This document shows, piece after piece, positions 1 through 64,000 of a stretch of 64,000 nt of DNA. The translations under genes were made by a program, and so were the position numbers. Below the pieces are notes generated by a model, which worked only from the letters and a program-made list of their open reading frames with translations, did not search any database and had not been told where the DNA came from. The stretch is from [Collinsella] massiliensis (GTDB lineage Bacteria > Actinomycetota > Coriobacteriia > Coriobacteriales > Coriobacteriaceae), in contig CAPI01000066.1 in the NCBI GenBank assembly GCA_000333815.1, positions 1 through 64,000 of the forward strand, given 5' to 3'. How positions within the stretch are numbered: position 1 is the stretch's first letter; every line of letters starts with the position of its first letter.

Positions 1-108
1 AGGCGCGGGGGCGGCGACGACGGGGGCGGCACCCGCGGGGGCGCCGACCTCCTCCATCTCCACGAGGTACTGGGTTCCGTCGATCGAGATCTTGAATTTA
101 CGCAGCAT
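1..108 (-). CDS. Biotin-carrier subunit of a decarboxylase, N-terminus only
   Basis: The N-terminal 36 residues are visible and the gene runs off the left edge. The start MLRKFKISIDGTQYLVEMEE followed by an Ala/Pro-rich linker is the usual beginning of the biotinyl carrier (gamma) subunit of sodium-pumping or soluble acyl-CoA decarboxylases such as methylmalonyl-CoA or glutaconyl-CoA decarboxylase. The biotinylated lysine motif would lie outside the window. The start codon overlaps the last codons of the upstream gene at 98-478, so the two are translationally coupled. Substrate cannot be told from this fragment. Confidence 0.7.
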   Translation of the reverse strand, partial: MLRKFKISIDGTQYLVEMEEVGAPAGAAPVVAAPAP

Positions 109-478
109 GTTCGCTTCCCATACCTTTCTGTTCCTTTTTCTTGTAGATGCGCTTCACGCTGAAGGTGCTCTTATCGAGCGCCCCCGCGCCGAGTGCCGTG
201 GCGATCACGGCGACGCGGCGATGCTCGGGGTTGGCGACGCTCACGCGCCTCACCACGAGCTTGCTGTGCTCATAGGCGCCTGCGGCGATGGCCGAGGCGA
301 TGATGCACGCGGGCATGTGCTCGGCGGGGTCGACGGGGAGGTATGCGGGAACCTCTTCCCATTCGTCCGCGGGGAGCCCGGGTGCGATTTCAGCGCGCGG
401 CGCGGTGCGTGTATCCGCCGCCGTACGCTTCCGCGACCTGCGCGAGAACCGTTCGCGCAGCCAGGAGCGAAATCCCAT
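98..478 (-). CDS. Small accessory subunit-like protein of the biotin-dependent decarboxylase locus
   Basis: This 126-residue protein has a basic N-terminus, an acidic middle (DEWEEVPAYLPVDPAEH) and a C-terminal half containing ACIIASAIAAGAYEHSKLVV and RRVAVIATALGAGAL. Small proteins with such Ala-rich segments are common next to acyl-CoA carboxylase/decarboxylase genes in anaerobes, where they are taken as delta- or epsilon-like subunits; that role here is inferred from context. There is no clear membrane anchor. I prefer the start at 478 over an upstream ATG at 505 because AAAGGA lies 6 bases before it. It overlaps the biotin-carrier gene by 11 bases. Confidence 0.55.
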   Translation of the reverse strand: MGFRSWLRERFSRRSRKRTAADTRTAPRAEIAPGLPADEWEEVPAYLPVDPAEHMPACIIASAIAAGAYEHSKLVVRRVSVANPEHRRVAVIATALGAGALDKSTFSVKRIYKKKEQKGMGSEHAA

Positions 479-743
479 GCGATGTCCTTTCCCACGCGTC
501 CGCAACGTTGCGTCTCTTGGCGCGTGTGCATATGAAGATATTGTATAGGCGTGGCCGCCGTTTGTGGAGGAGAAGTGAAAGAATGTGCCCGAGACCCCGG
601 CGCCGCGATCGACAACACCGAGACGGGCTGGTGGTTATCGGCGTGGACGAGCGGTGGGCATGCGCCGCGCATGACTAGCACCGCTGCCGAGCGGGCATAA
701 TCGAGCCGTACGCCTATTCGCACATCAACCGTAGGAGGCAATC

Positions 744-1106
744 ATGGCAGCGTTCTTCCAGGATTCCGAGAAGCATCTGATCATCGCGCCGTCGGCGGAC
801 GTTCCCGCGCCGAGCGGCTACACCGAGCTCGTGGCAGGCAGCACCGACGCCGCGCAGGAGAAGCACGTCCCCGATATCAAGATCGAGAGCGACGGCCGGC
901 TCATCCACGTGACCGTCGGCTCGACGGAGCACCCCATGCTCGAGGAGCACTACATCGAGTGGATCGTGCTCGAGGCCGAGGGCAGGCTCGAGATGCACGT
1001 CCTCAAGCCCGGCCAGTCGCCGACGACCTACTTCCCCGGCGGCGTGAAGTCCGGCACCGTGTACGCCTACTGCAACCTGCACGGGCTCTGGAAGGCCGAG
1101 TTCTAG
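744..1106 (+). CDS. Superoxide reductase (neelaredoxin/desulfoferrodoxin family)
   Basis: Reduces superoxide to peroxide without making oxygen, the usual anaerobe defence in the cytoplasm. The iron-site signature is complete in this 120-residue protein: EKHVP at about residues 38-42, EHPMLEEHYIEW at about 60-71 and CNLHGLW at about 111-117, giving the four histidines and the cysteine ligand. The N-terminal desulforedoxin-like region aligns by eye with that of desulfoferrodoxin but has none of the four cysteines, so only the catalytic centre II can bind iron. A strong AGGAGG sits just before the start. The gene stands alone between oppositely oriented and unrelated genes. Confidence 0.85.
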   Translation: MAAFFQDSEKHLIIAPSADVPAPSGYTELVAGSTDAAQEKHVPDIKIESDGRLIHVTVGSTEHPMLEEHYIEWIVLEAEGRLEMHVLKPGQSPTTYFPGGVKSGTVYAYCNLHGLWKAEF

Positions 1107-1251
1107 TTCCACCTAGTTCCACACACAGGGCGCGCGGGTGAGCCTGCGCGCCGAATCGCAACCGATGTGATGAGGGGTCGCCGCGCGTGACCCCTTTTCG
1201 CGTACAATCGAAACCATGCTGCTCGTTCGGGGCACGGGGGAGGGGGCGTGT

Positions 1252-3237
1252 ATGAAGATCGCGATCGCGCAGGTCGACATGCGTCTGGGGGACATCGACG
1301 CCATCTGCGGCCGCCTTGAGAGCCAGGCCGTCATCGCGCACGAGCAGGGCGCGCGCCTGCTCTGCGCCCCCGCCCCGCTCCTCACGGGCACGATGCCCGG
1401 CATGCTCATGGCGTCGCGCGGCTTCATGCACGATATGCTCTCCGGGCTCTCCGCGCTTTCCGAGCGCGTCGCCCTGCTCGACATCGCCCTGCTCGTGCCC
1501 GCGGTCGTGGAGTACCAGGGGACGGCGCTCTTCGAGACGTTCCTGCTCAGGAAGGGGCGCGTCGTGCCCATCCGCGCGCTCGCCGCCCTCCGGGGCGAGC
1601 GGGCGGGCGAGGATCTGTGGCAGCCGCCCGTGTTCGAGGTCGACGGCCTGCGCTGCGCGCCCGTGTTCGACTTCGAGCGCGATATCGACCTCGTGCCCAC
1701 CGGCTGCGACGTGGTCATCTACTTCCAGGCGGCGCCGTTCTGCGCCGCGCGCGCGGAGTCGGCCGCGGTCGCGTCGGTCGCCGACGGGCACTTCCGCCCG
1801 CAGGTCGCCCAGCGCAGCATGTGGCTCGCATGCGTCGCGCCGGTGGGCGGCTTCGACGAGACGGCCTTCACCGGGGGCTCGTTTTTCATGGACGATTGCG
1901 GGCGCGTCATCGCTGCGGCGCCGTGCTTCGAGGAGGCCCTCCTCGTGCAGGACGTGCAGCGCGGCATCACGGTGCCGTGCATCGAGGACCATCTGCTGCC
2001 CCACTTCGACCGCAGCGAATGGCTCTGGGAGGCGCTGCGCCTCTGGCTCGCCGATGCCGCCTGTGCGCGCGGCATCGGCGGGGCAGCGGTGGTGCTCGCG
2101 GGCGACCTGCCGAGCTCGCTCGCGGCGGCGCTCTGCGTGGACGCGTTCGGTTCCCGCAACGTCGTGGGCATCGTCATCGAGCGCGCCCGGGCGCTGACGC
2201 CGCAGGACGAGGAGGCCGAGCGCGAGCGGCTCGATCGGGCGCGCGCGGTCGCCTCGGGCCTGCGCATCCGCACCGTGGAGCGCGTGGAGCCGGCGTTCTC
2301 CGAGCTCTTGGACCGAGACGCCCCGCCCGCCGGCACCGATGGGGAGCGCGGCCGCACGGGCGCCTCCGCGCGCGCCGCCGATGCCTTCGAGCAGATGGTG
2401 CTCGCGGATGTCGCGGAGCGCGAGCAGGCGCTGCCGGTGCGCGCGCTGTGCAAGACCGACTACGCCCTCGCGCCCGACGCCTGCGCGGCGGGCCCCGTCG
2501 GGGCGGTTGCGCCGTTCGGTGACGTGTACCTCACGGCGCTCGAGTTCCTCGCGCGCTGGCGCAACGGCTCGGGCTCGACGCTGCCCGCGCCGCTCGCCAC
2601 GCTCCGCGCGGTTCGTGCCGCGCTTGCGGGCATCCTCGCGCGTGCGTCGCTTCCCGCGCGCATCGCACCGGAATTCGGCGCGCGTGCGGCAGAGCTCCTG
2701 CGGAGCCTGGGACCGGCGGAGGTCGACGGCGTGCTCGAGGCGCATATCGACCGCGCGCTGCCCTTCGACGAGATCCCGCTCGCTTCCCAGCGCCCCGATG
2801 CCGTCGCCGTGCTGCTCATGCTCGTCCGCCACGGCGAGGCGGCGCGCCGCGCGCTGCCGGGGTACCCGTCCGTCTCTGCGTGCTCGCTCGCGGAGCGCGC
2901 CTGGCCGGCATCACTTGCGTGGTCCGAGCTCGGGCTGCGCGGGGCGGAGCCGCAGACGCTCGAGGCGCTCGTGCGCGCCGAGCTCGAGCGGGCCGAGTCG
3001 CGCGGCGCCGAGATGGGCGAGCGCATGCGCGACGAACTCGTGGGCTTCGTGAGCAACCTGCTCGGCATCACGCCGGAGCAGCTCGAGGAGCTGGGCTCGG
3101 AGGAGGGCCGCGCCCGCCTGGGCGCGAATCTTCCGCAGGTCGAGGAACAGATCCAGCGCTCGCTGCAGCAGCTCTTCGAGCAAGGGGGCGGCAGGCTCGC
3201 CGGCTCCCACGGCATGCCCTTCTTCTCGCGCAACTAG
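1252..3237 (+). CDS. NadE-like protein (nitrilase + NAD-synthetase domains) with degenerate active sites
   Basis: The 661-residue protein has the architecture of glutamine-dependent NAD+ synthetase. An N-terminal nitrilase/glutaminase-like domain (about 1-250) opens with MKIAIAQVDMRLGDIDAI, and a C-terminal synthetase-like domain begins near 275. The residues that should do chemistry are missing. The FPE glutamate region reads CAPAPLLTG, the expected lysine segment reads RVVPIRALAAL, the ICEDLW cysteine segment reads APVFDFERDI, and the SGGxDS ATP loop reads LAGDLPSSLAAAL. The later CKTDYALAP and GDVYLTALEF motifs survive. I start at 1252 (MKIAIAQ), not at the ATG at 1216, because family homology begins there. 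It may be a pseudoenzyme or have a new role; a sequence-level function is not assignable. Confidence 0.7.
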   Translation: MKIAIAQVDMRLGDIDAICGRLESQAVIAHEQGARLLCAPAPLLTGTMPGMLMASRGFMHDMLSGLSALSERVALLDIALLVPAVVEYQGTALFETFLLRKGRVVPIRALAALRGERAGEDLWQPPVFEVDGLRCAPVFDFERDIDLVPTGCDVVIYFQAAPFCAARAESAAVASVADGHFRPQVAQRSMWLACVAPVGGFDETAFTGGSFFMDDCGRVIAAAPCFEEALLVQDVQRGITVPCIEDHLLPHFDRSEWLWEALRLWLADAACARGIGGAAVVLAGDLPSSLAAALCVDAFGSRNVVGIVIERARALTPQDEEAERERLDRARAVASGLRIRTVERVEPAFSELLDRDAPPAGTDGERGRTGASARAADAFEQMVLADVAEREQALPVRALCKTDYALAPDACAAGPVGAVAPFGDVYLTALEFLARWRNGSGSTLPAPLATLRAVRAALAGILARASLPARIAPEFGARAAELLRSLGPAEVDGVLEAHIDRALPFDEIPLASQRPDAVAVLLMLVRHGEAARRALPGYPSVSACSLAERAWPASLAWSELGLRGAEPQTLEALVRAELERAESRGAEMGERMRDELVGFVSNLLGITPEQLEELGSEEGRARLGANLPQVEEQIQRSLQQLFEQGGGRLAGSHGMPFFSRN

Positions 3238-3341
3238 GTGATTGTGCGGCGCGGCACTTCGGCTTGGTCGCCCTCGCGGCGTCCCGCGCGCCCGATTTTC
3301 TCAGGACGAGCTTTCTCGGCCGGCACGCCCTTCCGCTGTGC

Positions 3342-3360
3342 TATAGTAGAACAAATGTTC
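3342..3360 (+). promoter_or_regulatory. -10 element and LexA-type SOS box upstream of ruvCAB
   Basis: TATAGT at 3342-3347 is followed directly by GAACAAATGTTC at 3349-3360. This fits the Gram-positive LexA operator pattern GAAC-N4-GTTC with an AT-rich centre, and lies 25 bases before the ruvC start. LexA repression of ruvCAB is well established in other bacteria; here it is inferred from the site alone. Confidence 0.7.
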
Positions 3361-3384
3361 GTGAGCACGTGAGAGGGGGCGCGC

Positions 3385-3909
3385 ATGGTCGTCTTGGGCA
3401 TCGACCCGGGTCTGGCGAATACCGGCTGGGGCATCATCGAGGAGCGGCGGGGCGCGTGCCGCTGCCGCGCGTACGGGTGCATCCATACGGCGAGCGATGC
3501 CGACCTCGCGTCGCGCCTGAGGCGCATCGTGGACGAGCTCACCATGGTGGTCGACCGCTATCAACCCCATGCCGCCGCCGTCGAGGGCATCTATTTCGGC
3601 GCGAACGTGCGCTCCGCCATACCCACCGCGCACGCCCGCGGCGCGGCGCTCGTGGCGTGCTCGCTCGCCGGCGTCGAGGTGGGGGAGTACACCCCCATGC
3701 AGATCAAGCAGGCCGTCGTGGGCACGGGCGCCGCGGATAAGCACCAGGTCACGTATATGGTGCGGAACCTGCTGCACCTCGATCACGATCCCAAGCCGGA
3801 CCACGCCGCGGACGCGCTCGCGTGCGCCATCTGCCACGCCAACCTTTGGCGCACCGCGGCGGCGACGAACGGCGCCTACATCAAGGAGAAGGGAAACCCC
3901 TACGCATGA
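3385..3909 (+). CDS. ruvC: Holliday junction endonuclease RuvC
   Basis: Cuts Holliday junctions as a dimer working with RuvAB during recombinational repair. The 174 residues match the family length, and the acidic catalytic set is present: Asp7 in GIDPG, Glu near 67 in AAVEGIYFG, and two Asp in DHAADALA near 139-142. GAGAGGGGG lies 5 bases before the ATG. It is the first gene of the ruvCAB operon: its stop overlaps the ruvA start (ATGA). An SOS box sits just upstream. Confidence 0.96.
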   Translation: MVVLGIDPGLANTGWGIIEERRGACRCRAYGCIHTASDADLASRLRRIVDELTMVVDRYQPHAAAVEGIYFGANVRSAIPTAHARGAALVACSLAGVEVGEYTPMQIKQAVVGTGAADKHQVTYMVRNLLHLDHDPKPDHAADALACAICHANLWRTAAATNGAYIKEKGNPYA

Positions 3910-4523
3910 TCGCTCAGCTTAGAGGAACGCTCGTCGAGGCGACGCCCTCCGTCGCGGTGCTTGACGTATCGGGCATCGGCTTCGAGGTGGGCATCTCCGG
4001 CATGACCGCGGCCTCCCTGCCGCCGCTCGGCGAGGAGGCGCGCCTCTTCACCCGGATGCGCGTGGGCAACGACGCCGTGGCGCTCTTCGGCTTCGCCACG
4101 CCCGAGGAGCGCACCATGTTCGACCGGCTCGTCGCCGTGTCGGGCGTGGGGCCGCGCCTCGCGCTGGCCGTGCTGTCGAAGTACACCGTCTCGCAGGTGT
4201 ACGCCATCGTCATGGCCGAGGACCTCGCCGGCATGTCGGCCGTCTCGGGCGTGGGGAAGAAGACCGCCCAGCGCCTTGTGCTCGAGCTCAAGGGCTCCCT
4301 TGCGAACGACCGCGAGCTCGCGGGCGCGCCCGCGCCGGCGGTCGGGCGCATCCCCGTCGCCCGCGCCGCGACGAGTCCGCTTGAGGATGCCCGCGTCGCG
4401 CTCCTTTCCATGGGCTTCACGCCGCAGGAGACGGAGCTCGCACTCGACGGGTATGATGATGACGGCATGCGGGTGGAGGACCTGCTTGCCGCCGCGTTGA
4501 AGCGACTGGGGATGGATGCATGA
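3906..4523 (+). CDS. ruvA: Holliday junction branch-migration protein RuvA
   Basis: Binds four-way junctions and loads the RuvB motor. The 205-residue protein shows the N-terminal OB fold ([23 protein letters not shown]), two helix-hairpin-helix motifs ([15 protein letters not shown] near 77-91 and [20 protein letters not shown] near 112-131), and a C-terminal domain III ([22 protein letters not shown]) that contacts RuvB. Its ATG overlaps the ruvC stop by four bases and its own stop overlaps the ruvB start, so the three genes are translationally coupled. Confidence 0.96.
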
Positions 4524-5602
4524 TGTGGGAAGCGGACGCAAGCCAAGACCTATGGGAGGACGTGCCGCGCCGGGGCGGCGGGGCCGCCGCGGGCTCGTCG
4601 CATGGCGACCGCTTCGTGACGGGCAACCTCACCTCGGATGACCTCGACGTCGAGCGGAGCCTGCGCCCGCAGCGCCTCGACGACTACTGCGGCCAGGAGC
4701 ACATCAAGCAGAGCCTGCGCATCCTCATCGAGGCCGCGCAGAGCCGCGGCGAGACGCTCGACCACGTGATCTTCTCGGGTCCTCCCGGCCTGGGCAAGAC
4801 CACGCTCGCGACCGTCGTCGCCAACGAGCTCGGCGCGCAGATCAAGACCACCTCGGGCCCGGCCATCGAGCGCACGGGCGACCTCGCGGCGATCCTCACC
4901 AACCTCCAGCCCGGCGACGTGCTGTTCATCGACGAGATCCATCGCCTCAACCGTTCCGTCGAGGAGGTCCTCTATCCCGCGATGGAGGACTTCGCCCTCG
5001 ACATCGTGATCGGCAAGGGTCCTGCGGCGCGCTCCATCCGCCTCGAGATCCCGCACTTCACGCTCGTGGGCGCCACGACGCGCTCGGGCATGCTCACCGG
5101 CCCCTTGCGCGACCGCTTCGGCATCTCGTTCAGGCTCGACTACTATTCCGTCGAGGACCTCGCGCAGATCGTGCTCAGGTCCGCGGCGATCCTGGGGGTC
5201 TCGGTGGACTACGACTCCGCCGCCGAGATCGCCTCGCGCTCGCGCGGGACGCCGCGCCTGGCGAACCGCCTGCTCAAGCGCGTGCGCGATTACGCGCAGG
5301 TGCGCGGCGGCGGGTCGGTCGACGTGGACATCGCGCGCGAGGCGCTCGAGTTCTTCGAGATCGACGAGCTCGGCCTCGACTGGATGGACATCCGCATCTT
5401 GGAGACGCTCGCGCGCACCTTCCATGGCCGCGCCGTCGGGCTCAGTACGCTCGCGAGCGCGGTGGGCGAGGATCCCTCGACGCTCGAGGACGTCTACGAG
5501 CCGTACCTGCTGCAGCGCGGGCTCATGGTGCGCACGCCGCAGGGCCGCATGGCGACGCTCGCCGCCTTCGAGCACCTGGGCATGCAGCCGCCGCGCGCAT
5601 AG
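4520..5602 (+). CDS. ruvB: Holliday junction ATP-dependent helicase RuvB
   Basis: AAA+ motor that drives branch migration with RuvA. The 360-residue protein contains [11 protein letters not shown] (Walker A, about 89-99), DEIHRLN (Walker B), [17 protein letters not shown] (sensor I and arginine finger region) and the C-terminal winged helix ending near RTPQGRMA. Two adjacent ATG codons (4520 and 4523) are possible; both overlap the ruvA stop. The N-terminus ([19 protein letters not shown]) is longer than in many homologues, and the conserved domain starts near [12 protein letters not shown]. Confidence 0.96.
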
Positions 5603-5623
5603 GCTCGGCCGCGCCTTGATATG

Positions 5624-5654
5624 AAAAAAGCGCCCAGCCATGCGGCCGGGCGCT
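5624..5654 (-). terminator. Rho-independent terminator of the cold-shock gene
   Basis: On the minus strand, AGCGCCC and GGGCGCT pair around a 12-base loop and are followed by six T. It starts 27 bases downstream of the csp stop codon. It may also stop readthrough from ruvB. Confidence 0.8.
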
Positions 5655-5680
5655 CGCGGGCAAACGAGGTACGCTCGTGC

Positions 5681-5911
5681 TTACCCGATCTTGCGGACGT
5701 TGATCGCCTGCGTCTCGCCGGGCTTCTTGCCCGGGCCCATCTCGTACTCGACGCGATCGCCCTCGTCGAGGGACTTGTAGCCGTCCATCTGGATGGCGCT
5801 GAAGTGCACGAACACGTCGGATTTCGAGGCGTTCTCGGGCGCGTCATCGGGGGCGATGAAGCCGTAGCCCTTCTCGCGGAAGAACGATTTCTTGACCGTA
5901 CCGGTTGCCAT
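5681..5911 (-). CDS. Cold-shock (CspA-type) RNA-binding protein
   Basis: This 76-residue single CSD protein acts as an RNA chaperone. RNP1 appears as KGYGFI and RNP2 as DVFVHFSAI. The loop between them ([14 protein letters not shown]) is slightly longer than in E. coli CspA, a form common in actinobacteria. AGGAAGG lies 6 bases before the ATG. The gene is monocistronic with its own terminator, facing ruvB. Confidence 0.93.
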
Positions 5912-6124
5912 ACTGTACCTTCCTCATCTACGCTCCGGCGGAGCGGGTAGCGTGCCCGCGGGCGCGGACACTGGTGAAAGATGATACCCCGACGCGTGCG
6001 CGTTCGTGCCATAAAATATGCATGCATTCGAATCCCTTGCAGAGCGCTACACTGATGCCATGACACGAAGGCTCCGCCGCGCGCGGGGACGGCACCTGCG
6101 GGTGCTTCGGGGTAAGGAGGGCAT

Positions 6125-7753
6125 ATGGCCTGCACCACCATCTTGATCGGCAAGAGCGCGAGCTACGACGGGTCGACGATCGTCGCGCGCAACGAGGATT
6201 CCCCCAACGGCCAGTTCGAGCCCAAGCGCCTCACGGTCGTGCACCCCGAGGACCAGCCGCGCACCTACACCTCCACGGCGTCGCATCTCACCATCGAGCT
6301 CCCGGACGACCCCATGCGCTACACGGCGGTTCCCGACGCCATCCCCGGCCACGGCCCCTGGGCGGAGGCAGGTTTCAATGAGCGCAACGTCGGCATGAGC
6401 GCGACCGAGACCATCACCTCGAACCCGCGCGTGCTCGGCGCGGACCCGCTCGTCACCTACCGCCCCGCCGAGGGCGTCGAGGGCGAGCCCGGCTACGTGG
6501 CCGAGCAGCCCGGCGGCATCGGCGAGGAGGACATGGTCACGCTCGTGCTGCCCTACATCACGAGCGCGCGCGACGGCGTGCGCCGCCTGGGAGCGCTCCT
6601 GGAGCGCTACGGCACCTACGAGATGAACGGCGTCGCGTTCTCGGACGTCGACGAGATCTGGTGGCTCGAGACGATCGGCGGGCACCACTGGATCGCGAAG
6701 CGCGTGCCGGACGATGCGTATGTGACCATGCCGAACCAGCTCGGGATCGATTACTTCGACCTCGCGGACGCCGAGGGGGACCAGGTCGAGCACATGGCGA
6801 GCGCCGATCTGCGCTCCTGGATGCACGCGCACCATCTTGACCTCACGCTCCTCAAGCTCGACGCCTTCGACGAGCTCTACGACGACCTCGTCGATGCGGA
6901 TGGGGGCGAAGCGGGGGACGGGGCCGACCAGGACCTGCTCGACCTGCTCGAGGATGTGCGCGCGGGCGTGCTCGCCGGCGACATCTTCAACCCGCGCGAG
7001 GCGTTTGGGAGCCACACCGACACCGACCACGTGTACAACACGCCGCGCGCCTGGTACATGCAGCGCTGCCTGAACCCGGGCGACGGCTGGGACGGCCCGG
7101 CCGCGGCGTTCACGCCCGAGTCCGATGACATCCCGTGGGCGCGCGTCCCCGAGCGCAAGCTCACCATCGAGGACGTGAAGGACGTGCTCTCCGCCCACTA
7201 CCAGGGCACGCCGTTCGACCCCTACGGCTACAAGGGCACCCCGGCCTCGCGCGGCCTGTACCGGCCCATCGGCATCAACCGCAACGGCCAGCTCGCCGTG
7301 CTGCAGCTGCGCCCTTACGCGCCCGAGGGCTGGCGCGCCGTGCAGTGGATGGCGTTCGGCTCGAACCCCTTCAACGCGCTCGTGCCTCTCTACGCGAACG
7401 TCGACGCGCTGCCGGAGTACCTGGGCAACACGACCGCCCGCGTGACGAGCGAGAGCTTCTACTGGGCGAACCGCCTCATCGCCGCCCTCGCCGACGCGCG
7501 CTTCCACGAGAACGCGGCGGCGGTCCAGGGCTACCAGGAGAAGATGGCGGCGGCGGGGCACGCGATGCTCTACCGGACGGATGCCGAGGCGGCGGCGCTT
7601 CCGGAAGGGGAGGTGCGCCCGTGCCTCGCCCGCGCGAACGACGCGCTCGCCGTCAAGCTCAAGCAGGCCACCGAGGATCTGCTCGCCAAGGTGCTCTACA
7701 CCATGAGCTGCGCCATGCGCAACGGCTTCGCGATGTCCGACAACGAGCGCTGA
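6125..7753 (+). CDS. C69 family dipeptidase (PepD-like)
   Basis: The 542-residue protein begins MACTTILIGKSASYDGSTIV: the cysteine after Met-Ala is the expected N-terminal nucleophile of peptidase family C69, which cleaves broad-range dipeptides. Further family landmarks are IVARNEDSPNG, GFNERNVGMSATETI and IWWLETIGGHHWIAKRVPDD. No signal peptide is visible, so it is probably cytosolic. AAGGAGG lies 5 bases before the ATG. It is followed directly by a hairpin terminator and is probably a single-gene unit. Confidence 0.9.
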   Translation: MACTTILIGKSASYDGSTIVARNEDSPNGQFEPKRLTVVHPEDQPRTYTSTASHLTIELPDDPMRYTAVPDAIPGHGPWAEAGFNERNVGMSATETITSNPRVLGADPLVTYRPAEGVEGEPGYVAEQPGGIGEEDMVTLVLPYITSARDGVRRLGALLERYGTYEMNGVAFSDVDEIWWLETIGGHHWIAKRVPDDAYVTMPNQLGIDYFDLADAEGDQVEHMASADLRSWMHAHHLDLTLLKLDAFDELYDDLVDADGGEAGDGADQDLLDLLEDVRAGVLAGDIFNPREAFGSHTDTDHVYNTPRAWYMQRCLNPGDGWDGPAAAFTPESDDIPWARVPERKLTIEDVKDVLSAHYQGTPFDPYGYKGTPASRGLYRPIGINRNGQLAVLQLRPYAPEGWRAVQWMAFGSNPFNALVPLYANVDALPEYLGNTTARVTSESFYWANRLIAALADARFHENAAAVQGYQEKMAAAGHAMLYRTDAEAAALPEGEVRPCLARANDALAVKLKQATEDLLAKVLYTMSCAMRNGFAMSDNER

Positions 7754-7786
7754 GTGATAAAACCCAGACAGGCTGGTTTTTATCAT
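7754..7786 (+). terminator. Bidirectional-type hairpin terminator after the dipeptidase
   Basis: TGATAAAACCCAG and CTGGTTTTTATCA pair around a short loop directly after the stop codon. The outer A-run and T-run arms make it potentially active on both strands. The same outer arms recur in the hairpin at 31080-31114. Confidence 0.7.
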
Positions 7787-7868
7787 CTCGTGTGGGTGAA
7801 TCGGGGTACAAGAGGGGCATGTCGGCCGATGATGGGAAGGCCGGCTTCATGCGGATTAGGGAGGCATC

Positions 7869-8330
7869 ATGGCCACATCGTTTGAAGACCTCATGAACAA
7901 CATGGTCAACGTGAGCTTGGGAGCCGCCGCGATGGCGGCCGACAAGGGCAAGGAGTTCCTGGACGATCTCACCGCGCGCGGCGCCCAGGTGCGCGCCGAT
8001 GCGGCCGACACCGATTTCGGCCGCTCGATGGCGGACGCGTTCGAGCGCGCGGGCGGCACGTTCCACGACGTCACCGAGCGCATGAGCGCCCAGGGCGCGA
8101 CCGTCGCCGAGCGCATCTTGGACGAGCTCATCCTCGCGCGCGTGCGCCCGCTCTCGGCGACCGAGCGCGCGGCCTTCATCGCGCACGTCGAGGAGCTCGT
8201 GGCGAACGCGCCCGACGCCGCCGTCGAGGTGCCGGTCGAGTCGGTCGAGGTCGAGACCGAGGAGGTCGAGGTCGAGGAGACCGTGGACGACGCTTCCGAG
8301 GACGCCTCAGAAGACGCCCCCGCCCAGTAA
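7869..8330 (+). CDS. Phasin-like acidic helical protein
   Basis: This 153-residue protein has a helical N-terminal half (FEDLMNNMVNVSLGAAAMAA then KGKEFLDDLTARGAQV) and a Glu/Val-rich acidic tail with repeated VEVE and EDASED stretches. The N-terminal pattern of hydrophobic helix, then KxKEFLDDLxARG, resembles the short phasin/PhaI-type regulators that often precede UbiB-family kinases in Gram-positive anaerobes. That link is by context and pattern, not a confirmed family hit. The UbiB-family gene begins 9 bases downstream, so they very probably form an operon. GGGAGG precedes the start. Confidence 0.55.
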   Translation: MATSFEDLMNNMVNVSLGAAAMAADKGKEFLDDLTARGAQVRADAADTDFGRSMADAFERAGGTFHDVTERMSAQGATVAERILDELILARVRPLSATERAAFIAHVEELVANAPDAAVEVPVESVEVETEEVEVEETVDDASEDASEDAPAQ

Positions 8331-8339
8331 CGGTGCCCT

Positions 8340-10115
8340 ATGACCATGGGCCGCGCTGAGGATGAGACGATACAACCGAGCCCGGAACCCGCGGGTGCCG
8401 CTGACGCCGCGGCGGAGCAGGCCGACTTCGTGCCCTCGCGCACGAGCTTCCGGCGCGCCCGCGCGGTCGATGAGGTGCCCGACGAGCCCGAGGCGATGGC
8501 GGATACCGAGAAGTACCAGCTCACGCTCACCGGCCGCCGGCGGCGCATCGCGGAGATCCTGCGCATCGCCCGCAAGTACGAGGTCTGGCACGACCTGACC
8601 CCCGTGCGCCTGCGCCGGATGCTCGAGGAGCTCGGCCCCATGTTCGTCAAGATGGGGCAGATCCTTGCGAACCGCTCGGAGATCCTGCCGCAGCGCTACT
8701 GCGACGAGCTGCGCCGCCTGCGCACGGAGGTCGACCCGGTGCCGTACCCCGTCGTGCTCGAGTGCCTCGAGGCGGAGTACGGCCAGGAGCTCGGCGAGAT
8801 CTTCGACGCCGTCGACCCGAACCCGCTCGGGTCGGCCTCGCTCGCGCAGGTGCACCGCGCGCGCCTCGTCACGGGCGAGGACGTGGCGGTGAAGGTGCAG
8901 CGCCCCGGCGCGCAGCAGGTCATGGCGCAGGACATCGACATCATGCGGTCGCTCGCGCGGCACGTCACGCGCTTCATCAAGACCGAGCAGATCATCGACA
9001 TGCGCGAGGTGGTCGAGGAGCTGTGGCGGTCGTTCCGCGAGGAGACGAACTTCCTCGCCGAGGCGCGCAACCTGAGCGAGTTCTATGCATACCATAAATC
9101 CACGCCCGGCATCTCCTGCCCGCGCTCGTACCTCGAGCTGTGCACCGAGCACGTCGTGGTCATGGACTACATCGACGGCATATCGATCTCCGAGCCCGCC
9201 GCGCTCAAGCGCGCCGGGTACGACCTGCGCGACGTGGGCGAGCGCATCGTCGACGACTACGCCACGCAGGTGCTCGACGACGGCTTCTTCCATGCGGACC
9301 CGCACGCGGGCAACATCATCTTGAAGGACGGCGTCATCTACTTCATCGACCTCGGCATGGTGGGCCGCATGTCCGAGCACGACCGCGGCATCGTGAAGGA
9401 GATCATCTTCGCGGTGGCGGAGAGCGACGTCCCCAAGCTCAAGGACGCCTTCATGCGCTTCGCGGTCTCGCGCGGAGACACCGCCTCCATCGACCACACG
9501 GCCTTCCTCACCGACCTCGACTACATCGTGCAGGATTTCGGCAGCGCGAACCTCAAGGACCTCGACATCGGCCGCTTCCTCACCACGCTCATCAACCTGG
9601 CGCGGAAGAACTCCATCGAGCTGCCGAGCGTCGTGACGCTCTTCGCGCGCGGCATGGTGACACTCGAGGGCCTGCTCACGGAGTACCTGCCCGACGTCAA
9701 CATGATCGAGATCATCCAGGTGCACATCGCGCACGAGAAGAGCGCCTACGCCCGGATGCGCGAGGCGGCCGAGGAGTTCGGCAAGGGCGCGGTGCGCGCG
9801 GCGCGGGGGAACCTGCAGACCGCCGAGTACCTGGGGCTCGCGTCGCGCATGCTCACGCGCGGGCAGCTCAAGATCAACGCCGAGGTGCTTGGGTCCGACG
9901 CGGTGCTGCGCCGCCTGGGCGGCATCGTGGACCGCCTCTCGATGTCGATCGTCATCGCGGGCCTCTTCATCGGCTCCTCGGTGGTCTATTACGCAAAGAT
10001 CGAGCCGGTCATCTTCGGCATCCCCATCATCGGCTTTCTGGGGTACTTCTTCGCGCTCGTGCTCGCGCTCATGCTCGGCCGCGAGATCTGGCGAAACTCC
10101 CACGGCAAGCGCTAG
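8340..10115 (+). CDS. ABC1/UbiB/AarF family atypical kinase
   Basis: The 591-residue protein carries the UbiB/ADCK signature set: KMGQ (about 105, the KxGQ motif), LGSASLAQVHRA (about 161, the Ala-rich loop), DPHAGNII near 320 and IDLGMVG near 336. Two hydrophobic segments at the C-terminus (SIVIAGLFIGSSVVYYA and IPIIGFLGYFFALVLALML) should anchor it in the membrane. Homologues support quinone biosynthesis or lipid handling; no ubiquinone pathway is visible here, so the substrate is open. A second in-frame ATG at 8346 is possible. It follows the phasin-like gene with a 9-base gap. Confidence 0.88.
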   Translation: MTMGRAEDETIQPSPEPAGAADAAAEQADFVPSRTSFRRARAVDEVPDEPEAMADTEKYQLTLTGRRRRIAEILRIARKYEVWHDLTPVRLRRMLEELGPMFVKMGQILANRSEILPQRYCDELRRLRTEVDPVPYPVVLECLEAEYGQELGEIFDAVDPNPLGSASLAQVHRARLVTGEDVAVKVQRPGAQQVMAQDIDIMRSLARHVTRFIKTEQIIDMREVVEELWRSFREETNFLAEARNLSEFYAYHKSTPGISCPRSYLELCTEHVVVMDYIDGISISEPAALKRAGYDLRDVGERIVDDYATQVLDDGFFHADPHAGNIILKDGVIYFIDLGMVGRMSEHDRGIVKEIIFAVAESDVPKLKDAFMRFAVSRGDTASIDHTAFLTDLDYIVQDFGSANLKDLDIGRFLTTLINLARKNSIELPSVVTLFARGMVTLEGLLTEYLPDVNMIEIIQVHIAHEKSAYARMREAAEEFGKGAVRAARGNLQTAEYLGLASRMLTRGQLKINAEVLGSDAVLRRLGGIVDRLSMSIVIAGLFIGSSVVYYAKIEPVIFGIPIIGFLGYFFALVLALMLGREIWRNSHGKR

Positions 10116-10138
10116 CCCGCGCGCCCTCGCGTCCGCGC

Positions 10139-10741
10139 TTATGCAGGGTTGACGATCTCCGTGTTGGCGAAGGCGCGCCGTGCGCGGTCGTATTCGAAGA
10201 CGAGGATGCAGCAGTTGCCGAGCGGCACGTCCTGCGCGCAGCGGGCATACGGCGCCCAGTACGTCTTGAAGGCGAGGCTGATGGAGCCGTGGCTCACAGC
10301 GAGGACGTTGCCCTCGCAGCTATTCATGAGCGAGCGCAGGGTGCTCACGATGCGGTAGCGCGCGCACGCGTTCGTCTCGCCGCCTCGGCGCACGGCGGCA
10401 TCTCCCGGATCCCAGGGGCTCACGCCGAGCCGCTCGACGGGGCCGGCCTCGAAGGTGCCGTAGTCGCGCTCCGCAAGACCGGGTACGGAGGCGCGCTCGG
10501 CTCCTGCGAGCTGCGGGACCTCGGCGCGCACGATGTCGAGCGTGGCCTCGGCGCGCCCGAGCGGCGAGGAGGCGGCAAGGTCCACGGCCTCCATGTCGCG
10601 CCCGTGCTCGCGTAGCCACGCAGCCGCCCGCCGCGCCTGGGCGATGCCCTCATCGGTGAGGGGCGAGTCGCAGCGGCCCTGCAGGATGTGCTGGGTGTTG
10701 TAGACGGTCTGGCCGTGGCGCATGAGATAGAGCTTCTGCAT
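10139..10741 (-). CDS. Histidine phosphatase (phosphoglycerate mutase-like)
   Basis: A 200-residue protein with the catalytic motif LMRHGQT at residues 6-12, a paired Arg region (AASSPLGRAEATLDI), Glu in AERDYGTFEAG, and the second histidine in VLAVSHGSI near 155. Most likely a broad phosphatase of the cofactor-dependent PGM superfamily; the substrate cannot be read from sequence. GGGAGG lies 6 bases before the ATG. It is preceded by a GNAT gene on the same strand with a 21-base gap, so both are probably cotranscribed. Confidence 0.85.
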   Translation of the reverse strand: MQKLYLMRHGQTVYNTQHILQGRCDSPLTDEGIAQARRAAAWLREHGRDMEAVDLAASSPLGRAEATLDIVRAEVPQLAGAERASVPGLAERDYGTFEAGPVERLGVSPWDPGDAAVRRGGETNACARYRIVSTLRSLMNSCEGNVLAVSHGSISLAFKTYWAPYARCAQDVPLGNCCILVFEYDRARRAFANTEIVNPA

Positions 10742-10762
10742 CGGTGCCTCCCAACGGCGGGT

Positions 10763-11332
10763 TCAGACGAGCTTCTCGTAGGCGATGCGCGTGAGGTCGC
10801 GCTCGGTGTCGCCCTTTGTGGTGAGCTCGAACTCCTGGAGCTCGGTGAAGCCCTGGCGGGCGAGGAAGCCGCGCATGGCGGCGTTGCCGGGGTGCGTGTC
10901 GATGCGCAGGCTCCGGCGGCCGGCAGCGCGCGCGAGCTCCTCCGCCTGCGCGAAGAGGTAGGACATGACACCCTGGCCGAGCGCCTCGGCGGCGGTGGCG
11001 CAGCGGTGGACGGCGGCGTAGACGGGCTCGGACGCGCCCGCGCGCCCCTCGGCAGCCGCGTCGCCCGTGAGCCACGCGACCGGTGCGGCGTCGTACTCGG
11101 CATCCGGGCAGAAGAGCACGGAGATGGCGCCGAGTGCCCTGCCCGCGGGGTCTTCTGCCAGGTAGCAGGCGCGTTGGTCGATGTCTGCGCGCACGGAGCC
11201 AATGTTGGGGTAGCCGCACTGCCACTGCGCGATTCCGAAGCGCGCGATCGACCGCTTGCCGTCCTCGAGGATGGCGAGCACGCGCTCGGCGTCGCCCGCC
11301 TCGGCGCGCCGCAAGGTAAGTTCGTTCCGCAT
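10763..11332 (-). CDS. GNAT family N-acetyltransferase
   Basis: A 189-residue protein with the GNAT order: N-terminal ELTLRRAEAGDAERVLAILE, an acceptor segment FGIAQWQCGYPN, acetyl-CoA loop region ALGQGVMSYLFAQAEELARA near 130-150, and LRIDTHPGNAAMRGFLARQGFTE at the C-terminus. The acceptor is unknown. A run of G (AAAGGGGGG) serves as ribosome binding site. First gene of a two-gene minus-strand unit with the phosphatase at 10139-10741. Confidence 0.85.
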   Translation of the reverse strand: MRNELTLRRAEAGDAERVLAILEDGKRSIARFGIAQWQCGYPNIGSVRADIDQRACYLAEDPAGRALGAISVLFCPDAEYDAAPVAWLTGDAAAEGRAGASEPVYAAVHRCATAAEALGQGVMSYLFAQAEELARAAGRRSLRIDTHPGNAAMRGFLARQGFTELQEFELTTKGDTERDLTRIAYEKLV

Positions 11333-11645
11333 CGATTTCCCCCCTTTGCATTTCGAACCAGCAGATTATGCCCGAGCGCGCCCGCGTGGGGGCGGACACA
11401 TTCCCGCGCATCGATTCTCCATGCCGATTCAGGCGATTTGCGCGCCCGCTCGCCGTGTGGACGAACTGTGGGGTGCCGATGCGCGCGCAAATACTTTACT
11501 ATCAACCACAGGGAAGCCCCGTCGAGCGGGTATCGACGAGACAGGCCGTGAAACGCCGCGTCCCGTCGCCCGAGCACGATCGCGCCATGCGCGAGCGGCC
11601 GGCAGGCACCCTGCGCGCCCCGGGCGCGGCGGGGGAGCGAACGAT
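11333..11645 (+). other. Divergent intergenic region, no gene seen
   Basis: About 310 bases separate the divergent GNAT gene and the ABC transporter operon. I see no conserved ORF or riboswitch fold. An AT-rich patch at 11491-11510 (AATACTTTACTATCAACC) is the most likely promoter core for the transporter operon; no convincing -35 partner could be fixed. Confidence 0.4.
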
Positions 11646-12560
11646 ATGCATACGAGAACGGAGCACACCATGCAAGACATACGGAACATGCAGGATACGG
11701 AGAGTGGCGTGGGCGGTATGGCGGTGACCCGCCGCGGCGCGCTCGCGGCTGCCGCCGTGGCGCTTGCAGCGCCGGCGCTCGCCGCGTGCAGCTCGGATGA
11801 GGGCGCAACCCAGGGCTCGGCAGCCTCCGGTGCGGACTCGAAGCTCACCGTGGCGATGGAGCTTGCCTACCCGCCGTTCGAGACGAAGGATGACGCGGGC
11901 GAGCCCGCGGGCGTGAGCGTCGACTTCATGCGCGCCTTCGGCGAGGCGTACGGCTACGACGTCACCATCGAGAACACGGCCTTCGACGGGCTCATCCCGT
12001 CGCTGCAGACCGGACGCGCGGACTGCGTCATGAGCTCCATCACGATCACCCCAGAGCGCGAGGAGACGGTCGACTTCTCCGACCCGTACGCCCAGGCGCA
12101 GCTCGCCATCCTCGCCAACAGCGAGAGCGGCATCGCCGAGGCGGCCGACCTCGACCAGGAGGGCATGACCGTGGCGGTCAAGACGGGCTCCACGGGCGAC
12201 GTCTACGCCACGAACCACCTCGAGAACGCCGAGATCCTCCGCCTTGCCGACGAGAGCGCCTGCGTGACGGAGGTCGTGCAGGGCCGCGCGGACGGCTTCC
12301 TCTACGACCAGCTCACCATCTATCGCAACCACGAGGCGAACCCGGACACCACCGAGGCCGTGTTCATCCCCTTCCAGGACCCGGAGTACTGGGGCATCGC
12401 GGTGCAGAAGGGCAACACCGAGCTGCTCGATCAGCTGAACGAGTTCATCGCCCAGAGCCGCGCGGATGGCACCTTCGATGCGCTCACGGAGAAGTACCTC
12501 GCCCAGGAGAAGGCCGCCTTCGACGAGCTCGGCTTCACCTGGTTCTTCGATTTCGAGTAG
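11646..12560 (+). CDS. Amino-acid ABC transporter substrate-binding lipoprotein
   Basis: A 304-residue family 3 solute-binding protein. A twin-Arg-like start (VTRRGALAAAAVALAAPA) leads to the lipobox LAAC near residue 48, so it should be a membrane-anchored lipoprotein. The mature domain begins LTVAMELAYPPFETKDDAGE, the classical start of polar amino-acid binding proteins, with GLIPSLQTGRADCVMSSI and TPEREETVDFSDPY. I use the ATG at 11646 because GGGGGAGCGA lies 7-8 bases upstream; an internal ATG at 11670 is possible. First gene of a transporter operon with permease and ATPase. Confidence 0.88.
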   Translation: MHTRTEHTMQDIRNMQDTESGVGGMAVTRRGALAAAAVALAAPALAACSSDEGATQGSAASGADSKLTVAMELAYPPFETKDDAGEPAGVSVDFMRAFGEAYGYDVTIENTAFDGLIPSLQTGRADCVMSSITITPEREETVDFSDPYAQAQLAILANSESGIAEAADLDQEGMTVAVKTGSTGDVYATNHLENAEILRLADESACVTEVVQGRADGFLYDQLTIYRNHEANPDTTEAVFIPFQDPEYWGIAVQKGNTELLDQLNEFIAQSRADGTFDALTEKYLAQEKAAFDELGFTWFFDFE

Positions 12561-12585
12561 CCCGCGCTCAGGGAGGGAGATGCCC

Positions 12586-13371
12586 ATGACAGGACCAGCG
12601 TCCCGCAACCCCTTCATCGCGCCCGCGACCGGGCGCGTGCCGCCCCTGCGCGCCGCGTTCAACTACCTGCTCGTATGCGCCCTCGTGGTCGCCGGCGTGT
12701 GGGCGGCGCTCATCTCGGTGGGGGTCTCGCTCGACTTCAGCTTCGTGGCGCGCTACGGCTCCCGCATCGCGGACGGCTTCATGCTTACGCTGCAGATCTC
12801 TGCCCTGAGCCTGCTCATGAGCCTCGCCATCGGCATCGTGGTGGCGGTGGCGCAGGGCAGCCGCGTGCTCGTCGTGCGCTACCTGAGCGACCTGTACGTG
12901 AAGATCATCCGCGGCACGCCGCTCCTCGTGCAGATCTACCTCTTCTTCTACATCATCGGCACGGCCTGGGGCATCGAGAACCGGTTCGTGGCGGGCGTGG
13001 CGATTCTCTCGGTCTTCGAGGGCGCCTACATCGCCGAGATCATGCGCGGCAGCCTGCTCTCCATCGATCCCGTGCAGCTCGAGGCCGCCCGCGCCGTGGG
13101 CTTCACCCGCGTGCAGGCGCTGCGCTACGTGGTGGTGCCGCAGCTCGCCGCGCGGACGCTTCCCGCGCTCACCGGGCAGTTCGCGAGCGTCATCAAGGAC
13201 TCGTCGCTGCTCTCGGTCATCGCCGTCATCGAGCTCACGCAGACCATGCGCGAGATCAGCGCGACGAACTTCAACCTGTTTGGCTGCTATTTCCTGCTGG
13301 GGGCGCTGTATCTGGTGCTCACGCTGCCGCTCGCCTTCGCGAGCCGCGTCATCGAGAGGAGGCTGGGGTAG
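12586..13371 (+). CDS. Amino-acid ABC transporter permease
   Basis: A 261-residue HisM/GlnP-type permease. After a short cytoplasmic N-terminus there are about five to six hydrophobic segments, and the EAA loop reads EAARAVGFTRVQALRYVVVPQL with IIRGTPLLVQIYLFFY, typical of polar amino-acid importers. The ATG at 12586 lies 7 bases after GGGAGGGAG; the ATG at 12580 would be too close. Lies between the binding protein and the ATPase; likely works as a homodimer. Confidence 0.9.
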   Translation: MTGPASRNPFIAPATGRVPPLRAAFNYLLVCALVVAGVWAALISVGVSLDFSFVARYGSRIADGFMLTLQISALSLLMSLAIGIVVAVAQGSRVLVVRYLSDLYVKIIRGTPLLVQIYLFFYIIGTAWGIENRFVAGVAILSVFEGAYIAEIMRGSLLSIDPVQLEAARAVGFTRVQALRYVVVPQLAARTLPALTGQFASVIKDSSLLSVIAVIELTQTMREISATNFNLFGCYFLLGALYLVLTLPLAFASRVIERRLG

Positions 13372-13373
13372 CG

Positions 13374-14131
<758 letters not shown>

Positions 14132-14144
<13 letters not shown>

Positions 14145-15034
14145 GCGCGGTGGATGCCTGCGCCGCCGAGCCCGTGCTCGGCGTGCTCTACGAATCGAGC
14201 GAGTGGTCGGACTTCAAGCTCGCAACCGAGCTCTGCGCGCGCGGCGTGCCCGTGCGGCTCATCGATATGGAGCGACCGGATGCTGTGGAGGCAACCCTTG
14301 CCTGCGCCATGCTCGCGAGCCGGGTGTTCGCGAGCGCGCTCGCGCGCGGGCACGCCCGCTCCCACGAGCACATGGCGCAGGTCGTCTCCGAGGTCGAGGC
14401 GCGCGGCATCGTGCTCGTCAACCCGGCACGGGCGCACGCCTTCGAGGTGAGCAAGCGCGCCGCTACCGAAGCGCTCGGCGGCGCCGGCTTCGCGGTGCCG
14501 CGCGTCTTCGCCTGCGATGTGCCCGCGCGCATCGACCCGGAGGCGCTCGCGTACCCGTGCGTCATCAAGCCGGATTGCGGCGGCCGCTCCGCGTGCACGG
14601 CGGTGCTGCATGACGCCGATGAGGCGCGGCGCTTCCTTGCCGCGGCGCCCGAGGGTACGGTCTTCATCGTGGAGGAATACCTCGCGGCGCGCGCGGGCTT
14701 CCTCACGCGCATCGAGATCGTTGCCGGCCGCGCCGCCCACGTGCAAAAGCGCAGCATCGCCGCGAACGGCCTCTCCTCCTACCATGTGGGCTCGACCTAC
14801 GAGGCGTACGAGGACTGCCCGCGCGCGGTCGTCGATGCTGCGGAGGCGGCCGCGCAGCTCCTCGGCTTCGAGCTCGGGAGCTTCGATGTGATCGAGGCCG
14901 CGGACGCAGCCTATCTCATCGATGCGAACTCCGTCTCGAACGTCTCGGAGGATTGCGAGGAGCTGCTGGGCTTCGACCTCATGGCGGAGCACGCCGCGTA
15001 CCTCGCGGAGCGCTGGCGCGCGCTGGCGGGTTAG
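14132..15034 (+). CDS. ATP-grasp (RimK-like) ligase cotranscribed with an amino-acid importer
   Basis: A 300-residue ATP-grasp protein. The N-terminal part (VLGVLYESSEWSDFKLATEL) looks like the pre-ATP-grasp domain. Then follow YPCVIKPDCGGRSACTAVLH (ATP lysine and glycine loop, about 147-166), FIVEEYLAARAGFLTRIEIV and DVIEAADAAYLIDANSVSN with the metal-binding Asn near 267. RimK-like enzymes join an amino acid to a carboxylate using ATP. The start ATG overlaps the transporter ATPase gene and has GGGGAGG 8 bases upstream, so it belongs to the transporter operon. Substrate unknown. Confidence 0.75.
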
Positions 15035-15098
15035 GTGCAGGTGGCGCGCCCGGGCCATGCCGCGGGGCGGTCGCCTGAGAGCAGGGAAGGGTGGACCC

Positions 15099-15794
15099 AT
15101 GAAGACCATGCAGGACGTGTACCGGCTCTTCGACGCGGCGGGCTGCTGCAGCTTCGCCACGCTCGACGGCGCGGGCGGGGTCGAGAGCCGCATCGCGCAC
15201 TTCTTCGCCTATGACGACGAGGGCCTCTACCTGCGCACGATGCGCGTGAAGCCGTTCTACCGCCAGCTCAAGGAGGGGAGGGCGCTCAGCGTCTCGGCCG
15301 AGAAGACCGCGGCGCCGTGCACCTGGGACGACGACAACATGCCGCATTTCCAGCCGGGGTATATGGTGCGCGTCTCCGGCACGGTGCGGGAGCTCACCCA
15401 GGAGGAGGTCGATGCGAAGGCGGCGGATAACCCGCTGTTCAACGTCGCCGTCTACGATATCGCGAAGTACCCCGAGACCGTGGTGTTCGTGCTCGACCGC
15501 TTCCATGGCGAGTACTACGACTACGACTTCAACATGGTGCACCGCGACCACAAGATCCAGCGCGAGCGGTTCGCCTTCGGCGGCGACGCGTTCGAGGAGC
15601 CCGGCCTCTCGATCGACCCGTTCCGCTGCATCGGCTGCGGCGATTGCGCCCGCGCCTGCACGCACAAGGCCATCGCCGCCAACCCGAGCGGCACCATGCG
15701 CATCATCGGCGAGCGCTGCGACGAGTGCGGCAACTGCTACCACGTCTGTCCCACCGGCGCCGTCGCCTCAAAGGGAACGGCGGCCGAGCGCTAG
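15099..15794 (+). CDS. FMN-binding (pyridoxamine 5'-phosphate oxidase-like) protein fused to a 2x[4Fe-4S] ferredoxin
   Basis: A 231-residue two-domain protein. Residues 1-150 resemble the split-barrel flavin-binding fold of PNPOx-like proteins (DVYRLFDAAGCCSFATLDG, FYRQLKEGRALSVSAE, GYMVRVSGTVRELTQEE). Residues 170-225 hold two CxxCxxCxxxC clusters, CIGCGDCARAC and CDECGNCYHVC, that bind two 4Fe-4S centres. It is probably a small electron-transfer flavoprotein or reductase of anaerobic metabolism. It lies 64 bases after the ATP-grasp gene and may be the last gene of that operon. Confidence 0.82.
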   Translation: MKTMQDVYRLFDAAGCCSFATLDGAGGVESRIAHFFAYDDEGLYLRTMRVKPFYRQLKEGRALSVSAEKTAAPCTWDDDNMPHFQPGYMVRVSGTVRELTQEEVDAKAADNPLFNVAVYDIAKYPETVVFVLDRFHGEYYDYDFNMVHRDHKIQRERFAFGGDAFEEPGLSIDPFRCIGCGDCARACTHKAIAANPSGTMRIIGERCDECGNCYHVCPTGAVASKGTAAER

Positions 15795-15839
15795 GCACCC
15801 GACCGCCGCAGCAGGAATCGCTCGTCTTGCGCGCGCCGC

Positions 15840-17903
15840 TTAGAACGAGAAAAAGTCGAAGCGCGGCGGCAGCGCCTTCACGCGATGCGCACCCGGCTCC
15901 TCGCCGAGGCTCGCCACGAAGGCGTCCATCGGATCGAGCAGGTGCTCCCAGCTGAAGAACGCCTCGGGCGCGATGTCGAAGTACTCGCAGATGAGCTCGC
16001 AGCCGGCGGGCACGATGCCGTGCATGAGGACGGTCGCCACGCGCAGCTCGAGGAAGGCGTCCACGAGCGCCTGGTGCATGAGCGCGTCGCCCGCGGCCTG
16101 ATCCTCCTTCTGCGCCGCCTTGGCGGCCTTGCTCGCGTCGCTCCAGCGCTTGTTGGCGGCGCGCAGGTAGGCGTCGCACACGCCGAGCGCGCGATGGAGT
16201 TCCGTGCGCCACATGGCCTGCTCGAAGGCGAGGACCGCCTGCTCCGCGGCCTCGGCCACCTCGGGCGCGGCGGCGCCCGCCGGGATGCAGCCCGTGCGCA
16301 CCGCGCTCGGATCGCCCTCCTTCTCGGCCACGCCGTAGAAGCACGAGCGCGCGAGGCGGTTGAAGACGCCCGTGAGGAGCGTCCCCTCCTTGAGCACCGG
16401 GTCGATCACGCGCTTGTCGTCGCGGGCGAGCAGCGCCGTCCCGTCCGGGTTCTTGCCGGTCTCGCGCGTGTCGTACGCCTTGGGGCTGAAGCTCACCGGC
16501 TTCTCGCCGAGCCCGAGCGACAGGAAGTGCGCGCGCAGCTGCTCGGCGCTGTAGTGGCCGAGTAGCTCGGATGCGGGCGGCGGGGGCGTCTTGCTGCTCG
16601 AGCTGGCCTTCTTGCCCATGTAGAGCACGTGGTAGTTCGCCACGAGCGTGCTCTGCTGCATGTCCCAGCCGAGCGCCTCCCACATCGCCGTCTGCGCGAT
16701 GCCGTAGAAGTAGATGTTATCCTGGCCGATGAACTGGTAGACGTGCGCATCGGGGTCGCACCACCAAGCGCGCCAGTCGTCCGTCGACCAGCGGTGCGCG
16801 CCCGCCGCCTCGTCCGCGCCGAGCGCCGTGCGCGTGAAGCTGATGGGCGCCCAGAGGCTCTCGGGCCACACCCAGCACGTGAGCCCCGCGCAGCCGCACT
16901 CGTCGGTGACGGGCACGCCCCACTCGATGTTGCCCGTGATGCGGAAGGGCACGAGCGCCTTGCCCGAGCGGAACCGCACGCCGGCGGCACCGAGCACCTC
17001 GTGCGCCGCGTCGCGCTCGCGCCAGCTGGGGAACGTGACGGTGAACGAGCTCTTGTTGCCCTCCGGCTCGGTGACGGTGTGCAGCGGAAGCTGGCCCTCG
17101 ATGGCGTCGAACGCCTCGCGGAACTTGTTCTGGATGTAGAGCTGCGGCGGGTTGAGCCACTCCTCGAGCGTCTTCACCACCACGGGGCGCACGGTCTCGT
17201 CGCCCTCGAGGCCCTTCGTGTAGCGCTTCAGGAAGTCGAGGTAGGCGGGGAGGTCGAAGTAGATGTTGTCGACGGGGCGGAGCTCCGGGGTCTCGCCGGT
17301 GAGGGCGCTTCTGGGCGCGATGAGCTCCTCGGGCTCGAACTGGTGGCCGAGGTCGCACTCGTCGGCGTAGGCCTTCTCCGACTTGCAGCCCTGGATGGGG
17401 CAGCGGCCGATGACCTGGCGGCCGTTCAGGAACTGCTGGGCCTTCGGGTCGTAGAACTGCTTCGTGGCGCGCTTCTCCAGCACGCCGCGCTCCTTCAGGC
17501 GCAGGATGATCTCGTCGGTCATCTGCTCGTGCACGTGCGCGGCGGGCTCGAGGGCGCTGCCGCCGAAGAAGTCCGGCTCCACCTCGTAGCCGGCGAGCGT
17601 CGCGGCCTGGCGGTCGTGGTTCGCCTCGACGTAGTCCGCGATGCACCGATCGTAGCCCTGCTCGTCGTGGAGCTTGCGGTAGCTTTCCATGATGGGGCTG
17701 CCGTAGCAGTCGGTGCCCGAGACGAAGAGCACGTTCTCACGGCCGATGCGGTCGCGCAGGAAGCGCGCGTAGAAATCCGCGGGGATGAAGACGCCGCCCA
17801 CGTGGCCGAAGTGCAGGTTCTTGTTGCCATAGGGCATGCCGGCCGTCACGATGGCGCGGCGCGGCCAGGTGGGGCGCGAATCGATGCTGAGCTTGGGTGC
17901 CAT
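15840..17903 (-). CDS. Divergent methionyl-tRNA synthetase-like class I ligase
   Basis: A 687-residue class I synthetase-like protein. It has a HIGH-type motif HFGHVGG at residues 31-37, SGTDCYGSPIMESYR, a zinc-knuckle-like CPIQGCKSEKAYADEC near 165-185, NIEWGVPV with CWVWPESLWAPI, and a C-terminal helical region. These place it by the MetRS (MetG) pattern. The KMSKS loop is not canonical: the expected position near residue 430 reads GKKASSSSKTPPPP. It could be a true divergent MetRS or a paralogue with another role. I choose the ATG at 17903 because AGGAGA lies 5 bases upstream; an ATG at 17936 lacks one. Confidence 0.72.
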   Translation of the reverse strand: MAPKLSIDSRPTWPRRAIVTAGMPYGNKNLHFGHVGGVFIPADFYARFLRDRIGRENVLFVSGTDCYGSPIMESYRKLHDEQGYDRCIADYVEANHDRQAATLAGYEVEPDFFGGSALEPAAHVHEQMTDEIILRLKERGVLEKRATKQFYDPKAQQFLNGRQVIGRCPIQGCKSEKAYADECDLGHQFEPEELIAPRSALTGETPELRPVDNIYFDLPAYLDFLKRYTKGLEGDETVRPVVVKTLEEWLNPPQLYIQNKFREAFDAIEGQLPLHTVTEPEGNKSSFTVTFPSWRERDAAHEVLGAAGVRFRSGKALVPFRITGNIEWGVPVTDECGCAGLTCWVWPESLWAPISFTRTALGADEAAGAHRWSTDDWRAWWCDPDAHVYQFIGQDNIYFYGIAQTAMWEALGWDMQQSTLVANYHVLYMGKKASSSSKTPPPPASELLGHYSAEQLRAHFLSLGLGEKPVSFSPKAYDTRETGKNPDGTALLARDDKRVIDPVLKEGTLLTGVFNRLARSCFYGVAEKEGDPSAVRTGCIPAGAAAPEVAEAAEQAVLAFEQAMWRTELHRALGVCDAYLRAANKRWSDASKAAKAAQKEDQAAGDALMHQALVDAFLELRVATVLMHGIVPAGCELICEYFDIAPEAFFSWEHLLDPMDAFVASLGEEPGAHRVKALPPRFDFFSF

Positions 17904-17987
17904 GCGGTCTCCTGCAGATATGGTCGAACCGTCCAATTACGTGCCCATTATGGCACAGCGCGCCGGATTGCGTGTATGCTTGGGCGC

Positions 17988-18659
17988 ATGAGATTCCGAG
18001 GCGACATACAGACCTTCGAGGACGAGGGGTTCCTCCGCCGCGTGGCGCAGGACTCCGCGGCCGCCTTCGTCATCGGGCTCGGGGCGACGCTCGTGTTCGG
18101 CATCGTGCTCGCGATGTTCGCGCCCGGGCTGTTCGACGGGCTGCTCTCGGGCATCTTCGCCGCGGACGGCCGGGGCTTCATCGACTATGTGCTGTGGATC
18201 GCCTGGGTCGCGGTGGCGACGGCGGTGTCGTTCATCGCGCACGAGCTCGTGCACGGCATCTTCTTCAAGGCATTCGCGCCGGCGGGCGCGCGCGTGACCT
18301 TCGGCGCCAACTGGAAGCGCGGCATGCTCTACGCGAGCACGGAGGGCGTCATCTACACCCGCGCGCAGTACCTCGTCATCGCGCTCGCCCCGACGTTCGT
18401 GGTGACCGCGGCCCTGATCGCCGCCGGCTTCGCATGCGGCTGCCCCGTGGCGGGCGCCTTCGCGGCGACGCTCCACCTCTCGGGCTGCGCGGGCGATTGG
18501 GAGTACGTGCGCGAGATCGCCGCCGACCCGCTCATCACGCACTGCGAGGACACGGCGTCCGGCGTGCGCTTCTTCGGCGCGGACGATGCGGGCGACGAGG
18601 CCGCCGGGGACGAGCCTGCCGCTCCTGGCGCGGACGCGCACGGGGAGGTGCGCCCATGA
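17988..18659 (+). CDS. DUF3267-type putative membrane zinc metalloprotease
   Basis: A 223-residue membrane protein with about four hydrophobic segments. The motif HELVHGIFFKAF near residue 85 is an HExxH zinc site, and a later GDWEYV at about 167-172 resembles the third-ligand region of DUF3267 proteins, though this assignment rests on pattern only. The C-terminal 30 residues are low-complexity (DEAAGDEPAAPGADA). The start is uncertain: ATG codons at 17976 and 17988 are both in frame and neither has a strong ribosome site. Its stop overlaps the queH start (ATGA), so the two are coupled. Confidence 0.65.
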   Translation: MRFRGDIQTFEDEGFLRRVAQDSAAAFVIGLGATLVFGIVLAMFAPGLFDGLLSGIFAADGRGFIDYVLWIAWVAVATAVSFIAHELVHGIFFKAFAPAGARVTFGANWKRGMLYASTEGVIYTRAQYLVIALAPTFVVTAALIAAGFACGCPVAGAFAATLHLSGCAGDWEYVREIAADPLITHCEDTASGVRFFGADDAGDEAAGDEPAAPGADAHGEVRP

Positions 18660-19246
18660 CGCGCCTGCTGCTGCATGCCTGCTGCGCGCCCTGCTCGCTC
18701 GAGCCGGTGCGCCTGCTCGTCGAGGAGGGTTTCGAGCCCACGATCTGCTGGACGAACCCGAACATCCAACCGGTCGAGGAGCACGACCGCCGCCTCGCCG
18801 AGCTCCGCCGCTGGTGCGCCGCGGAGGGCATCCCGCTCATCGAGGCGGGGGAGGACCGCGAGCGCTGGGAGCGCGCGGTGGCGCCCATCGGTGCGCGCGA
18901 CCGTGGTCACCGCTGCCGGGCCTGCTATGCGCTCCGCCTGGCCGAGGCGTGCCGCGTGGCCGAGCGCGCGGGCTTCACGCATATCGCCACGACGCTCGCC
19001 GTGTCCCCTTACCAGCTCTTCGAGACCTGCAACGACGTGCTCGCGCGCCTCGCCGCCGCGAACGGCCTCACGCCCGTCATCCGCGACTTCCGTCCCTGGT
19101 ACGGCGAGGCCACGCGCCGCTCGCGCGAGCTCGGCATGTACCGCCAGCAGTACTGCGGCTGCCGCTTCTCCGCCGCCGAGGCGGCGCTCGACCGCGCCCG
19201 CCTGCGCGACGAGCGCAAGGCCAGGCATCGCGGGTCCGCCTCGTAA
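18656..19246 (+). CDS. queH: Epoxyqueuosine reductase QueH
   Basis: Carries out the last step of queuosine synthesis, reducing epoxyqueuosine to queuosine on tRNA. The 196-residue protein has the QueH (old DUF208) pattern: LLLHACCAPCS with adjacent cysteines at 9-10 and Cys13, WTNPNIQPVEEHDRRLAEL, CRACYALRLAEAC, TTLAVSPYQ and a final QQYCGCRFS. These cysteines should bind the 4Fe-4S cluster and second metal. It overlaps the upstream membrane protein by four bases. queA and tgt follow at 21528 and 26649. Confidence 0.92.
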   Translation: MTRLLLHACCAPCSLEPVRLLVEEGFEPTICWTNPNIQPVEEHDRRLAELRRWCAAEGIPLIEAGEDRERWERAVAPIGARDRGHRCRACYALRLAEACRVAERAGFTHIATTLAVSPYQLFETCNDVLARLAAANGLTPVIRDFRPWYGEATRRSRELGMYRQQYCGCRFSAAEAALDRARLRDERKARHRGSAS

Positions 19247-19281
19247 CCTTTCGCCGCCCCTTTCAAAACCTCGGCCATGGG

Positions 19282-19318
19282 CATAATATGACTATTCGTT
19301 GTGAATAGTCATATTATG
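19282..19318 (+). promoter_or_regulatory. Long operator dyad in front of the efflux-pump/TetR operon
   Basis: A perfect 16-base inverted repeat, CATAATATGACTATTC at 19282-19297 and its complement at 19303-19318, is separated by five bases. It ends 13 bases before the pump start codon and overlaps an AT-rich -10-like stretch. Size and position fit a TetR-family operator, and a TetR gene is the second gene of the operon, so autoregulation is likely. Confidence 0.7.
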
Positions 19319-19331
19319 GAAGGCGATGCAG

Positions 19332-20840
19332 ATGGAAGACGAGAAGCCGGTTGGATTGGTGAGCGACGTGCCGCGCGGGCATACGGCGGCGGCGCTCGTG
19401 GTCATCCTCGCGATGACGTTCATGGAGATCCTCGACGGCACGATCGTGAACGTCGCGCTGCCCTCCATGCAGCAGGAGCTCGGGGTGGACATGGCGTCCA
19501 TCCAGTGGGTCGCGAGCATCTACAGCATCGTGACCTGCGCGGCGCTCCTCGTGTTCGGCCGCCTGGGCGATATGTTCGGCAAGGTGCGCATCTTCCAGGT
19601 GGGCGTGGCGCTCTTCACCGCGGGCTCGGCGCTCTGCGCGCTCTCCGGCACGTTCGAGCTGCTCGTCGTCGCCCGCGCCGTCCAGTCGCTCGGCGGCGCC
19701 GCGTCGCTCGCCAACAACCAGGGCATCATCACCGAGACCTTCCCCACGAGCCGCGGGCGCGCGCTCGGGCTCGTGGCGACCTTCACCGCGCTCGGCGCCA
19801 TGTGCGGCCCCACGCTCGGCGGCCTCATCGTGGCGTCGCTGCCGTGGGAGTTCATCTTCATCATCAACCTGCCCATCGGCGTCATCTCGTTCATCATCGG
19901 CCTCAAGGTGCTCCGCAACCATCGCCCCGCGCGCCGCCCGTCGTTCGACGCCCTCGGCACCGCGCTCCTCATCCCGGCCATCCTCGCCATCTTCTTCGCC
20001 ATCACGCTCATGGAGCGCGGCGTCACCCCGCTCACCATCGGCATGCTCGCGGGCGGCGCGGTGCTGCTCGCCGCGTTCGTGGTGGTCGAGAACCACGCGA
20101 CCTCGCCGCTCGTGACGCTCGGGGTCTTCCGGGACGTGCGCTTCGTGATCGACCTCGTGAACATGGCCCTCGTCTTCCTCGCCATGTCCGCCTACACCTT
20201 CATCTTCCCGTACTACCTGCAGGAGGCGCGCGGCATCGGCGCCGGGGCGGCCGGGCTCATCATGGCGTGCTATCCGCTCGTGAACTCCATCGTGGGTCCC
20301 ATCTCGGGCGCGGTCTCGGACAAGATGGGGTGCGAGAAGCCCACGCTCGTGGGGCAGGTCATCTACACCTGCGGCCTTGCCATCATGGGGTTCGTGGCGC
20401 TCGACACCCCGCTTTTCGTGCTCATCCCCTGCATCATGTTCACCTCGCTCGGCAGCGCGATCTTCCAGGCGCCGAACAACTCCATGGTCATGGGGCACGC
20501 GCCCGAAGGGTCGCTCGGCTTCGTGGGGTCGCTCGGCAACCTCATGCGCTACCTGGGGCAGGCGGTCGGCATCACGGCTGGCTCGGCCCTGCTCTATGGC
20601 GGCATGTCGAGCTCGATCGGCTACCCCGTGACGAGCTACGTCGCGGGCAGGCCGGACGTCTTCATGGACGGCATGCACCTGGCCTTCCATGTGCTCGCCC
20701 TCATCGTGGGCGCGAGCGTGGTCCTGGCGCTCGTGCGCGAATGGCTCAACTACCGCGAGCGCCGCACGCAGGCACCTGGCGGGCACGGGGCCGCGCGCGC
20801 CGCGTCCCATGGGCTCGCCGGCGCGCGGAAGGGCAGGTAG
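19332..20840 (+). CDS. MFS multidrug efflux transporter, DHA2 (EmrB/QacA) type
   Basis: A 502-residue transporter with about 14 hydrophobic segments. Family motifs are FMEILDGTIVNVALPSMQQ in helix 1 (the DHA2 signature LDxTIVNVALP), FGRLGDMFGKVR (motif A) and GAMCGPTLGGLIV (motif C), which indicates proton-coupled antiport of drugs or toxins. GAAGG lies 8 bases before the ATG at 19332; the ATG at 19326 is too close to it. It is cotranscribed with the TetR gene 2 bases downstream and preceded by a strong operator dyad. Substrate unknown. Confidence 0.9.
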   Translation: MEDEKPVGLVSDVPRGHTAAALVVILAMTFMEILDGTIVNVALPSMQQELGVDMASIQWVASIYSIVTCAALLVFGRLGDMFGKVRIFQVGVALFTAGSALCALSGTFELLVVARAVQSLGGAASLANNQGIITETFPTSRGRALGLVATFTALGAMCGPTLGGLIVASLPWEFIFIINLPIGVISFIIGLKVLRNHRPARRPSFDALGTALLIPAILAIFFAITLMERGVTPLTIGMLAGGAVLLAAFVVVENHATSPLVTLGVFRDVRFVIDLVNMALVFLAMSAYTFIFPYYLQEARGIGAGAAGLIMACYPLVNSIVGPISGAVSDKMGCEKPTLVGQVIYTCGLAIMGFVALDTPLFVLIPCIMFTSLGSAIFQAPNNSMVMGHAPEGSLGFVGSLGNLMRYLGQAVGITAGSALLYGGMSSSIGYPVTSYVAGRPDVFMDGMHLAFHVLALIVGASVVLALVREWLNYRERRTQAPGGHGAARAASHGLAGARKGR

Positions 20841-20842
20841 CC

Positions 20843-21427
20843 ATGCCCGCCATCTTCACGCCCGAGCACCGCGACGAGCTCCATCTCCGCATGGTCGAGG
20901 CGGGATGGCGCGCGCTCTGCGCGGGCGGCGTGCGCGCGCTGCGCGTCGAGGAGATCGCGCGCGCGGCGGGCATCGCCAAGGGCACGTTCTACCACTTCTT
21001 CCCCTCGAAGGGCGCCTTCATCTACGCGATGCTCATGGAGAACCGCCAGCGGGCCGTCGATATGCTGGACGAGATGCACCGGCAGGCGGAGCGCCGCCTG
21101 GGGCGCGATGCCCTGCGCGGGTGGCTCGAGCGCATCTGGGGGAGCGACCGGAACATCTTCCGCATCGCCACCGCCGAGGAGTACGCCTACCTCGCGCGCG
21201 GCTTCCCCCGCGGGCGCAGCCTCGACCCCGCGGTGGACGGGAAGCTCGTCGATTGGGTGGTCGACGAGATCGCCGACGCGCGCGCGGGCGTCGACCGCCA
21301 TGCGGTGCAGAACCTGCAGAAGACGCTCGCTCTGGTACTGCTCAACCGCGGCATCCTGCACGCCGACGCCCTCGAGCGCACGGTGGCCGCCCTCATCGAC
21401 GCCACGCTCGACGAGCTCTTCGGGTGA
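20843..21427 (+). CDS. TetR/AcrR family repressor of the efflux pump
   Basis: A 194-residue repressor. The helix-turn-helix reads VEEIARAAGIAKGTFYHFFP near 34-53, the classic TetR form. The C-terminal ligand domain is not conserved enough to name the inducer. It begins 2 bases after the pump stop, so pump and regulator share the promoter at the 19282-19318 dyad, which is the likely binding site. Confidence 0.9.
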   Translation: MPAIFTPEHRDELHLRMVEAGWRALCAGGVRALRVEEIARAAGIAKGTFYHFFPSKGAFIYAMLMENRQRAVDMLDEMHRQAERRLGRDALRGWLERIWGSDRNIFRIATAEEYAYLARGFPRGRSLDPAVDGKLVDWVVDEIADARAGVDRHAVQNLQKTLALVLLNRGILHADALERTVAALIDATLDELFG

Positions 21428-21527
21428 CGCCGCGCTCCGTGCCCGTCGGGGGCAACGCCCACGCCCCGCACCTCACGTGCGCAAGCGTGCTAAGCTATTC
21501 AGCCGGAACACGGAAAGCGAGGTCGCC

Positions 21528-22751
<1,224 letters not shown>

Positions 22752-22931
22752 CGCGCCCCAGGGGTTCCGCCGGCTCTCGGCCGGGTGGATGCGCCGGGGC
22801 GCCGCCGGCCGGGCGTCGCCTTTCCGCCCCGCGCCGCTCGGTAAAAATCAACGATCGCGTGCCCGCGTGTCCGCGCGGGCATATATCATTGAGCTGAGAA
22901 ACAGTTCGCCCATGCATTGGGGGAGTGGATC

Positions 22932-24200
22932 ATGCCGGAAGATCTGAACGAGCAGAAGCCGCAAACGTACGATGCAGAAGACGCCGCGCCGCCCACGGGC
23001 GATGCGGGCACTGAGGTCGCGCCGGCCGGCGTGGAGGGGCCATCCGCCGTCGAGGCGGTGGGGTCGTTCTTCACCTCGGGCGCCGCGGCCATGAACGAGA
23101 TGCGCAACGCCCGCCGCGCGCACGCCGAGGCGCGCAGCCAGCTCGAGTCGCTCGAGAGCACCATCGCGAGCGAGGAGGCGGAGCTCGCCCACCGGCGCGA
23201 GGTCGAGGCGGGCTTCGAGCAGATCGTCGCGGAGCAGACGGCGCGCCGCGAGGCGGCCGTTCAGGCGGGCTCGGCCGCCGTGCGCGAGCAGAAGCGCATC
23301 CAGGGCGAGATCGACGCCCTGAAGGGCGAGCTCCAGCAGATGAAGGATGCCGACGCCCAGACCGATAAGCGCCTGAAGGCCGCGCTCGACGCCGCCGAGG
23401 CGCGCGAGGCGTCCGCGCGCGAGAACGGCGCGCGCCTGCAGCGTCGGCTCGACGACGCCAAGAAGAACCTCGAGCGCGCCGAGCGCGAGCAGAAGGACGG
23501 CGTTGCCGCCGCGCAGACGGCCGTGGAGAGCGCCGAATCGCGCCTCACCATGCTCCGCGAGGAGCGCTCGGAGGTGCAACGGAACCCCTCGGCGAACTCC
23601 GCGGCCTATAGCGTGCGCTCGGGTGAGCTCGACCAGGAGATCGCCGACGCCGAGCACGACCTGACGCTCGCGAAGGACGACCTGCCCCGCATCACCCGCG
23701 AGCTCGCCGAGGCGCTCGAGCACGCCCGCCGTGCCGTGGCCGAGGCGGAGAAGCCCATGGACGAGGCGAAGCGCTCGTTCAACGAGGTGAGCGGTGCCGC
23801 GGACGAGGCGCGCAACGCCTACCGCGAGGCGCGCGATGCCGCCTCCGAGCGCCAGCGCGCGATGAAGGAGCGCATCGCTGCCCAGGAGAAGGCCAAGCGC
23901 GAGCAGGAGCAGGCGGCCGAGGACGCCCAGGACGAGGCGCGCGACGCCCAGGCGCTCATCGACGAGGCGAACGACATCCACGCGCACCCCGAGGTCACGG
24001 AGACCATCGCCGCGCGGCTCGAGGCGGACCGCGCGGAGCGGGAGCAGCAGGCGGCGGAGGTCGAGCAGCTCGCGAACGTGGAGCGGAGCGTGCGGGAGCG
24101 CACGCGCGGCTCGCGCGCGCGGTTCATCGGCGCGATCGCGGGCATCGTCATCGTGGTTGTCGCGATCATCGTCGCGGTCGTGCTGTTCGTGAACCGGTAG
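22932..24200 (+). CDS. Tail-anchored coiled-coil protein
   Basis: A 422-residue protein with an acidic N-terminus (about 1-50), then roughly 330 residues of almost continuous Ala/Glu/Arg-rich coiled coil, and a single C-terminal membrane segment (IGAIAGIVIVVVAIIVAVVLF) followed by NR. The order implies a long cytoplasmic rod fixed to the membrane at its end. I recognise no enzyme motif and no named family. The ATG at 22932 has GGGGAG 7 bases upstream, better than the TTG at 22917. An aldo/keto reductase gene follows 22 bases downstream. A structural or scaffold role is only a guess. Confidence 0.6.
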   Translation: MPEDLNEQKPQTYDAEDAAPPTGDAGTEVAPAGVEGPSAVEAVGSFFTSGAAAMNEMRNARRAHAEARSQLESLESTIASEEAELAHRREVEAGFEQIVAEQTARREAAVQAGSAAVREQKRIQGEIDALKGELQQMKDADAQTDKRLKAALDAAEAREASARENGARLQRRLDDAKKNLERAEREQKDGVAAAQTAVESAESRLTMLREERSEVQRNPSANSAAYSVRSGELDQEIADAEHDLTLAKDDLPRITRELAEALEHARRAVAEAEKPMDEAKRSFNEVSGAADEARNAYREARDAASERQRAMKERIAAQEKAKREQEQAAEDAQDEARDAQALIDEANDIHAHPEVTETIAARLEADRAEREQQAAEVEQLANVERSVRERTRGSRARFIGAIAGIVIVVVAIIVAVVLFVNR

Positions 24201-24222
24201 GGGATCCGTTAGGGGGAAGGCC

Positions 24223-25359
24223 ATGCTGTACAAGGATTTCAAGGGGCTCAAGCTGTCGGCGCTCGGGTTCGGGGCGATGCGCCTGCCCGTGGTGGACGGC
24301 GATGACGGCGCGATCGACCAGGCCGCGACGGACGAGATGGTCGCCTACGCCCTCGAGCACGGAGTGAATTACTTCGACACCGCCTGGGGCTACCACAACG
24401 GCACCTCCGAGGCGGCTCTCGGCCGCGCGCTCGCCCCGCATCCGCGCGACTCGTTCTACCTTGCCACGAAGTTCCCCGGGTACGACCTCGCGAACATGGA
24501 CAAGGTCGAGGAGATCTTCGAGGCGCAGCTCGAGCGCACGGGCATGGGCTACTTCGACTTCTACCTCATCCACAACGTGTGCGAGCTCAACATCGACGAG
24601 TACCTCAACCCTGCGCACGGCATCATGCCCTACCTGCTCGCCCAGAAGGAGGCCGGGCGCATCCGGCACCTCGGCTTCTCCGCCCACGGCGCCATCCCCG
24701 TCATGGAGCGCTTCCTCGCGGCATACGGGGAGCACATGGAGTTCTGCCAGATCCAGCTGAACTACCTCGACTGGGAGTTCCAGGACGCCAAGGGCAAGGT
24801 GGAGCTGCTCGCCGAGCACGGCCTGCCCGTGTGGGTCATGGAGCCGGTGCGCGGCGGCAAGCTCGCGAACCTATCCGAGGAGGATGCTGCGAAGCTCACC
24901 GCGCAGCGCCCCGACGAGACGCCGGTGGCCTGGGCGTTCCGCTTCATCCAGGGCATCCCCGAGGTCTGCGTCACGCTCTCCGGCATGTCGAGCTTCGAGC
25001 AGCTGAAGGAGAACATCGCCACCTTCGAGGAGGAGCGGCCGCTCACGGCGGAGGATCGCGCGGTGCTCGCCAAGATCGTGGCCGACATGCTCGGCCAGGG
25101 CACCGTGCCCTGCACCGCATGCCGCTACTGCACGAGCCACTGCCCGCAGGGGCTTGACATCCCCGACCTGCTCTCGCTCTACAACCAGCGCCAGATCACC
25201 GGCAACGGCGACTTCATCTCGCGCATGCGCCTGCAGACCATGGACGCGGACAAGCGGCCGAGCGCGTGCATCGGGTGCGGGAGCTGCGCGGCGGTGTGCC
25301 CGCAGCAGATCGACATCCCCGGGGTGCTCGCGAAGTTCGCCGCGGAGGCGGAAGCGTAA
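24223..25359 (+). CDS. Aldo/keto reductase with C-terminal 4Fe-4S ferredoxin domain
   Basis: A 378-residue two-domain oxidoreductase. The barrel shows LGFGAMRLP, the catalytic Asp/Tyr pair in NYFDTAWGYHNG (about 48-59), Lys in YLATKFPG and His in FYLIHNV. The C-terminus holds CTACRYCTSHC and CIGCGSCAAVC, two 4Fe-4S motifs. Such proteins are common in anaerobes and probably couple ferredoxin or another iron-sulfur partner to carbonyl reduction. The substrate is not evident. Confidence 0.9.
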   Translation: MLYKDFKGLKLSALGFGAMRLPVVDGDDGAIDQAATDEMVAYALEHGVNYFDTAWGYHNGTSEAALGRALAPHPRDSFYLATKFPGYDLANMDKVEEIFEAQLERTGMGYFDFYLIHNVCELNIDEYLNPAHGIMPYLLAQKEAGRIRHLGFSAHGAIPVMERFLAAYGEHMEFCQIQLNYLDWEFQDAKGKVELLAEHGLPVWVMEPVRGGKLANLSEEDAAKLTAQRPDETPVAWAFRFIQGIPEVCVTLSGMSSFEQLKENIATFEEERPLTAEDRAVLAKIVADMLGQGTVPCTACRYCTSHCPQGLDIPDLLSLYNQRQITGNGDFISRMRLQTMDADKRPSACIGCGSCAAVCPQQIDIPGVLAKFAAEAEA

Positions 25360-25491
25360 GGGCGTCTACCTGCGGGAATGCTGTGGTGATGCGAGGCTGC
25401 GCCATAGTTCGCCCCCGGCTGTACCGCTCGCGGACGCATACCGACCGTTCGCGGCATATATGCCTCGATTCTCGAATTCTGGTATATACGG

Positions 25492-25840
25492 AGCATGCAC
25501 GGGAATATACGCAATGACAGAACAGGGTCGCTTCAGAGAAGCAAGCGACGACCGAAGGAGGCGAGTCCAATGGGTTTAGAAGATGAACCGCAAGCGTTCG
25601 GGCTCGTAGCCTGCGGATTCGAGGCTTAGCGCCTGGGGTCTCTGCCAGAGGGCAACCCATTGTTTTCCGTCGCAGCACGGAGAGAAGCCGAAGACGAGAC
25701 GCAGACTAGCTCGAAGGCACCTATGGACGGGGGTTTCGTTCCAGAGGGAGTGAAGCCCGAGGTGCGTTTGATGGCTTGAGGTGAGTCCAAAGTATTGAGT
25801 TTGCCGAGGGGCGGTACCGAAGAGACGGTGCCGCCCCTCG
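25492..25840 (+). ncRNA. Highly structured noncoding RNA, candidate HEARO/IscB omega RNA without its protein
   Basis: No convincing ORF covers 25360-25860, but the stretch folds strongly. CAATGGGTT (25568-25576) pairs perfectly with AACCCATTG (25654-25662) around small hairpins. A long irregular helix runs from AGCTCGAA (25708) through GCACCT/AGGTGC to GGGTTTCGTTCC/GGAGTGAAGCCC (25731-25758), using several G-U pairs. A 14-bp stem closes the 3' end. A TG-extended -10 (TATATA, 25483-25488) suggests a start near 25492. The elements GAGGGCAACCC, TTTTCCGTC, GAGTGAAGCCC and TTGAGTTTGCC recall HEARO/IscB omega RNAs, from memory only. No iscB or HNH gene is in the window. Confidence 0.5.
25805..25840 (+). 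terminator. Strong 3' hairpin of the structured RNA
   Basis: CGAGGGGCGGTACC at 25805-25818 pairs over 14 bases (one G-U) with GGTGCCGCCCCTCG at 25827-25840. The following bases (CGTTGTG) are not a good U-tract, so it may be a structural stem of the RNA more than a classical terminator. It also lies 21 bases beyond the stop of the convergent LUD gene. Confidence 0.5.
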
Positions 25841-25860
25841 CGTTGTGCCGGGGCTCTACG

Positions 25861-26511
25861 CTAATAGCCGAGTTCCTCCCCGACGATCACCACGCGGATG
25901 CGCCCTGCGTGCCGGGAATGGCGCGTCACGACGAGGTTGCAGCACATGCACTTCGGCGCATGGCACAGCGAGCAGGCGCCCGTGAGCTCGCAGGGGGTTT
26001 CGGTGTGCAGGCGCTCGGCGTTGAGCGGGCACGTCACGGTGCGGATGCGCTTGAAGCCCGCCTCCACGTCCGCCACGATCTTGTTCACGCCCGCGAGCAC
26101 TACCACGTGCGCGGGGCCGTGGAGCAACAGCGCGAGGCGGTCGCTGTTGCCGTCGATGTTCACGAGCTCACCGTCCAGGGTGAGGGCGTTCGCGCTCATG
26201 AAGAACCAGTCCGCGCTCGCGCGGTCGCGCCACATCTCGCGCTGCTCCTCGGGGGCCGTCGCGCTCGCGCGGTCGAGCATGCGGTAGCAGCCGGCATCCT
26301 CGAGCGCGGGCTTCATCCCGCTCTCCTTGAACGTCTCGCTGCCGCCCCAGGTCACGGATTCGCCCGCGGCCATCCACGAGCGCACGAGCTCGACCGCCTC
26401 CGCGCTCGTGGCGCAATAGTAGCCGTCCATCCCGTGCCGCGCGAGGTTCTTGATGATGTGCTCCGCCGTCTTCTGCCGTGAGGCGAGGACGCTCTCCGTC
26501 CGCTCTGCCAT
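25861..26511 (-). CDS. LUD-domain (LutC/YkgG-like) protein
   Basis: A 216-residue protein with the lactate-utilisation LUD pattern: LARHGMDGYYCATSAEAVEL, VTWGGSETFKESGM, NALTLDGELVNIDGNSDR and HVVVLAGVNKIVADVEAGFKR. The C-terminal CSLCHAPKCMCCNLVV is cysteine-rich and may bind a metal. Relatives include LutC and DUF1121 proteins; the other Lut subunits are not adjacent, so a lactate role is not shown. I choose the ATG at 26511, with AAGGGAG 5 bases upstream, over upstream starts with no family match. Confidence 0.82.
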   Translation of the reverse strand: MAERTESVLASRQKTAEHIIKNLARHGMDGYYCATSAEAVELVRSWMAAGESVTWGGSETFKESGMKPALEDAGCYRMLDRASATAPEEQREMWRDRASADWFFMSANALTLDGELVNIDGNSDRLALLLHGPAHVVVLAGVNKIVADVEAGFKRIRTVTCPLNAERLHTETPCELTGACSLCHAPKCMCCNLVVTRHSRHAGRIRVVIVGEELGY

Positions 26512-26648
26512 AGCGCTCCCTTCGTCGCTGCACCCGCCCGCGCCCGTCGCGTCCGGCCCCGCATCTGGTTTTCCCAAGGGGCGTCCGCGGCCGCCGGCGC
26601 GCGCGTGGTACCCTAACACCCGGTATGAGATTACCACGCGAGGAACGG

Positions 26649-27794
26649 ATGCCTATGGATCAGTCCCTGTTCACCTATGACATCATCGCCGAGGACCCGC
26701 GCACGCACGCACGCGCGGGCGTGTTGCATACGCCGCATGGCGACATCGAGACCCCCATCTTCATGCCCGTGGGCACGCGCGCCACGGTGAAGGGCATCCC
26801 GTGGGAGACGGTGCGCGACCTGGGCGCGCAGATCGTGCTCTCGAACACCTACCACCTCGCCATGCGTCCCGGCGCGGACCTCATCGCCGAGCTGGGCGGC
26901 CTGCACGAGTTCATGAACTGGCACGGCCCCATCCTCACGGATTCCGGCGGCTTCCAGGTGTTCAGCCATTCGGACGCCGTGAAGCTCACGAACGAGGGCG
27001 TGCGCTTCATCGCCACGGACTACGACGGCAGCCATGTGTTCTGGACGCCCGAGGACAACATGGCCATCGCGCAGAAGCTCGGCAGCGACATCTGCATGCA
27101 GCTCGACCAGTGCATCGGCTACCCCGTGGAGCGGCGCGACGTCGAGCGCTCGACCGACCTCTCGAGCCGCTGGGCGGAGCGCTGCTACAAGGCACATACC
27201 CGCCCTGACCAGGCGCTCTTCGGCATCGTGCAGGGCGGCATGCATATGGACCTGCGCATAAAGAGCCTGCAGCGCCTCGAGGACATGGGCGATTTCCCCG
27301 GGTACGGTATCGGCGGCTACTCGGTGGGCGAGAGCCACGAGGTCATGTTCGAGACGCTCGAGCCGCTCGCGGCCGAGTACATGCCGCGCACCAAGCCGCG
27401 CTACCTCATGGGCGTGGGCAACCCCACCACGCTCGTGCGCGGCGTGGCCTGCGGCATCGACATGTTCGACTGCGTGCTGCCCACGCGCACCGGACGCATG
27501 GGCACCGCGTTCTCGAGCGAGGGGCGCCTGAACTTCCGCAACGCCCGCTTCGCGCGCGACCCGCGGCCCGTCGACGAGCACTGCACCTGCCCGGTGTGCA
27601 CGGGCGGCTACACCCGCGCGCACATCCGGCACATGGTGGCGCAGAAGGAGATGCTCGGCGGCATCCTGCTCTCGATGCACAACATCTACTACCTGCTCGA
27701 CCTCATGCGCCGCGCGCGCCAGGCCATCATCGAGGGGCGCTACGAGGCGTTCGTGCGCGACTGGATGGACTCGCCCGCGGCGGCGGACTACTAG
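26649..27794 (+). CDS. tgt: tRNA-guanine(34) transglycosylase
   Basis: Swaps guanine 34 of tRNAs for preQ1, the first tRNA step in queuosine synthesis. The 381-residue protein shows the nucleophile region DSGGFQVFSHSD, QLDQCIGYP, GIVQGG, GGYSVGE, CVLPTRTGRMGTAF and the zinc site CTCPVCTGGYTRAHIRH. The ATG at 26649 has GAGGAAC 5 bases upstream; 26655 is possible. Stands 7.4 kb from queH and 4 kb from queA on the same strand. Confidence 0.96.
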   Translation: MPMDQSLFTYDIIAEDPRTHARAGVLHTPHGDIETPIFMPVGTRATVKGIPWETVRDLGAQIVLSNTYHLAMRPGADLIAELGGLHEFMNWHGPILTDSGGFQVFSHSDAVKLTNEGVRFIATDYDGSHVFWTPEDNMAIAQKLGSDICMQLDQCIGYPVERRDVERSTDLSSRWAERCYKAHTRPDQALFGIVQGGMHMDLRIKSLQRLEDMGDFPGYGIGGYSVGESHEVMFETLEPLAAEYMPRTKPRYLMGVGNPTTLVRGVACGIDMFDCVLPTRTGRMGTAFSSEGRLNFRNARFARDPRPVDEHCTCPVCTGGYTRAHIRHMVAQKEMLGGILLSMHNIYYLLDLMRRARQAIIEGRYEAFVRDWMDSPAAADY

Positions 27795-27833
27795 GAGCTT
27801 CCCGCGCCCCGTGCGCGAAGAAGGAGGACGGCG

Positions 27834-28628
27834 ATGAGCGACGATACCGTGCGCGGGCACTGCCCGGTCGATGGCATCCCCGACGACGAGCGGGGCTACG
27901 AGGGCGGGCGCGCGCACCAGCGCGGCCCCGTGATCATGCGCGGGTCCATGATGCCGAGCGACACCGTGATGGGCAACCTCCTCGCGCCCGAGGCGTCCAC
28001 CGACTGGCTGCACATGGACCCCTGGCGCGTCCTACGCATCCAGGCGGAGTTCGTGGACGGCTTCGGGGCGCTCGCCGAGGTGGGGCCGGCGGTCGTGGTG
28101 TTCGGCTCGGCGCGCACCCCGCGCGAAGACGCGCGCTACGCCCAGGCGCGCGAGGTGGGGCGCCGCCTGGCGCAGGCGGGCGTGGCGACCATCACGGGCG
28201 GTGGTCCGGGCATCATGGAGGCGGCGAACCGCGGCGCGGCGGAATGCGGCGGCACCTCGGTGGGGCTCGGGATCGAGCTCCCGTACGAGGACGGGCTCAA
28301 CAGGTGGGTCAACCTGGGGATGTCATTTCGGTACTTCTTCGTGCGCAAGACGATGTTCGTGAAGTACTCCCAGGGCGCCATCGTGTTCCCCGGCGGCTTC
28401 GGCACGCTCGACGAGCTGTTCGAGCTGCTCACGCTCGTGCAGACGCACAAGGTCACGCGCACGCCGGTCGTGCTCATGGACCGCGCGTACTGGAGCGGGC
28501 TCTTCACGTGGATCGAGGGGACGCTGCGCGCGGAGAACATGATCTCCGAGCTCGACCCCGAGCTCGTCCATATCACCGACGACGTGTCCGAGGCGGTTGC
28601 CATCGCGACGAGCGCCATCGGGGCGTAG
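27834..28628 (+). CDS. LOG family (TIGR00730) Rossmann-fold protein
   Basis: A 264-residue protein with the LOG signatures VVVFGSARTPREDARY, ITGGGPGIMEAANRGA and FPGGFGTLDELFELLTLVQT (PGGxGTxxE). These are the active-site motifs of nucleotide 5'-monophosphate phosphoribohydrolases once mislabelled lysine decarboxylases. In bacteria they cleave the N-glycosidic bond of AMP-type nucleotides; the physiological role here is not known. GAAGGAGGACGGCG precedes the ATG. Follows tgt by 39 bases and may be cotranscribed. Confidence 0.87.
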   Translation: MSDDTVRGHCPVDGIPDDERGYEGGRAHQRGPVIMRGSMMPSDTVMGNLLAPEASTDWLHMDPWRVLRIQAEFVDGFGALAEVGPAVVVFGSARTPREDARYAQAREVGRRLAQAGVATITGGGPGIMEAANRGAAECGGTSVGLGIELPYEDGLNRWVNLGMSFRYFFVRKTMFVKYSQGAIVFPGGFGTLDELFELLTLVQTHKVTRTPVVLMDRAYWSGLFTWIEGTLRAENMISELDPELVHITDDVSEAVAIATSAIGA

Positions 28629-28761
28629 GCGGCGCTACCCGGGGCGCGTCGGCACCCGGTTGCGCGCTCGCGATCCCGTGCGCTCAAGGCCGTGCGCCGC
28701 GCGCGGTTTGCGGGTATCCTTAAAGGGTGTTTGGCCGGCTTCAGACGCTGAAGGTGATGAC

Positions 28762-29739
28762 ATGGAGCGCAGGAACGATCGCCGCGCGCGCGGCGGGCAG
28801 GGAAACGGCGGAAACCGCGGGGGCGGTCGCGAGAACCCGCGGCGCGAGGCGCGGCGAGTGGCTGCTGAGCAGCATACGGACGAGGTCGCCACGCGGCTCG
28901 CGAAGGATATCGCCCGCTCGCTCGAGGGCGTGGTGCGCTACGAGGGCGCGCCGAAGACCGAGGTCGCCGAGGCCTGCGTCCCTGCGGTGACGGTCGAGGC
29001 GACCGACGCCGTCGCGGCCATCCTCGAGCACGGCCGCGGGTACGCCCAGTTCTGCGATCTCGCCGTGCTCGACTTCGCCTCGTTCGTGAACCCGGGCGGC
29101 GGCTACATCCGCGGCGGGCTCGCGCAGGAAGAGGCGCTCTGCACCGAGTCGTACCTGTACAACGTCCTCAACGAGCAGCGCGATTGGTACGGGGAGAACC
29201 GCCGTCGCAACATCAACTGCGAGCTGTACCGCGACCGTGCGCTCATGGTGCCCGCCGTGCGCTTTGAGCGCGGCAAGATGCACGCGTACGCGGACGTCAT
29301 CGTGGCGGCGGCGCCCAATGCCCAGCGTGCCCGCGCGGACTACCATGTGGCCGAGGACACGCTCGCGGCCGCCATGCGCGACCGCATCCGCTTCGTCCTC
29401 TCGATCATCGACGCGCTCGGTAGGGAGAAGGCCGTGCTCGGCGCGTACGGCTGCGGCGTCTTCGGCTGGGATGCCGAGCAGGTCGCCGAGCTCTTCCGCG
29501 AGGAGCTCGCGAGCGGCGTCCACGGCGTGAAGGAGGTCGTGTTCGCTATTCCGCGCACGCGCTACGACGACAACCTCGCGAAGTTCGAGCACGCGTTTAG
29601 CGCGTTCCCCGAGGCGCCCGCCACGTCCTATGCCGAGGCCGCGCGCGAGGCCGCGGCTCGTGCTGCCGCCGAGGAGTCGGCGCGCGAGGCGCAGGCGGAC
29701 GACGACGAGGACGAGGACGACTGGCGCAAGTACCTGTAA
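28762..29739 (+). CDS. TIGR02452 / bacterial PARG-like macrodomain protein
   Basis: A 325-residue protein. The core FASFVNPGGGYIRGGLAQEE at about 92-111 matches the GGG-x6-QEE signature of bacterial-type poly(ADP-ribose) glycohydrolases, and YGCGVFGWD with VVFAIPRTR closes the macro-type fold. An Arg/Gly-rich N-terminus (RRNDRRARGGQGNGGNRGGG) may bind nucleic acid. The C-terminus is acidic (DDDEDEDDW). Predicted role: removal of ADP-ribose from proteins or nucleic acids. AAGGTGA lies 5 bases upstream of the ATG. Confidence 0.83.
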   Translation: MERRNDRRARGGQGNGGNRGGGRENPRREARRVAAEQHTDEVATRLAKDIARSLEGVVRYEGAPKTEVAEACVPAVTVEATDAVAAILEHGRGYAQFCDLAVLDFASFVNPGGGYIRGGLAQEEALCTESYLYNVLNEQRDWYGENRRRNINCELYRDRALMVPAVRFERGKMHAYADVIVAAAPNAQRARADYHVAEDTLAAAMRDRIRFVLSIIDALGREKAVLGAYGCGVFGWDAEQVAELFREELASGVHGVKEVVFAIPRTRYDDNLAKFEHAFSAFPEAPATSYAEAAREAAARAAAEESAREAQADDDEDEDDWRKYL

Positions 29740-29812
29740 GCGCACCCGCCTGGGACGGGCGGCGCTTGCCACCGAGTCATGGGTCTTGGCCGTCGCGCTC
29801 GCAACCGGCATG

Positions 29813-29858
29813 AAAAAGCGACCGGAGCGGGATGACGGGCATCTCGCTCCGGTCGCTT
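29813..29858 (-). terminator. Strong terminator after the HdeD gene
   Basis: AAGCGACCGGAGCG at 29816-29829 pairs perfectly with 29845-29858, and on the minus strand the hairpin is followed by five T. It should end transcription of the hdeD-like gene and may also stop the convergent PARG-like gene. Confidence 0.85.
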
Positions 29859-29902
29859 CGGTTACGCGGGTTTGGTGACGGGCACGCGCCGCGCGGGCTG
29901 GA

Positions 29903-30493
29903 TCAGCGCTCGATGCGCTTGATCATCACGCCCTCGACGATGAGGGTCGCGCCCGCCACGATGAGGTAGGCGGCGATGAGGTAGGTGAGCACCACGCCCG
30001 TGAAGAGCGGCGTGAACGCGAGGATGACGCCGAGGATGATGTTCACGATGCCCATGACCGTGCCGGCGGACGACCCCTCAAGCTCGTAGTAGCGCATGCT
30101 GTGCGCGAAGGAGAGGCGCTCGATGCCGGTCATGATGAGCAGGAAGGCCAGCAAGAGGCCGAGCGTGGTGGCGGTGAACACCGTCGGCAGCGCCAGGAAC
30201 AGCACGCCGAGCAGGGCGTTCAGGATGCCTGCCGCGAGCGTGGCGCCGTCGCGGAAGAACGCGGGCGTCTGAACGTAGCCGATGATGTCGGATACGCCGC
30301 GGATGATGAGCACGGCGGCGATGAAGCCCTGGATGAAGGCATACATGCCCAGCGGCGCGGCGGCGCTCGCGATGCCCAAGATGACGAGCAGGACGCCCAA
30401 GACGATCATCCAGATCTTCGCGCTGCCGATCCTGCGATTCCATAGGTTTACATATTCGTTCACGTAATCGTGATCCGGATCGAAGTGCTGCAT
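29903..30493 (-). CDS. HdeD family (DUF308) membrane protein
   Basis: A 196-residue membrane protein with about six hydrophobic segments arranged as repeats of DUF308: AKIWMIVLGVLLVILGIASA, GVLFLALPTVFTATTLGLLL, VNIILGVILAFTPLF and LIAAYLIVAGATLIVEG. HdeD is linked to acid or envelope stress in enterobacteria; here only family membership is supported. AGGAGGAG lies right before the ATG. An intrinsic terminator sits immediately upstream of that ribosome site, and another ends the gene. Confidence 0.85.
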   Translation of the reverse strand: MQHFDPDHDYVNEYVNLWNRRIGSAKIWMIVLGVLLVILGIASAAAPLGMYAFIQGFIAAVLIIRGVSDIIGYVQTPAFFRDGATLAAGILNALLGVLFLALPTVFTATTLGLLLAFLLIMTGIERLSFAHSMRYYELEGSSAGTVMGIVNIILGVILAFTPLFTGVVLTYLIAAYLIVAGATLIVEGVMIKRIER

Positions 30494-30507
30494 GACTCCT
30501 CCTAACG

Positions 30508-30541
30508 AAAAAGCCTCCCATCCGTGAGTCGGTCGGGAGGC
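30508..30541 (-). terminator. Leader terminator just before the hdeD ribosome-binding site
   Basis: On the minus strand GCCTCCC (30541-30535) pairs with GGGAGGC (30519-30513), followed by five T (30512-30508). The hairpin ends only 15 bases before the ATG and directly before TTAGGAGGAG. It can only act on transcripts entering the hdeD gene, so it could be an attenuator. Confidence 0.65.
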
Positions 30542-30721
30542 ACGTTGTTACTACTCTTCTACCCGGATTACCGGCCGATAATCAAGAATGCTGTTCGTTT
30601 AGTCGCAAATAGCGATATGAGCATGCATACTGCCACATTTCACCGCGGCGTGCTGGCCGCGTGCTGGCCGCCTGCCGATCGGCGGTAGAATGGGGCGACG
30701 GGCCGGGAAGGGAGCTTCGCG

Positions 30722-31081
30722 ATGCATATCTATATCAACCGCTTGAGCGCGCGCGAGCGCTCGCAGCTCCTCGAGCGCCGCTTCACGCACGAAGAGCTCG
30801 CCGAGCTCCATGCGGCGCTGCTGCGCGGTCAGCGAGCGCGCCGTCGCACCCTGCGCATCCTCGCCGTCGCGGTGCCCCTCGGGTGCCTGGCGCTCATCGG
30901 GCTCATGGTCTCGCGGGCAGGCTTGACGCCAGCCGTCCTCATCGCCGGCGTCGCCGTGCTCCTCATGGTCGCGCTCGCGCTCGCGGCGGCGTGGTTCGCG
31001 GCCATCGGTCTCTACGCGCGCCAGTTCAACGATGCGATCGACGAGGGATATCCCGAGCTCCTGGGCCGTCTGCACCTCTGA
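30722..31081 (+). CDS. Small membrane protein of unknown function
   Basis: A 119-residue protein with a charged N-terminal half (INRLSARERSQLLERRFTHE) and two hydrophobic helices (ILAVAVPLGCLALIGLMVS and AVLIAGVAVLLMVALALAAA). I recognise no family. GGGAAGGGAG lies 9 bases before the ATG. It faces thiD convergently and shares a bidirectional hairpin with it. Confidence 0.6.
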   Translation: MHIYINRLSARERSQLLERRFTHEELAELHAALLRGQRARRRTLRILAVAVPLGCLALIGLMVSRAGLTPAVLIAGVAVLLMVALALAAAWFAAIGLYARQFNDAIDEGYPELLGRLHL

Positions 31082-31114
31082 TGATAAAATGGTGTCAGTC
31101 ACCTTTTTATCATC
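31080..31114 (+). terminator. Shared hairpin between convergent genes
   Basis: GATGATAAAATGGTG and CACCTTTTTATCATC form a stem with a five-base loop, overlapping both stop codons of the convergent genes. It has A-run and T-run arms and works on either strand. Its outer arms match the hairpin at 7754-7786, and its centre GGTGTCAGTCACC looks like a REP-type palindrome. Confidence 0.7.
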
Positions 31115-31928
31115 AGATCTGCCACATGTGATCGACCGGGCCGGAGCCGTGCCCGAGGTCGAGCCCCGCGGCGAGTGCGCCGGTGAGGTATTCCTTCGCC
31201 TGGTTGATGGCATCGGGGAGCGTCCTGCCCTGGGCGAGGCCGCAGGCGATGGCCGAGGACAGCGTGCAGCCCGTGCCGTGGGTGTTTTCCGTCTCGACGC
31301 GCGTGTGGCGGAACCACGTGATGCGCGGCTCGTCGTCGGCGTTCGCCACGGGCTCTGCCAGCACGTCGTTGGCGTCGTTGACGTTGTGGCCGCCCTTCAC
31401 GAGGGCGGCGCAGCCGAAGCGGCGGACGAGGTCTTGGGCGATGAGCGCCTGGTGGCGGCTCGATTCGATGGCGCGCCCGGCGAGCGCCTCCGCCTCCATG
31501 ATGTTCGGCGTGATGACGGTGGCGATGGGCAACAGGCGCGCGGTGAGCGCCTCGATTGCGCCCTCGTCGATGAGGCGCGCGCCGGACGTCGCGACCATCA
31601 CGGGGTCGACGATGATGTTCCGCGCACCCCAGTGCTCGAGACGCTCGGCGATGGTCTCGATGATGGCGGCGGAGGACACCATGCCGATCTTCACCGCCGC
31701 CGGCGGGATGTCCTCGAACACGGCGTCGATCTCCTGGGCGACGAACTCCGGCGTGGCCTCGAGCACCGCGCGCACACCCGTCGTGTTCTGCGCGGTGAGC
31801 GCCGTGATGGCGGTCTCGGCGAAGAGGTGGTGCGCCGCGATGGTCTTGATGTCCGCCTGGATGCCCGCGCCGCCGCTCGAGTCCGACCCAGCGATAGACA
31901 GCACGGCGGGGATGGTCTTTACCTGCAT
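31113..31928 (-). CDS. thiD: Hydroxymethylpyrimidine/phosphomethylpyrimidine kinase
   Basis: Phosphorylates HMP and HMP-P in thiamine synthesis. The 271-residue ribokinase-like protein has AVLSIAGSDSSGGAGIQADI, GVRAVLEATPEFVAQEID, IIVDPVMVATSGARL, TPNIMEAEAL, ALVKGGH and the catalytic THGTGCTLSSAIA. The ATG at 31928 is preferred to 31949 because family homology begins at KTIPAVLSIAG and GAGG lies upstream. It is downstream of thiC on the same strand, with 360 bases of hairpin repeats between. Confidence 0.94.
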   Translation of the reverse strand: MQVKTIPAVLSIAGSDSSGGAGIQADIKTIAAHHLFAETAITALTAQNTTGVRAVLEATPEFVAQEIDAVFEDIPPAAVKIGMVSSAAIIETIAERLEHWGARNIIVDPVMVATSGARLIDEGAIEALTARLLPIATVITPNIMEAEALAGRAIESSRHQALIAQDLVRRFGCAALVKGGHNVNDANDVLAEPVANADDEPRITWFRHTRVETENTHGTGCTLSSAIACGLAQGRTLPDAINQAKEYLTGALAAGLDLGHGSGPVDHMWQI

Positions 31929-31968
31929 AAACAATAACCTCGCTTCCAAAGCGTGGGGATGATCTGCC

Positions 31969-32051
31969 GCCCCGCCCCCTCACCGTATCATCCCGTGCTC
32001 AAACAGCGCTGCGCGAACTGCGCGCGGAACGATACGGTGAGGGGGCGGGGC
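31969..32051. repeat. Variable-arm hairpin repeat, copy 1
   Basis: Arms of 21 bases (31969-31989 and 32031-32051) are perfectly complementary. They enclose a 41-base core holding GTGCTCAAACAGCGCT and CGCGAACTGCGCGCGG. The core recurs inverted at 32202-32270 and in related form at 63542-63610, while the arms of the three copies share no sequence. Confidence 0.75.
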
Positions 32052-32201
32052 GACATCACCTGCTCTCGTACCCATTTCAAGCAGGTTGACCATCCAAAAC
32101 AAAGAATGGTTGCAACCCTTCCATCTCTCCGCACCTTGGGTGATCGGTGGGAGCGGCACCGCGCTCGACCTGGCCGCGGAGAGGGGTGATGCTGTGGGGG
32201 T

Positions 32202-32270
32202 CGGGTCGGCCATACCGTCCCGCGCGCAGTTCGCGAAGCGCTGTCTGAGCACGGGATGGTATGGCCGACC
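32202..32270. repeat. Variable-arm hairpin repeat, copy 2 (inverted relative to copy 1)
   Basis: A 20-bp stem, GGGTCGGCCATACCGTCCCG at 32202-32221 pairing with 32251-32270 (one G-U), encloses a 29-base core that is the reverse complement of the copy 1 core with few changes. Together with copy 1 it fills most of the thiC-thiD gap; the 150 bases between them (32052-32201) show nothing I can name. Confidence 0.75.
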
Positions 32271-32290
32271 CGGCCCGCGTCAGGCGCCTA

Positions 32291-33688
32291 TTACTCCGCG
32301 TCCAGGTCGATCGTGGTGCCCTCGAACACCTTGTTCACCGTGCGCACCGCGCACATCTTGCCGCACATGGTGCACGTGCCCTCGGTGGATGCGGGCGACG
32401 CCTCGTAGCGGGCGCGGGCGGTGTCGGCGTCGAGCGCGTAGTTCCACATCTCGTCCCACGCGAGGCGGCGGCGCGCGTCGCCCATGCGGTCGTCCACGTC
32501 GCGCGCGTGCGGCACGCCCTTGGCGATGTCGGCCGCGTGCGCGGCGATCTTCGTGGCGATGAGGCCCTCGCGCACGTCGTCGGCGTCGGGCAGGCAGAGG
32601 TGCTCGGCCGGCGTCACGTAGCACAGGAAGTCCGCGCCGGCGCTCGCGGAGATGGCGCCCCCGATGGCCGCGGTGATGTGGTCGTAGCCCACGCCGATGT
32701 CCGTGACGAGGGGCCCGAGCACGTAGTAGGGCGCGCCATGGCACAGGCGCTTCTCGAGCTCCACGTTGGCGGCGATCTCGTTGATGGCCATGTGGCCGGG
32801 GCCTTCGATCATCACCTGCACGCCGGCGTCCCAGGCGCGCTTCGCGAGCTTGCCGAGCTCGATCATCTCAGCGGTCTCGACGGCGTCGTTCGCGTCGAAG
32901 AGGCAGCCCGGGCGGCACGAATCGCCGAGCGAGATCGTCACGTCGTACTCGTGGCAGATCTTCAGGATCTCGTCGTAGTACTCGTAGAAGGGGTTCTCGT
33001 TGCCCGTGACCTCCATCCAGCCGAAGAGGAGCGACCCGCCGCGGCTCACGATGTTCATGAGGCGGCCGGTCTCCTTGAAGGTCTTGACGACGCTCTTGTT
33101 GATGCCACAATGGATGGTGAGGAAGTCCACGCCGTCCTCTGCGTGGGCGCGCGTGACCTCCAGCAGGTCGTCGACGGTGAGCTTCACGAGGGGCTTCTCC
33201 ATGTAGCCGATCGCGTCGTACATGGGCACGGTGCCCACCATGAGCGGGGTCTTCTTCACGAGCTCCTGGCGGAAGAAGCGCGTCTTGCCGGAGTTCGAGA
33301 GATCCATGATGGCGTCGGCGCCCAGGCGCTCGGCCGTGGCGACCTTTTCCCATTCCACGTCGGCGTCCGCGACGTCGCCTGAGATTCCCAGGTTCACGTT
33401 GACCTTCGTGGAGAGGCCCGCGCCCACGCCCGCGGGCTTGAGGCCGGCCGCGAGGTGCCGTACGTTGGCCGGGATGGCGATGCGCCCGGCGGCGACGCCC
33501 GCGCGGATGAACTCCGAGTCGCGGTGCTCGCGCTCGGCGACGGCGCGCATGGCCGGCGTGATGACGCCCGCGCGCGCGAAGTCGATCTGCGTGACGTACG
33601 GGCTGCCGTCCGGGCGGGTGGGGGTGCCGGCGGCCTGTGCGGTCGCGGTGTCGGCGTTGTTTGTGGCTGGGTTCTGCGGTGCATCCAT
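32291..33688 (-). CDS. thiC: Phosphomethylpyrimidine synthase
   Basis: Radical-SAM enzyme that rearranges aminoimidazole ribotide into HMP-P. The 465-residue protein contains KVNVNLGISGD, GADAIMDLSNSG, PLMVGTVPMYDA, SLGDSCRPGCLFDAND, MIEGPGHMAINE, GPLVTDIGVGYDHITAAIGG and the C-terminal cluster motif CTMCGKMCAVR. The start at 33688 has GAAGGGAG 7 bases upstream; the ATG at 33718 lies inside the riboswitch. First gene of a thiC-thiD unit under TPP control. Confidence 0.96.
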   Translation of the reverse strand: MDAPQNPATNNADTATAQAAGTPTRPDGSPYVTQIDFARAGVITPAMRAVAEREHRDSEFIRAGVAAGRIAIPANVRHLAAGLKPAGVGAGLSTKVNVNLGISGDVADADVEWEKVATAERLGADAIMDLSNSGKTRFFRQELVKKTPLMVGTVPMYDAIGYMEKPLVKLTVDDLLEVTRAHAEDGVDFLTIHCGINKSVVKTFKETGRLMNIVSRGGSLLFGWMEVTGNENPFYEYYDEILKICHEYDVTISLGDSCRPGCLFDANDAVETAEMIELGKLAKRAWDAGVQVMIEGPGHMAINEIAANVELEKRLCHGAPYYVLGPLVTDIGVGYDHITAAIGGAISASAGADFLCYVTPAEHLCLPDADDVREGLIATKIAAHAADIAKGVPHARDVDDRMGDARRRLAWDEMWNYALDADTARARYEASPASTEGTCTMCGKMCAVRTVNKVFEGTTIDLDAE

Positions 33689-33706
33689 GATGCGGCTCCC
33701 TTCGTT

Positions 33707-33784
33707 GGCATTACCCATGTCAGGTTCTGCGGGTCGGGGCGGGCACGCCCCCTCTCAGCCTGCCGTTTCCCGCAAGCTCCCCGA
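33707..33784 (-). promoter_or_regulatory. TPP riboswitch in the thiC leader
   Basis: On the minus strand the conserved THI-box parts appear in order: TCGGGGAGC, then CAGGCTGAGAGG, a variable GC-rich arm, then ACCCGCAGAACCTGACATG and GGGTAATGCC. This is the thiamine pyrophosphate aptamer. It ends about 19 bases before the thiC ATG, so it more likely hides the ribosome site (GAAGGGAG) than drives a terminator. Confidence 0.93.
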
Positions 33785-33880
33785 TATGTCCCCGCTCACG
33801 GGGCGATGCGCCGCGCAAGCGTTGGCGACATTATACGCGGGTTGGGGGAGGCGCCAACCTCCGCACCTACCGATAAACCG

Positions 33881-33921
33881 AATAATTCAACCGTTTAGAC
33901 AAAATCTTGAATTATTTGACT
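33881..33921 (+). promoter_or_regulatory. Inverted repeat and -35 region of the PTS operon
   Basis: AATAATTCAA at 33881-33890 and TTGAATTATT at 33907-33916 form a perfect 10-base inverted repeat with a 16-base gap. TTGACT at 33916-33921 could be a -35 element; a -10 is less clear (CATGAT at 33941 gives 19-base spacing). Likely the operator of the RpiR regulator encoded at the end of the operon. Confidence 0.55.
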
Positions 33922-33997
33922 TATTGGCAGGAAACTATGGCATGATAGCGACGAAGGCCTTCGCATCAACAGTCCTGATAGATCGAGAGGTGGGTTG

Positions 33998-34489
33998 ATG
34001 ATCGTCCATTATCGCATTGACAGCAGGGTCGTGCATGGTCAGACGACCACGAGAATCACCAAGGAGCATCCGGTCGATGGCGTGATTATCGTCGACGATG
34101 AGATCGCCGGCGATGCATTCATGCAGACGGTATTCAAAAGTGCGCTCGGCTCGACGCGTCTGCTCGCGTTTACGGAAGAGCGGGCGCTGGTGAAGCTTCC
34201 CGAAGCCGAGCAGTCGAAGAAGCGCTATCTCGTCGTGTTCAAGACCACGCGTGCTGCACGCGATCTCGTTGAGCATGGCTATGCGTTCAGCGGTGTGCTC
34301 AACGTGGGACCACAACCCAACGTTTCCGGGGCGACGCTCATAGAGAAGATGCTGTATCTCACGCCCGAGCAGATCGAGGACTTGAATGTTCTCGAATCGC
34401 ACGGAACCGATCTCATCATCAACCCGGCATTTACCACGCCGAATCTCACGTGGGCAAATGCCAAGTCGAAAGCGGGTGTGCATTCATGA
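33998..34489 (+). CDS. PTS system Man-family EIIB component
   Basis: Cytoplasmic EIIB of the mannose/fructose/sorbose family, passing phosphate from EIIA to sugar. The 163-residue protein has the phosphorylated histidine in RIDSRVVHGQ (His13), VIIVDDEIAGDAFMQ and FKTTRAARDLVEHG. The ATG at 33998 is used; GAGAGGTGGG lies upstream. It overlaps the EIIC gene by four bases. No EIIA gene lies in this operon, so a separate EIIA must supply phosphate. Confidence 0.9.
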   Translation: MIVHYRIDSRVVHGQTTTRITKEHPVDGVIIVDDEIAGDAFMQTVFKSALGSTRLLAFTEERALVKLPEAEQSKKRYLVVFKTTRAARDLVEHGYAFSGVLNVGPQPNVSGATLIEKMLYLTPEQIEDLNVLESHGTDLIINPAFTTPNLTWANAKSKAGVHS

Positions 34490-35289
34490 CATACTTCATC
34501 CAGGTATTACTCGTCGCGATTCTGTATTACCTGACCGATACGTTCGCTTCGTTTGGCGGCATGGTGTTTGGCCGCTATACCTGCCAGCGTCCCTTGGTGG
34601 GCGGCCTGCTCGTCGGACTGATTTTCGGTGATCTTCAAAAGGGCCTCGAGCTGGGGATTGCATTCCAGCTTGCATACATGGGCGCGTTTGCCGTGGGCGG
34701 TGCCGTGACCATCGACGTCGGCGTTGCGTCGTACCCGATCATGGCGCTCTCCATCATCAACGGCCTTGATACCGGTACTGCGCTCGCGCTTGCCGCGCCT
34801 GTCTCGGTGCTCACCGCGAACCTCGTGCATGTGATGCGCGCGTTCAACACGTTCTGCACCAGCATCGTGCACAAAGGGATTGAACATACCAACTATCGAA
34901 CCATCTTCATGGGCAACGTGGTCCTTCCCCAGCTGTTCCTTATCGCGAAGAACTTCTTCGTTGTGTTCATCCTTCTCTATCTGGGCGCCGATGCCGTCGA
35001 TGGGCTCTTGGCCGTCATTCCTGAGAACGTGCTCCACGCCCTTGGCCTGCTGGGAAACACGCTTCCCGCTGTCGGTATGGCGATGCTGCTCAAGTTCAAC
35101 ATCTCCGGCAACTGGATGTTCATCTTCTTCGTGCTCGGTTTCATGATGATGTCCGTCATGGGCATGAGCTTCATTGCGATCGGTATCGTTGCCGCTGCGA
35201 TCGCGTTCTTCTACTACCTCATTGAAAAGAACGATCAACCCCAGGTCGCGGGCGCTTCTGCGGCTGCTGACGATGATGAGGAGCTGTAA
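34486..35289 (+). CDS. PTS system Man-family EIIC component
   Basis: A 267-residue integral membrane subunit with many hydrophobic segments: FIQVLLVAILYYLTDT, GLLVGLIFGDLQKGLELGIA, FQLAYMGAFAVGGAVTIDVG and MFIFFVLGFMMMSVMGMSF. The FGDLQKGLELGIAFQLAYMG stretch is the usual EIIC-Man signature. The tail is acidic (ADDDEEL). Coupled to EIIB by an ATGA overlap and followed directly by EIID; EIIC and EIID together form the translocation channel. Confidence 0.9.
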   Translation: MTYFIQVLLVAILYYLTDTFASFGGMVFGRYTCQRPLVGGLLVGLIFGDLQKGLELGIAFQLAYMGAFAVGGAVTIDVGVASYPIMALSIINGLDTGTALALAAPVSVLTANLVHVMRAFNTFCTSIVHKGIEHTNYRTIFMGNVVLPQLFLIAKNFFVVFILLYLGADAVDGLLAVIPENVLHALGLLGNTLPAVGMAMLLKFNISGNWMFIFFVLGFMMMSVMGMSFIAIGIVAAAIAFFYYLIEKNDQPQVAGASAAADDDEEL

Positions 35290-35290
35290 C

Positions 35291-36142
35291 ATGAGCGATC
35301 AGATCATCCAGGAGACGACCCCTAAGCACGCAGAGCCGCTTTCGAAGAAGGAGCTCAACGCGCTGTTCTGGCGTTATCAGCTGCAGTACCTGTACTGCTG
35401 CAACCTTGAGAACTGGCATGGCAATTGCTATGCGTACGACATGATTCCCCTGTACAAGAAATACTATGACGCTGAGGGTCAGAAGCAGGGCATGCTTCGC
35501 ATGATCGACTTCATCAACACGGAGCAGACCACGGCGAGCGTGCTGTGGGGCATCCTCGTGGGCATGGAGGAGCAGAAGGCGCTCGGTGCGGATGTGGGCG
35601 ACGACATGATTCGTACGGTGAAGTCCTCGCTCATGGGGCCGCTTGCCGGCATCGGTGACAGCCTCATCCAGGCGACGGTGCTTCCGCTGCTTACCACCAT
35701 CGCCATCTCGCTCACGGGAACCGGCCCGTATAGCCCGCTCGGCGTGATCGCGTTTATCGTGGCGACGCCCATCTTGCTGTGGGTCTATGCGCGCTTCCTG
35801 TTCAACAAGGGCTATGAGCTTGGCAAGGACGCCATCACCATGCTCATGGGTTCGGCAATTGAGAAGATCAAAGTCGCGGTGCAGCTTTTCGGTATCGTGA
35901 TCATCGGCGCGCTCTCGGCGAGCTACGTGAAGCTCACTACGCCGCTTTCGTTCGCCGCTTCCGCCGATGCCGATCCTGTCGTGCTGCAAGAGGTCATCGA
36001 CGGCGTGTTCCCTAACATCCTGAGCTTGCTGCTCGTCGTGGGCTGCTGGTACCTGGTCTCCAAGAAGGGCGTATCGGTTACCAAGATGATCTTCGGTCTC
36101 ATGGCCGCCGTCCTCGTGCTCGGCCTCGTGGGAATTCTGTAG
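35291..36142 (+). CDS. PTS system Man-family EIID component
   Basis: A 283-residue EIID. The typical cytoplasmic N-terminus is present (LSKKELNALFWRYQLQYLY and NWHGNCYAYDMIPLYKKYY), then ALGADVGDDMIRTVKSSLMG, PLAGIGDSLIQATVLPLLTT (signature) and a C-terminal hydrophobic helix. It starts 1 base after the EIIC stop. Codon use across this operon is less GC-biased than in neighbouring genes, which suggests acquisition. Confidence 0.9.
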   Translation: MSDQIIQETTPKHAEPLSKKELNALFWRYQLQYLYCCNLENWHGNCYAYDMIPLYKKYYDAEGQKQGMLRMIDFINTEQTTASVLWGILVGMEEQKALGADVGDDMIRTVKSSLMGPLAGIGDSLIQATVLPLLTTIAISLTGTGPYSPLGVIAFIVATPILLWVYARFLFNKGYELGKDAITMLMGSAIEKIKVAVQLFGIVIIGALSASYVKLTTPLSFAASADADPVVLQEVIDGVFPNILSLLLVVGCWYLVSKKGVSVTKMIFGLMAAVLVLGLVGIL

Positions 36143-36151
36143 GGGAGACCC

Positions 36152-37090
36152 ATGAAGCGGATATACCATATCGAGCCCATTTATAAATCGTTTGTTTGGG
36201 CAGGGCAGAAGCTTATAGACCGTTTCGGCATCGATACCGACCTGCCCAATGTGGGGACCATCTATTGCGTCATCGCGCTGCCCGGCGAGCTGGATAACAT
36301 CGTGCGCGAGACCGGCGAGCCCCTCTCGGCGTTCTATGCGTCGCATCGTGAGCTTTTCGCCTGCCCTGACGAGGTTTTCCCCGTGCGCATGACCATCACC
36401 TGCAACGAGGGCTTCCAGTCCTATCAGCTCCACCCTGACGATGCCTATGCGCTTGCGCACGAAGGATGTCGTGGAAAGGTGTCGGGCGCGGTGACGCTTG
36501 ATGACGAGGGGCATGTCGGTACCTGGCTTTTCGGCCATAAGGTCGCTTCGCTCGAGGAGTTCAAGGACTGTGTGGAGCGGCGCGACTGGAATCGTCTGTT
36601 CGACACCCTTAAGGTGCACGACGGTGATTTCGTCCACACGCCGGCGGGTGTCATCCATGGCGGGAACGGTGCAGGCGCGGTCTCGGCGACGTTCGGGACG
36701 AACGGCGACATCACGTATCGGTTCTTCGACAATGACCGCAACGATCCCGCTCGCCCGCTCGCCCTTGATGACGTCTATGCCTGCGTGCACTTTCCGGAGG
36801 TTCCGTTTCGCGCGGAGCCACCGCATCCGGTGCAGGTACCGGGCATGAAGCTCATCACCTACCACGATGTGGACGGCGAGTACGTCGCCCTGCGCATGAA
36901 GGTTGAAGGGGAAACGTCGTTTGGATACGACTCGTTTCTGTTCATCACCTGCGTGGCGGGCGCGGGCAGCGTCGGCGGCACGTCGATCGGCATGGGGGAG
37001 ACGCTGCTCGTCCCAGCAGGCTTCGGCCCGTTCGAGCTGCAGGGTGACATGGACTGCATCGCGATCTCCTACCATGCGAAGGAGGCGTGA
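36152..37090 (+). CDS. manA: Class I mannose-6-phosphate isomerase
   Basis: A 312-residue zinc isomerase that interconverts mannose-6-P and fructose-6-P. Family marks are IYKSFVWAGQKLIDRFG, the zinc motif SYQLHPDDAYALAHEG, DFVHTPAGVIHGGNGAGAVS and YRFFDNDRNDPARPL. It fits the imported sugar being phosphorylated by the upstream Man-family PTS. It starts 10 bases after EIID and 4 bases before the polyol dehydrogenase gene. Confidence 0.85.
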   Translation: MKRIYHIEPIYKSFVWAGQKLIDRFGIDTDLPNVGTIYCVIALPGELDNIVRETGEPLSAFYASHRELFACPDEVFPVRMTITCNEGFQSYQLHPDDAYALAHEGCRGKVSGAVTLDDEGHVGTWLFGHKVASLEEFKDCVERRDWNRLFDTLKVHDGDFVHTPAGVIHGGNGAGAVSATFGTNGDITYRFFDNDRNDPARPLALDDVYACVHFPEVPFRAEPPHPVQVPGMKLITYHDVDGEYVALRMKVEGETSFGYDSFLFITCVAGAGSVGGTSIGMGETLLVPAGFGPFELQGDMDCIAISYHAKEA

Positions 37091-37093
37091 CCC

Positions 37094-38317
37094 ATGGAGC
37101 CGGAACGCGTGGTGATCGTGGGCGCGGGCCAGACCGGACGCGGCATGTTCGGTGCCCTCTTCTATAAGGAGGGCTGCTACGAGCTGACCTTTGCCGACAC
37201 CGACGCGGCGCTCGTGCGCGGCCTGCGCGAGCAGGGGTATTACACGGTTGAGGAGAAGGATTTGCTTACGGGCTCCGTCGAGCACGTGCGCGTAGACGGA
37301 TTCTCGTGCGTGGACGTGGCTGATCGCGACGCCTACCTTGATGCGCTGGCTCGGGCGACGTACATTGCGGTTGCGGTGTTTCCCAAATCGTTCGATGACG
37401 TTGCCTGCGATCTTGCCGAAATGGTGCGCGTCCGGAAGGCGCGCGGTGTGGAGGACGTGGTAGCCGTCATACTGGGCGGGAACTTCGTGGGGCTCCACGA
37501 GTATTTCCAACGCGCTATCGAGGCGCAGCTCAACGAGGACGAGCGTGCGTACGCCCGCACGTATGTGGCGCTTGCCACCTCGAAAGCGAATCGGAAGGTG
37601 GTTCATGCGGGCGCGGGGGCGGAGCGGTTCGCGCTCACCGGCGACAACAAGTCCGTGCTACCCGTGGAGGATTGCCTGCCCTTTAAGGTGGGGCATCGCC
37701 TTCCCTCGTTCTTCCACATCGATCCGGATGTCGAGCTCAGCATGATCGAGAAGATCTGGAGTGAGAACCTCATCCATTGCTCGCTGGGATTCATGGGCGC
37801 GTTCGCCGGATACACGACGGTCAACGAGGCGATCGAGGACGCGCGTATCGGCGCCCTTGCGCTCTATGCGTGGTTTGAAGGCAGGCGCGCGCTTGAAGCG
37901 GCGTACGGTATTCCCGTGCCGGACGAGGCCGCCATCAGAACCATGATGGAGAAATTCGACACGCCCTATTTCCACGACCGTATCGCACGAATCGTTCGAC
38001 AGCCGATTCGTAAGCTCAAGAAAGGCGATCGGTTCCTGGGGCCGGCCTTGCTTTGCATTGAGCAAGGAATCACCCCGTATTTCATCTTGCGTGCAGCGGC
38101 ACATGGCTTCTGCTACGAAGACGACGCTGAGCCGCAATCGGTGGAGATAGCGCGCCTGATACGCGAACTCGGTATTGACGCGGCGGTGCGCGCGGTGACC
38201 GAACTCGACCCGTGCGAGCCCCGCGAGCGCTTGGCGCTCGAGATGCTCGCGGACGCGGCGCGTGAGGTTTCGTGTCCGCGCCGGGTGCCCGAGGTGTTTT
38301 CTCGGGTGCTGGGATAG
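37094..38317 (+). CDS. Mannitol-1-phosphate 5-dehydrogenase-like protein
   Basis: A 407-residue NAD(P)-dependent polyol-phosphate dehydrogenase-like protein. The Rossmann start VVIVGAGQTGRGMFGALFYK replaces the shorter GxGxxG loop of many dehydrogenases; VAVFPKSFDDVACDLAEMV and VILGGNFVGLHEYFQRAIE occupy the NAD-binding domain, and DNKSVLPVEDCLPFKVG resembles the substrate lysine region of the MtlD family. Context with PTS and ManA suggests use of a sugar alcohol or related sugar phosphate. Exact substrate is open. GGAGGCGTGACCC precedes the ATG. Confidence 0.7.
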   Translation: MEPERVVIVGAGQTGRGMFGALFYKEGCYELTFADTDAALVRGLREQGYYTVEEKDLLTGSVEHVRVDGFSCVDVADRDAYLDALARATYIAVAVFPKSFDDVACDLAEMVRVRKARGVEDVVAVILGGNFVGLHEYFQRAIEAQLNEDERAYARTYVALATSKANRKVVHAGAGAERFALTGDNKSVLPVEDCLPFKVGHRLPSFFHIDPDVELSMIEKIWSENLIHCSLGFMGAFAGYTTVNEAIEDARIGALALYAWFEGRRALEAAYGIPVPDEAAIRTMMEKFDTPYFHDRIARIVRQPIRKLKKGDRFLGPALLCIEQGITPYFILRAAAHGFCYEDDAEPQSVEIARLIRELGIDAAVRAVTELDPCEPRERLALEMLADAAREVSCPRRVPEVFSRVLG

Positions 38318-38327
38318 GATGCCGCGA

Positions 38328-38360
38328 AGGCGCCCCGCGCGTAGCGTGCACGGGGCGCTT
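38328..38360 (+). terminator. Hairpin after the polyol dehydrogenase gene
   Basis: GCGCCCCG at 38330-38337 pairs with CGGGGCGC at 38351-38358. The T-tract is weak (TTCC), so termination may be partial and let some transcription pass into the regulator gene. Confidence 0.55.
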
Positions 38361-38471
38361 CCGCATCCGGTAGAACGTTATTCATCTGCACCAGCCGATT
38401 GTTTTTCGTGCACGGAGCCCGATTCAGATATAGTGGAGCCATCACGTTCCCACCCCTCAGCGAGGCACACG

Positions 38472-39302
38472 ATGTTCTCAACCAAAGTAAACAGTCTCTA
38501 CACCAAGCTCACGATGACCGAGAAGAAGATCGCGGACTACCTCATCATCAACGGTGCTGATGTGGGCGGAATGACCTCATATGATCTCGCGGAGCGCTTG
38601 GGAATCGGGCAGGCGACCGTAGTCCGCTTCTCAAAGAAGCTCGGGTATCGCATGTTTGGCGAGATGATCGATGACGCGAAGAATTCGGTGGGGGAGTCTA
38701 CCTCGGAAATCATCGAATCGGATACGCCTTCTGACATCTTGGATAAGCTGGAAAAGCGCACGTGCGACATCATCCAGTCCATTCGCCAGAGCAATGATGC
38801 GGAGTGTTTCGCGCGTGCTGCCAAGTTGATCGACGGCGCGCGCAACATCGTTTGCTACGGATATACGACGAGCAATCTTTTCGCGTCGTACCTTTGCGAG
38901 CTGCTTATCGAGATCGGCAAGGGAGCATTGTGCGAAAGCAATGCCATTCTTACCAAGCGACGCGTGTTCCAGCTCGATTCCGAACGAGACGTGGTCATCA
39001 TCGTGTCGAAGTCCGGCGAGAAGTCGGAATCGGTCGGCATCGCGGAATATGCGAAGAGTCGCGGGATTCCCGTTATCGCGATATCGAATGCTGGGAAGAG
39101 CCCACTCGTCGAGATTGCGGATGTGCACATCAAGGTGCTCGAAATCAGCGATCGCTCTGTTCCATCCGCTTCGATGGGGACGGATGCCGGGGTCATCTAT
39201 GCGGCCGAGGTGCTCGCTGCATGCGTGTTCCAGTGCAACCAGAAGGTGTATCGTCGGCAGTATGGCAACAACATCGTCGCCGCATTCTCGGAGCGAAAAT
39301 AG
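38472..39302 (+). CDS. MurR/RpiR family regulator with SIS domain
   Basis: A 276-residue regulator. The N-terminal HTH_6 domain contains MTSYDLAERLGIGQATVVRF at about 34-53. The C-terminal SIS domain shows NIVCYGYTTSNLFASYLCEL and VVIIVSKSGEKSESVGIAEY, which bind a sugar phosphate. It most likely controls the PTS/manA operon upstream, where a 10-base inverted repeat lies at the promoter. Like the PTS genes, its codon use is less GC-rich than the chromosome around it. Confidence 0.87.
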   Translation: MFSTKVNSLYTKLTMTEKKIADYLIINGADVGGMTSYDLAERLGIGQATVVRFSKKLGYRMFGEMIDDAKNSVGESTSEIIESDTPSDILDKLEKRTCDIIQSIRQSNDAECFARAAKLIDGARNIVCYGYTTSNLFASYLCELLIEIGKGALCESNAILTKRRVFQLDSERDVVIIVSKSGEKSESVGIAEYAKSRGIPVIAISNAGKSPLVEIADVHIKVLEISDRSVPSASMGTDAGVIYAAEVLAACVFQCNQKVYRRQYGNNIVAAFSERK

Positions 39303-39453
39303 GGTTTGGACAAGGCTGGATGGCGCAGGGCGGGCTTCTGTTTTGCTGAAGCCGGCTACTTGGGTTGCCCCTGTAGTTGGGCTTGATCGTGACGCAATAA
39401 GAGAGGTTCCGATCCCGTGCAGGGACGCGGTCTTTCCTATATGTCCTTTCGAG

Positions 39454-39489
39454 GTTTGGGGCATTGGCATTCTGGCTGGTAATCAAACG
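39454..39489 (+). repeat. 37-bp family site, copy A
   Basis: 36-bp copy opening GTTTGGGGCATTGG and closing CTGGCTGGTAATCAAACG. First of seven sites; the preceding 150 bases after the RpiR gene contain nothing recognisable. Confidence 0.75.
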
Positions 39490-39511
39490 GGATGTCCATC
39501 TCTTCCTCCTA

Positions 39512-39594
39512 TGGTTGGGGCGGCGGGACTCGAACCCGCACGGGTCCCCCACGTGCTTCTGGGCACGCGCGTCTGCCGTTTCCGCCACACCCCG
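39512..39594 (-). tRNA. tRNA-Leu-like gene, probably defective
   Basis: On the minus strand a class II tRNA is readable: U8-G9, a leucine-type D-arm GCGGAAACGGCAGACGC, a variable arm GGGGGACCC, an intact T-arm GCGGG-TTCGAGT-CCCGC and an encoded CCA. The anticodon stem CGTGC/GCACG encloses only six bases (CCAGAA), one short of the normal seven; CAG would be the anticodon if a U were restored. The first acceptor pair is C-A. It sits between sites A and B of the repeat array. Either a decayed tRNA or one carried by a mobile element. Confidence 0.55.
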
Positions 39595-39764
39595 TTGAGG
39601 TATAATCAGATTGGATAGGCGCACACCCCCCCGGTTAAGAACCGAGGCAGAGTAGCGCCTTTCCGCTTATCTAAGATGAATGAGATCCCCGCCAGGGCGG
39701 ATGATGATCACCTCATCAAGCGTTCCGTCGTCAACGAATCTCTGAGATGTCTCTCTCACGTAAT

Positions 39765-39801
39765 GTTTTGGAGTAGTGGCATTCTGACTGGTAAGCAAAC
39801 C
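39765..39801 (+). repeat. 37-bp family site, copy B
   Basis: Opens GTTTTGGAGTAGTGGC and closes CTGACTGGTAAGCAAACC. The TGG-to-TGA change shows the sequence is kept as DNA, not as a reading frame. Between A and B lie the tRNA-Leu-like gene and about 165 bases with a GGTTAAGAACC hairpin but no clear gene. Confidence 0.75.
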
Positions 39802-39888
39802 AGATGGAAGGGTTGCAATAGGGGATAAGAAATACGACGATGACGGCGAAAGGGTGACGTTCCACCCGCAGGAGCAGGAGGGGCAGGC

Positions 39889-40170
39889 ATGAGGTACGCA
39901 TATGACCGCGCAAGTGGCCGCGTGTTCGGCAAGCCTGATCCCGACAAGGCGGCGATCGCTCGCTTCTTCGAAGCCTCAGAGTTTGATATCTTCGCCGCCG
40001 GGTACGTCATCGACAAGGTGACGGGCGAGTGGACCGACATACCGCTCGCGGCGACGGGGCGCGACGGCTTCTGCTGGGATAGCGATGACGCGTACCATTT
40101 CGAGAAGTACGACATGGAACTGACGCCAGAGTTCCGCGCCTATGCCCTGGCGCACGCGCCCGGGGAGTAG
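39889..40170 (+). CDS. Small protein of the cassette region, unknown function
   Basis: A 93-residue acidic, aromatic-rich protein (FDIFAAGYVIDKVTGEWTDI, WDSDDAYHFEKYDMELT). No family is recognised. GGAGCAGGAGGGG lies before the ATG. It is the only good ORF between sites B and C and is followed by a good intrinsic terminator at 40195-40220. Confidence 0.65.
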   Translation: MRYAYDRASGRVFGKPDPDKAAIARFFEASEFDIFAAGYVIDKVTGEWTDIPLAATGRDGFCWDSDDAYHFEKYDMELTPEFRAYALAHAPGE

Positions 40171-40194
40171 GGCGGCCCGACAACTCGATTCAAC

Positions 40195-40220
40195 GGGAGC
40201 CCCCGCGAGGGGGCTTCTTT
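40195..40220 (+). terminator. Intrinsic terminator inside the cassette region
   Basis: AGCCCCC (40198-40204) pairs with GGGGGCT (40209-40215) around GCGA, followed by TCTTTC. Ends the small gene at 39889-40170. A second hairpin, GGGAGCC/GGCTCCC, follows near 40260-40279. Confidence 0.75.
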
Positions 40221-40329
40221 CATGCCGCGTGACACCGGGCATAGCATCCCGTCAGGCAGGGGAGCCGCCGAGGCTCCCGTATAGGCATGCCGCAGCCGAT
40301 GCGGCGGCGCGATGGCGGAATGAACCGCC

Positions 40330-40365
40330 GTTTTGTAGCGCTGGCATTCTGGCTGGTAATCAAGC
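40330..40365 (+). repeat. 37-bp family site, copy C
   Basis: Opens GTTTTGTAGCGCTGGCATTC and closes TGGCTGGTAATCAAGC. The terminal CAAAC is altered to CAAGC. Confidence 0.7.
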
Positions 40366-40428
40366 AACTCCCCAGGCGCTTCTCATAGACAAGCGCGGTA
40401 TGGATGGGCGCATCGCGAGATAAAAAAC

Positions 40429-40466
40429 GGTTCCAGAACCAAGCCGAGCTCGGAGCGGAACCGAAA
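40429..40466 (-). terminator. Hairpin filling the short segment between sites C and D
   Basis: CGGTTCC (40430-40436) pairs with GGAACCG (40459-40465), with a nested CCGAGCTCGG. On the minus strand it is followed by six T (40424-40429). The 118-base C-D segment otherwise holds no ORF. Confidence 0.55.
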
Positions 40467-40483
40467 AGCAAATCTATTATACC

Positions 40484-40518
40484 GTTTTGATCAATGGCAT
40501 TCTGGCGGGCAATCAAAC
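40484..40518 (+). repeat. 37-bp family site, copy D
   Basis: Opens GTTTTGATCAATGGCATTC and closes TGGCGGGCAATCAAAC; the most diverged copy, 35 bp. Confidence 0.65.
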
Positions 40519-40564
40519 CAGCATCTGGCGTTGATAGGCTGCGTCGAGAGGAAGAGGAGTCGTT

Positions 40565-40723
40565 CTGTCGCGCAACCATCCCAACGGCACGCCGCCATCA
40601 TGGATTGACATAAAGACGGTGGCCGGGAACGGTTGGATCAGGGAGTCGGTAATTACGTGCCGCGACGGTACGCAATGGGAGATTGCACGCGAAACCCCCG
40701 AGGTAATCGAGGTATTAGAATAA
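40565..40723 (+). CDS. Possible small protein with CTG start
   Basis: A 52-residue frame reading SRNHPNGTPPSWIDIKTVAG then GWIRESVITCRDGTQWEIAR has a protein-like composition. No ATG, GTG or TTG is in frame; GGAAGAGGAG lies 5 bases before a CTG, so initiation at CTG is assumed. It is the first frame after site D. Weakly supported. Confidence 0.3.
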   Translation: MSRNHPNGTPPSWIDIKTVAGNGWIRESVITCRDGTQWEIARETPEVIEVLE

Positions 40724-40824
40724 TATTGTGATATAACCAGGGCAGATAACCCCGATATATCGAACCGGCGCATCATCGAAGACGCCACCCTTCGGATGGT
40801 CGTTGAGGAGAATGAGGAGCGAAG

Positions 40825-41019
40825 ATGGTTCAGGATGAGGAAGGCGAGGTCATCTTAGAAGACCATGAGTTCGGCCTTCTGATCGATGACGATGACACCG
40901 CGTCGTATGACCCGTATTCCGACACCTCGGACTGGCCTGAATGGATTCGGCGATCTTATGCGAAGGTATCGAAAGAGGTGAGGGCGGAGCACACAGAGCT
41001 CTTCAAGAGTAGGGCTTAG
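40825..41019 (+). CDS. Small acidic protein of the cassette region
   Basis: A 64-residue protein rich in Asp/Glu (ILEDHEFGLLIDDDDTASYD). No known family. GAGGAGCGAAG precedes the ATG. Could be a DNA-mimic-like or antitoxin-like small protein, but that is only a composition-based guess. Lies in the long D-E segment. Confidence 0.5.
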   Translation: MVQDEEGEVILEDHEFGLLIDDDDTASYDPYSDTSDWPEWIRRSYAKVSKEVRAEHTELFKSRA

Positions 41020-41072
41020 CTTGGCAGGAGCCTCCTCGCAGGGGCTCTGCTGCGCTTTCGTCGTGGCGGCCT

Positions 41073-41312
41073 TTACCACCAGATTGCATACCCGGACTCC
41101 TCGAAGCGCCCGGATTCGTTGAACTCGCGGAGTTTCGAGAACATGTGGCCGGCGTAGACGTGGTTGAAGTCAGCGCTCGACTCCTCAACCACGGACACCT
41201 CGCCCGATTCACGGTCGATCATCGCCTTGCCGGGCACCGAGGCATCGTTCTCGGGCAGAAACGTGTACACCGCCGTGCGGTCGTCGATGCTGTCGAGCGA
41301 GAACCGTATCAT
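41073..41312 (-). CDS. Small protein on the opposite strand within the cassette region
   Basis: A 79-residue protein: MIRFSLDSIDDRTAVYTFLP, GKAMIDRESGEVSVVEES, FNHVYAGHMFSKLREFNESG. The regular beta-rich start and KLREFNESGRFEESGYAIWW end look like a genuine compact domain, similar in style to short hypothetical proteins seen in gut actinobacteria. Start chosen at 41312, where the homology-like part begins; AGGG lies just upstream. It is the only minus-strand gene between sites. Confidence 0.6.
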   Translation of the reverse strand: MIRFSLDSIDDRTAVYTFLPENDASVPGKAMIDRESGEVSVVEESSADFNHVYAGHMFSKLREFNESGRFEESGYAIWW

Positions 41313-41420
41313 TTCCCTAACCGTCCCTAGATTTGAGCCATCCGAGTGGCTGGTTGGTACAATCGTATTCCATCCCACAGGCGACACACGCCATGGACGG
41401 GCTTTTGGAGGCGATTCCGA

Positions 41421-41675
41421 ATGGCGCAGCATAGCTGGGAAGAGACCGAGGAGATAGAGGCCCGCTACCACGAGGTCTTCGGCCTCGACGCAAGGACTCC
41501 GATCCTGCCCTTCATGTGGCCGTCCGTGGAGTTCCTCGAGACGTGGGACAAGGGGCAGGCGATGCTCGACTGCATCGAGTGCGGCGAGACGTGGGACGAC
41601 GAGGCGGACTACAGCCCCTGGAAGGGCGTTATTCCCGAGATGGAGCGGCTCGCGGAAGAAGGGGTCGTGTTCTAG
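41421..41675 (+). CDS. Small protein of the cassette region
   Basis: An 84-residue protein (HSWEETEEIEARYHEVFGLD, PSVEFLETWDKGQAMLDCIE) with no recognised family. The ATG at 41421 is chosen over the longer frame because GGAGG lies 10 bases upstream; composition changes from Arg-rich to acidic there. It is followed without a gap by the next gene, so they are coupled. Confidence 0.6.
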   Translation: MAQHSWEETEEIEARYHEVFGLDARTPILPFMWPSVEFLETWDKGQAMLDCIECGETWDDEADYSPWKGVIPEMERLAEEGVVF

Positions 41676-41963
41676 ATGACGGCCATTGATGTGCACGAGA
41701 AGAGTCGCCTGCTCGGAATCGACTACGACGATTACACCGAGGCCGTCAAATTGACGGGCAGCATGATCTTCGATGCGATCGATTCCGGGACATATGGGGT
41801 CGATGCGTATATCGACATGGTCAAGTCCCTCCCGCCGAAGCCCATGGTCGCGCTTATACGTTACGACGGGCTCTATAAGCAGTACTCGAGGGTCTTCGAC
41901 TTCGACGGACCCATCCCCGGCGTCGAGGCGGCCTACCCCTACGCCGGCAGGGATGACGAGTAG
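41676..41963 (+). CDS. Small protein of the cassette region, unknown
   Basis: A 95-residue acidic protein (LGIDYDDYTEAVKLTGSMIF, YIDMVKSLPPKPMVALIRYD). Unknown family. Its ATG directly follows the stop of the preceding gene. It ends 10 bases before site E. Confidence 0.6.
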   Translation: MTAIDVHEKSRLLGIDYDDYTEAVKLTGSMIFDAIDSGTYGVDAYIDMVKSLPPKPMVALIRYDGLYKQYSRVFDFDGPIPGVEAAYPYAGRDDE

Positions 41964-41973
41964 CAGCCCACTG

Positions 41974-42010
41974 GTTTTGGAGCAGTGGCGTTCAGACTGG
42001 TAGTCAAACG
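41974..42010 (+). repeat. 37-bp family site, copy E
   Basis: Opens GTTTTGGAGCAGTGGCGTTC and closes AGACTGGTAGTCAAACG. Lies 10 bases after a stop codon and reads into the next gene. Confidence 0.75.
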
Positions 42011-42020
42011 GGGGCGCGAG

Positions 42021-42290
42021 TTGAGCATTTGGAGCGATTTTTGGGCCGAATGGAGAACAGAGTTCACCGTCGAGGACGATTCAATGCTTCTTTCCAGAAT
42101 GCTTGAAGCACTTCCGGCGGACGAGCTCCAGCTGTTCGAGAGCGAATGCGATGTCGCGGACTCGCTCCGCGCCGAGCATGGCCTGCAACCCGATTTCGAC
42201 CAGATCTGCGAGCGCGCCATCATGGAGCGCTTCGCCGACGAGGAGGCCGAGCGCGCCGCGAAGGGCGTCATCGACGCGGTGAAGCCCTAG
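42021..42290 (+). CDS. Small acidic protein of the cassette region
   Basis: An 89-residue protein (SIWSDFWAEWRTEFTVEDDS, ALPADELQLFESECDVADSL, ICERAIMERFADEEAERAAK). The TTG at 42021 with GGGGGCGCGAG upstream is preferred; a GTG at 41985 inside site E would add 12 residues (MAFRLVVKRGRE). Unknown family, helical and acidic. It ends 2 bases before site F. Confidence 0.55.
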   Translation: MSIWSDFWAEWRTEFTVEDDSMLLSRMLEALPADELQLFESECDVADSLRAEHGLQPDFDQICERAIMERFADEEAERAAKGVIDAVKP

Positions 42291-42292
42291 GG

Positions 42293-42329
42293 GTTTTGGA
42301 GCAGCGGTATTCTGACTGGTAATCAAACG
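42293..42329 (+). repeat. 37-bp family site, copy F
   Basis: Opens GTTTTGGAGCAGCGGTATTC and closes TGACTGGTAATCAAACG. Two bases after a stop codon. The next 160 bases hold a 28-residue frame with no start and a GGGGCGG/CCGCCCC hairpin at 42443-42462. Confidence 0.75.
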
Positions 42330-42498
42330 CCTCGGTCATATACTGCGCCATAGACAAGCGCCTGAGCGGGCGGGAAGAGCGGCGAGCGGAAGCGAAGCGT
42401 GACGGCGAACACTTCCGCAAGCCCGGAAAATAAGGAGGTGAAGGGGCGGCGGCAACCGCCCCACCGCCTCACCCGCATGGTACCACGAAGGAGGACAT

Positions 42499-42591
42499 AT
42501 GGGCGAGTTCGTGCTCGACGTGCTCAGGGCTTTCGCCGTGACGTTCGGCGTGGGGGTCGCGTACCTCCTGATCAAGAACCGGAGGCGGTAG
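42499..42591 (+). CDS. 30-residue single-helix membrane peptide
   Basis: MGEFVLDVLRAFAVTFGVGV followed by AYLLIKNRRR: one hydrophobic helix and a basic tail, typical of tiny membrane proteins. AAGGAGG lies 5 bases before the ATG. The next gene starts 2 bases after its stop, so they form a pair. Confidence 0.6.
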   Translation: MGEFVLDVLRAFAVTFGVGVAYLLIKNRRR

Positions 42592-42593
42592 CC

Positions 42594-42788
42594 ATGCCGT
42601 ACACCGAGGCTCAGAAGCGCGCCACGGTGAAGTACCTGAAGAACAACGTGCGGCGCGCGGTGGTGGCGTTCTACCCCGCCGAGGACGAGCGGTGGGAATG
42701 GCTGGACTCCCAGCCGAACAAGGCGGGCTACATCAAGCGGCTGATTCGCGAGGACATGGAGCGAAGCCGCGGAGAGGTTTTGGCGTAG
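42594..42788 (+). CDS. Small basic protein, ribbon-helix-helix-like
   Basis: A 64-residue protein: PYTEAQKRATVKYLKNNVRR, VVAFYPAEDERWEWLDSQPN, KAGYIKRLIREDMERSRGEV. The strand VVVAFYP-like segment followed by two helices with KAGYIKRLIRED recalls small RHH-type DNA-binding proteins abundant in gut actinobacteria; this is pattern-based. GGAGG lies 9 bases upstream. Its stop codon lies inside site G. Confidence 0.6.
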   Translation: MPYTEAQKRATVKYLKNNVRRAVVAFYPAEDERWEWLDSQPNKAGYIKRLIREDMERSRGEVLA

Positions 42789-42813
42789 CGGCATTCTGGC
42801 TGGTAATCAAACG
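42777..42813 (+). repeat. 37-bp family site, copy G
   Basis: Opens GTTTTGGCGTAGCGGCATTC and closes TGGCTGGTAATCAAACG. The first 12 bases supply the last codons and stop of the preceding gene. Last copy I can find. Confidence 0.75.
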
Positions 42814-42947
42814 AAAGGCAGCCATAGTCGACGTTCGGAGAGGGAGATCGCGGGCAATCGTAGAGCGGGATGCGGTCGTGGTCGTGAACCCGGAGAGAGA
42901 TAGAACCATAACGGCATGTCGGGCAGGGAGGCGGGAGAGGAGAAGGT

Positions 42948-43154
42948 ATGGCACTGACCAAGGGGCAGAGTGATTTGCTGAATCGGTTCGACCTCACGAC
43001 AGACTTGAGTTTGGCGAAAGTTCGTCTCGCTGTTCACGCTTCCTCGATGCTCGCGATCTCATTCATCTCGATGCATGTGATCGGGTGCTTCCAGCCGGTG
43101 ATGTCGATGCTCTCCGGCTCGTCGGGGTCGTCCGCCTCGGTGGTCTTGCCGTAG
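42948..43154 (+). CDS. Possible small protein, probably truncated
   Basis: The first 33 residues (ALTKGQSDLLNRFDLTTDLS then LAKVRLAVHASS) look coding and GAGAGGAGAAGG precedes the ATG. From 43034 the frame runs antisense to a better-supported minus-strand gene, so the true gene probably ends or was cut near there. Upstream, 42814-42968 carries another truncated frame (AIVERDAVVVVNPERDRTIT). Confidence 0.3.
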   Translation: MALTKGQSDLLNRFDLTTDLSLAKVRLAVHASSMLAISFISMHVIGCFQPVMSMLSGSSGSSASVVLP

Positions 43155-43240
43155 AACCTGCCGCGCACGATCTCCCCATCGGTGCAGGTTATCTTGACCT
43201 CCTTGCCGAATAGGTGCTCTATGTCGGCTACCCTAAGCAT
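43034..43240 (-). CDS. Small LSm-like protein, unknown
   Basis: A 68-residue protein: LRVADIEHLFGKEVKITCTD, GEIVRGRFYGKTTEADDPDE, PESIDITGWKHPITCIEMNE. The VKITCTDGEIVRGRF strand-turn-strand recalls Sm/LSm-like small barrels, a pattern-level remark. AGGAGATGG lies before the ATG at 43240. It overlaps the upstream gene on the same strand by 8 bases. Confidence 0.55.
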   Translation of the reverse strand: MLRVADIEHLFGKEVKITCTDGEIVRGRFYGKTTEADDPDEPESIDITGWKHPITCIEMNEIASIEEA

Positions 43241-43502
43241 CTTCCATCTCCTCATATACCTCGAACGGCACGATGTGCGTTCCGCGCTTCGAGTAGTGGA
43301 TCTTGAATCCCCTGATCAAGGCTTCGTATCTGTCCTTGTTGACAATATACCCGACAGTCCAATCTGCGCCACGTGCGCCTGCCCGTTCAAAGAGCCGACG
43401 CGGCGTGCCCTTTCCGGTATAGCGCCTTCTGAATCCATCCTCCTCATCCCCGCTGACGACCAGATGGCTCGGCGCGGGGAAGGACGAACCCTTCGCGCGC
43501 AT
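43233..43502 (-). CDS. Small basic protein of the accessory island
   Basis: An 89-residue protein containing VVSGDEEDGFRRRYTGKGTP, FERAGARGADWTVGYIVNKD and FKIHYSKRGTHIVPFEVYEE. No family recognised, but composition and phase favour coding. Start at 43502 is a choice among several; an AAAGGC lies 8 bases upstream. Its end overlaps the LSm-like gene, forming a two-gene unit. About 280 bases upstream (43503-43781) show no convincing gene. Confidence 0.5.
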   Translation of the reverse strand: MRAKGSSFPAPSHLVVSGDEEDGFRRRYTGKGTPRRLFERAGARGADWTVGYIVNKDRYEALIRGFKIHYSKRGTHIVPFEVYEEMEDA

Positions 43503-43781
43503 CGACGATGCCTTTTCACCGCACCCCTTCGAGCCCTTGACGTGCCTGTGCTGTGCAGTCCGGTTCAACGTGTTCGGCAGGTCGCTTGCCGCGCGCTTTC
43601 CTCGTTCCCTCGATGGCTCACCACTCGTGGAAACTCACTTCTTCCGGATCGGCACGACCTTTGTCATGTTCCCGTTTGATCCATTTACAAGTTGGGCGTC
43701 CTGTTTGACTCACCTACGAGACATGCAGGTGTCCGATTTATTGAACAATCATTTAGCGGATTGGTTGATTATGCGGGTAGG

Positions 43782-43997
43782 CTAGACGAACTCGATCGTT
43801 TTACCGGTGAAGTCGTGCTCGCCTCGGATCCCGATCGAATTGTTCTTCACGCGGGAAATATCTCCTGCGTACAACGGGATTAAGGGCTTGAAGCTCTCGC
43901 CATCGATGGTGACCTTGTTCCAGCTGCCCTTTGGGATGGATTCGGAAAGTGTCAGGAGCGTCATGCCCGCGACATTCCAGCTGTCAATCACCTTCAT
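43782..43997 (-). CDS. Small protein of the accessory island
   Basis: A 71-residue protein (MKVIDSWNVAGMTLLTLSES, GSWNKVTIDGESFKPLIPLY, IRGEHDFTGKTIEF). Beta-rich, unknown family. GGAG lies 11 bases before the ATG at 43997, which overlaps the end of a decayed frame upstream. Confidence 0.55.
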   Translation of the reverse strand: MKVIDSWNVAGMTLLTLSESIPKGSWNKVTIDGESFKPLIPLYAGDISRVKNNSIGIRGEHDFTGKTIEFV

Positions 43998-44150
43998 CGA
44001 GCCCCGACTCCTTCAGAAATCGTATGCGGTCATCAGGCGTGTGGCTGGTCCCGCGTATTTCCTTCTCGAGATTGTATATCGCTCCGCCGCATCGAGGAGA
44101 TAGCCGCGCACGTCTTTTGCGGAGAGAGGGGATGGGCTCTCACTTGTTTT
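43984..44150 (-). pseudogene. Frameshifted remnant of a small gene
   Basis: Two protein-like pieces lie in different frames: SPSPLSAKDVRGYLLDAAE, then IYNLEKEIRGTSHTPDDRIR plus FLKESGLDEGD ending at 43984. A one-base change near 44090 would join them. No start codon with ribosome site is visible, so the 5' end is also uncertain. Confidence 0.35.
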
Positions 44151-44728
44151 CAAGTTATTGGAGCGGTCGCCATCTGCGCATCTATCAAACGCAGCGGAGT
44201 TGACGTTCCGATGCCCTGGGCATCCGGAACAGGAACGGTGATAACCGGGAGCGTTCTTTCGGAGCAGGTATAAGGCGGATTGCTGCGAGGAAATGGGACG
44301 GCTGCGCATCGCTAGGCTGGCGGTTGCGACTATATCGTTCGGGCTTCTCATCGGAAAAGGAAAGCGGCCGCCCTCGGATAACCGAAAGCGGCCACTCTCC
44401 AGCCTGAAAAGCTGTTGTAAAGGAGCGGCCGAACCGGTGCAACAACGGCCGTCCACCTCACATGGTAGCACATGAGAGCGGATAAAAGGGACAAACCGCA
44501 CCCGGCACGCCGTCTTGCAGTGACGACGATCCAGCGGCGGAGCCTGCGCAGCCACCGCAGCGAATACAAAACCGTGATAACGGGAACCCCTCTAAGTATT
44601 GAACCTGAAAAGCAGCCGGTATCCCGACGGGCAAGGGAGCACGTGCCCGGAACTGTCTCAAAAAACACGCGTCTGGTACGAACGTTCGGCGGCGCACGCT
44701 CGGCGACGCCCCATCGATAGGAGGAACG
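44151..44728. other. Stretch without a supportable gene
   Basis: About 580 bases with lower GC and no convincing coding frame on either strand. A 60-residue plus frame at 44293-44475 (GRLRIARLAVATISFGLLIG start) and an 82-residue frame at 44472-44720 lack family features. The repeated CGGCC stretches near 44364-44396 could be a degenerate hairpin. Probably decayed insert DNA at the right end of the accessory island. Confidence 0.4.
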
Positions 44729-45094
44729 ATGTCGCTCATCGCCAACATCATCTGGATCATCTTCGGCGGGCTCGCCACCGCGGTCGCGTGGTGCTTCGCC
44801 GGCTGCATCCTCTGCATCACGGTCATCGGCATCCCGCTCGGATTGCAGGCGTTCAAGATGGCCCGGCTCACGCTCGCGCCGTTCGGCGTGGACATCGCCT
44901 ACGGGGGCGGCGTGGCGTCGACCATCGCCAACGTCGTGTGGCTCGTGCTGTGCGGCGCGTGGATGGCGCTCGCGTACCTCATCCTCGGCTGCCTATACTG
45001 CATCACCATCATCGGCATCCCCATCGGCCTCCAGCTTTTCAAGATGGCGCAGCTCTCGCTCCTGCCGTTCGGCGCGGAGGTCATCTCGCGGTAG
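44729..45094 (+). CDS. YccF family membrane protein
   Basis: A 121-residue protein made of two YccF (DUF307) domain repeats: NIIWIIFGGLATAVAWCFAG with ITVIGIPLGLQAFKMARLTL, then NVVWLVLCGAWMALAYLILG with ITIIGIPIGLQLFKMAQLSL and final LLPFGAEV. Inner-membrane protein of unknown function. TAGGAGGAACG precedes the ATG. Stands alone at the right edge of the accessory island. Confidence 0.9.
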   Translation: MSLIANIIWIIFGGLATAVAWCFAGCILCITVIGIPLGLQAFKMARLTLAPFGVDIAYGGGVASTIANVVWLVLCGAWMALAYLILGCLYCITIIGIPIGLQLFKMAQLSLLPFGAEVISR

Positions 45095-45245
45095 GTTGTG
45101 TCGCGCCCGCCGCGCCATCCGCCCGCGCCTGCATCGCCGCCGCCCCGCGGTCGTTCCGTGTACTTACCGTTGCTTGATGCGTTTCGTGCAGCTTGATGGC
45201 ACAATGGTTCGTCGGAAGAACGACGTGAGGACGAAGGAGAGCGCC

Positions 45246-46163
45246 ATGGCAATCGCCGAAGAGCTGTATCCGCAGGAGGGGAGCATCGCCGGGGCGGCTC
45301 CGGGCGGCATCCCGGAGGTCGAGGAGCGCATCGCGCGCCGCATCGCCTTTTTCGAGGAGCATGCGCCCATCGAGGTCGAGGTCCCCGCGGCGATGGGTCC
45401 GGCGGGGCGCGAGACCTACGGCTGGATCGATTTCGGCCACCTGCCGAACACGCGCGACCTGGGTGGCCTGGCCGCTGCCGAGGGCTCGCGGGTGAAGCCC
45501 AAGCTGCTGCTGCGCTCCGGAGCGCTCGGCTTCGGCAGCGACGCCGACCTCAACCGCCTGCGCGACGAGTACCACCTGGGGCTCGTCGTCGACCTGCGCA
45601 ACGTCGAGGAGCTCATCGAGATCCCCGACCCCATGGACGCCTTTCCGGGCGCGCGCTACGTGCACGCCGACATCCTCGCGCGCAGCGCCGAGGGCATCAC
45701 GCAGGAGAAGGCGACACGCGAGAAGATCGCGCGCGAGCGCCGCGAGTTCGAGCGTTCCATGCGCGACGACACCGACGACAGCATGGAGGTCATGTACCGC
45801 TACCTGCTCATGAGCGCGTCGGGCATGCTCGGCTACCGCGCGCTCCTGCGCTCGATCATCGAGCTCCCCGAGGGCGCGGCGCTGTGGCACTGCTCCGTGG
45901 GGCGCGACCGCTGCGGCCTCGCCTCGGCGCTCATGGAGACGGTGCTCGGCGTGGATTGGGAGGACATCGAGGCGGATTACCTCGCGACCAACATCTTCGC
46001 GACGAACGAGCAGTCCTTCAGCTACCCGGCCGTCATCCGCGCGCTGCGCGCCGCCCGCGACGCCGCGACCGAGCGCTACGGCAGCCTCATGGGCTACATC
46101 AACGAGGCGCTCGAGGTCACGCCGGCCGAGGTCGAGCTGCTGCGCGAGCGCTATCTGGTGTAA
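45246..46163 (+). CDS. Tyrosine-protein phosphatase (Y_phosphatase3 type)
   Basis: A 305-residue phosphatase with WIDFGHLPNTRDLGGLAAAE, KPKLLLRSGALGFGSDADLN, GLVVDLRNVEELIEIPDP and the P-loop HCSVGRDRCGLASAL near 216-230 (HCxxGxDRxG). Matches the PtpA/LipA-like family that acts on phosphotyrosine or phosphoinositides. No signal peptide. The ATG at 45246 follows GAAGGAGAGCGCC. Confidence 0.87.
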   Translation: MAIAEELYPQEGSIAGAAPGGIPEVEERIARRIAFFEEHAPIEVEVPAAMGPAGRETYGWIDFGHLPNTRDLGGLAAAEGSRVKPKLLLRSGALGFGSDADLNRLRDEYHLGLVVDLRNVEELIEIPDPMDAFPGARYVHADILARSAEGITQEKATREKIARERREFERSMRDDTDDSMEVMYRYLLMSASGMLGYRALLRSIIELPEGAALWHCSVGRDRCGLASALMETVLGVDWEDIEADYLATNIFATNEQSFSYPAVIRALRAARDAATERYGSLMGYINEALEVTPAEVELLRERYLV

Positions 46164-46223
46164 GCGGGGGCTTGCGGGCTCCGCTTGGGGCCTTGAGGAC
46201 GCTCGAACTTGTTCTGAGCGCCT

Positions 46224-47087
46224 TTATGCTTGGGCGTCATAACGTATAAAGGTGAGCGTTCGCTCCGTCGCGCCCGTCTTGAGCCTGCGCTCGCGGTCGA
46301 ATTCGGGGGCGTGGCGGTAGCCGACGTCGAACCGAACGAGGTCGCGGGCATGCTCGATGCGCTGCTCCGCCATCCAGCGCACCATGGAGCCGCGGGCGAT
46401 CTTGCTCGCCGTGGCGCGCTGCATGGGTTTGCCGCCGCGCAGCTCCTCGCCGAAGATGCAGGTGATGACCTGCGTGGTGGGTGCCGCATGGGGGAGCACC
46501 GCCTTGGCGTACTCGACGCTCGCGAGGTTCACGATGACGGCGGGCTCGGGCGCCGTGCCCGCACGCTCCGCCACAGCACCCTCGATTGCGCGCGCGATGC
46601 GATCGCCCCAGAACGCATAGAGGTCGCGCGCGCCGTTCACCGCGAGCTTCGCGCCCATCTCGAGGCGGTAGGGCTCGACGGCATCGAACGGCCGGACGCA
46701 GCCATAGAAGCCCGAGAGGATCCAGAGATGCTCCTCGAGCCACGCGAGGGCGTCCAGGTCGAGCACCTCGGGCGCAAGGCTCTGGTACTGGATGCCGATA
46801 TACGAGAACGCGGCGGGCGAGACCGTGCGCGCGATGCCCGGCTCCTCGAGTTGCGCCGCATCCCGGACGGGCACGAACGCGTGCAGGCGCTCGACGTTTT
46901 GGGCGAGAAGCTTGTCGTTTACGCGCCAGAGCCCCTTGAGGCCGTCCGCGCCGTGCGCGCGCTCGATGGCGAGCAGCGCACGGTACAGGTGCTCTGTCGC
47001 GTCGGGGAAGGGCGGGATGCCGCGCGGCGAGAACGAGTCGCGCGCGATGCGCATCTGTTTGGCGGGGGAGATGATGACATGCAGCAT
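46224..47087 (-). CDS. yaaA: Peroxide stress protein YaaA (UPF0246)
   Basis: A 287-residue YaaA-family protein: LHVIISPAKQM at the start, YIGIQYQSLAPEVLD, LWILSGFYGCVRPFDAVEPY, RLEMGAKL, LYAFWGDRI and VNLASVEYAKAV. In E. coli YaaA limits free iron under peroxide stress and binds DNA; here the role is inferred from family. It is divergent from the LacI-controlled operon to the right. Confidence 0.92.
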   Translation of the reverse strand: MLHVIISPAKQMRIARDSFSPRGIPPFPDATEHLYRALLAIERAHGADGLKGLWRVNDKLLAQNVERLHAFVPVRDAAQLEEPGIARTVSPAAFSYIGIQYQSLAPEVLDLDALAWLEEHLWILSGFYGCVRPFDAVEPYRLEMGAKLAVNGARDLYAFWGDRIARAIEGAVAERAGTAPEPAVIVNLASVEYAKAVLPHAAPTTQVITCIFGEELRGGKPMQRATASKIARGSMVRWMAEQRIEHARDLVRFDVGYRHAPEFDRERRLKTGATERTLTFIRYDAQA

Positions 47088-47118
47088 GGCGCCCTCTCAA
47101 GCCGAGATGATGTACCAG

Positions 47119-47184
47119 GTAAAACAACCCCAGGGGCACTCTTGCATGATGCGATGTAAAAATACCCCTGGGGTTATTTTACAT
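47119..47184. repeat. Pair of CCCC-palindrome hairpins between yaaA and the sugar operon
   Basis: GTAAAACAACCCCAGGGG at 47119-47136 is followed at 47154-47184 by a palindrome reading ATGTAAAAATACCCC then TGGGGTTATTTTACAT. They can pair with each other or fold alone. Nearly the same 31-base palindrome occurs at 54561-54591 and 54755-54785. Confidence 0.65.
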
Positions 47185-47217
47185 ATGAGTCAATTGAACC
47201 CGTCCCCAATGACTCAT
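47185..47217. repeat. Short inverted repeat, REP-like
   Basis: ATGAGTCA (47185-47192) and TGACTCAT (47210-47217) enclose CCCGTCCCC. It abuts the palindrome at 47154-47184. Possibly a REP-type unit or terminator; no T-tract. Confidence 0.45.
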
Positions 47218-47297
47218 GATGGAACTGTTTCCATGGCGGCGACCGCTCGCCGAATGGTGAACGGTGAGCGGTGACACGTCCTCCGCGAACGGTAATT

Positions 47298-47369
47298 TTG
47301 GAAACGTTTCATTCCATTGTTTTCCAAGCGTGGAATAATGGAACCAGAAGAAATTGGAAACGTTTCCAA
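47298..47369 (+). promoter_or_regulatory. LacI-family operators of the sugar ABC operon
   Basis: Three operator-like palindromes lie before the binding-protein gene: TTGGAAACGTTTCA at 47298-47311, TTCCAAGCGTGGAA at 47322-47335 and the perfect TTGGAAACGTTTCCAA at 47354-47369. A central CG with symmetric arms is the LacI/GalR half-site form. The last site lies 32 bases before the ATG. The LacI regulator is the fourth gene of the operon. Confidence 0.85.
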
Positions 47370-47400
47370 TTTCGGATGACAACGTGAGGAGGAAGTCATC

Positions 47401-48759
47401 ATGCTTAATCGTCGTCAATTCATCACGGCAGGGCTCGGTGCTACGGCGGGTGTCGCTGCCGTCGCGGCGACGGGCTGCTCGGGCTCCAACGAGAGCGCTT
47501 CCGGTAGCGGCTCCGACAAGGCGTCCGGTAAGGTCTACTACCTCAACTTCAAGCCCGAACAGGATGTGCAGTGGCAGGAGCTCGCCACGATCTACACCGA
47601 GGAGACCGGCGTGCCGGTGACCGTCCTCACCGCTGCCTCCGGCCAGTACGAGACCACGCTCAAGTCCGAGATGGCCAAGACCGATGCCCCCACGCTCTTC
47701 CAGGTCAACGGGCCGGTCGGCCTGGCCAACTGGGTCGATTATTGCTACGACCTCGATGACACGGACATCATGGGCCAGCTCACCAAGGAGGACTACGCCC
47801 TGAAGGGCGACGACGACAAGACGAAGGGCATCGCCTACGTCATCGAGTCCTACGGCCTCATCTACAACAAGGACCTGCTCGAGCAGGCCGGCTACAGCGC
47901 GGACGACATCACGAACTTCGAGGACCTCAAGAAGGTCGCTGAGGACATCACCGCCCGCAAGGACGAGCTCGGCTTCAGCGCGTTCGGCTCCGCCGGCATG
48001 GACTCCAGCTCCGACTGGCGCTTCAAGACCCACCTGGCGAACCTGCCCATCTACTATGAGTACAAGGCCGACGGCATCGACACCACCGACGCCATCAAAG
48101 GCACCTACCTGCCGCAGTACCGCCAGATCTGGGACCTCTACATCAACAACGCCACCTGCGAGCCCACGCTCCTCTCCACGAAGACCGCCGACGACGCCAC
48201 CGCCGAGTTCAACACCGGCCAGTGCGTGTTCTATCAGAACGGCACGTGGGAGTACGCGAACATCGTCACCGACGGGAGCAACGTCACCGATGACAACATC
48301 GGCCTGCTGCCCATCTACATCGGCGTCGAGGGCGAAGAGGACCAGGGCATCTGCACGGGCTCCGAGAACTACTGGTGCGTGAACAAGAACGCCTCCGAGG
48401 AGGACATCCAGGCGACGCTCGACTTCATCAACTGGTGCGTCACGTCCGACACCGGCGTCCAGGCCATGTGCGGCGCCGACGGCGCCATGCCGTCCGGCGA
48501 GGCCGGCATGGGCTTCGTGATCCCGTTCGAGAAGAACCTGCCCTCCGATAACGTGCTGAACCAGCTCGCCGACGAGATCAACGCCGACAAGACCCCGGTG
48601 AAGTGGTGCTTCTCCACCATGCCGTCCGAGGAGTGGAAGAACGGCGTGGGCTCCGCGCTCACCACGTACGCCGCCGACCAGTCCGACAGCAACTGGGAGG
48701 CCGTGCAGACCGCGTTCGTCCAGGGTTGGGCTGACGAGGCCGCTGCCTCCAAGGCGTAA
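47401..48759 (+). CDS. Sugar ABC transporter substrate-binding lipoprotein
   Basis: A 452-residue family 1 solute-binding protein. It starts with a signal (RRQFITAGLGATAGVAAVAA) and lipobox TGCSG near residue 30. Mature motifs include YLNFKPEQDVQWQELATIYT, GVPVTVLTAASGQYETTLKS, IAYVIESYGLIYNKDLLEQA and a C-terminal PSGEAGMGFVIPFEKNL. With MalQ and the MsmK-type ATPase in the same operon, it most likely binds maltodextrins. GAGGAGGAAG precedes the ATG. Confidence 0.9.
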   Translation: MLNRRQFITAGLGATAGVAAVAATGCSGSNESASGSGSDKASGKVYYLNFKPEQDVQWQELATIYTEETGVPVTVLTAASGQYETTLKSEMAKTDAPTLFQVNGPVGLANWVDYCYDLDDTDIMGQLTKEDYALKGDDDKTKGIAYVIESYGLIYNKDLLEQAGYSADDITNFEDLKKVAEDITARKDELGFSAFGSAGMDSSSDWRFKTHLANLPIYYEYKADGIDTTDAIKGTYLPQYRQIWDLYINNATCEPTLLSTKTADDATAEFNTGQCVFYQNGTWEYANIVTDGSNVTDDNIGLLPIYIGVEGEEDQGICTGSENYWCVNKNASEEDIQATLDFINWCVTSDTGVQAMCGADGAMPSGEAGMGFVIPFEKNLPSDNVLNQLADEINADKTPVKWCFSTMPSEEWKNGVGSALTTYAADQSDSNWEAVQTAFVQGWADEAAASKA

Positions 48760-48864
48760 ACGCGCATCGTCCGGTGGGGCGCGGCCCCGCTAGGCACCTG
48801 AACTTTCGGCCGGCGGGCGGGGCCAACCCGCTCGTCGGCCTCGTTGTTTGCAAAGGAGGTCAAC

Positions 48865-49707
48865 GTGGAGAAAACGATCAAGAAATACTGGCCGATCTTC
48901 CTGGTGCCCACGCTCGCGGCGTTCGTCATCGGCTTCATCGTGCCGTTCATCATGGGCGTGTGGCTGTCGTTCTGCGACTTCACCACCGTCACCGACGCGG
49001 AGTTCATCGGGTTCGACAACTATATCCGCGCGTTCAGCGACGCCATGTTCCAGCACTCCTTCTGGTTCACGGCGCTCTTCGCGATCGTCTCGCTTCTGGT
49101 GATCAACATCGTCGCGTTCGCCCTGGCGCTCGCGCTCACCCAGAAGATGCGCGGGACGAACCTGTTCCGCACCATCTTCTTCATGCCGAACCTCATCGGC
49201 GGCATCGTGCTCGGCTACATCTGGCAGCTCATCTTCAACGGCATCCTCGCCCAGTACAGCCAGGCCATCAACCTGAACGAGTGGTACGGCTTCGCCGGCC
49301 TCGTCATCCTGGTCTCGTGGCAGCAGATCGGCTACATGATGATCATCTACATCGCCGGGCTCCAGTCCATCCCCACCGATGTGCTCGAGGCGGCCGAGGT
49401 CGACGGCGCGGGCCCGTGGCAGCGCCTGAAGAGCGTCATCATCCCCATGATGATGCCCTCGATCACCATCTGCACGTTCCTGTCCATCACCAACGGCTTC
49501 AAGCTGTTCGACCAGAACCTCTCGCTCACGGCCGGCGAGCCCTCGAAGCTCTCCGAGCTTCTGGCGCTCAACATCTACAACACCTTCTACGGCCGCGTGG
49601 GCTGGGAGGGCGTCGGCCAGGCCAAGGCCGTGATCTTCTGCATCGTGGTCGTGGCGATCGGCATCATCCAGCTGCGCGTGACGCGCTCGAGGGAGGTGCA
49701 GCAGTAA
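48865..49707 (+). CDS. Sugar ABC transporter permease, MalF-type
   Basis: A 280-residue permease with six hydrophobic segments and the EAA loop LEAAEVDGAGPWQRLKSVII-PMMMP. The GTG at 48865 is the start: AAAGGAGG lies 6 bases upstream. It begins 105 bases after the binding-protein gene and ends directly before the partner permease. Confidence 0.9.
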   Translation: MEKTIKKYWPIFLVPTLAAFVIGFIVPFIMGVWLSFCDFTTVTDAEFIGFDNYIRAFSDAMFQHSFWFTALFAIVSLLVINIVAFALALALTQKMRGTNLFRTIFFMPNLIGGIVLGYIWQLIFNGILAQYSQAINLNEWYGFAGLVILVSWQQIGYMMIIYIAGLQSIPTDVLEAAEVDGAGPWQRLKSVIIPMMMPSITICTFLSITNGFKLFDQNLSLTAGEPSKLSELLALNIYNTFYGRVGWEGVGQAKAVIFCIVVVAIGIIQLRVTRSREVQQ

Positions 49708-50544
49708 ATGAAGCAGAAAAAGATCTTGAGCACGATCGGCACGGTGTTCTTCACCATCCTGTGCTTCATCTGGGTGCTGCCCGTGCTCATCGTGCTCATG
49801 GATTCGTTCAAGAGCCGCACGTTCATCAGCCTCGAGCCGTTCGCGTTCCCCACGGACCAGACGTTCGTGGGACTCGAGAACTACGTGCAGGCTATCGATT
49901 ACTACGGCTTCCTCGACGCCGTGGGCTGGACGGTGTTCATCACCGTGGGCTCGGTGTTCGTGATCCTGCTGTGCTGCTCGATGTGCGCTTGGTTCATCAC
50001 GCGCGTGGCGAACCGCTTCACGCGCGGCGTGTACCTGCTGTGCGTGCTCTCCATGGTCGTGCCCTTCCAGATGGTCATGTTCACGCTCTCGCTCGTGGCC
50101 GACCGCCTGGGCCTCTCCACGCCCTGGGGCATCATCATCGTGTACCTGGGCTTCGGCGCGGGCCTCGCGGTGTTCATGTTCTGCGGCTTCGTGAAGTCGA
50201 TCCCCATCGAGATCGAGGAGGCGGCGCTCATCGACGGGTGCTCGCCCATCCGCACGTTCTTCAGCGTGGTGCTTCCCATCATGAAGCCCACCTACATCTC
50301 GGTGGGCATCCTGCAGACCATGTGGATCTGGAACGACTTCCTGCTGCCCTACCTGGTGCTCGACACCACGAAGTACAAGACGATCTCCATCGTGGTCCAG
50401 TTCATGAAGGGGTCGTACGGCCGCGTGGACATGGGCGCCATCATGGCGGCGCTCATCATGGCGGTCATCCCTGTCGTGATCTTCTACCTGCTGTGCCAGA
50501 AGCACATCATCAAGGGCGTCGCCGCAGGCGCCGTCAAGGGCTAG
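49708..50544 (+). CDS. Sugar ABC transporter permease, MalG-type
   Basis: A 278-residue partner permease. It starts MKQKKILSTIGTVFFTILCF and has IEEAALIDGCSPIRTFFSVV as EAA loop, followed by LPIMKPTYISVGI and WNDFLLPYLVL, typical of MalG-like subunits. The ATG follows the previous stop without a gap. Forms the channel with the MalF-type permease. Confidence 0.9.
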   Translation: MKQKKILSTIGTVFFTILCFIWVLPVLIVLMDSFKSRTFISLEPFAFPTDQTFVGLENYVQAIDYYGFLDAVGWTVFITVGSVFVILLCCSMCAWFITRVANRFTRGVYLLCVLSMVVPFQMVMFTLSLVADRLGLSTPWGIIIVYLGFGAGLAVFMFCGFVKSIPIEIEEAALIDGCSPIRTFFSVVLPIMKPTYISVGILQTMWIWNDFLLPYLVLDTTKYKTISIVVQFMKGSYGRVDMGAIMAALIMAVIPVVIFYLLCQKHIIKGVAAGAVKG

Positions 50545-50551
50545 GCGCATC

Positions 50552-51580
50552 ATGGATATCCGCGACATCGCACGGCTTTCGGGCTACAGCCTGGGGACGG
50601 TCTCGCGCGTGCTCAACGGTCACCCCAACGTGAGCGAGCGCGCGCGGGAGCGGGTGCTCGCGGTGGTGGAAGAGGTGGGCTACGAGCCCAACTCGAACGC
50701 GCGCTACCTGAAGATGCAGTCGCACCTCTCCGTCGCCATCTTCGTCAAGGGATCGCGGAACATGCTGTTCGCCGACATCCTCGAGCGGGTGCAGGCGCTC
50801 CTGCGCGAGGCGGGCGAGCAGCCGGACGTGGTCTATCTGGGGGAGGACGACAACGAGGTCGTGCACGCGGTGCGCTACGAGCGCCTGCGTCACCCGAAGG
50901 GCATCGTCTTTCTGGGCGGCGACCCGGCCTACTTCAAGGCGGGGTTCCAGCGCATCGAGGTGCCGGCGGTGCTCGTCACGAACACCGCGGCGGGCTTGGG
51001 GTTCAAGAACCTGTCGAGCGTGTCGACGAACGACGTCGCCGCCGCGCGCGACGTGATCGAGCACCTCTATGCCCGCGGGCACCGCAGGATCGGGATCATC
51101 GGCGGCGAGCGCTCGCTGTCCCAGGTGGGCGGCCGGCGCCTGCACGGCGCGGAGGAGGCCCTGCGCACGCACGGGATCGAGTTCGACTACGAGCGCGACT
51201 TCGAGCCGTGCCATTTCGCGATGGAGGACGGCTACGACGCGGCGGTGCGCCTCATCATGCGCTCGCGCGACCTCACGGCGATCTTCGCCCTGGGCGACGC
51301 CATTGCCATCGGCGCGATGCGCGCGGTGTTCGACATGGGGCTCCGGATCCCGGACGATATCTCGATCGCCGGGTACGACGGCCTTTCCGCCGGGCAGTTC
51401 TGCGTGCCGCGCCTGACCACGATCCGGCAGGACACGCGGCAGCTCGCCTCGCGGAGCGTGGAAGCGCTTCTGGCGGCGCTCGGCGGCGAGGAGCAGCCGG
51501 TGCGCGAGATGGTTCCCTACCAGCTGCTCAATCGCGAGAGCGTGTGCACGCGGGAACAGGAACCGGTTCGGGTCGCATGA
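50552..51580 (+). CDS. LacI family regulator of the sugar operon
   Basis: A 342-residue repressor. HTH: DIRDIARLSGYSLGTVSRVL with NGHPNVSERARERVLAVVEE (residues 2-41). The ligand domain has GIVFLGGDPAYF, HRRIGIIGGERSLSQVGGRR, AIFALGDAIAIGAMRAVFD and ISIAGYDGLSAGQFCVPRLT. It is inside the operon it probably controls through the operators at 47298-47369. Ends 103 bases before malQ. Confidence 0.92.
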   Translation: MDIRDIARLSGYSLGTVSRVLNGHPNVSERARERVLAVVEEVGYEPNSNARYLKMQSHLSVAIFVKGSRNMLFADILERVQALLREAGEQPDVVYLGEDDNEVVHAVRYERLRHPKGIVFLGGDPAYFKAGFQRIEVPAVLVTNTAAGLGFKNLSSVSTNDVAAARDVIEHLYARGHRRIGIIGGERSLSQVGGRRLHGAEEALRTHGIEFDYERDFEPCHFAMEDGYDAAVRLIMRSRDLTAIFALGDAIAIGAMRAVFDMGLRIPDDISIAGYDGLSAGQFCVPRLTTIRQDTRQLASRSVEALLAALGGEEQPVREMVPYQLLNRESVCTREQEPVRVA

Positions 51581-51683
51581 CCCGTAAGGCGCGGGCGCGC
51601 GGTTTGGAGCGGGTGGTTCGCCCGCCCGCCGCGCGGGCTCGCGGAGGACGCGGCCGCTGCGCGGTCGCATGAGAGGAGGAGAC

Positions 51684-53177
51684 ATGAGAAGCGCCGGCAT
51701 CCTGATGCCCGTGACCGCGCTGCCTTCGCCCTGGGGCGTGGGCACGCTCGGCGCCGAGGCGCGCTCCTTCATAGATTTCCTCGCCGATGCCGGGCAATCG
51801 ATCTGGCAGCTGCTGCCGATCGGCCCCACGAGCTTCGGCGATTCGCCCTACCAGTCGCCCTCGACGTTCGCGGGCAACCCCTACCTCATCGATCTTGACG
51901 ACCTGTGCGCCGAGGGGCTCCTCGAGCGCGACGAGTACGCCGGGATCGACTGGGGGGACGACCCCTCGCAGGTGGACTACGGCGCGCTCTACCGGGAGCG
52001 CTACGGGGTCCTGCGCTGCGCGGTGCGGCGCCTGCTGGCGACGAGGCGCGACGACTTCGATGCGTTCTGCGCGCGCGAGTGCGCATGGCTCGACGACTAC
52101 GCGCTCTTCATGGCCATCAAGGATGCGAGCGGCGGCGCGGCGCTCTCCGCGTGGGATGAGCCGCTGCGTATGCGCGAGCCCGAGGCGCTCGAGCGCGCGG
52201 CGTGCGAGCTCGCGGGCGAGGTCGCGTTCTGGAAGGCGGTGCAGTGCCTGTTCTTCGAGCAATGGGAGCGGCTGCGCGCCTACGCGCACGACCACGGCAT
52301 CCGGCTCATGGGCGACATGCCCATCTACGTGGCGGAGGATAGCGCGGACCTCTGGGCGCACCCGGACCAGTTCCAGCTGGATGAGGAGCTGCGCCCCACC
52401 GAGGTCGCCGGCTGTCCGCCGGACGGGTTCTCGGCCACCGGGCAGCTCTGGGGCAACCCGCTGTTCGCCTGGGACCGCATGGAGGCGGACGGCTTCCCGT
52501 GGTGGATCGGGCGCATCCGGTTCCAGCTGGGGCTCTACGACATCCTGCGCATCGACCACTTCCGCGGCTTCGATTCGTACTTCGCCATCCCGGCGGGGGC
52601 GGAGACGGCGGCGGGTGGGCGCTGGCGCCCCGGCCCGGGCAAGGCGCTCTTCGACGCGATCGAGCGCGAGCTGGGCGCATGCCCCATCGTGGCCGAGGAC
52701 CTGGGCTTCCTCACGCCGTCGGTCTACGAGCTGCTGGAGTACACGGGCTGCCCCGGCATGAAGGTGCTGCAGTTCGCCTTCGACAGCCGCGACGGCGGGG
52801 GCAGGGTCTACCAGCCGCATGCCTACACGCGCCATTGTGTGGCATATGTGGGCACGCACGATAACGACACCGCCCTCGGCTGGCTCGAGTCGGCCGACCC
52901 GGCGGACGTGGCGCTCGCCCGCGAGTACCTGCACCTCGACCCTGAGGAAGGGGAGGGGTGGGGCATGATGCGCGCTATCTGGTCCAGCGTGGCCGATACG
53001 GCGATCGCCATGATGCCCGATGTGCTCGGGCTCGGGGGCGAAGCGCGCATCAACACGCCCTCGACGCTCGGCGGCAACTGGTGCTGGCGCGCGCTGCCGG
53101 GGTATACGACCCCCGAGCTCGCCCGGCGGCTGCACCGGCAGATGGAGCTCTACGAGCGGCTGCCGGAGCCGCGGTAA
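51684..53177 (+). CDS. malQ: 4-alpha-glucanotransferase
   Basis: Transfers maltosyl units between maltodextrins (GH77). The 497-residue protein has SAGILMPVTALPSPWGVGTL, FGDSPYQSPSTFAGNPYLID, the nucleophile region ILRIDHFRGFDSYF, the acid region CPIVAEDLGFLTPSVYE and VGTHDNDTALGWL. The ATG at 51684 has AGGAGGAG 6 bases upstream; 51669 is less likely. Completes intracellular maltodextrin use together with the importer. Confidence 0.95.
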   Translation: MRSAGILMPVTALPSPWGVGTLGAEARSFIDFLADAGQSIWQLLPIGPTSFGDSPYQSPSTFAGNPYLIDLDDLCAEGLLERDEYAGIDWGDDPSQVDYGALYRERYGVLRCAVRRLLATRRDDFDAFCARECAWLDDYALFMAIKDASGGAALSAWDEPLRMREPEALERAACELAGEVAFWKAVQCLFFEQWERLRAYAHDHGIRLMGDMPIYVAEDSADLWAHPDQFQLDEELRPTEVAGCPPDGFSATGQLWGNPLFAWDRMEADGFPWWIGRIRFQLGLYDILRIDHFRGFDSYFAIPAGAETAAGGRWRPGPGKALFDAIERELGACPIVAEDLGFLTPSVYELLEYTGCPGMKVLQFAFDSRDGGGRVYQPHAYTRHCVAYVGTHDNDTALGWLESADPADVALAREYLHLDPEEGEGWGMMRAIWSSVADTAIAMMPDVLGLGGEARINTPSTLGGNWCWRALPGYTTPELARRLHRQMELYERLPEPR

Positions 53178-53249
53178 CAAGGGCGCGGCTGCGCCCGCGC
53201 GGCACGTGAGGAAGAACGAGGACATACGGTCTTTGAGGAGGAACAGACC

Positions 53250-54437
<1,188 letters not shown>

Positions 54438-54511
54438 CGCGGGCGCTTCGGCGTGCTGACCTTGGTGTCCCGGGTGCGCGGGCAACGCGCGCCCGTTCCT
54501 TCCTCCGTGCG

Positions 54512-54553
54512 GGGAGGCCCCGTTCGCGGTGCTGGCTGCGGGCGGGGCCTCCC
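54512..54553 (+). terminator. GC-rich hairpin after the sugar operon
   Basis: GGGAGGCCCCG (54512-54522) pairs perfectly with CGGGGCCTCCC (54543-54553). There is no T-run directly after it, but the AT-rich palindrome at 54561-54591 follows and supplies one. Confidence 0.65.
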
Positions 54554-54560
54554 GCCGTTG

Positions 54561-54591
54561 ATGTAGAAAAACCCCTGGGGTTATTTTACGT
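54561..54591. repeat. 31-base palindrome, copy 2
   Basis: Reads ATGTAGAAAAACCCC then TGGGGTTATTTTACGT; identical to 54755-54785 and close to 47154-47184. Arms with A- and T-runs give it terminator potential on both strands. Confidence 0.7.
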
Positions 54592-54596
54592 GCGGC

Positions 54597-54738
54597 CGTT
54601 CGAGCCTCGATACTGTGTGGGATTCGCGACATGGCGAGTAGCCGCGGGATTTCGAGGGCGTTTTCGCAGGCCGCAGCGAGCTGAAGACCCCGTATATCGC
54701 GCCTATGCGGATTTCCACACAGTATCGAGGCCCGAACG
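54597..54738. mobile_element. 142-base MITE-like inverted-repeat element
   Basis: Terminal inverted repeats of 24 bases with one mismatch: GTTCGAGCCTCGATACTGTG in the left arm (54597-54620) and its complement at 54715-54738. The 94-base interior has no ORF. It lies between the two identical palindromes, so palindrome-element-palindrome form one block. No transposase is nearby. Confidence 0.5.
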
Positions 54739-54754
54739 TTTTACGACCCCTCTG

Positions 54755-54785
54755 ATGTAGAAAAACCCCTGGGGTTATTTTACGT
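54755..54785. repeat. 31-base palindrome, copy 3
   Basis: Identical to 54561-54591. Its last two bases overlap the start of the 85-base tetR-derived direct repeat. Confidence 0.7.
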
Positions 54786-54868
54786 AGTGCTCGATGCACA
54801 TCCCGATGAATTCGCGCATCTCGGCGCGGAAGTCGATCTGGGGGCGCGGCCGGCCGATCTGCTCGAGT
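54784..54868 (-). pseudogene. 3'-end remnant of the tetR gene (left direct repeat)
   Basis: These 85 bases match 56395-56479, inside the 3' end of the intact TetR gene, at 82 positions and in the same orientation. They encode the C-terminal stretch LEQIGRPR-type through FIGMCIE. Outside these limits the two copies diverge abruptly. The intervening 1.5 kb holds the zinc-ribbon gene. Confidence 0.75.
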
Positions 54869-54881
54869 CGGGTGGACAAGG

Positions 54882-54916
54882 GACGCGGTATGAGAATTAC
54901 GTTCTCATACCGCGTC
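54882..54916. terminator. Perfect 15-bp hairpin with flanking TTTTACAT
   Basis: GACGCGGTATGAGAA at 54882-54896 pairs with 54902-54916 around TTACG; GTTTTACATC follows. Shares the TTTTACAT flank with the palindromes at 47154 and 54561. Could terminate transcripts coming from the left; the zinc-ribbon gene ends 67 bases to the right, facing it. Confidence 0.65.
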
Positions 54917-54982
54917 GTTTTACATCGCATCTGTTCAACTAATCGAATGGACGTTACAGGTTGAAAGATAATCTTCTGGAAA

Positions 54983-56277
54983 TCAGGATACTGGCTCTAT
55001 TGACCAGTTACCATCTGCGGTAATGACAAAAAATGCATTACTGTCAGATGGGATGGACAGCATCTTGGTTCCGTCGTAGGAGCCGATTGTATTAACGGGC
55101 AGGTCGCGACCATCGGTTGTATAGACCCAGACTGAGAAGTTGCTCGATCCGTCATGTGTAAAATGCCAAGAGCCGCTGGTTGCTGGGAAAATATCGGTCA
55201 CATAATCACCCGATCCAGAAAAGGACGTTTGCTGCGTCGTGCCAAGCGGTTCTATGGTGTATGTCCAGTTTCCACTCGAGGTGATTTCAAAAGAATAAGG
55301 TTCCGTGCCGAGGAGAAGCGTTCTCCCATCATAGCCGCCGATGGTATTAACAAGTAGGTCGCGCGAGCCAGTTGAGTCATAAGCCCATACGGCAAAATTG
55401 CTTGAACCCTCATTTGTAAAATGCACTCGGTATATATCGCTACCGGTCGAGATGCCGGAAACAACTTGATCTCCCGAGCCGCTTTGTGTTGAGTAGATCT
55501 CCTTGCCGCAGCGCTCGCATATACCGTTTGAAGTGGTATGTCCGAGAGGCTCCCCCTCCGTTGCCCCACAAGTCAGGCAGGTTTTTGGTTCGGTACAAGT
55601 TGCGTCTGTCCAGCGGTGTCCTGTTGCTTTTATTGTTGCACCGCATCTAGAGCAGGTTCCATCCTCAGTGCATGTTACGCCAATTGGATCATGACCCAGC
55701 GCAACGCCCTCGGTTGCGCCGCAGACTTTGCATGTTCTCGGTTTGGTGCAGGTCGCCGCCGACCAGGCATGACCCAATGGCTCGCCTTGAGTTCTCCCAC
55801 AGATACTGCAGGTTTCTGGTTCGGTGCAAGTGGCGTCTTGCCAGTCATGGAAGCAGATGATATGAGTGGAAAAAAGGAATACAACGATTATTACTGCGGC
55901 GAGAGCGCAAATTATCGCAGTGCGTTTCTTTGACTTCTTAGGATCTTTTGGTTTTGAAGTCTTAGGATCGTCGCCGTCTGCGACTCCTGCGCTTTCCGCA
56001 TCCTGAGCAACCGCATCATTCTCATGTTCCGAGCTGCGACCTTCGTTGCCAGGGGTATCTTTAGGATCGGAGAGACACTCGGTGGATGGCGAATCGCTTG
56101 AACCATCAGCCATGTTCTGATCCGGCGCGTCAGAGGGAATTTGCTCCTCAGCGGTGCTTGATTGTTCCGAAGGGCTCAACTCATCCGGGGGGGGGTCTCA
56201 ATATCGCTTACCTTAGCCCCGCATTGGGGGCAGGTATCCCCATCGAATATCGCATGGCATTTCCTACACTCATGCAT
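54983..56277 (-). CDS. Zinc-ribbon repeat membrane protein, frame broken at a G9 tract
   Basis: From an ATG at 56277 (AGGAGG 6 bases upstream) an N-terminal zinc ribbon is read (HECRKCHAIFDGDTCPQCGA). At nine G (56187-56195) the frame must change to continue into a 398-residue frame. That frame has an acidic Ser-rich stretch, one membrane helix (TAIICALAAVIIVVFLFSTH), five repeats of the ATCTEP-TC-CG-GEPLGH type with CxxC pairs, and two beta-rich repeats (SNFAVWAYDSTG and SNFSVWVYTTDG). Probably surface-exposed. GC and codon use are lower than in neighbours. Flanked by 85-base direct repeats. Phase variation, sequencing error and pseudogene are all possible. Confidence 0.65.
56187..56195. repeat. 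Run of nine G at the frame break
   Basis: Nine G on the plus strand (C on the coding strand). With seven or ten bases the zinc-ribbon start and the long downstream frame would be one ORF. Such tracts slip during replication. Confidence 0.8.
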
Positions 56278-56385
56278 ATAAACCTCCTAGCATGCTTGAA
56301 CTGCTTCCCTTGTACATTACCGGAACTTAGGGATAAATGAAGGAACTATCCCCTCAAAGGCTGTTCGTTTTGGTAGGCGGTGGTG

Positions 56386-57027
56386 TTAGGCGGTGTAGTA
56401 CTCGATGCACATCCCGATGAATTCGCGCATCTCGGCGCGGAAATCGATCTTGGGGCGCGGCCGGCCGATCTGCTCGAGTGCCTGGGCGATGAGCGGGTTC
56501 TTCCAGCAGCCGCTTACGAGCCCCGTGGCGTGGTAGTACACGGCGAGCAGCAGGCGCTCGACGTCGCGCGGCTTGATGTCGAGGATGCGGGGCAGGCGCT
56601 CCGCCATGGCGTCGACGTTTTGGTAGTAGCCCTGCTTGAAGGCGGCGAGGCGCTCGACCGTCACGTTCGTCTCAATGATGGTGGAAAGCAGGTCGCCCAG
56701 GCGGAAGTATTCCTGGTGCGCGTTGGCGATGCCCGCCCAGACCTCCGCGACCGTGGCCGCCGAGAAGCCGCAGCCCTCCGGCAGGGCGGCGAAGAGCGCG
56801 TCGAAGTAGTCCGCGCAGGCGTCGCCCGCGAGGAGCAGGAAGATCTCCTCCTTGGTGCTCACGTACTTATAGAGGTTCGCGCGCGACCAGCCGAGCTCTT
56901 CGGCAATCGTGGTGAGCGTGATCTCGTGATACGGCTTTTCGGCGAACTGCTTGCGCGCGGCCGCCTTGACCTCAGCCAGGCGCTGGGCTTTCTGCTCGTC
57001 GCTGCGGGCGCGAATGAATTCCGACAT
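56386..57027 (-). CDS. TetR/AcrR family regulator of the redox operon
   Basis: A 213-residue repressor. HTH: TIAEELGWSRANLYKYVSTK near 40-59. The C-terminal domain (VERLLLAVYYHATGLVSGCW) is that of a TetR ligand domain of unknown inducer. It is divergent from the alcohol dehydrogenase operon, with tandem operator-like repeats in the shared gap. Its 3' end (56395-56479) is duplicated at 54784-54868. Confidence 0.9.
   Translation of the reverse strand: MSEFIRARSDEQKAQRLAEVKAAARKQFAEKPYHEITLTTIAEELGWSRANLYKYVSTKEEIFLLLAGDACADYFDALFAALPEGCGFSAATVAEVWAGIANAHQEYFRLGDLLSTIIETNVTVERLAAFKQGYYQNVDAMAERLPRILDIKPRDVERLLLAVYYHATGLVSGCWKNPLIAQALEQIGRPRPKIDFRAEMREFIGMCIEYYTA
56395..56479. repeat. Right 85-base direct repeat (within tetR)
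   Basis: Partner of 54784-54868, 82 of 85 bases identical. It lies in the coding sequence of the intact tetR gene, so the gene was preserved while its end was duplicated. Confidence 0.75.
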
Positions 57028-57119
57028 GTCCTTCCACCTTTCCGGATAGCCTGCACTATACCAGAAGTAACGGCGTGCACGAAAATCTCTATGTAGATAA
57101 CGTTCAGAAAATAAAATAC

Positions 57120-57180
57120 TTTACAAGTAACGTAGCGTTTCTTATATTAAGCAGTGTCAAGTAACGCAACGTTGCTTATC
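57120..57180 (+). promoter_or_regulatory. Promoter and tandem TetR operators of the redox operon
   Basis: TTTACA (57120-57125) and TATATT (57143-57148) form a promoter with ideal 17-base spacing. AAGTAACGTAGCGTTTCTT begins at 57125, filling the spacer, and AAGTAACGCAACGTTGCTT begins at 57159, just downstream of the start. Both are imperfect palindromes with AAGTAACG and CGTT-CTT arms, 34 bases apart. A half-site AAGTAACG also occurs at 57065. Confidence 0.75.
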
Positions 57181-57270
57181 CGTTTAGGGTACCGCTCGGT
57201 GGAAGCCTCGAGGTGACAAGTGGTGCGCACGCGTTCACTAGCAGGAACCAATCGATCGAAAGGACAGGTC

Positions 57271-58455
57271 ATGCTCGGCAACTTCACGTATCAGAACCCC
57301 ACCAAGCTCATCTTCGGCACGGACGCCATGGCCATGCTCGCCGACGAGCTCAAGCAGTACGGCCCGGTGGTGCAGCTCGTGTACGGCGGCGGCTCCATCA
57401 AGCGAAACGGCATCTACGACCAGGTGATGGCCGCGCTCGAGGCCGCCGGCAAGACCGTCGTGGAGGACGGCGGCGTCATGCCGAACCCCACGGTCGAGAA
57501 GCTCTACGAGGGCGTGAAGATCGCTCGCGAGAACCACGTGGACTTCATTCTCGCGGTGGGCGGCGGCTCGTGCATCGACTACGCCAAGGGCGTGGCCGTC
57601 TCGGTGAACCTGCCCGAGGACGTCGATCCCTGGCAGAAGTACTGGGTCGACTTCGATGAGCCCACCTGCCCGGTCGTCCCTGTGGGATCCGTCCTCACCA
57701 TGGTGGGCACCGGTTCCGAGATGAACTGCGGATCGGTCATCACCAACCACGAGGCGAAGATGAAGGTGGGGCACGTCTTCGCGAACCCTGACGTGTTCCC
57801 CAAGTTCGCGGTGCTCAACCCCGAGTTCACCTACACCCTGCCGAGGTACCAGATGGTCGCCGGCATCTTCGACATCATGAACCACATCACCGAGCAGTAC
57901 TTCTCGGGTGAGGACGACAACACGAGCGACTACCTCTCCGAGGGCCTCATGCGCTCGCTCGTGCATGCGAGCCGCATCGCCGTCGAGAACCCGGAGGACT
58001 ACGAGGCGCGCTCGAACATCATGTGGTGCGCTACCTGGGCGCTCAACACGCTCGTGGCCTGCGGCAAGACCACGGACTGGGAGGTGCACATGCTCGGCCA
58101 GGCCGTGGGAGCCCACACCGACGCCACGCACGGCATGACGCTCGCCGCGGTGGCGCTGCCGTACTACCGCCTCGTCATGCCCTACGGGCTGGCGAAGTTC
58201 GCGCGCTTCGCGACCGCCGTGTGGGGCGTCGAGGCGGCGGGGAAGACCGAGGAGGAGCTCGCCGCCGCCGGCCTCGACGCCATGGAGGCCTGGATGCGCG
58301 AGATCGGCTGCGTGATGAGCATCTCCGAGCTCGGCGCCACCGAGGACATGCTCGAGGGCCTGGCCGACAGCACGCTTGTCATGCAGGGCGGCTACCACGC
58401 GCTCACGCGCGACGAGGTCGTCCGGGTGTTCGAGGAGAGCCTGCGCGCGGAGTAG
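57271..58455 (+). CDS. Iron-containing alcohol dehydrogenase (YqhD/BDH-like)
   Basis: A 394-residue group III dehydrogenase reducing aldehydes with NAD(P)H. NFTYQNPTKLIFGTDAMAML opens the family pattern, GGGSCIDYAKGVAV is the nucleotide loop, and metal ligands lie in YQMVAGIFDIMNHITEQYF and HMLGQAVGAHTDATHGMTLA. The ATG at 57271 has AAAGGA upstream; the earlier GTG/ATG frame start is not supported. First gene of a five-gene TetR-controlled operon that looks aimed at reactive carbonyls or quinones. Confidence 0.92.
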   Translation: MLGNFTYQNPTKLIFGTDAMAMLADELKQYGPVVQLVYGGGSIKRNGIYDQVMAALEAAGKTVVEDGGVMPNPTVEKLYEGVKIARENHVDFILAVGGGSCIDYAKGVAVSVNLPEDVDPWQKYWVDFDEPTCPVVPVGSVLTMVGTGSEMNCGSVITNHEAKMKVGHVFANPDVFPKFAVLNPEFTYTLPRYQMVAGIFDIMNHITEQYFSGEDDNTSDYLSEGLMRSLVHASRIAVENPEDYEARSNIMWCATWALNTLVACGKTTDWEVHMLGQAVGAHTDATHGMTLAAVALPYYRLVMPYGLAKFARFATAVWGVEAAGKTEEELAAAGLDAMEAWMREIGCVMSISELGATEDMLEGLADSTLVMQGGYHALTRDEVVRVFEESLRAE

Positions 58456-58495
58456 CCGGGGCGCGCGGGTGCCCGTTTCGAGTGAGGAGGAACCT

Positions 58496-58969
58496 ATGAC
58501 CGGATCGAAGACGCTCGTCGCATATTTCTCTGCGAGCGGCGTGACCAAGCGGGTTGCCGAGGAGGTTGCCCGCGCCATCGGAGCGGACCTGTTCGAGATC
58601 GTTCCCGCGGAGCCCTACACGGCGGCGGACCTCAACTGGAACGATCCCGGCAGCCGCAGTTCGCGCGAGGATCATGATGCGTCCATCCGCCCCGCCGTCG
58701 CGAGCGCGGTGCGCGACATGGGTGCGTACGACACGCTGCTCGTGGGCTTCCCCATCTGGTGGGGGCACGAGCCGGCGATCGTGGACACCTTCCTTGAGCA
58801 GTACGACCTCTCCGGCAAGACGCTCATCCCGTTCGCGACTTCGGGCGGGTCGGGCGTCGGCGGGGCAGAGCGGAGCCTCGCGCGGAAGTACCCGGCCGTG
58901 TCCTGGCAGCGCGGCGCGCTCCTGAGCACATCGAACGCCGCCGGCTGGGCGCGCGGTGCCGTGGCCTAG
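58496..58969 (+). CDS. Flavodoxin
   Basis: A 157-residue flavodoxin. The FMN phosphate loop is YFSASGVTKRVAEEV, then PAEPYTAADLNWNDPGSRSS, FPIWWGHEPAIVDTFLE and PFATSGGSGVGG. This matches the flavodoxin_4 type often paired with stress-induced aldehyde reductases. Lies 40 bases after the alcohol dehydrogenase gene; GAGGAGG precedes the ATG. Confidence 0.9.
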   Translation: MTGSKTLVAYFSASGVTKRVAEEVARAIGADLFEIVPAEPYTAADLNWNDPGSRSSREDHDASIRPAVASAVRDMGAYDTLLVGFPIWWGHEPAIVDTFLEQYDLSGKTLIPFATSGGSGVGGAERSLARKYPAVSWQRGALLSTSNAAGWARGAVA

Positions 58970-59049
58970 GGCATCGATCCGTCGCGGAGAGAGCGCTCGT
59001 CCGGGGGGCATCAGCACAGCAACCAGGGCGCAGAGAGGGGATGGCAGAC

Positions 59050-59382
59050 ATGGCGATCACGATGAACCTGTACTACACGGGCAAGGACGGTGCCGCGCGC
59101 AAGTTCGCGGAGGAGATGGAGGCGACGGGCACGGCCGACCAGATCCGTGCGCGTGAGGGCAACCTCTGCTACCGCTACTTCCAGCCGCTCGACGACCCCG
59201 AGACGGTGCTGCTCATCGATTCCTGGCGCGATCAGGCCGCGCTCGACGAGCACCACGCCTCGCCCATGATGGCGAAGATCGCCGAGCTGCGCGACAAGTA
59301 CGACCTGCACATGCGCGCGGAGCGCTACCTGAGCGATGACGCCGGTGTGCCGGCGCACGACCAGGCGTTCCTGCGCGCATAG
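59050..59382 (+). CDS. Antibiotic biosynthesis monooxygenase (ABM) domain protein
   Basis: A 110-residue ferredoxin-like ABM protein: ITMNLYYTGKDGAARKFAEE, GNLCYRYFQPLDDPETVLLI, SWRDQAALDEHHASPMMAKI. The GNLxYxYFxxxDDPxTxxLxxxW-x-H pattern is typical of quinol or heme-like small monooxygenases. ATG codons at 59041 and 59050 are both possible; GAGAGGGG favours 59050. Third gene of the TetR operon. Confidence 0.82.
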   Translation: MAITMNLYYTGKDGAARKFAEEMEATGTADQIRAREGNLCYRYFQPLDDPETVLLIDSWRDQAALDEHHASPMMAKIAELRDKYDLHMRAERYLSDDAGVPAHDQAFLRA

Positions 59383-59456
59383 CGGTACCTGGGCGGCTGG
59401 CGCCGACGCAGCGCGACGGTCTATCGGATGGGCATGAAGCGAGAGAGGAAGACGAG

Positions 59457-60176
59457 ATGTCGCTGACTTCAGACATGGTTGAATTCGAGCGGACCGACCC
59501 GGAGTTCGCCGAGCGGTTCGCGTACTTCGCGGGCGCCGAGGTGCCGGGCGAGCCTGCTGCGGAGCTGCCCGCGCGCGAGCGCCACCTGGTGATCCTGGCC
59601 GCGCTTCTGGGCTGCCAGAGCGTGGACGAGTTCTCCGTGCAGCTCGCAGACGCGCTCGACGACGGCGTGACGCCCATCGAGGCGCGCGAGGTCGTCTACC
59701 AGGCCACGGCCTACCTGGGCATCGGTCGCGTGCGCCCGTTCCTGCGCGCGCTCAACGAGGTGCTCGCCGAGCACGCCATCGAGCTCCCGCTCGAGCCGCA
59801 GGGCACGACCACCCTCGAGACGCGCCGCGACGCGGGCAACCAGAAGCAGGTCGAGTACTTCGGCGAGGGCATGCGCGCGAGCTGGGAGACGGGCCCTGCG
59901 GAGCGTGCCCACATCAACCGCTGGCTCGCGGAGAACTGCTTCGGCGACTACTACACGCGCGGCGGCCTGTCCGACCGTGACCGCGAGATGGTGACCTTCT
60001 GCTACATCGCCGCGCAGGGCGGCTGCGAGCCCCAGGTCACGGCGCACGCCGCGGGCAACCTGAACCTCGGCCGCACCAAGGACTTCCTGTACCGCGTGGT
60101 CTCGCAGATGGTGCCCTACATCGGGTACCCGCGCAGCCTGAACGCGCTCACGTGCGTGGACAACGCCGCGCAGTAG
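59457..60176 (+). CDS. Carboxymuconolactone decarboxylase family protein, two domains
   Basis: A 239-residue protein with two CMD/AhpD-like domains: ERHLVILAALLGCQSVDEFS with EAREVVYQATAYLGIGRVRP in the first, DREMVTFCYIAAQGGCEPQV with HAAGNLNLGRTKDFLYRVVS in the second. The usual CxxC of AhpD is absent, so thiol peroxidase activity is unlikely by that route. Commonly co-occurs with cupins and flavodoxins in aldehyde/quinone stress operons. Confidence 0.87.
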   Translation: MSLTSDMVEFERTDPEFAERFAYFAGAEVPGEPAAELPARERHLVILAALLGCQSVDEFSVQLADALDDGVTPIEAREVVYQATAYLGIGRVRPFLRALNEVLAEHAIELPLEPQGTTTLETRRDAGNQKQVEYFGEGMRASWETGPAERAHINRWLAENCFGDYYTRGGLSDRDREMVTFCYIAAQGGCEPQVTAHAAGNLNLGRTKDFLYRVVSQMVPYIGYPRSLNALTCVDNAAQ

Positions 60177-60218
60177 CGCCCACGACACCGAAGAGCAAAC
60201 CAAGAAGAGGAGAGAAAC

Positions 60219-60635
60219 ATGAGCGAGCAGACCGATTTCACGCCGATGTTCGGCCTCGGCAACCCCAACGACGCGTATGCGCAGTATTTCACCGGCCAGT
60301 CGTACCTCAACGCACTGACCGGCCCCGAGGCGGGCGTGGCGCTCGCCAACGTGACCTTCGAGCCGGGGTGCCGCAACAACTGGCACATCCACCACGCCGA
60401 CAAGGGCGGCGGCCAGATCCTCATCTGCGTGGACGGCCGCGGCTGGTACCAGGAGTGGGGCAAGGAGCCGCAGGAGCTCACGCCCGGCACCGTCGTCGTG
60501 ATCCCCGCGGGCGTGAAGCACTGGCACGGCGCCGCGCGCGATAGCTGGTTCAGCCACATCGCCTTCGAGGCCCCGGGCGAGAACTGCTCGAACGAGTGGC
60601 TCGAGCCCGTCACCGACGACGCGTATCCGGCGTAA
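60219..60635 (+). CDS. Cupin domain protein
   Basis: A 138-residue cupin. Metal ligands appear as WHIHHADKGGGQ (His-x-His plus Gln) and KHWHGAA, with GTVVVIPAGVKHWHG as the second conserved box. Likely a metal-dependent small-molecule enzyme; last gene of the TetR-controlled operon. AAGAGGAGAGAAAC precedes the ATG. Confidence 0.9.
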   Translation: MSEQTDFTPMFGLGNPNDAYAQYFTGQSYLNALTGPEAGVALANVTFEPGCRNNWHIHHADKGGGQILICVDGRGWYQEWGKEPQELTPGTVVVIPAGVKHWHGAARDSWFSHIAFEAPGENCSNEWLEPVTDDAYPA

Positions 60636-60733
60636 GGCAGGCGCGCCCATCGAGCGGTGGGCGCGCCGCCCGCGCCCCAGCATGAAGCGGGTTGTGGTTC
60701 TTCCGCGCATCGCCCGTTGCCGTCGATTGTATC

Positions 60734-60758
60734 TTGACGATTATGTTAGATTCGTCAA
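60734..60758 (+). promoter_or_regulatory. Inverted repeat in the hydrolase promoter region
   Basis: TTGACGA (60734-60740) and TCGTCAA (60752-60758) form a perfect 7-base inverted repeat; the first arm could double as a -35 element. No matching regulator gene is adjacent. Confidence 0.45.
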
Positions 60759-60830
60759 CCTGTGTACATCGAGCCGGCGGCGGGCGCGGAGGATCGCGGC
60801 CCGTTTCGGCGTTGGGGGAAAGGTGCGGAT

Positions 60831-61811
60831 ATGGGACGAACCGGCGGGAACGGGCATCGCGTGCTCAAGCGCGTCCTCATCGGGCTTGCAATCGTGCTGG
60901 TGGTTGCCTTCGTGGGGATCTCCGGCTTCGCGGGGAACTACCTCGTCGACTACGCGCTCACGGTGAACGACGACGGCACGCTCGGCTCCATGAACGGCGA
61001 GCCCTATACGGGCGTGCAGGACACCGAGGCGCAGCAGACCTATGACGCGTGGGTGCAGGGCCGCGAGCTCGACGCGTGGACGATCGAGAACGAGGACGGC
61101 CTCGAGCTGTGGGCGCAGCTGTACCCGGCGGACGAGCCCACGCACCGCTACGTGCTCGCCGTGCACGGTTACACGGTCGACCATCGCGACATCGCGCCCG
61201 CGATCGTGCCCTTCGTGGAGGCGGGCTACAACGTGCTCACCCCGGACGAGCGCGGCCGCGGCAACAGCGAGGGCGACTTCCTCTCCATGGGCTACCTCGA
61301 GAAGCGCGACGTCGTCGCCTGGGCGAACGAGATCTGCGCGCGCGACCCCGAGGCCGAGATCGTGCTCTACGGAGAGAGCATGGGCGCGGCGACGGTGCTC
61401 ATGGCGTCGGGCGAGGACGACCTGCCCCAGAACGTGGTGGCCGTCGTCGAGGACTGCGGCTACACGAGCGCCTACGCCATGTTCACCGACCAGCTCCAGG
61501 AGCGCTTCGGCCTGCCCGAGTTCCCGTTCCTGCCGGCGGCGAACCTCGTGTGCGCCGCGCGCTACGGCTTCTTCTTCTCCGACGCCGACGCCGAGGCGGC
61601 GCTCGCGACCTGCGAGCTGCCCATCCTCTTCATCCACGGCGGCGCGGACGACTACGTGCCCACCTACATGGGCGAGGAGCTCTATGACGCCTACGACGGC
61701 GAGAAGGAGCTCCTGATCGTCGACGGCGCCGGCCACGGCGCGAGCTCGGACGTCGACCCGGAGCTGTACTACCAGACGATCTTCGCCTTCCTGGACGAGT
61801 ACGTCTCCTAG
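60831..61811 (+). CDS. Membrane-anchored alpha/beta hydrolase
   Basis: A 326-residue protein with one N-terminal membrane helix (VLIGLAIVLVVAFVGISGFA) and an external hydrolase domain. Motifs: YVLAVHGYTVDHRDIAPAIV (oxyanion region), PDERGRGNSEGD, nucleophile elbow LYGESMGAATVL (Ser near 183), PILFIHGGADDYVPTYM (acid) and final His in GAGHGASSD. Substrate unknown. The ATG at 60831 follows GGGGGAAAGG. Confidence 0.87.
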   Translation: MGRTGGNGHRVLKRVLIGLAIVLVVAFVGISGFAGNYLVDYALTVNDDGTLGSMNGEPYTGVQDTEAQQTYDAWVQGRELDAWTIENEDGLELWAQLYPADEPTHRYVLAVHGYTVDHRDIAPAIVPFVEAGYNVLTPDERGRGNSEGDFLSMGYLEKRDVVAWANEICARDPEAEIVLYGESMGAATVLMASGEDDLPQNVVAVVEDCGYTSAYAMFTDQLQERFGLPEFPFLPAANLVCAARYGFFFSDADAEAALATCELPILFIHGGADDYVPTYMGEELYDAYDGEKELLIVDGAGHGASSDVDPELYYQTIFAFLDEYVS

Positions 61812-61846
61812 GAGGTGCGCCCGCGCCGCGGCCGGCGCGCCGAGCG

Positions 61847-62482
61847 CTACCGGATGAAGTTCGTGGCCTGCCCCGCCTCGCGCGCGGGCGCCTCGATGCC
61901 GGCGGCGCGCCCGGCCTCGATGCACTTGAGGAGCCACGCCATGTTGCGGCCGAGCTGGCGCATCGTCCAGAGGCCCTCGGCGTCCTGCTCCGTCTCCTCA
62001 GCGACGTTGCCGTGGACGTTGTTCCAGTACCGCGAGCTCACGACGGGCATCTCCTTGATGGTGAAGAACTTGTTGATGTCGTCGAACGCAGAGGTCGTGC
62101 CCGCGCGGCGGGCGCTCGCCACGGCTGCCGCCGGCTTATAGGCGAGGACGTCCTCCGTGCCAGCGCGGCCGTTCGCGTAGAAGAGCCTGTCCATGAACCC
62201 CAGCAGCGATGCGGCCGCGTGGGCGTAGTGCACCGGCGCGCCGAACACGAAGCCGTCCGCCTCGGCGGCGAGCGGCCTGAACTCGTTCACCACGTCATCG
62301 AAGGCGCAGCGCCCCAGGCGGCTGCATGCCTCGCAGGCGACGCAGCCGCCCACGGGCTTGCGGCCGATCCAGAAGATCTCGGCCTCGATGCCCTCGGCTT
62401 CCAGCGTGCGCGCGACCTCCTCGAGCGCGCGGTTCGTGCTCCCCGACTTGTGGGGGCTTCCGTTCACGAGCATGACCTTCAT
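61847..62482 (-). CDS. Flavodoxin-fold NAD(P)H-dependent FMN reductase family protein
   Basis: A 211-residue flavoprotein of the iron-sulfur flavoprotein/WrbA-like kind: KVMLVNGSPHKSGSTNRALE (FMN loop), GGCVACEACSRLGRCAFDDV with clustered cysteines that may bind a metal centre, and DGFVFGAPVHYAHAAASLLG. AAGGAG lies 6 bases before the ATG at 62482. Convergent with the hydrolase gene. Confidence 0.87.
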   Translation of the reverse strand: MKVMLVNGSPHKSGSTNRALEEVARTLEAEGIEAEIFWIGRKPVGGCVACEACSRLGRCAFDDVVNEFRPLAAEADGFVFGAPVHYAHAAASLLGFMDRLFYANGRAGTEDVLAYKPAAAVASARRAGTTSAFDDINKFFTIKEMPVVSSRYWNNVHGNVAEETEQDAEGLWTMRQLGRNMAWLLKCIEAGRAAGIEAPAREAGQATNFIR

Positions 62483-62663
62483 GGGAGCTCCTTCCCGTAT
62501 GCGGCGTTCATACGACGTGTGTTGTACCCGCGGCGGCTTTCGGCGAAACGGGCGCGCCGCGCGCACGCCCCCGGCGAGCGGCCGTTCCCAGAGCTTTCTG
62601 TAGCGATGCCGCCTGGCGCAGGGTATAGTGATGGCGATATTCATTTCGCGCAAGGAGTTATGC

Positions 62664-62954
62664 ATGGCGAAGAACGCGGACAAGCGGGCGAAGCGAGCGG
62701 GGAGCGCGGGCGGCGAGCTCGAGTCCGCGCAGAAGCCCGCGCGGACGGTGCCCACGTGGCTTCGGCGCATCGGCTGCTTTCTGGGTGCGCTCTTCTGCGC
62801 GTTCGGCGTCCTATATGCCGTGATGGTGTTCCTCGTGGGCAAGGGCTCGCCGATCTTCATCGTCGCGATCGTCGTCTTCGGCGCGATGGCTCTGCACCTG
62901 ATTCGCGCCGGCCTCGGCGACGGCCGCTGGCGCGCGGAGCGTCCTGAGCGGTAG
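62664..62954 (+). CDS. Small membrane protein, unknown
   Basis: A 96-residue protein with a basic N-terminus (AKNADKRAKRAGSAGG) and two hydrophobic helices (IGCFLGALFCAFGVLYAVMV and IFIVAIVVFGAMALHLIRAG). No known family. AAGGAG lies 7 bases before the ATG. Confidence 0.65.
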   Translation: MAKNADKRAKRAGSAGGELESAQKPARTVPTWLRRIGCFLGALFCAFGVLYAVMVFLVGKGSPIFIVAIVVFGAMALHLIRAGLGDGRWRAERPER

Positions 62955-63043
62955 GCGGGAGGGCGCGTCGGGGCGCGCCCGCGCGGGATGCATGTGAGGG
63001 GAAGGGGCCCGGTGCTGCGCCGGGCATCGAGGAAGGGGTTCCT

Positions 63044-63475
63044 ATGATTCGTTCGGTCACCGCGCACGATGCGGATGCCGTGTACGGGCTCATGTGCCAG
63101 CTCGAGGACTGCGAGCTGCCGCGGGAACCGTTCGATGCGATCTTCGGGGCGCAGCTCGCGGCGCCCGGCCAGCACGCGTTCGTCTACGTGTCCGACGACA
63201 CCGAGGCGCGTGTGCTCGGTTTCATCAACATGCGCATCGAGGGGCAGCTGCACCATGCGGCCGACATCGCCGAGATCATGGAGCTCGTGGTGGACGAGAC
63301 CGCGCGGAGCGGCGGCATCGGCGGGGCGCTGTTCGCCCGCGCCTGCGAGGCTGCGCGCGATGCCGGCTGCGAGCAGATCGAGCTCACCTCGAACGCGCGC
63401 CGCCACGACGCCCACCGCTTCTACGAGAACCACGGCATGACCCGCACCCACGTGAAGTTCGTCATGCCCTTCTAG
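63044..63475 (+). CDS. GNAT family N-acetyltransferase
   Basis: A 143-residue acetyltransferase: IRSVTAHDADAVYGLMCQLE, then the acetyl-CoA loop VVDETARSGGIGGALFARAC (RxxGxG/A) near 82-101 and IELTSNARRHDAHRFYENHG. Compact RimI-like single domain; acceptor unknown. GAGGAAGGGG precedes the ATG. Confidence 0.9.
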   Translation: MIRSVTAHDADAVYGLMCQLEDCELPREPFDAIFGAQLAAPGQHAFVYVSDDTEARVLGFINMRIEGQLHHAADIAEIMELVVDETARSGGIGGALFARACEAARDAGCEQIELTSNARRHDAHRFYENHGMTRTHVKFVMPF

Positions 63476-63541
63476 CCTTAGTTCCCGTACCCCGAAGGGC
63501 AACCAGGCGTTCTCTTCAGCAGCTACGGCTACCGCTATGCG

Positions 63542-63610
63542 GGAGCCCCCGGCCTTTCCCTGCGCGAGCTTGCGCGAAGCGCGCGAGCAAAGGGAAAGGC
63601 CGGGGGCTCC
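63542..63610. repeat. Variable-arm hairpin repeat, copy 3
   Basis: GGAGCCCCCGGCCTTTCCCT at 63542-63561 is perfectly complementary to 63591-63610. The 29-base core shares GCGCGAAGCGC and GAGCA with copy 2 at 32202-32270, which has the same core length, while the arms are unrelated. Lies between a GNAT gene and the convergent M18 gene, so it may also terminate both. Confidence 0.7.
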
Positions 63611-63632
63611 TCGCCCCTATGTCGAGAGGGCG

Positions 63633-64000
63633 TTACGCGCGCGTGATGAACGCCTGGTAGCCCTTGTACGCCTCGTAGACGTCGGCCTTGTTCGTGACCT
63701 CCCACAGCGAGTGCATGGAGAGCACGGCCACGCCGGAGTCGATGACGTCCATGCCGTACTCTGCCAGGATGTAGGCGATGGTGCCGCCGCCGCCCGCGCC
63801 GATGCGGCCGAGCTCGCAGGTCTGGAACGCCACGCCGGCCTCGTCCATGATGTCGCGGACGAGCGCGAGGTACTCGGCGTCGGCGTCGTTCGAGCCGGCT
63901 TTGCCGCGCGAGCCGGTGTACTTGTTGAAGCACAGGCCGCGCCCCATGATTGCGGCGTTCTTCTTCTCGAAGCGGTCGGCGTAGAGCGCGTCGAACCCGG
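63633..64000 (-). CDS. M18 family aminopeptidase, C-terminal part
   Basis: The C-terminal 121 residues are visible; the gene continues beyond the right edge. RFEKKNAAIMGRGLCFNKYT, GSRGKAGSNDADAEYLALVR and the metal-ligand segment VIDSGVAVLSMHSLWEVTNK with ADVYEAYKGYQAFI are typical of zinc-dependent M18 (aspartyl-type) aminopeptidases. Cytosolic peptide turnover is the likely role. Confidence 0.9.
   Translation of the reverse strand, partial: GFDALYADRFEKKNAAIMGRGLCFNKYTGSRGKAGSNDADAEYLALVRDIMDEAGVAFQTCELGRIGAGGGGTIAYILAEYGMDVIDSGVAVLSMHSLWEVTNKADVYEAYKGYQAFITRA

Follow-up and report, generated by a model that had tools for sequence, protein, structure and literature searches.

The seven direct repeats found in the window, the whole stretch of 64,000 nucleotides analysed here, are by their sequence degenerate type II-A CRISPR repeats. 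They separate unrelated small genes, and the locus that they form is probably what is left of a type II-A CRISPR array, a relic and not a working member of this system. With moderate confidence, we explain it by rare captures of gene-length DNA in CRISPR arrays, among which immunity genes would have been selected and retained after the loss of the cas genes, leaving the window as a relic.

All seven copies were in direct orientation on the plus strand, as had been predicted, and started at 39453, 39765, 40330, 40484, 41974, 42293 and 42777. An independent profile search returned the same seven and none in addition. The repeat has a register of 36 bp with the consensus GTTTTGGAGCAGTGGCATTCTGACTGGTAATCAAAC, of which copy 4 is a 35-bp variant. 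Its 24-nt core occurred at six places in the window when up to three mismatches were allowed, whereas none was found in 100 dinucleotide shuffles, and in the genome at large (2.33 Mb in 135 contigs, 99.65% complete) this core was confined to the window array. The original prediction had linked the repeats to segment boundaries. Indeed, they mark such boundaries and set apart unrelated small genes, and the genome-wide check of the core placed them at one locus and not scattered. It had also noted the lack of a recombinase, and none was present close to the array.

The gaps separating the repeats measured 276, 529, 118, 1455, 283 and 448 bp. Repeat 1 (39453..39488, four mismatches to GTTTTGGAGCAGTGGCATTCTGACTGGTAATCAAAC) and repeat 2 (39765..39800, two mismatches) enclose insert 1 (276 bp, 39489..39764) with a tRNA-Leu-like gene on the minus strand (39512-39594). 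ARAGORN could assign no anticodon to this gene, which resembles the tRNA-Leu(CAG) adjoining the CRISPR arrays of L079, L081 and L082. Insert 2 (529 bp, 39801..40329) carries a 93-aa ORF (39889-40170). It ends in a structured tail (40199-40329) that shares about 90% identity with those of two inserts in the CRISPR array L025. This conserved tail had no match in IMG/VR, and Rfam reported only tRNA for the window and the L025 loci. Between repeat 3 (40330..40365, five mismatches) and repeat 4 (35 bp, 40484..40518, the most degenerate copy) lies insert 3 (118 bp, 40366..40483), without a called gene. Several small genes were found in insert 4 (1455 bp, 40519..41973): a JAB-like fragment close to its start, with L025 insert A5 as homologue, an immunity-like gene on the minus strand (41073 to about 41312) with homologues in inserts of L082 and L094, and a 95-aa ORF (41676-41963) with a homologue in an insert of L009. 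Repeat 5 (41974..42009, three mismatches) is followed by insert 5 (283 bp, 42010..42292), in which a small acidic ORF ends at 42290, and repeat 6 (42293..42328, two mismatches) by insert 6 (448 bp, 42329..42776). The latter contains, from 42595, a small phage-type gene (MPYTEAQKRATVKY...) with a homologue in one insert of the G064 CRISPR array (L046). Repeat 7 (42777..42812, four mismatches) closes the row. The predicted proximity of sites to stop codons was seen as well: one site lies 10 bases past the 95-aa ORF, whose stop ends at 41963, another 2 bases past the ORF ending at 42290, and the last copy contains TAG. In a relative (G004), the RpiR and phosphatase genes were present and the array was absent.

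Toxin/immunity DNA continued past copy 7, from 42813 to about 43570; like the tRNA-Leu-like gene, it was absent from the original prediction. The tail of a toxin tip (42813..42972, plus strand) showed homology to the DUF4258 toxin present in L082 inserts, and an immunity-like ORF begins next. On the minus strand, an immunity gene (43034..43255) with 94% amino acid identity to its counterpart in L025 insert A7 lies beside a decaying toxin domain, Ntox50 (PF15542, 32.7 bits; 43233..43568), which showed two frame-shifting deletions, of 11 bp and 1 bp, against L025 A7. For the immunity gene the same comparison gave a dS of 0.44, a dN of 0.03 and a dN/dS of 0.07 over the 68 codons of this one gene pair. 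Judged by this single pair, the gene is under purifying selection, and the comparison points to the immunity gene, not the toxin, as the element that was retained.

The same repeat was present in relatives at a spacing of 65-67 bp. In DFIX01000054.1, an array of 44 repeats directly follows the genes for a 1373-aa Cas9, Cas1, Cas2 and a Csn2-type protein; Cas1, Cas2 and Csn2 were named by sequence and gene order, and PF01867 confirmed Cas1. By tblastn with these four proteins, the cas9-cas1-cas2-csn2 set was also found adjoining the arrays in L079, L081, L084 and L088. Since the relatives' repeat occurs together with these genes, we assign the window copies, which differ from the L025/DFIX repeat by 2-8 mismatches, to type II-A. 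Furthermore, a repeat-like match was located about 6.1-6.2 kb ahead of several cas-linked arrays, immediately upstream of cas9, as expected if it were a tracrRNA anti-repeat. A cas9 search (TIGR01865) gave no match in the window genome, four genomes of the same genus were likewise without cas9, and the Cas1 search in the window genome gave only a weak match, located on contig C10 and of a different kind. The absence of cas9 and of a type II cas1 from this genome is the reason why we regard the locus as a relic. Spacers of 30 bp, present in the arrays of relatives, were absent from the window, where the gaps span 118-1455 bp.

Gene-length inserts between repeats were not restricted to the window; at least 15 further genomes from the same order had them as well. 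Extraction of the intervals bounded by exact repeats yielded 51 long inserts, which spanned 117-2266 bp with a median of 606, as well as 349 short spacers. In the relatives the long inserts were often interspersed with normal spacers of 29-30 bp and had perfect repeats on both sides. L025, which belongs to a genome of the same order as the window genome, has 16 repeats (13 identical) delimiting eight spacers of 29-30 bp and seven inserts of 497-1001 bp; the short and long intervals numbered 5 and 7 in L077, 7 and 7 in L082, and 7 and 3 in L092. Only long inserts were observed in L094, L009, L123, L125 and the window, and arrays with normal spacers only were frequent within this order (L078, L079, L081, L086, L090, L093, L095). 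In L025, L077, L082 and DFIX the leader side was held by normal spacers, so that the long inserts are not the newest units there. Some segments recurred across genera, one conserved insert being common to different genera. Three long gaps, ordinary ones, contained IS transposases, named from their sequence, and one insert held an integrase-like fragment.

Inserts occurred in both orientations, and no shared motif was found across 39 insert termini. This bears on the original reading of the locus as a cassette array, which held up insofar as, in related genomes, these repeats delimit different sets of segments; the sites, however, are not attC-like. The identical repeat is a type II-A direct repeat in relatives, and this identity, together with the lack of a terminal motif, rules out the integron reading. 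Two L025 inserts with different toxins shared the end nucleotide of the phage sequence in opposite orientations, and this common end could mark a fixed DNA end.

The identifiable inserts stem mostly from one phage block, which comprises the MuF/minor-capsid toxin tip, the immunity gene and the scaffold. L025 inserts encode papain-fold glutamine amidase toxins (PF15644) as well as Ntox50 (PF15542, 3.5e-17) and a JAB-like domain, and they include a phage minor capsid gene. Inserts of other arrays contained MuF (PF04233), minor capsid 2 fused to DUF4258 (PF06152, PF14076), scaffolds (PF14265, PF06810), terminase (PF04466), Panacea antitoxin (PF13274) and phage metallopeptidase (PF18894), and PF11114 was also among the identified insert genes. 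Many insert genes belong to no family, and the immunity share is based on the annotated cases. The toxin frames were 5'-truncated and extended without a stop into the repeat on their 5' side, and the next small gene, of immunity type, was complete. MuF/minor-capsid toxins with adjacent immunity genes in a phage head block were seen in several inserts of relatives and in prophage L118. Of such MuF-type modules the window keeps only toxin tips and immunity genes, and its genes have homologues among the insert genes of L025 (A7), L082, L094, L009 and L046.

One insert, L077_7029, matched a prophage resident in the same genome at 78% over MuF and at 92% over a thioredoxin-like gene plus terminator. 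The prophage has the order terminase, portal, MuF with toxin tip, two small genes, scaffold, capsid. Homology extended to 1 bp short of the 3' repeat, and the first codons of the insert were already in the MuF reading frame. With this frame uninterrupted from the insert's first codon onward, there is no half-spacer at the 5' end. The gap reported at 1216 bp consists of the 1152-bp insert, a second repeat that lacks 2 bp, and a spacer of 30 bp. A profile search found no repeat in prophage L118, which is homologous to the insert. Phage-borne mini-arrays were rejected as the source of inserts, the exact repeat being absent from IMG/VR contigs and the homologous prophage free of repeats. Searches by DNA for the source phages of the L025 and L082 inserts, crowded by repeat matches, gave no convincing prophage match. 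The immunity protein and array DNA had no useful match in IMG/VR and INPHARED, and the MuF protein met only one distant contig in IMG/VR.

Long intervals were associated with the absence of cas9. Among the genomes in which arrays were counted, twelve cas9-positive ones contained 311 short and 8 long intervals (8/319), twelve cas9-negative ones 36 short and 50 long intervals (50/86). Counted by interval the excess has p = 5e-32, a value that overstates independence since the genomes were picked by repeat pattern and are related; counted by genome, long intervals were present in 4/12 cas9-positive versus 12/12 cas9-negative genomes (p = 0.001). Left out of this count was the second array of the cas9-positive G211 (L080), which lies away from cas9 and has two long gaps only. 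Long inserts were also observed in the cas9-positive arrays of G069 and G064. G208 was missing cas9 as well as the beginning of cas1, but its cas2 and csn2 still adjoined the mixed array.

In the mechanism that we propose, the array, at a stage with active cas9-cas1-cas2-csn2, would now and then have taken up gene-length DNA (0.1-2 kb, mostly from phages) instead of 30-bp spacers. Every capture would have duplicated the repeat, leaving the fragment flanked by two repeats as a spacer is. Inserts with an intact immunity gene against a phage-borne polymorphic (MuF-type) toxin would have been retained by selection. Upon cas loss the ordinary spacers would vanish and the gene-bearing inserts remain, and the outcome would be an integron-like series of small genes separated by worn repeats. 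Cas1-Cas2 would thus be the integrator of the long inserts, and the immunity proteins would protect the host. Flanking foreign DNA with exact copies of a 36-bp repeat is the established activity of Cas1-Cas2. Because repeat duplication of this style is combined with motif-free termini and both orientations, we favor capture by the adaptation machinery, with selection and survivorship acting afterwards. The recombinase sought by the original prediction would then most likely be the lost Cas1-Cas2. More tentatively, CRISPR adaptation in these bacteria may capture whole genes along with 30-bp guides, one array providing both RNA-guided and protein immunity, of which the gene part would outlast Cas9. 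Some observations count against capture: type II-A spacers are normally about 30 bp long, and the shared end of the two oppositely oriented L025 inserts is not predicted by a simple PAM rule. The PAM itself could not be fixed from protospacers, 96 spacers searched against 140 genomes yielding fewer than five usable ones.

Genomes with an intact cas9 rarely have long inserts, so that a different process may have acted after cas loss. Two spacers of one array, both against the same phage, might recombine with phage DNA, the interval being replaced by the segment between the protospacers and surviving mainly after loss of Cas9. Exact repeat-to-repeat ends would then need no long integration by Cas1-Cas2, and the excess in cas9-negative genomes would be accounted for. 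We nevertheless consider this unlikely, since it requires two 30-bp homologies and predicts a PAM just inside the insert, around position 31, where 37 inserts had no motif; a weak or variable PAM could escape this analysis.

Passive decay is less probable still. A cas-less array would here be a neutral landing site for IS elements and break-repair captures, with immunity genes of no role, in line with the IS elements in three long gaps and the concentration of long inserts in cas9-negative genomes. It does not sit well with L077_7029, phage-like up to both repeats and without a half-spacer, with the often perfect repeats flanking inserts, with the inserts in the cas9-positive arrays of G069 and G064, with the conserved insert common to different genera or with purifying selection on one immunity gene. 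Sharing of inserts between genera would instead suit a dedicated cassette system, whose integrase would use CRISPR-type repeats as sites for shuttling toxin/immunity cassettes. Long-only arrays in many genomes, and the long-only second array of G211 distant from cas9, fit such a system too. Yet the insert termini share no sequence, mixed arrays include ordinary spacers of exact length, and the only recombinase genes seen at the loci are IS transposases and the one integrase-like insert fragment, which makes this system highly improbable.

CRISPR arrays are usually read as stores of short guides. The mixed arrays of related bacteria suggest that they can also gather and retain whole protective genes. 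If the gene-length inserts are true acquisitions, the natural length rule of Cas1-Cas2 is looser than thought, and CRISPR loci can pass on protective genes. Our data further suggest a route by which orphan immunity genes against phage toxins reach bacterial genomes, and a reason why arrays without cas genes persist. Type II-A CRISPR, MuF toxins (PMC5576092) and cas-less arrays are already known; we found no published description, in the open-access literature, of gene-length, immunity-bearing inserts in CRISPR arrays. Array finders split arrays at long spacers (PMC5294841) or drop those with long gaps, so that this class would be overlooked.

With type II-A CRISPR-Cas the relatives' arrays share the identical 36-bp repeat, spacers of 29-31 bp and csn2 directly ahead of the array, but they differ in their gene-length inserts, and the window has neither cas genes nor 30-bp spacers. 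Like an integron cassette array, the locus sets unrelated small genes between related sites on one strand. Its sites, however, are CRISPR repeats and not attC, inserts occur in both orientations with unrelated termini, and in the array loci that were read no integron integrase was noticed. Solitary repeat units, RNA anti-CRISPRs and CreTA are single repeats that make RNA decoys or antitoxin RNAs. There, too, CRISPR-like repeats adjoin protein genes, whereas the repeats described here stand in rows, with protein-coding phage fragments between them. A Racr or solitary repeat unit, in which a lone repeat of a phage genome serves as an RNA decoy for Cas proteins, was ruled out by the multiple repeats in bacterial chromosomes, the lack of an exact repeat in IMG/VR and the repeat-free prophage L118. 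MuF polymorphic toxins of temperate phages are encoded in the order portal-MuF (PMC5576092), which the resident prophage of G208 shows as well, and the arrays likewise contain MuF/minor-capsid fragments that bear toxin tips and precede small immunity-type genes. In contrast to the modules described in phages, those found here are detached, 5'-truncated and placed inside a host CRISPR array.

A tRNA-Leu-like gene, whose anticodon loop was unreadable to ARAGORN, lies on the minus strand of the window at 39512-39594. In three genomes (G211, G206 and G378), a tRNA-Leu(CAG) in the same orientation was found just past the CRISPR arrays. One long insert of the related locus L094 contains a tRNA-Trp, and insert D1 of DFIX01000054.1 appears to terminate in half a tRNA.

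Two inserts of locus L025 (reverse strand, 1759 and 6052) have about 165 bp in common and end at the identical nucleotide, in opposite orientations, with differing toxin/immunity genes. A Panacea-domain antitoxin gene with an adjoining membrane-protein gene was observed within one long-insert array and immediately ahead of another (L092, 2585-4850, reverse strand; L009, 7213-8659).

The window also holds nested inverted repeats at 31965-32276, with arms of up to 55 bp separated by 172 bp. The partly palindromic 33-bp site TGATGTAGAAAAACCCCTGGGGTTATTTTACGT occurs in two identical copies (54559-54591 and 54753-54785), and a third site that resembles them lies at a distance of 7 kb (47152-47184); these sites are operator-like.

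Elsewhere in the same genome, a weak, split Cas1 match in a 342-aa frame (G000, contig C10, 26988-27596), also present in G001 and G063, possibly represents another CRISPR type.
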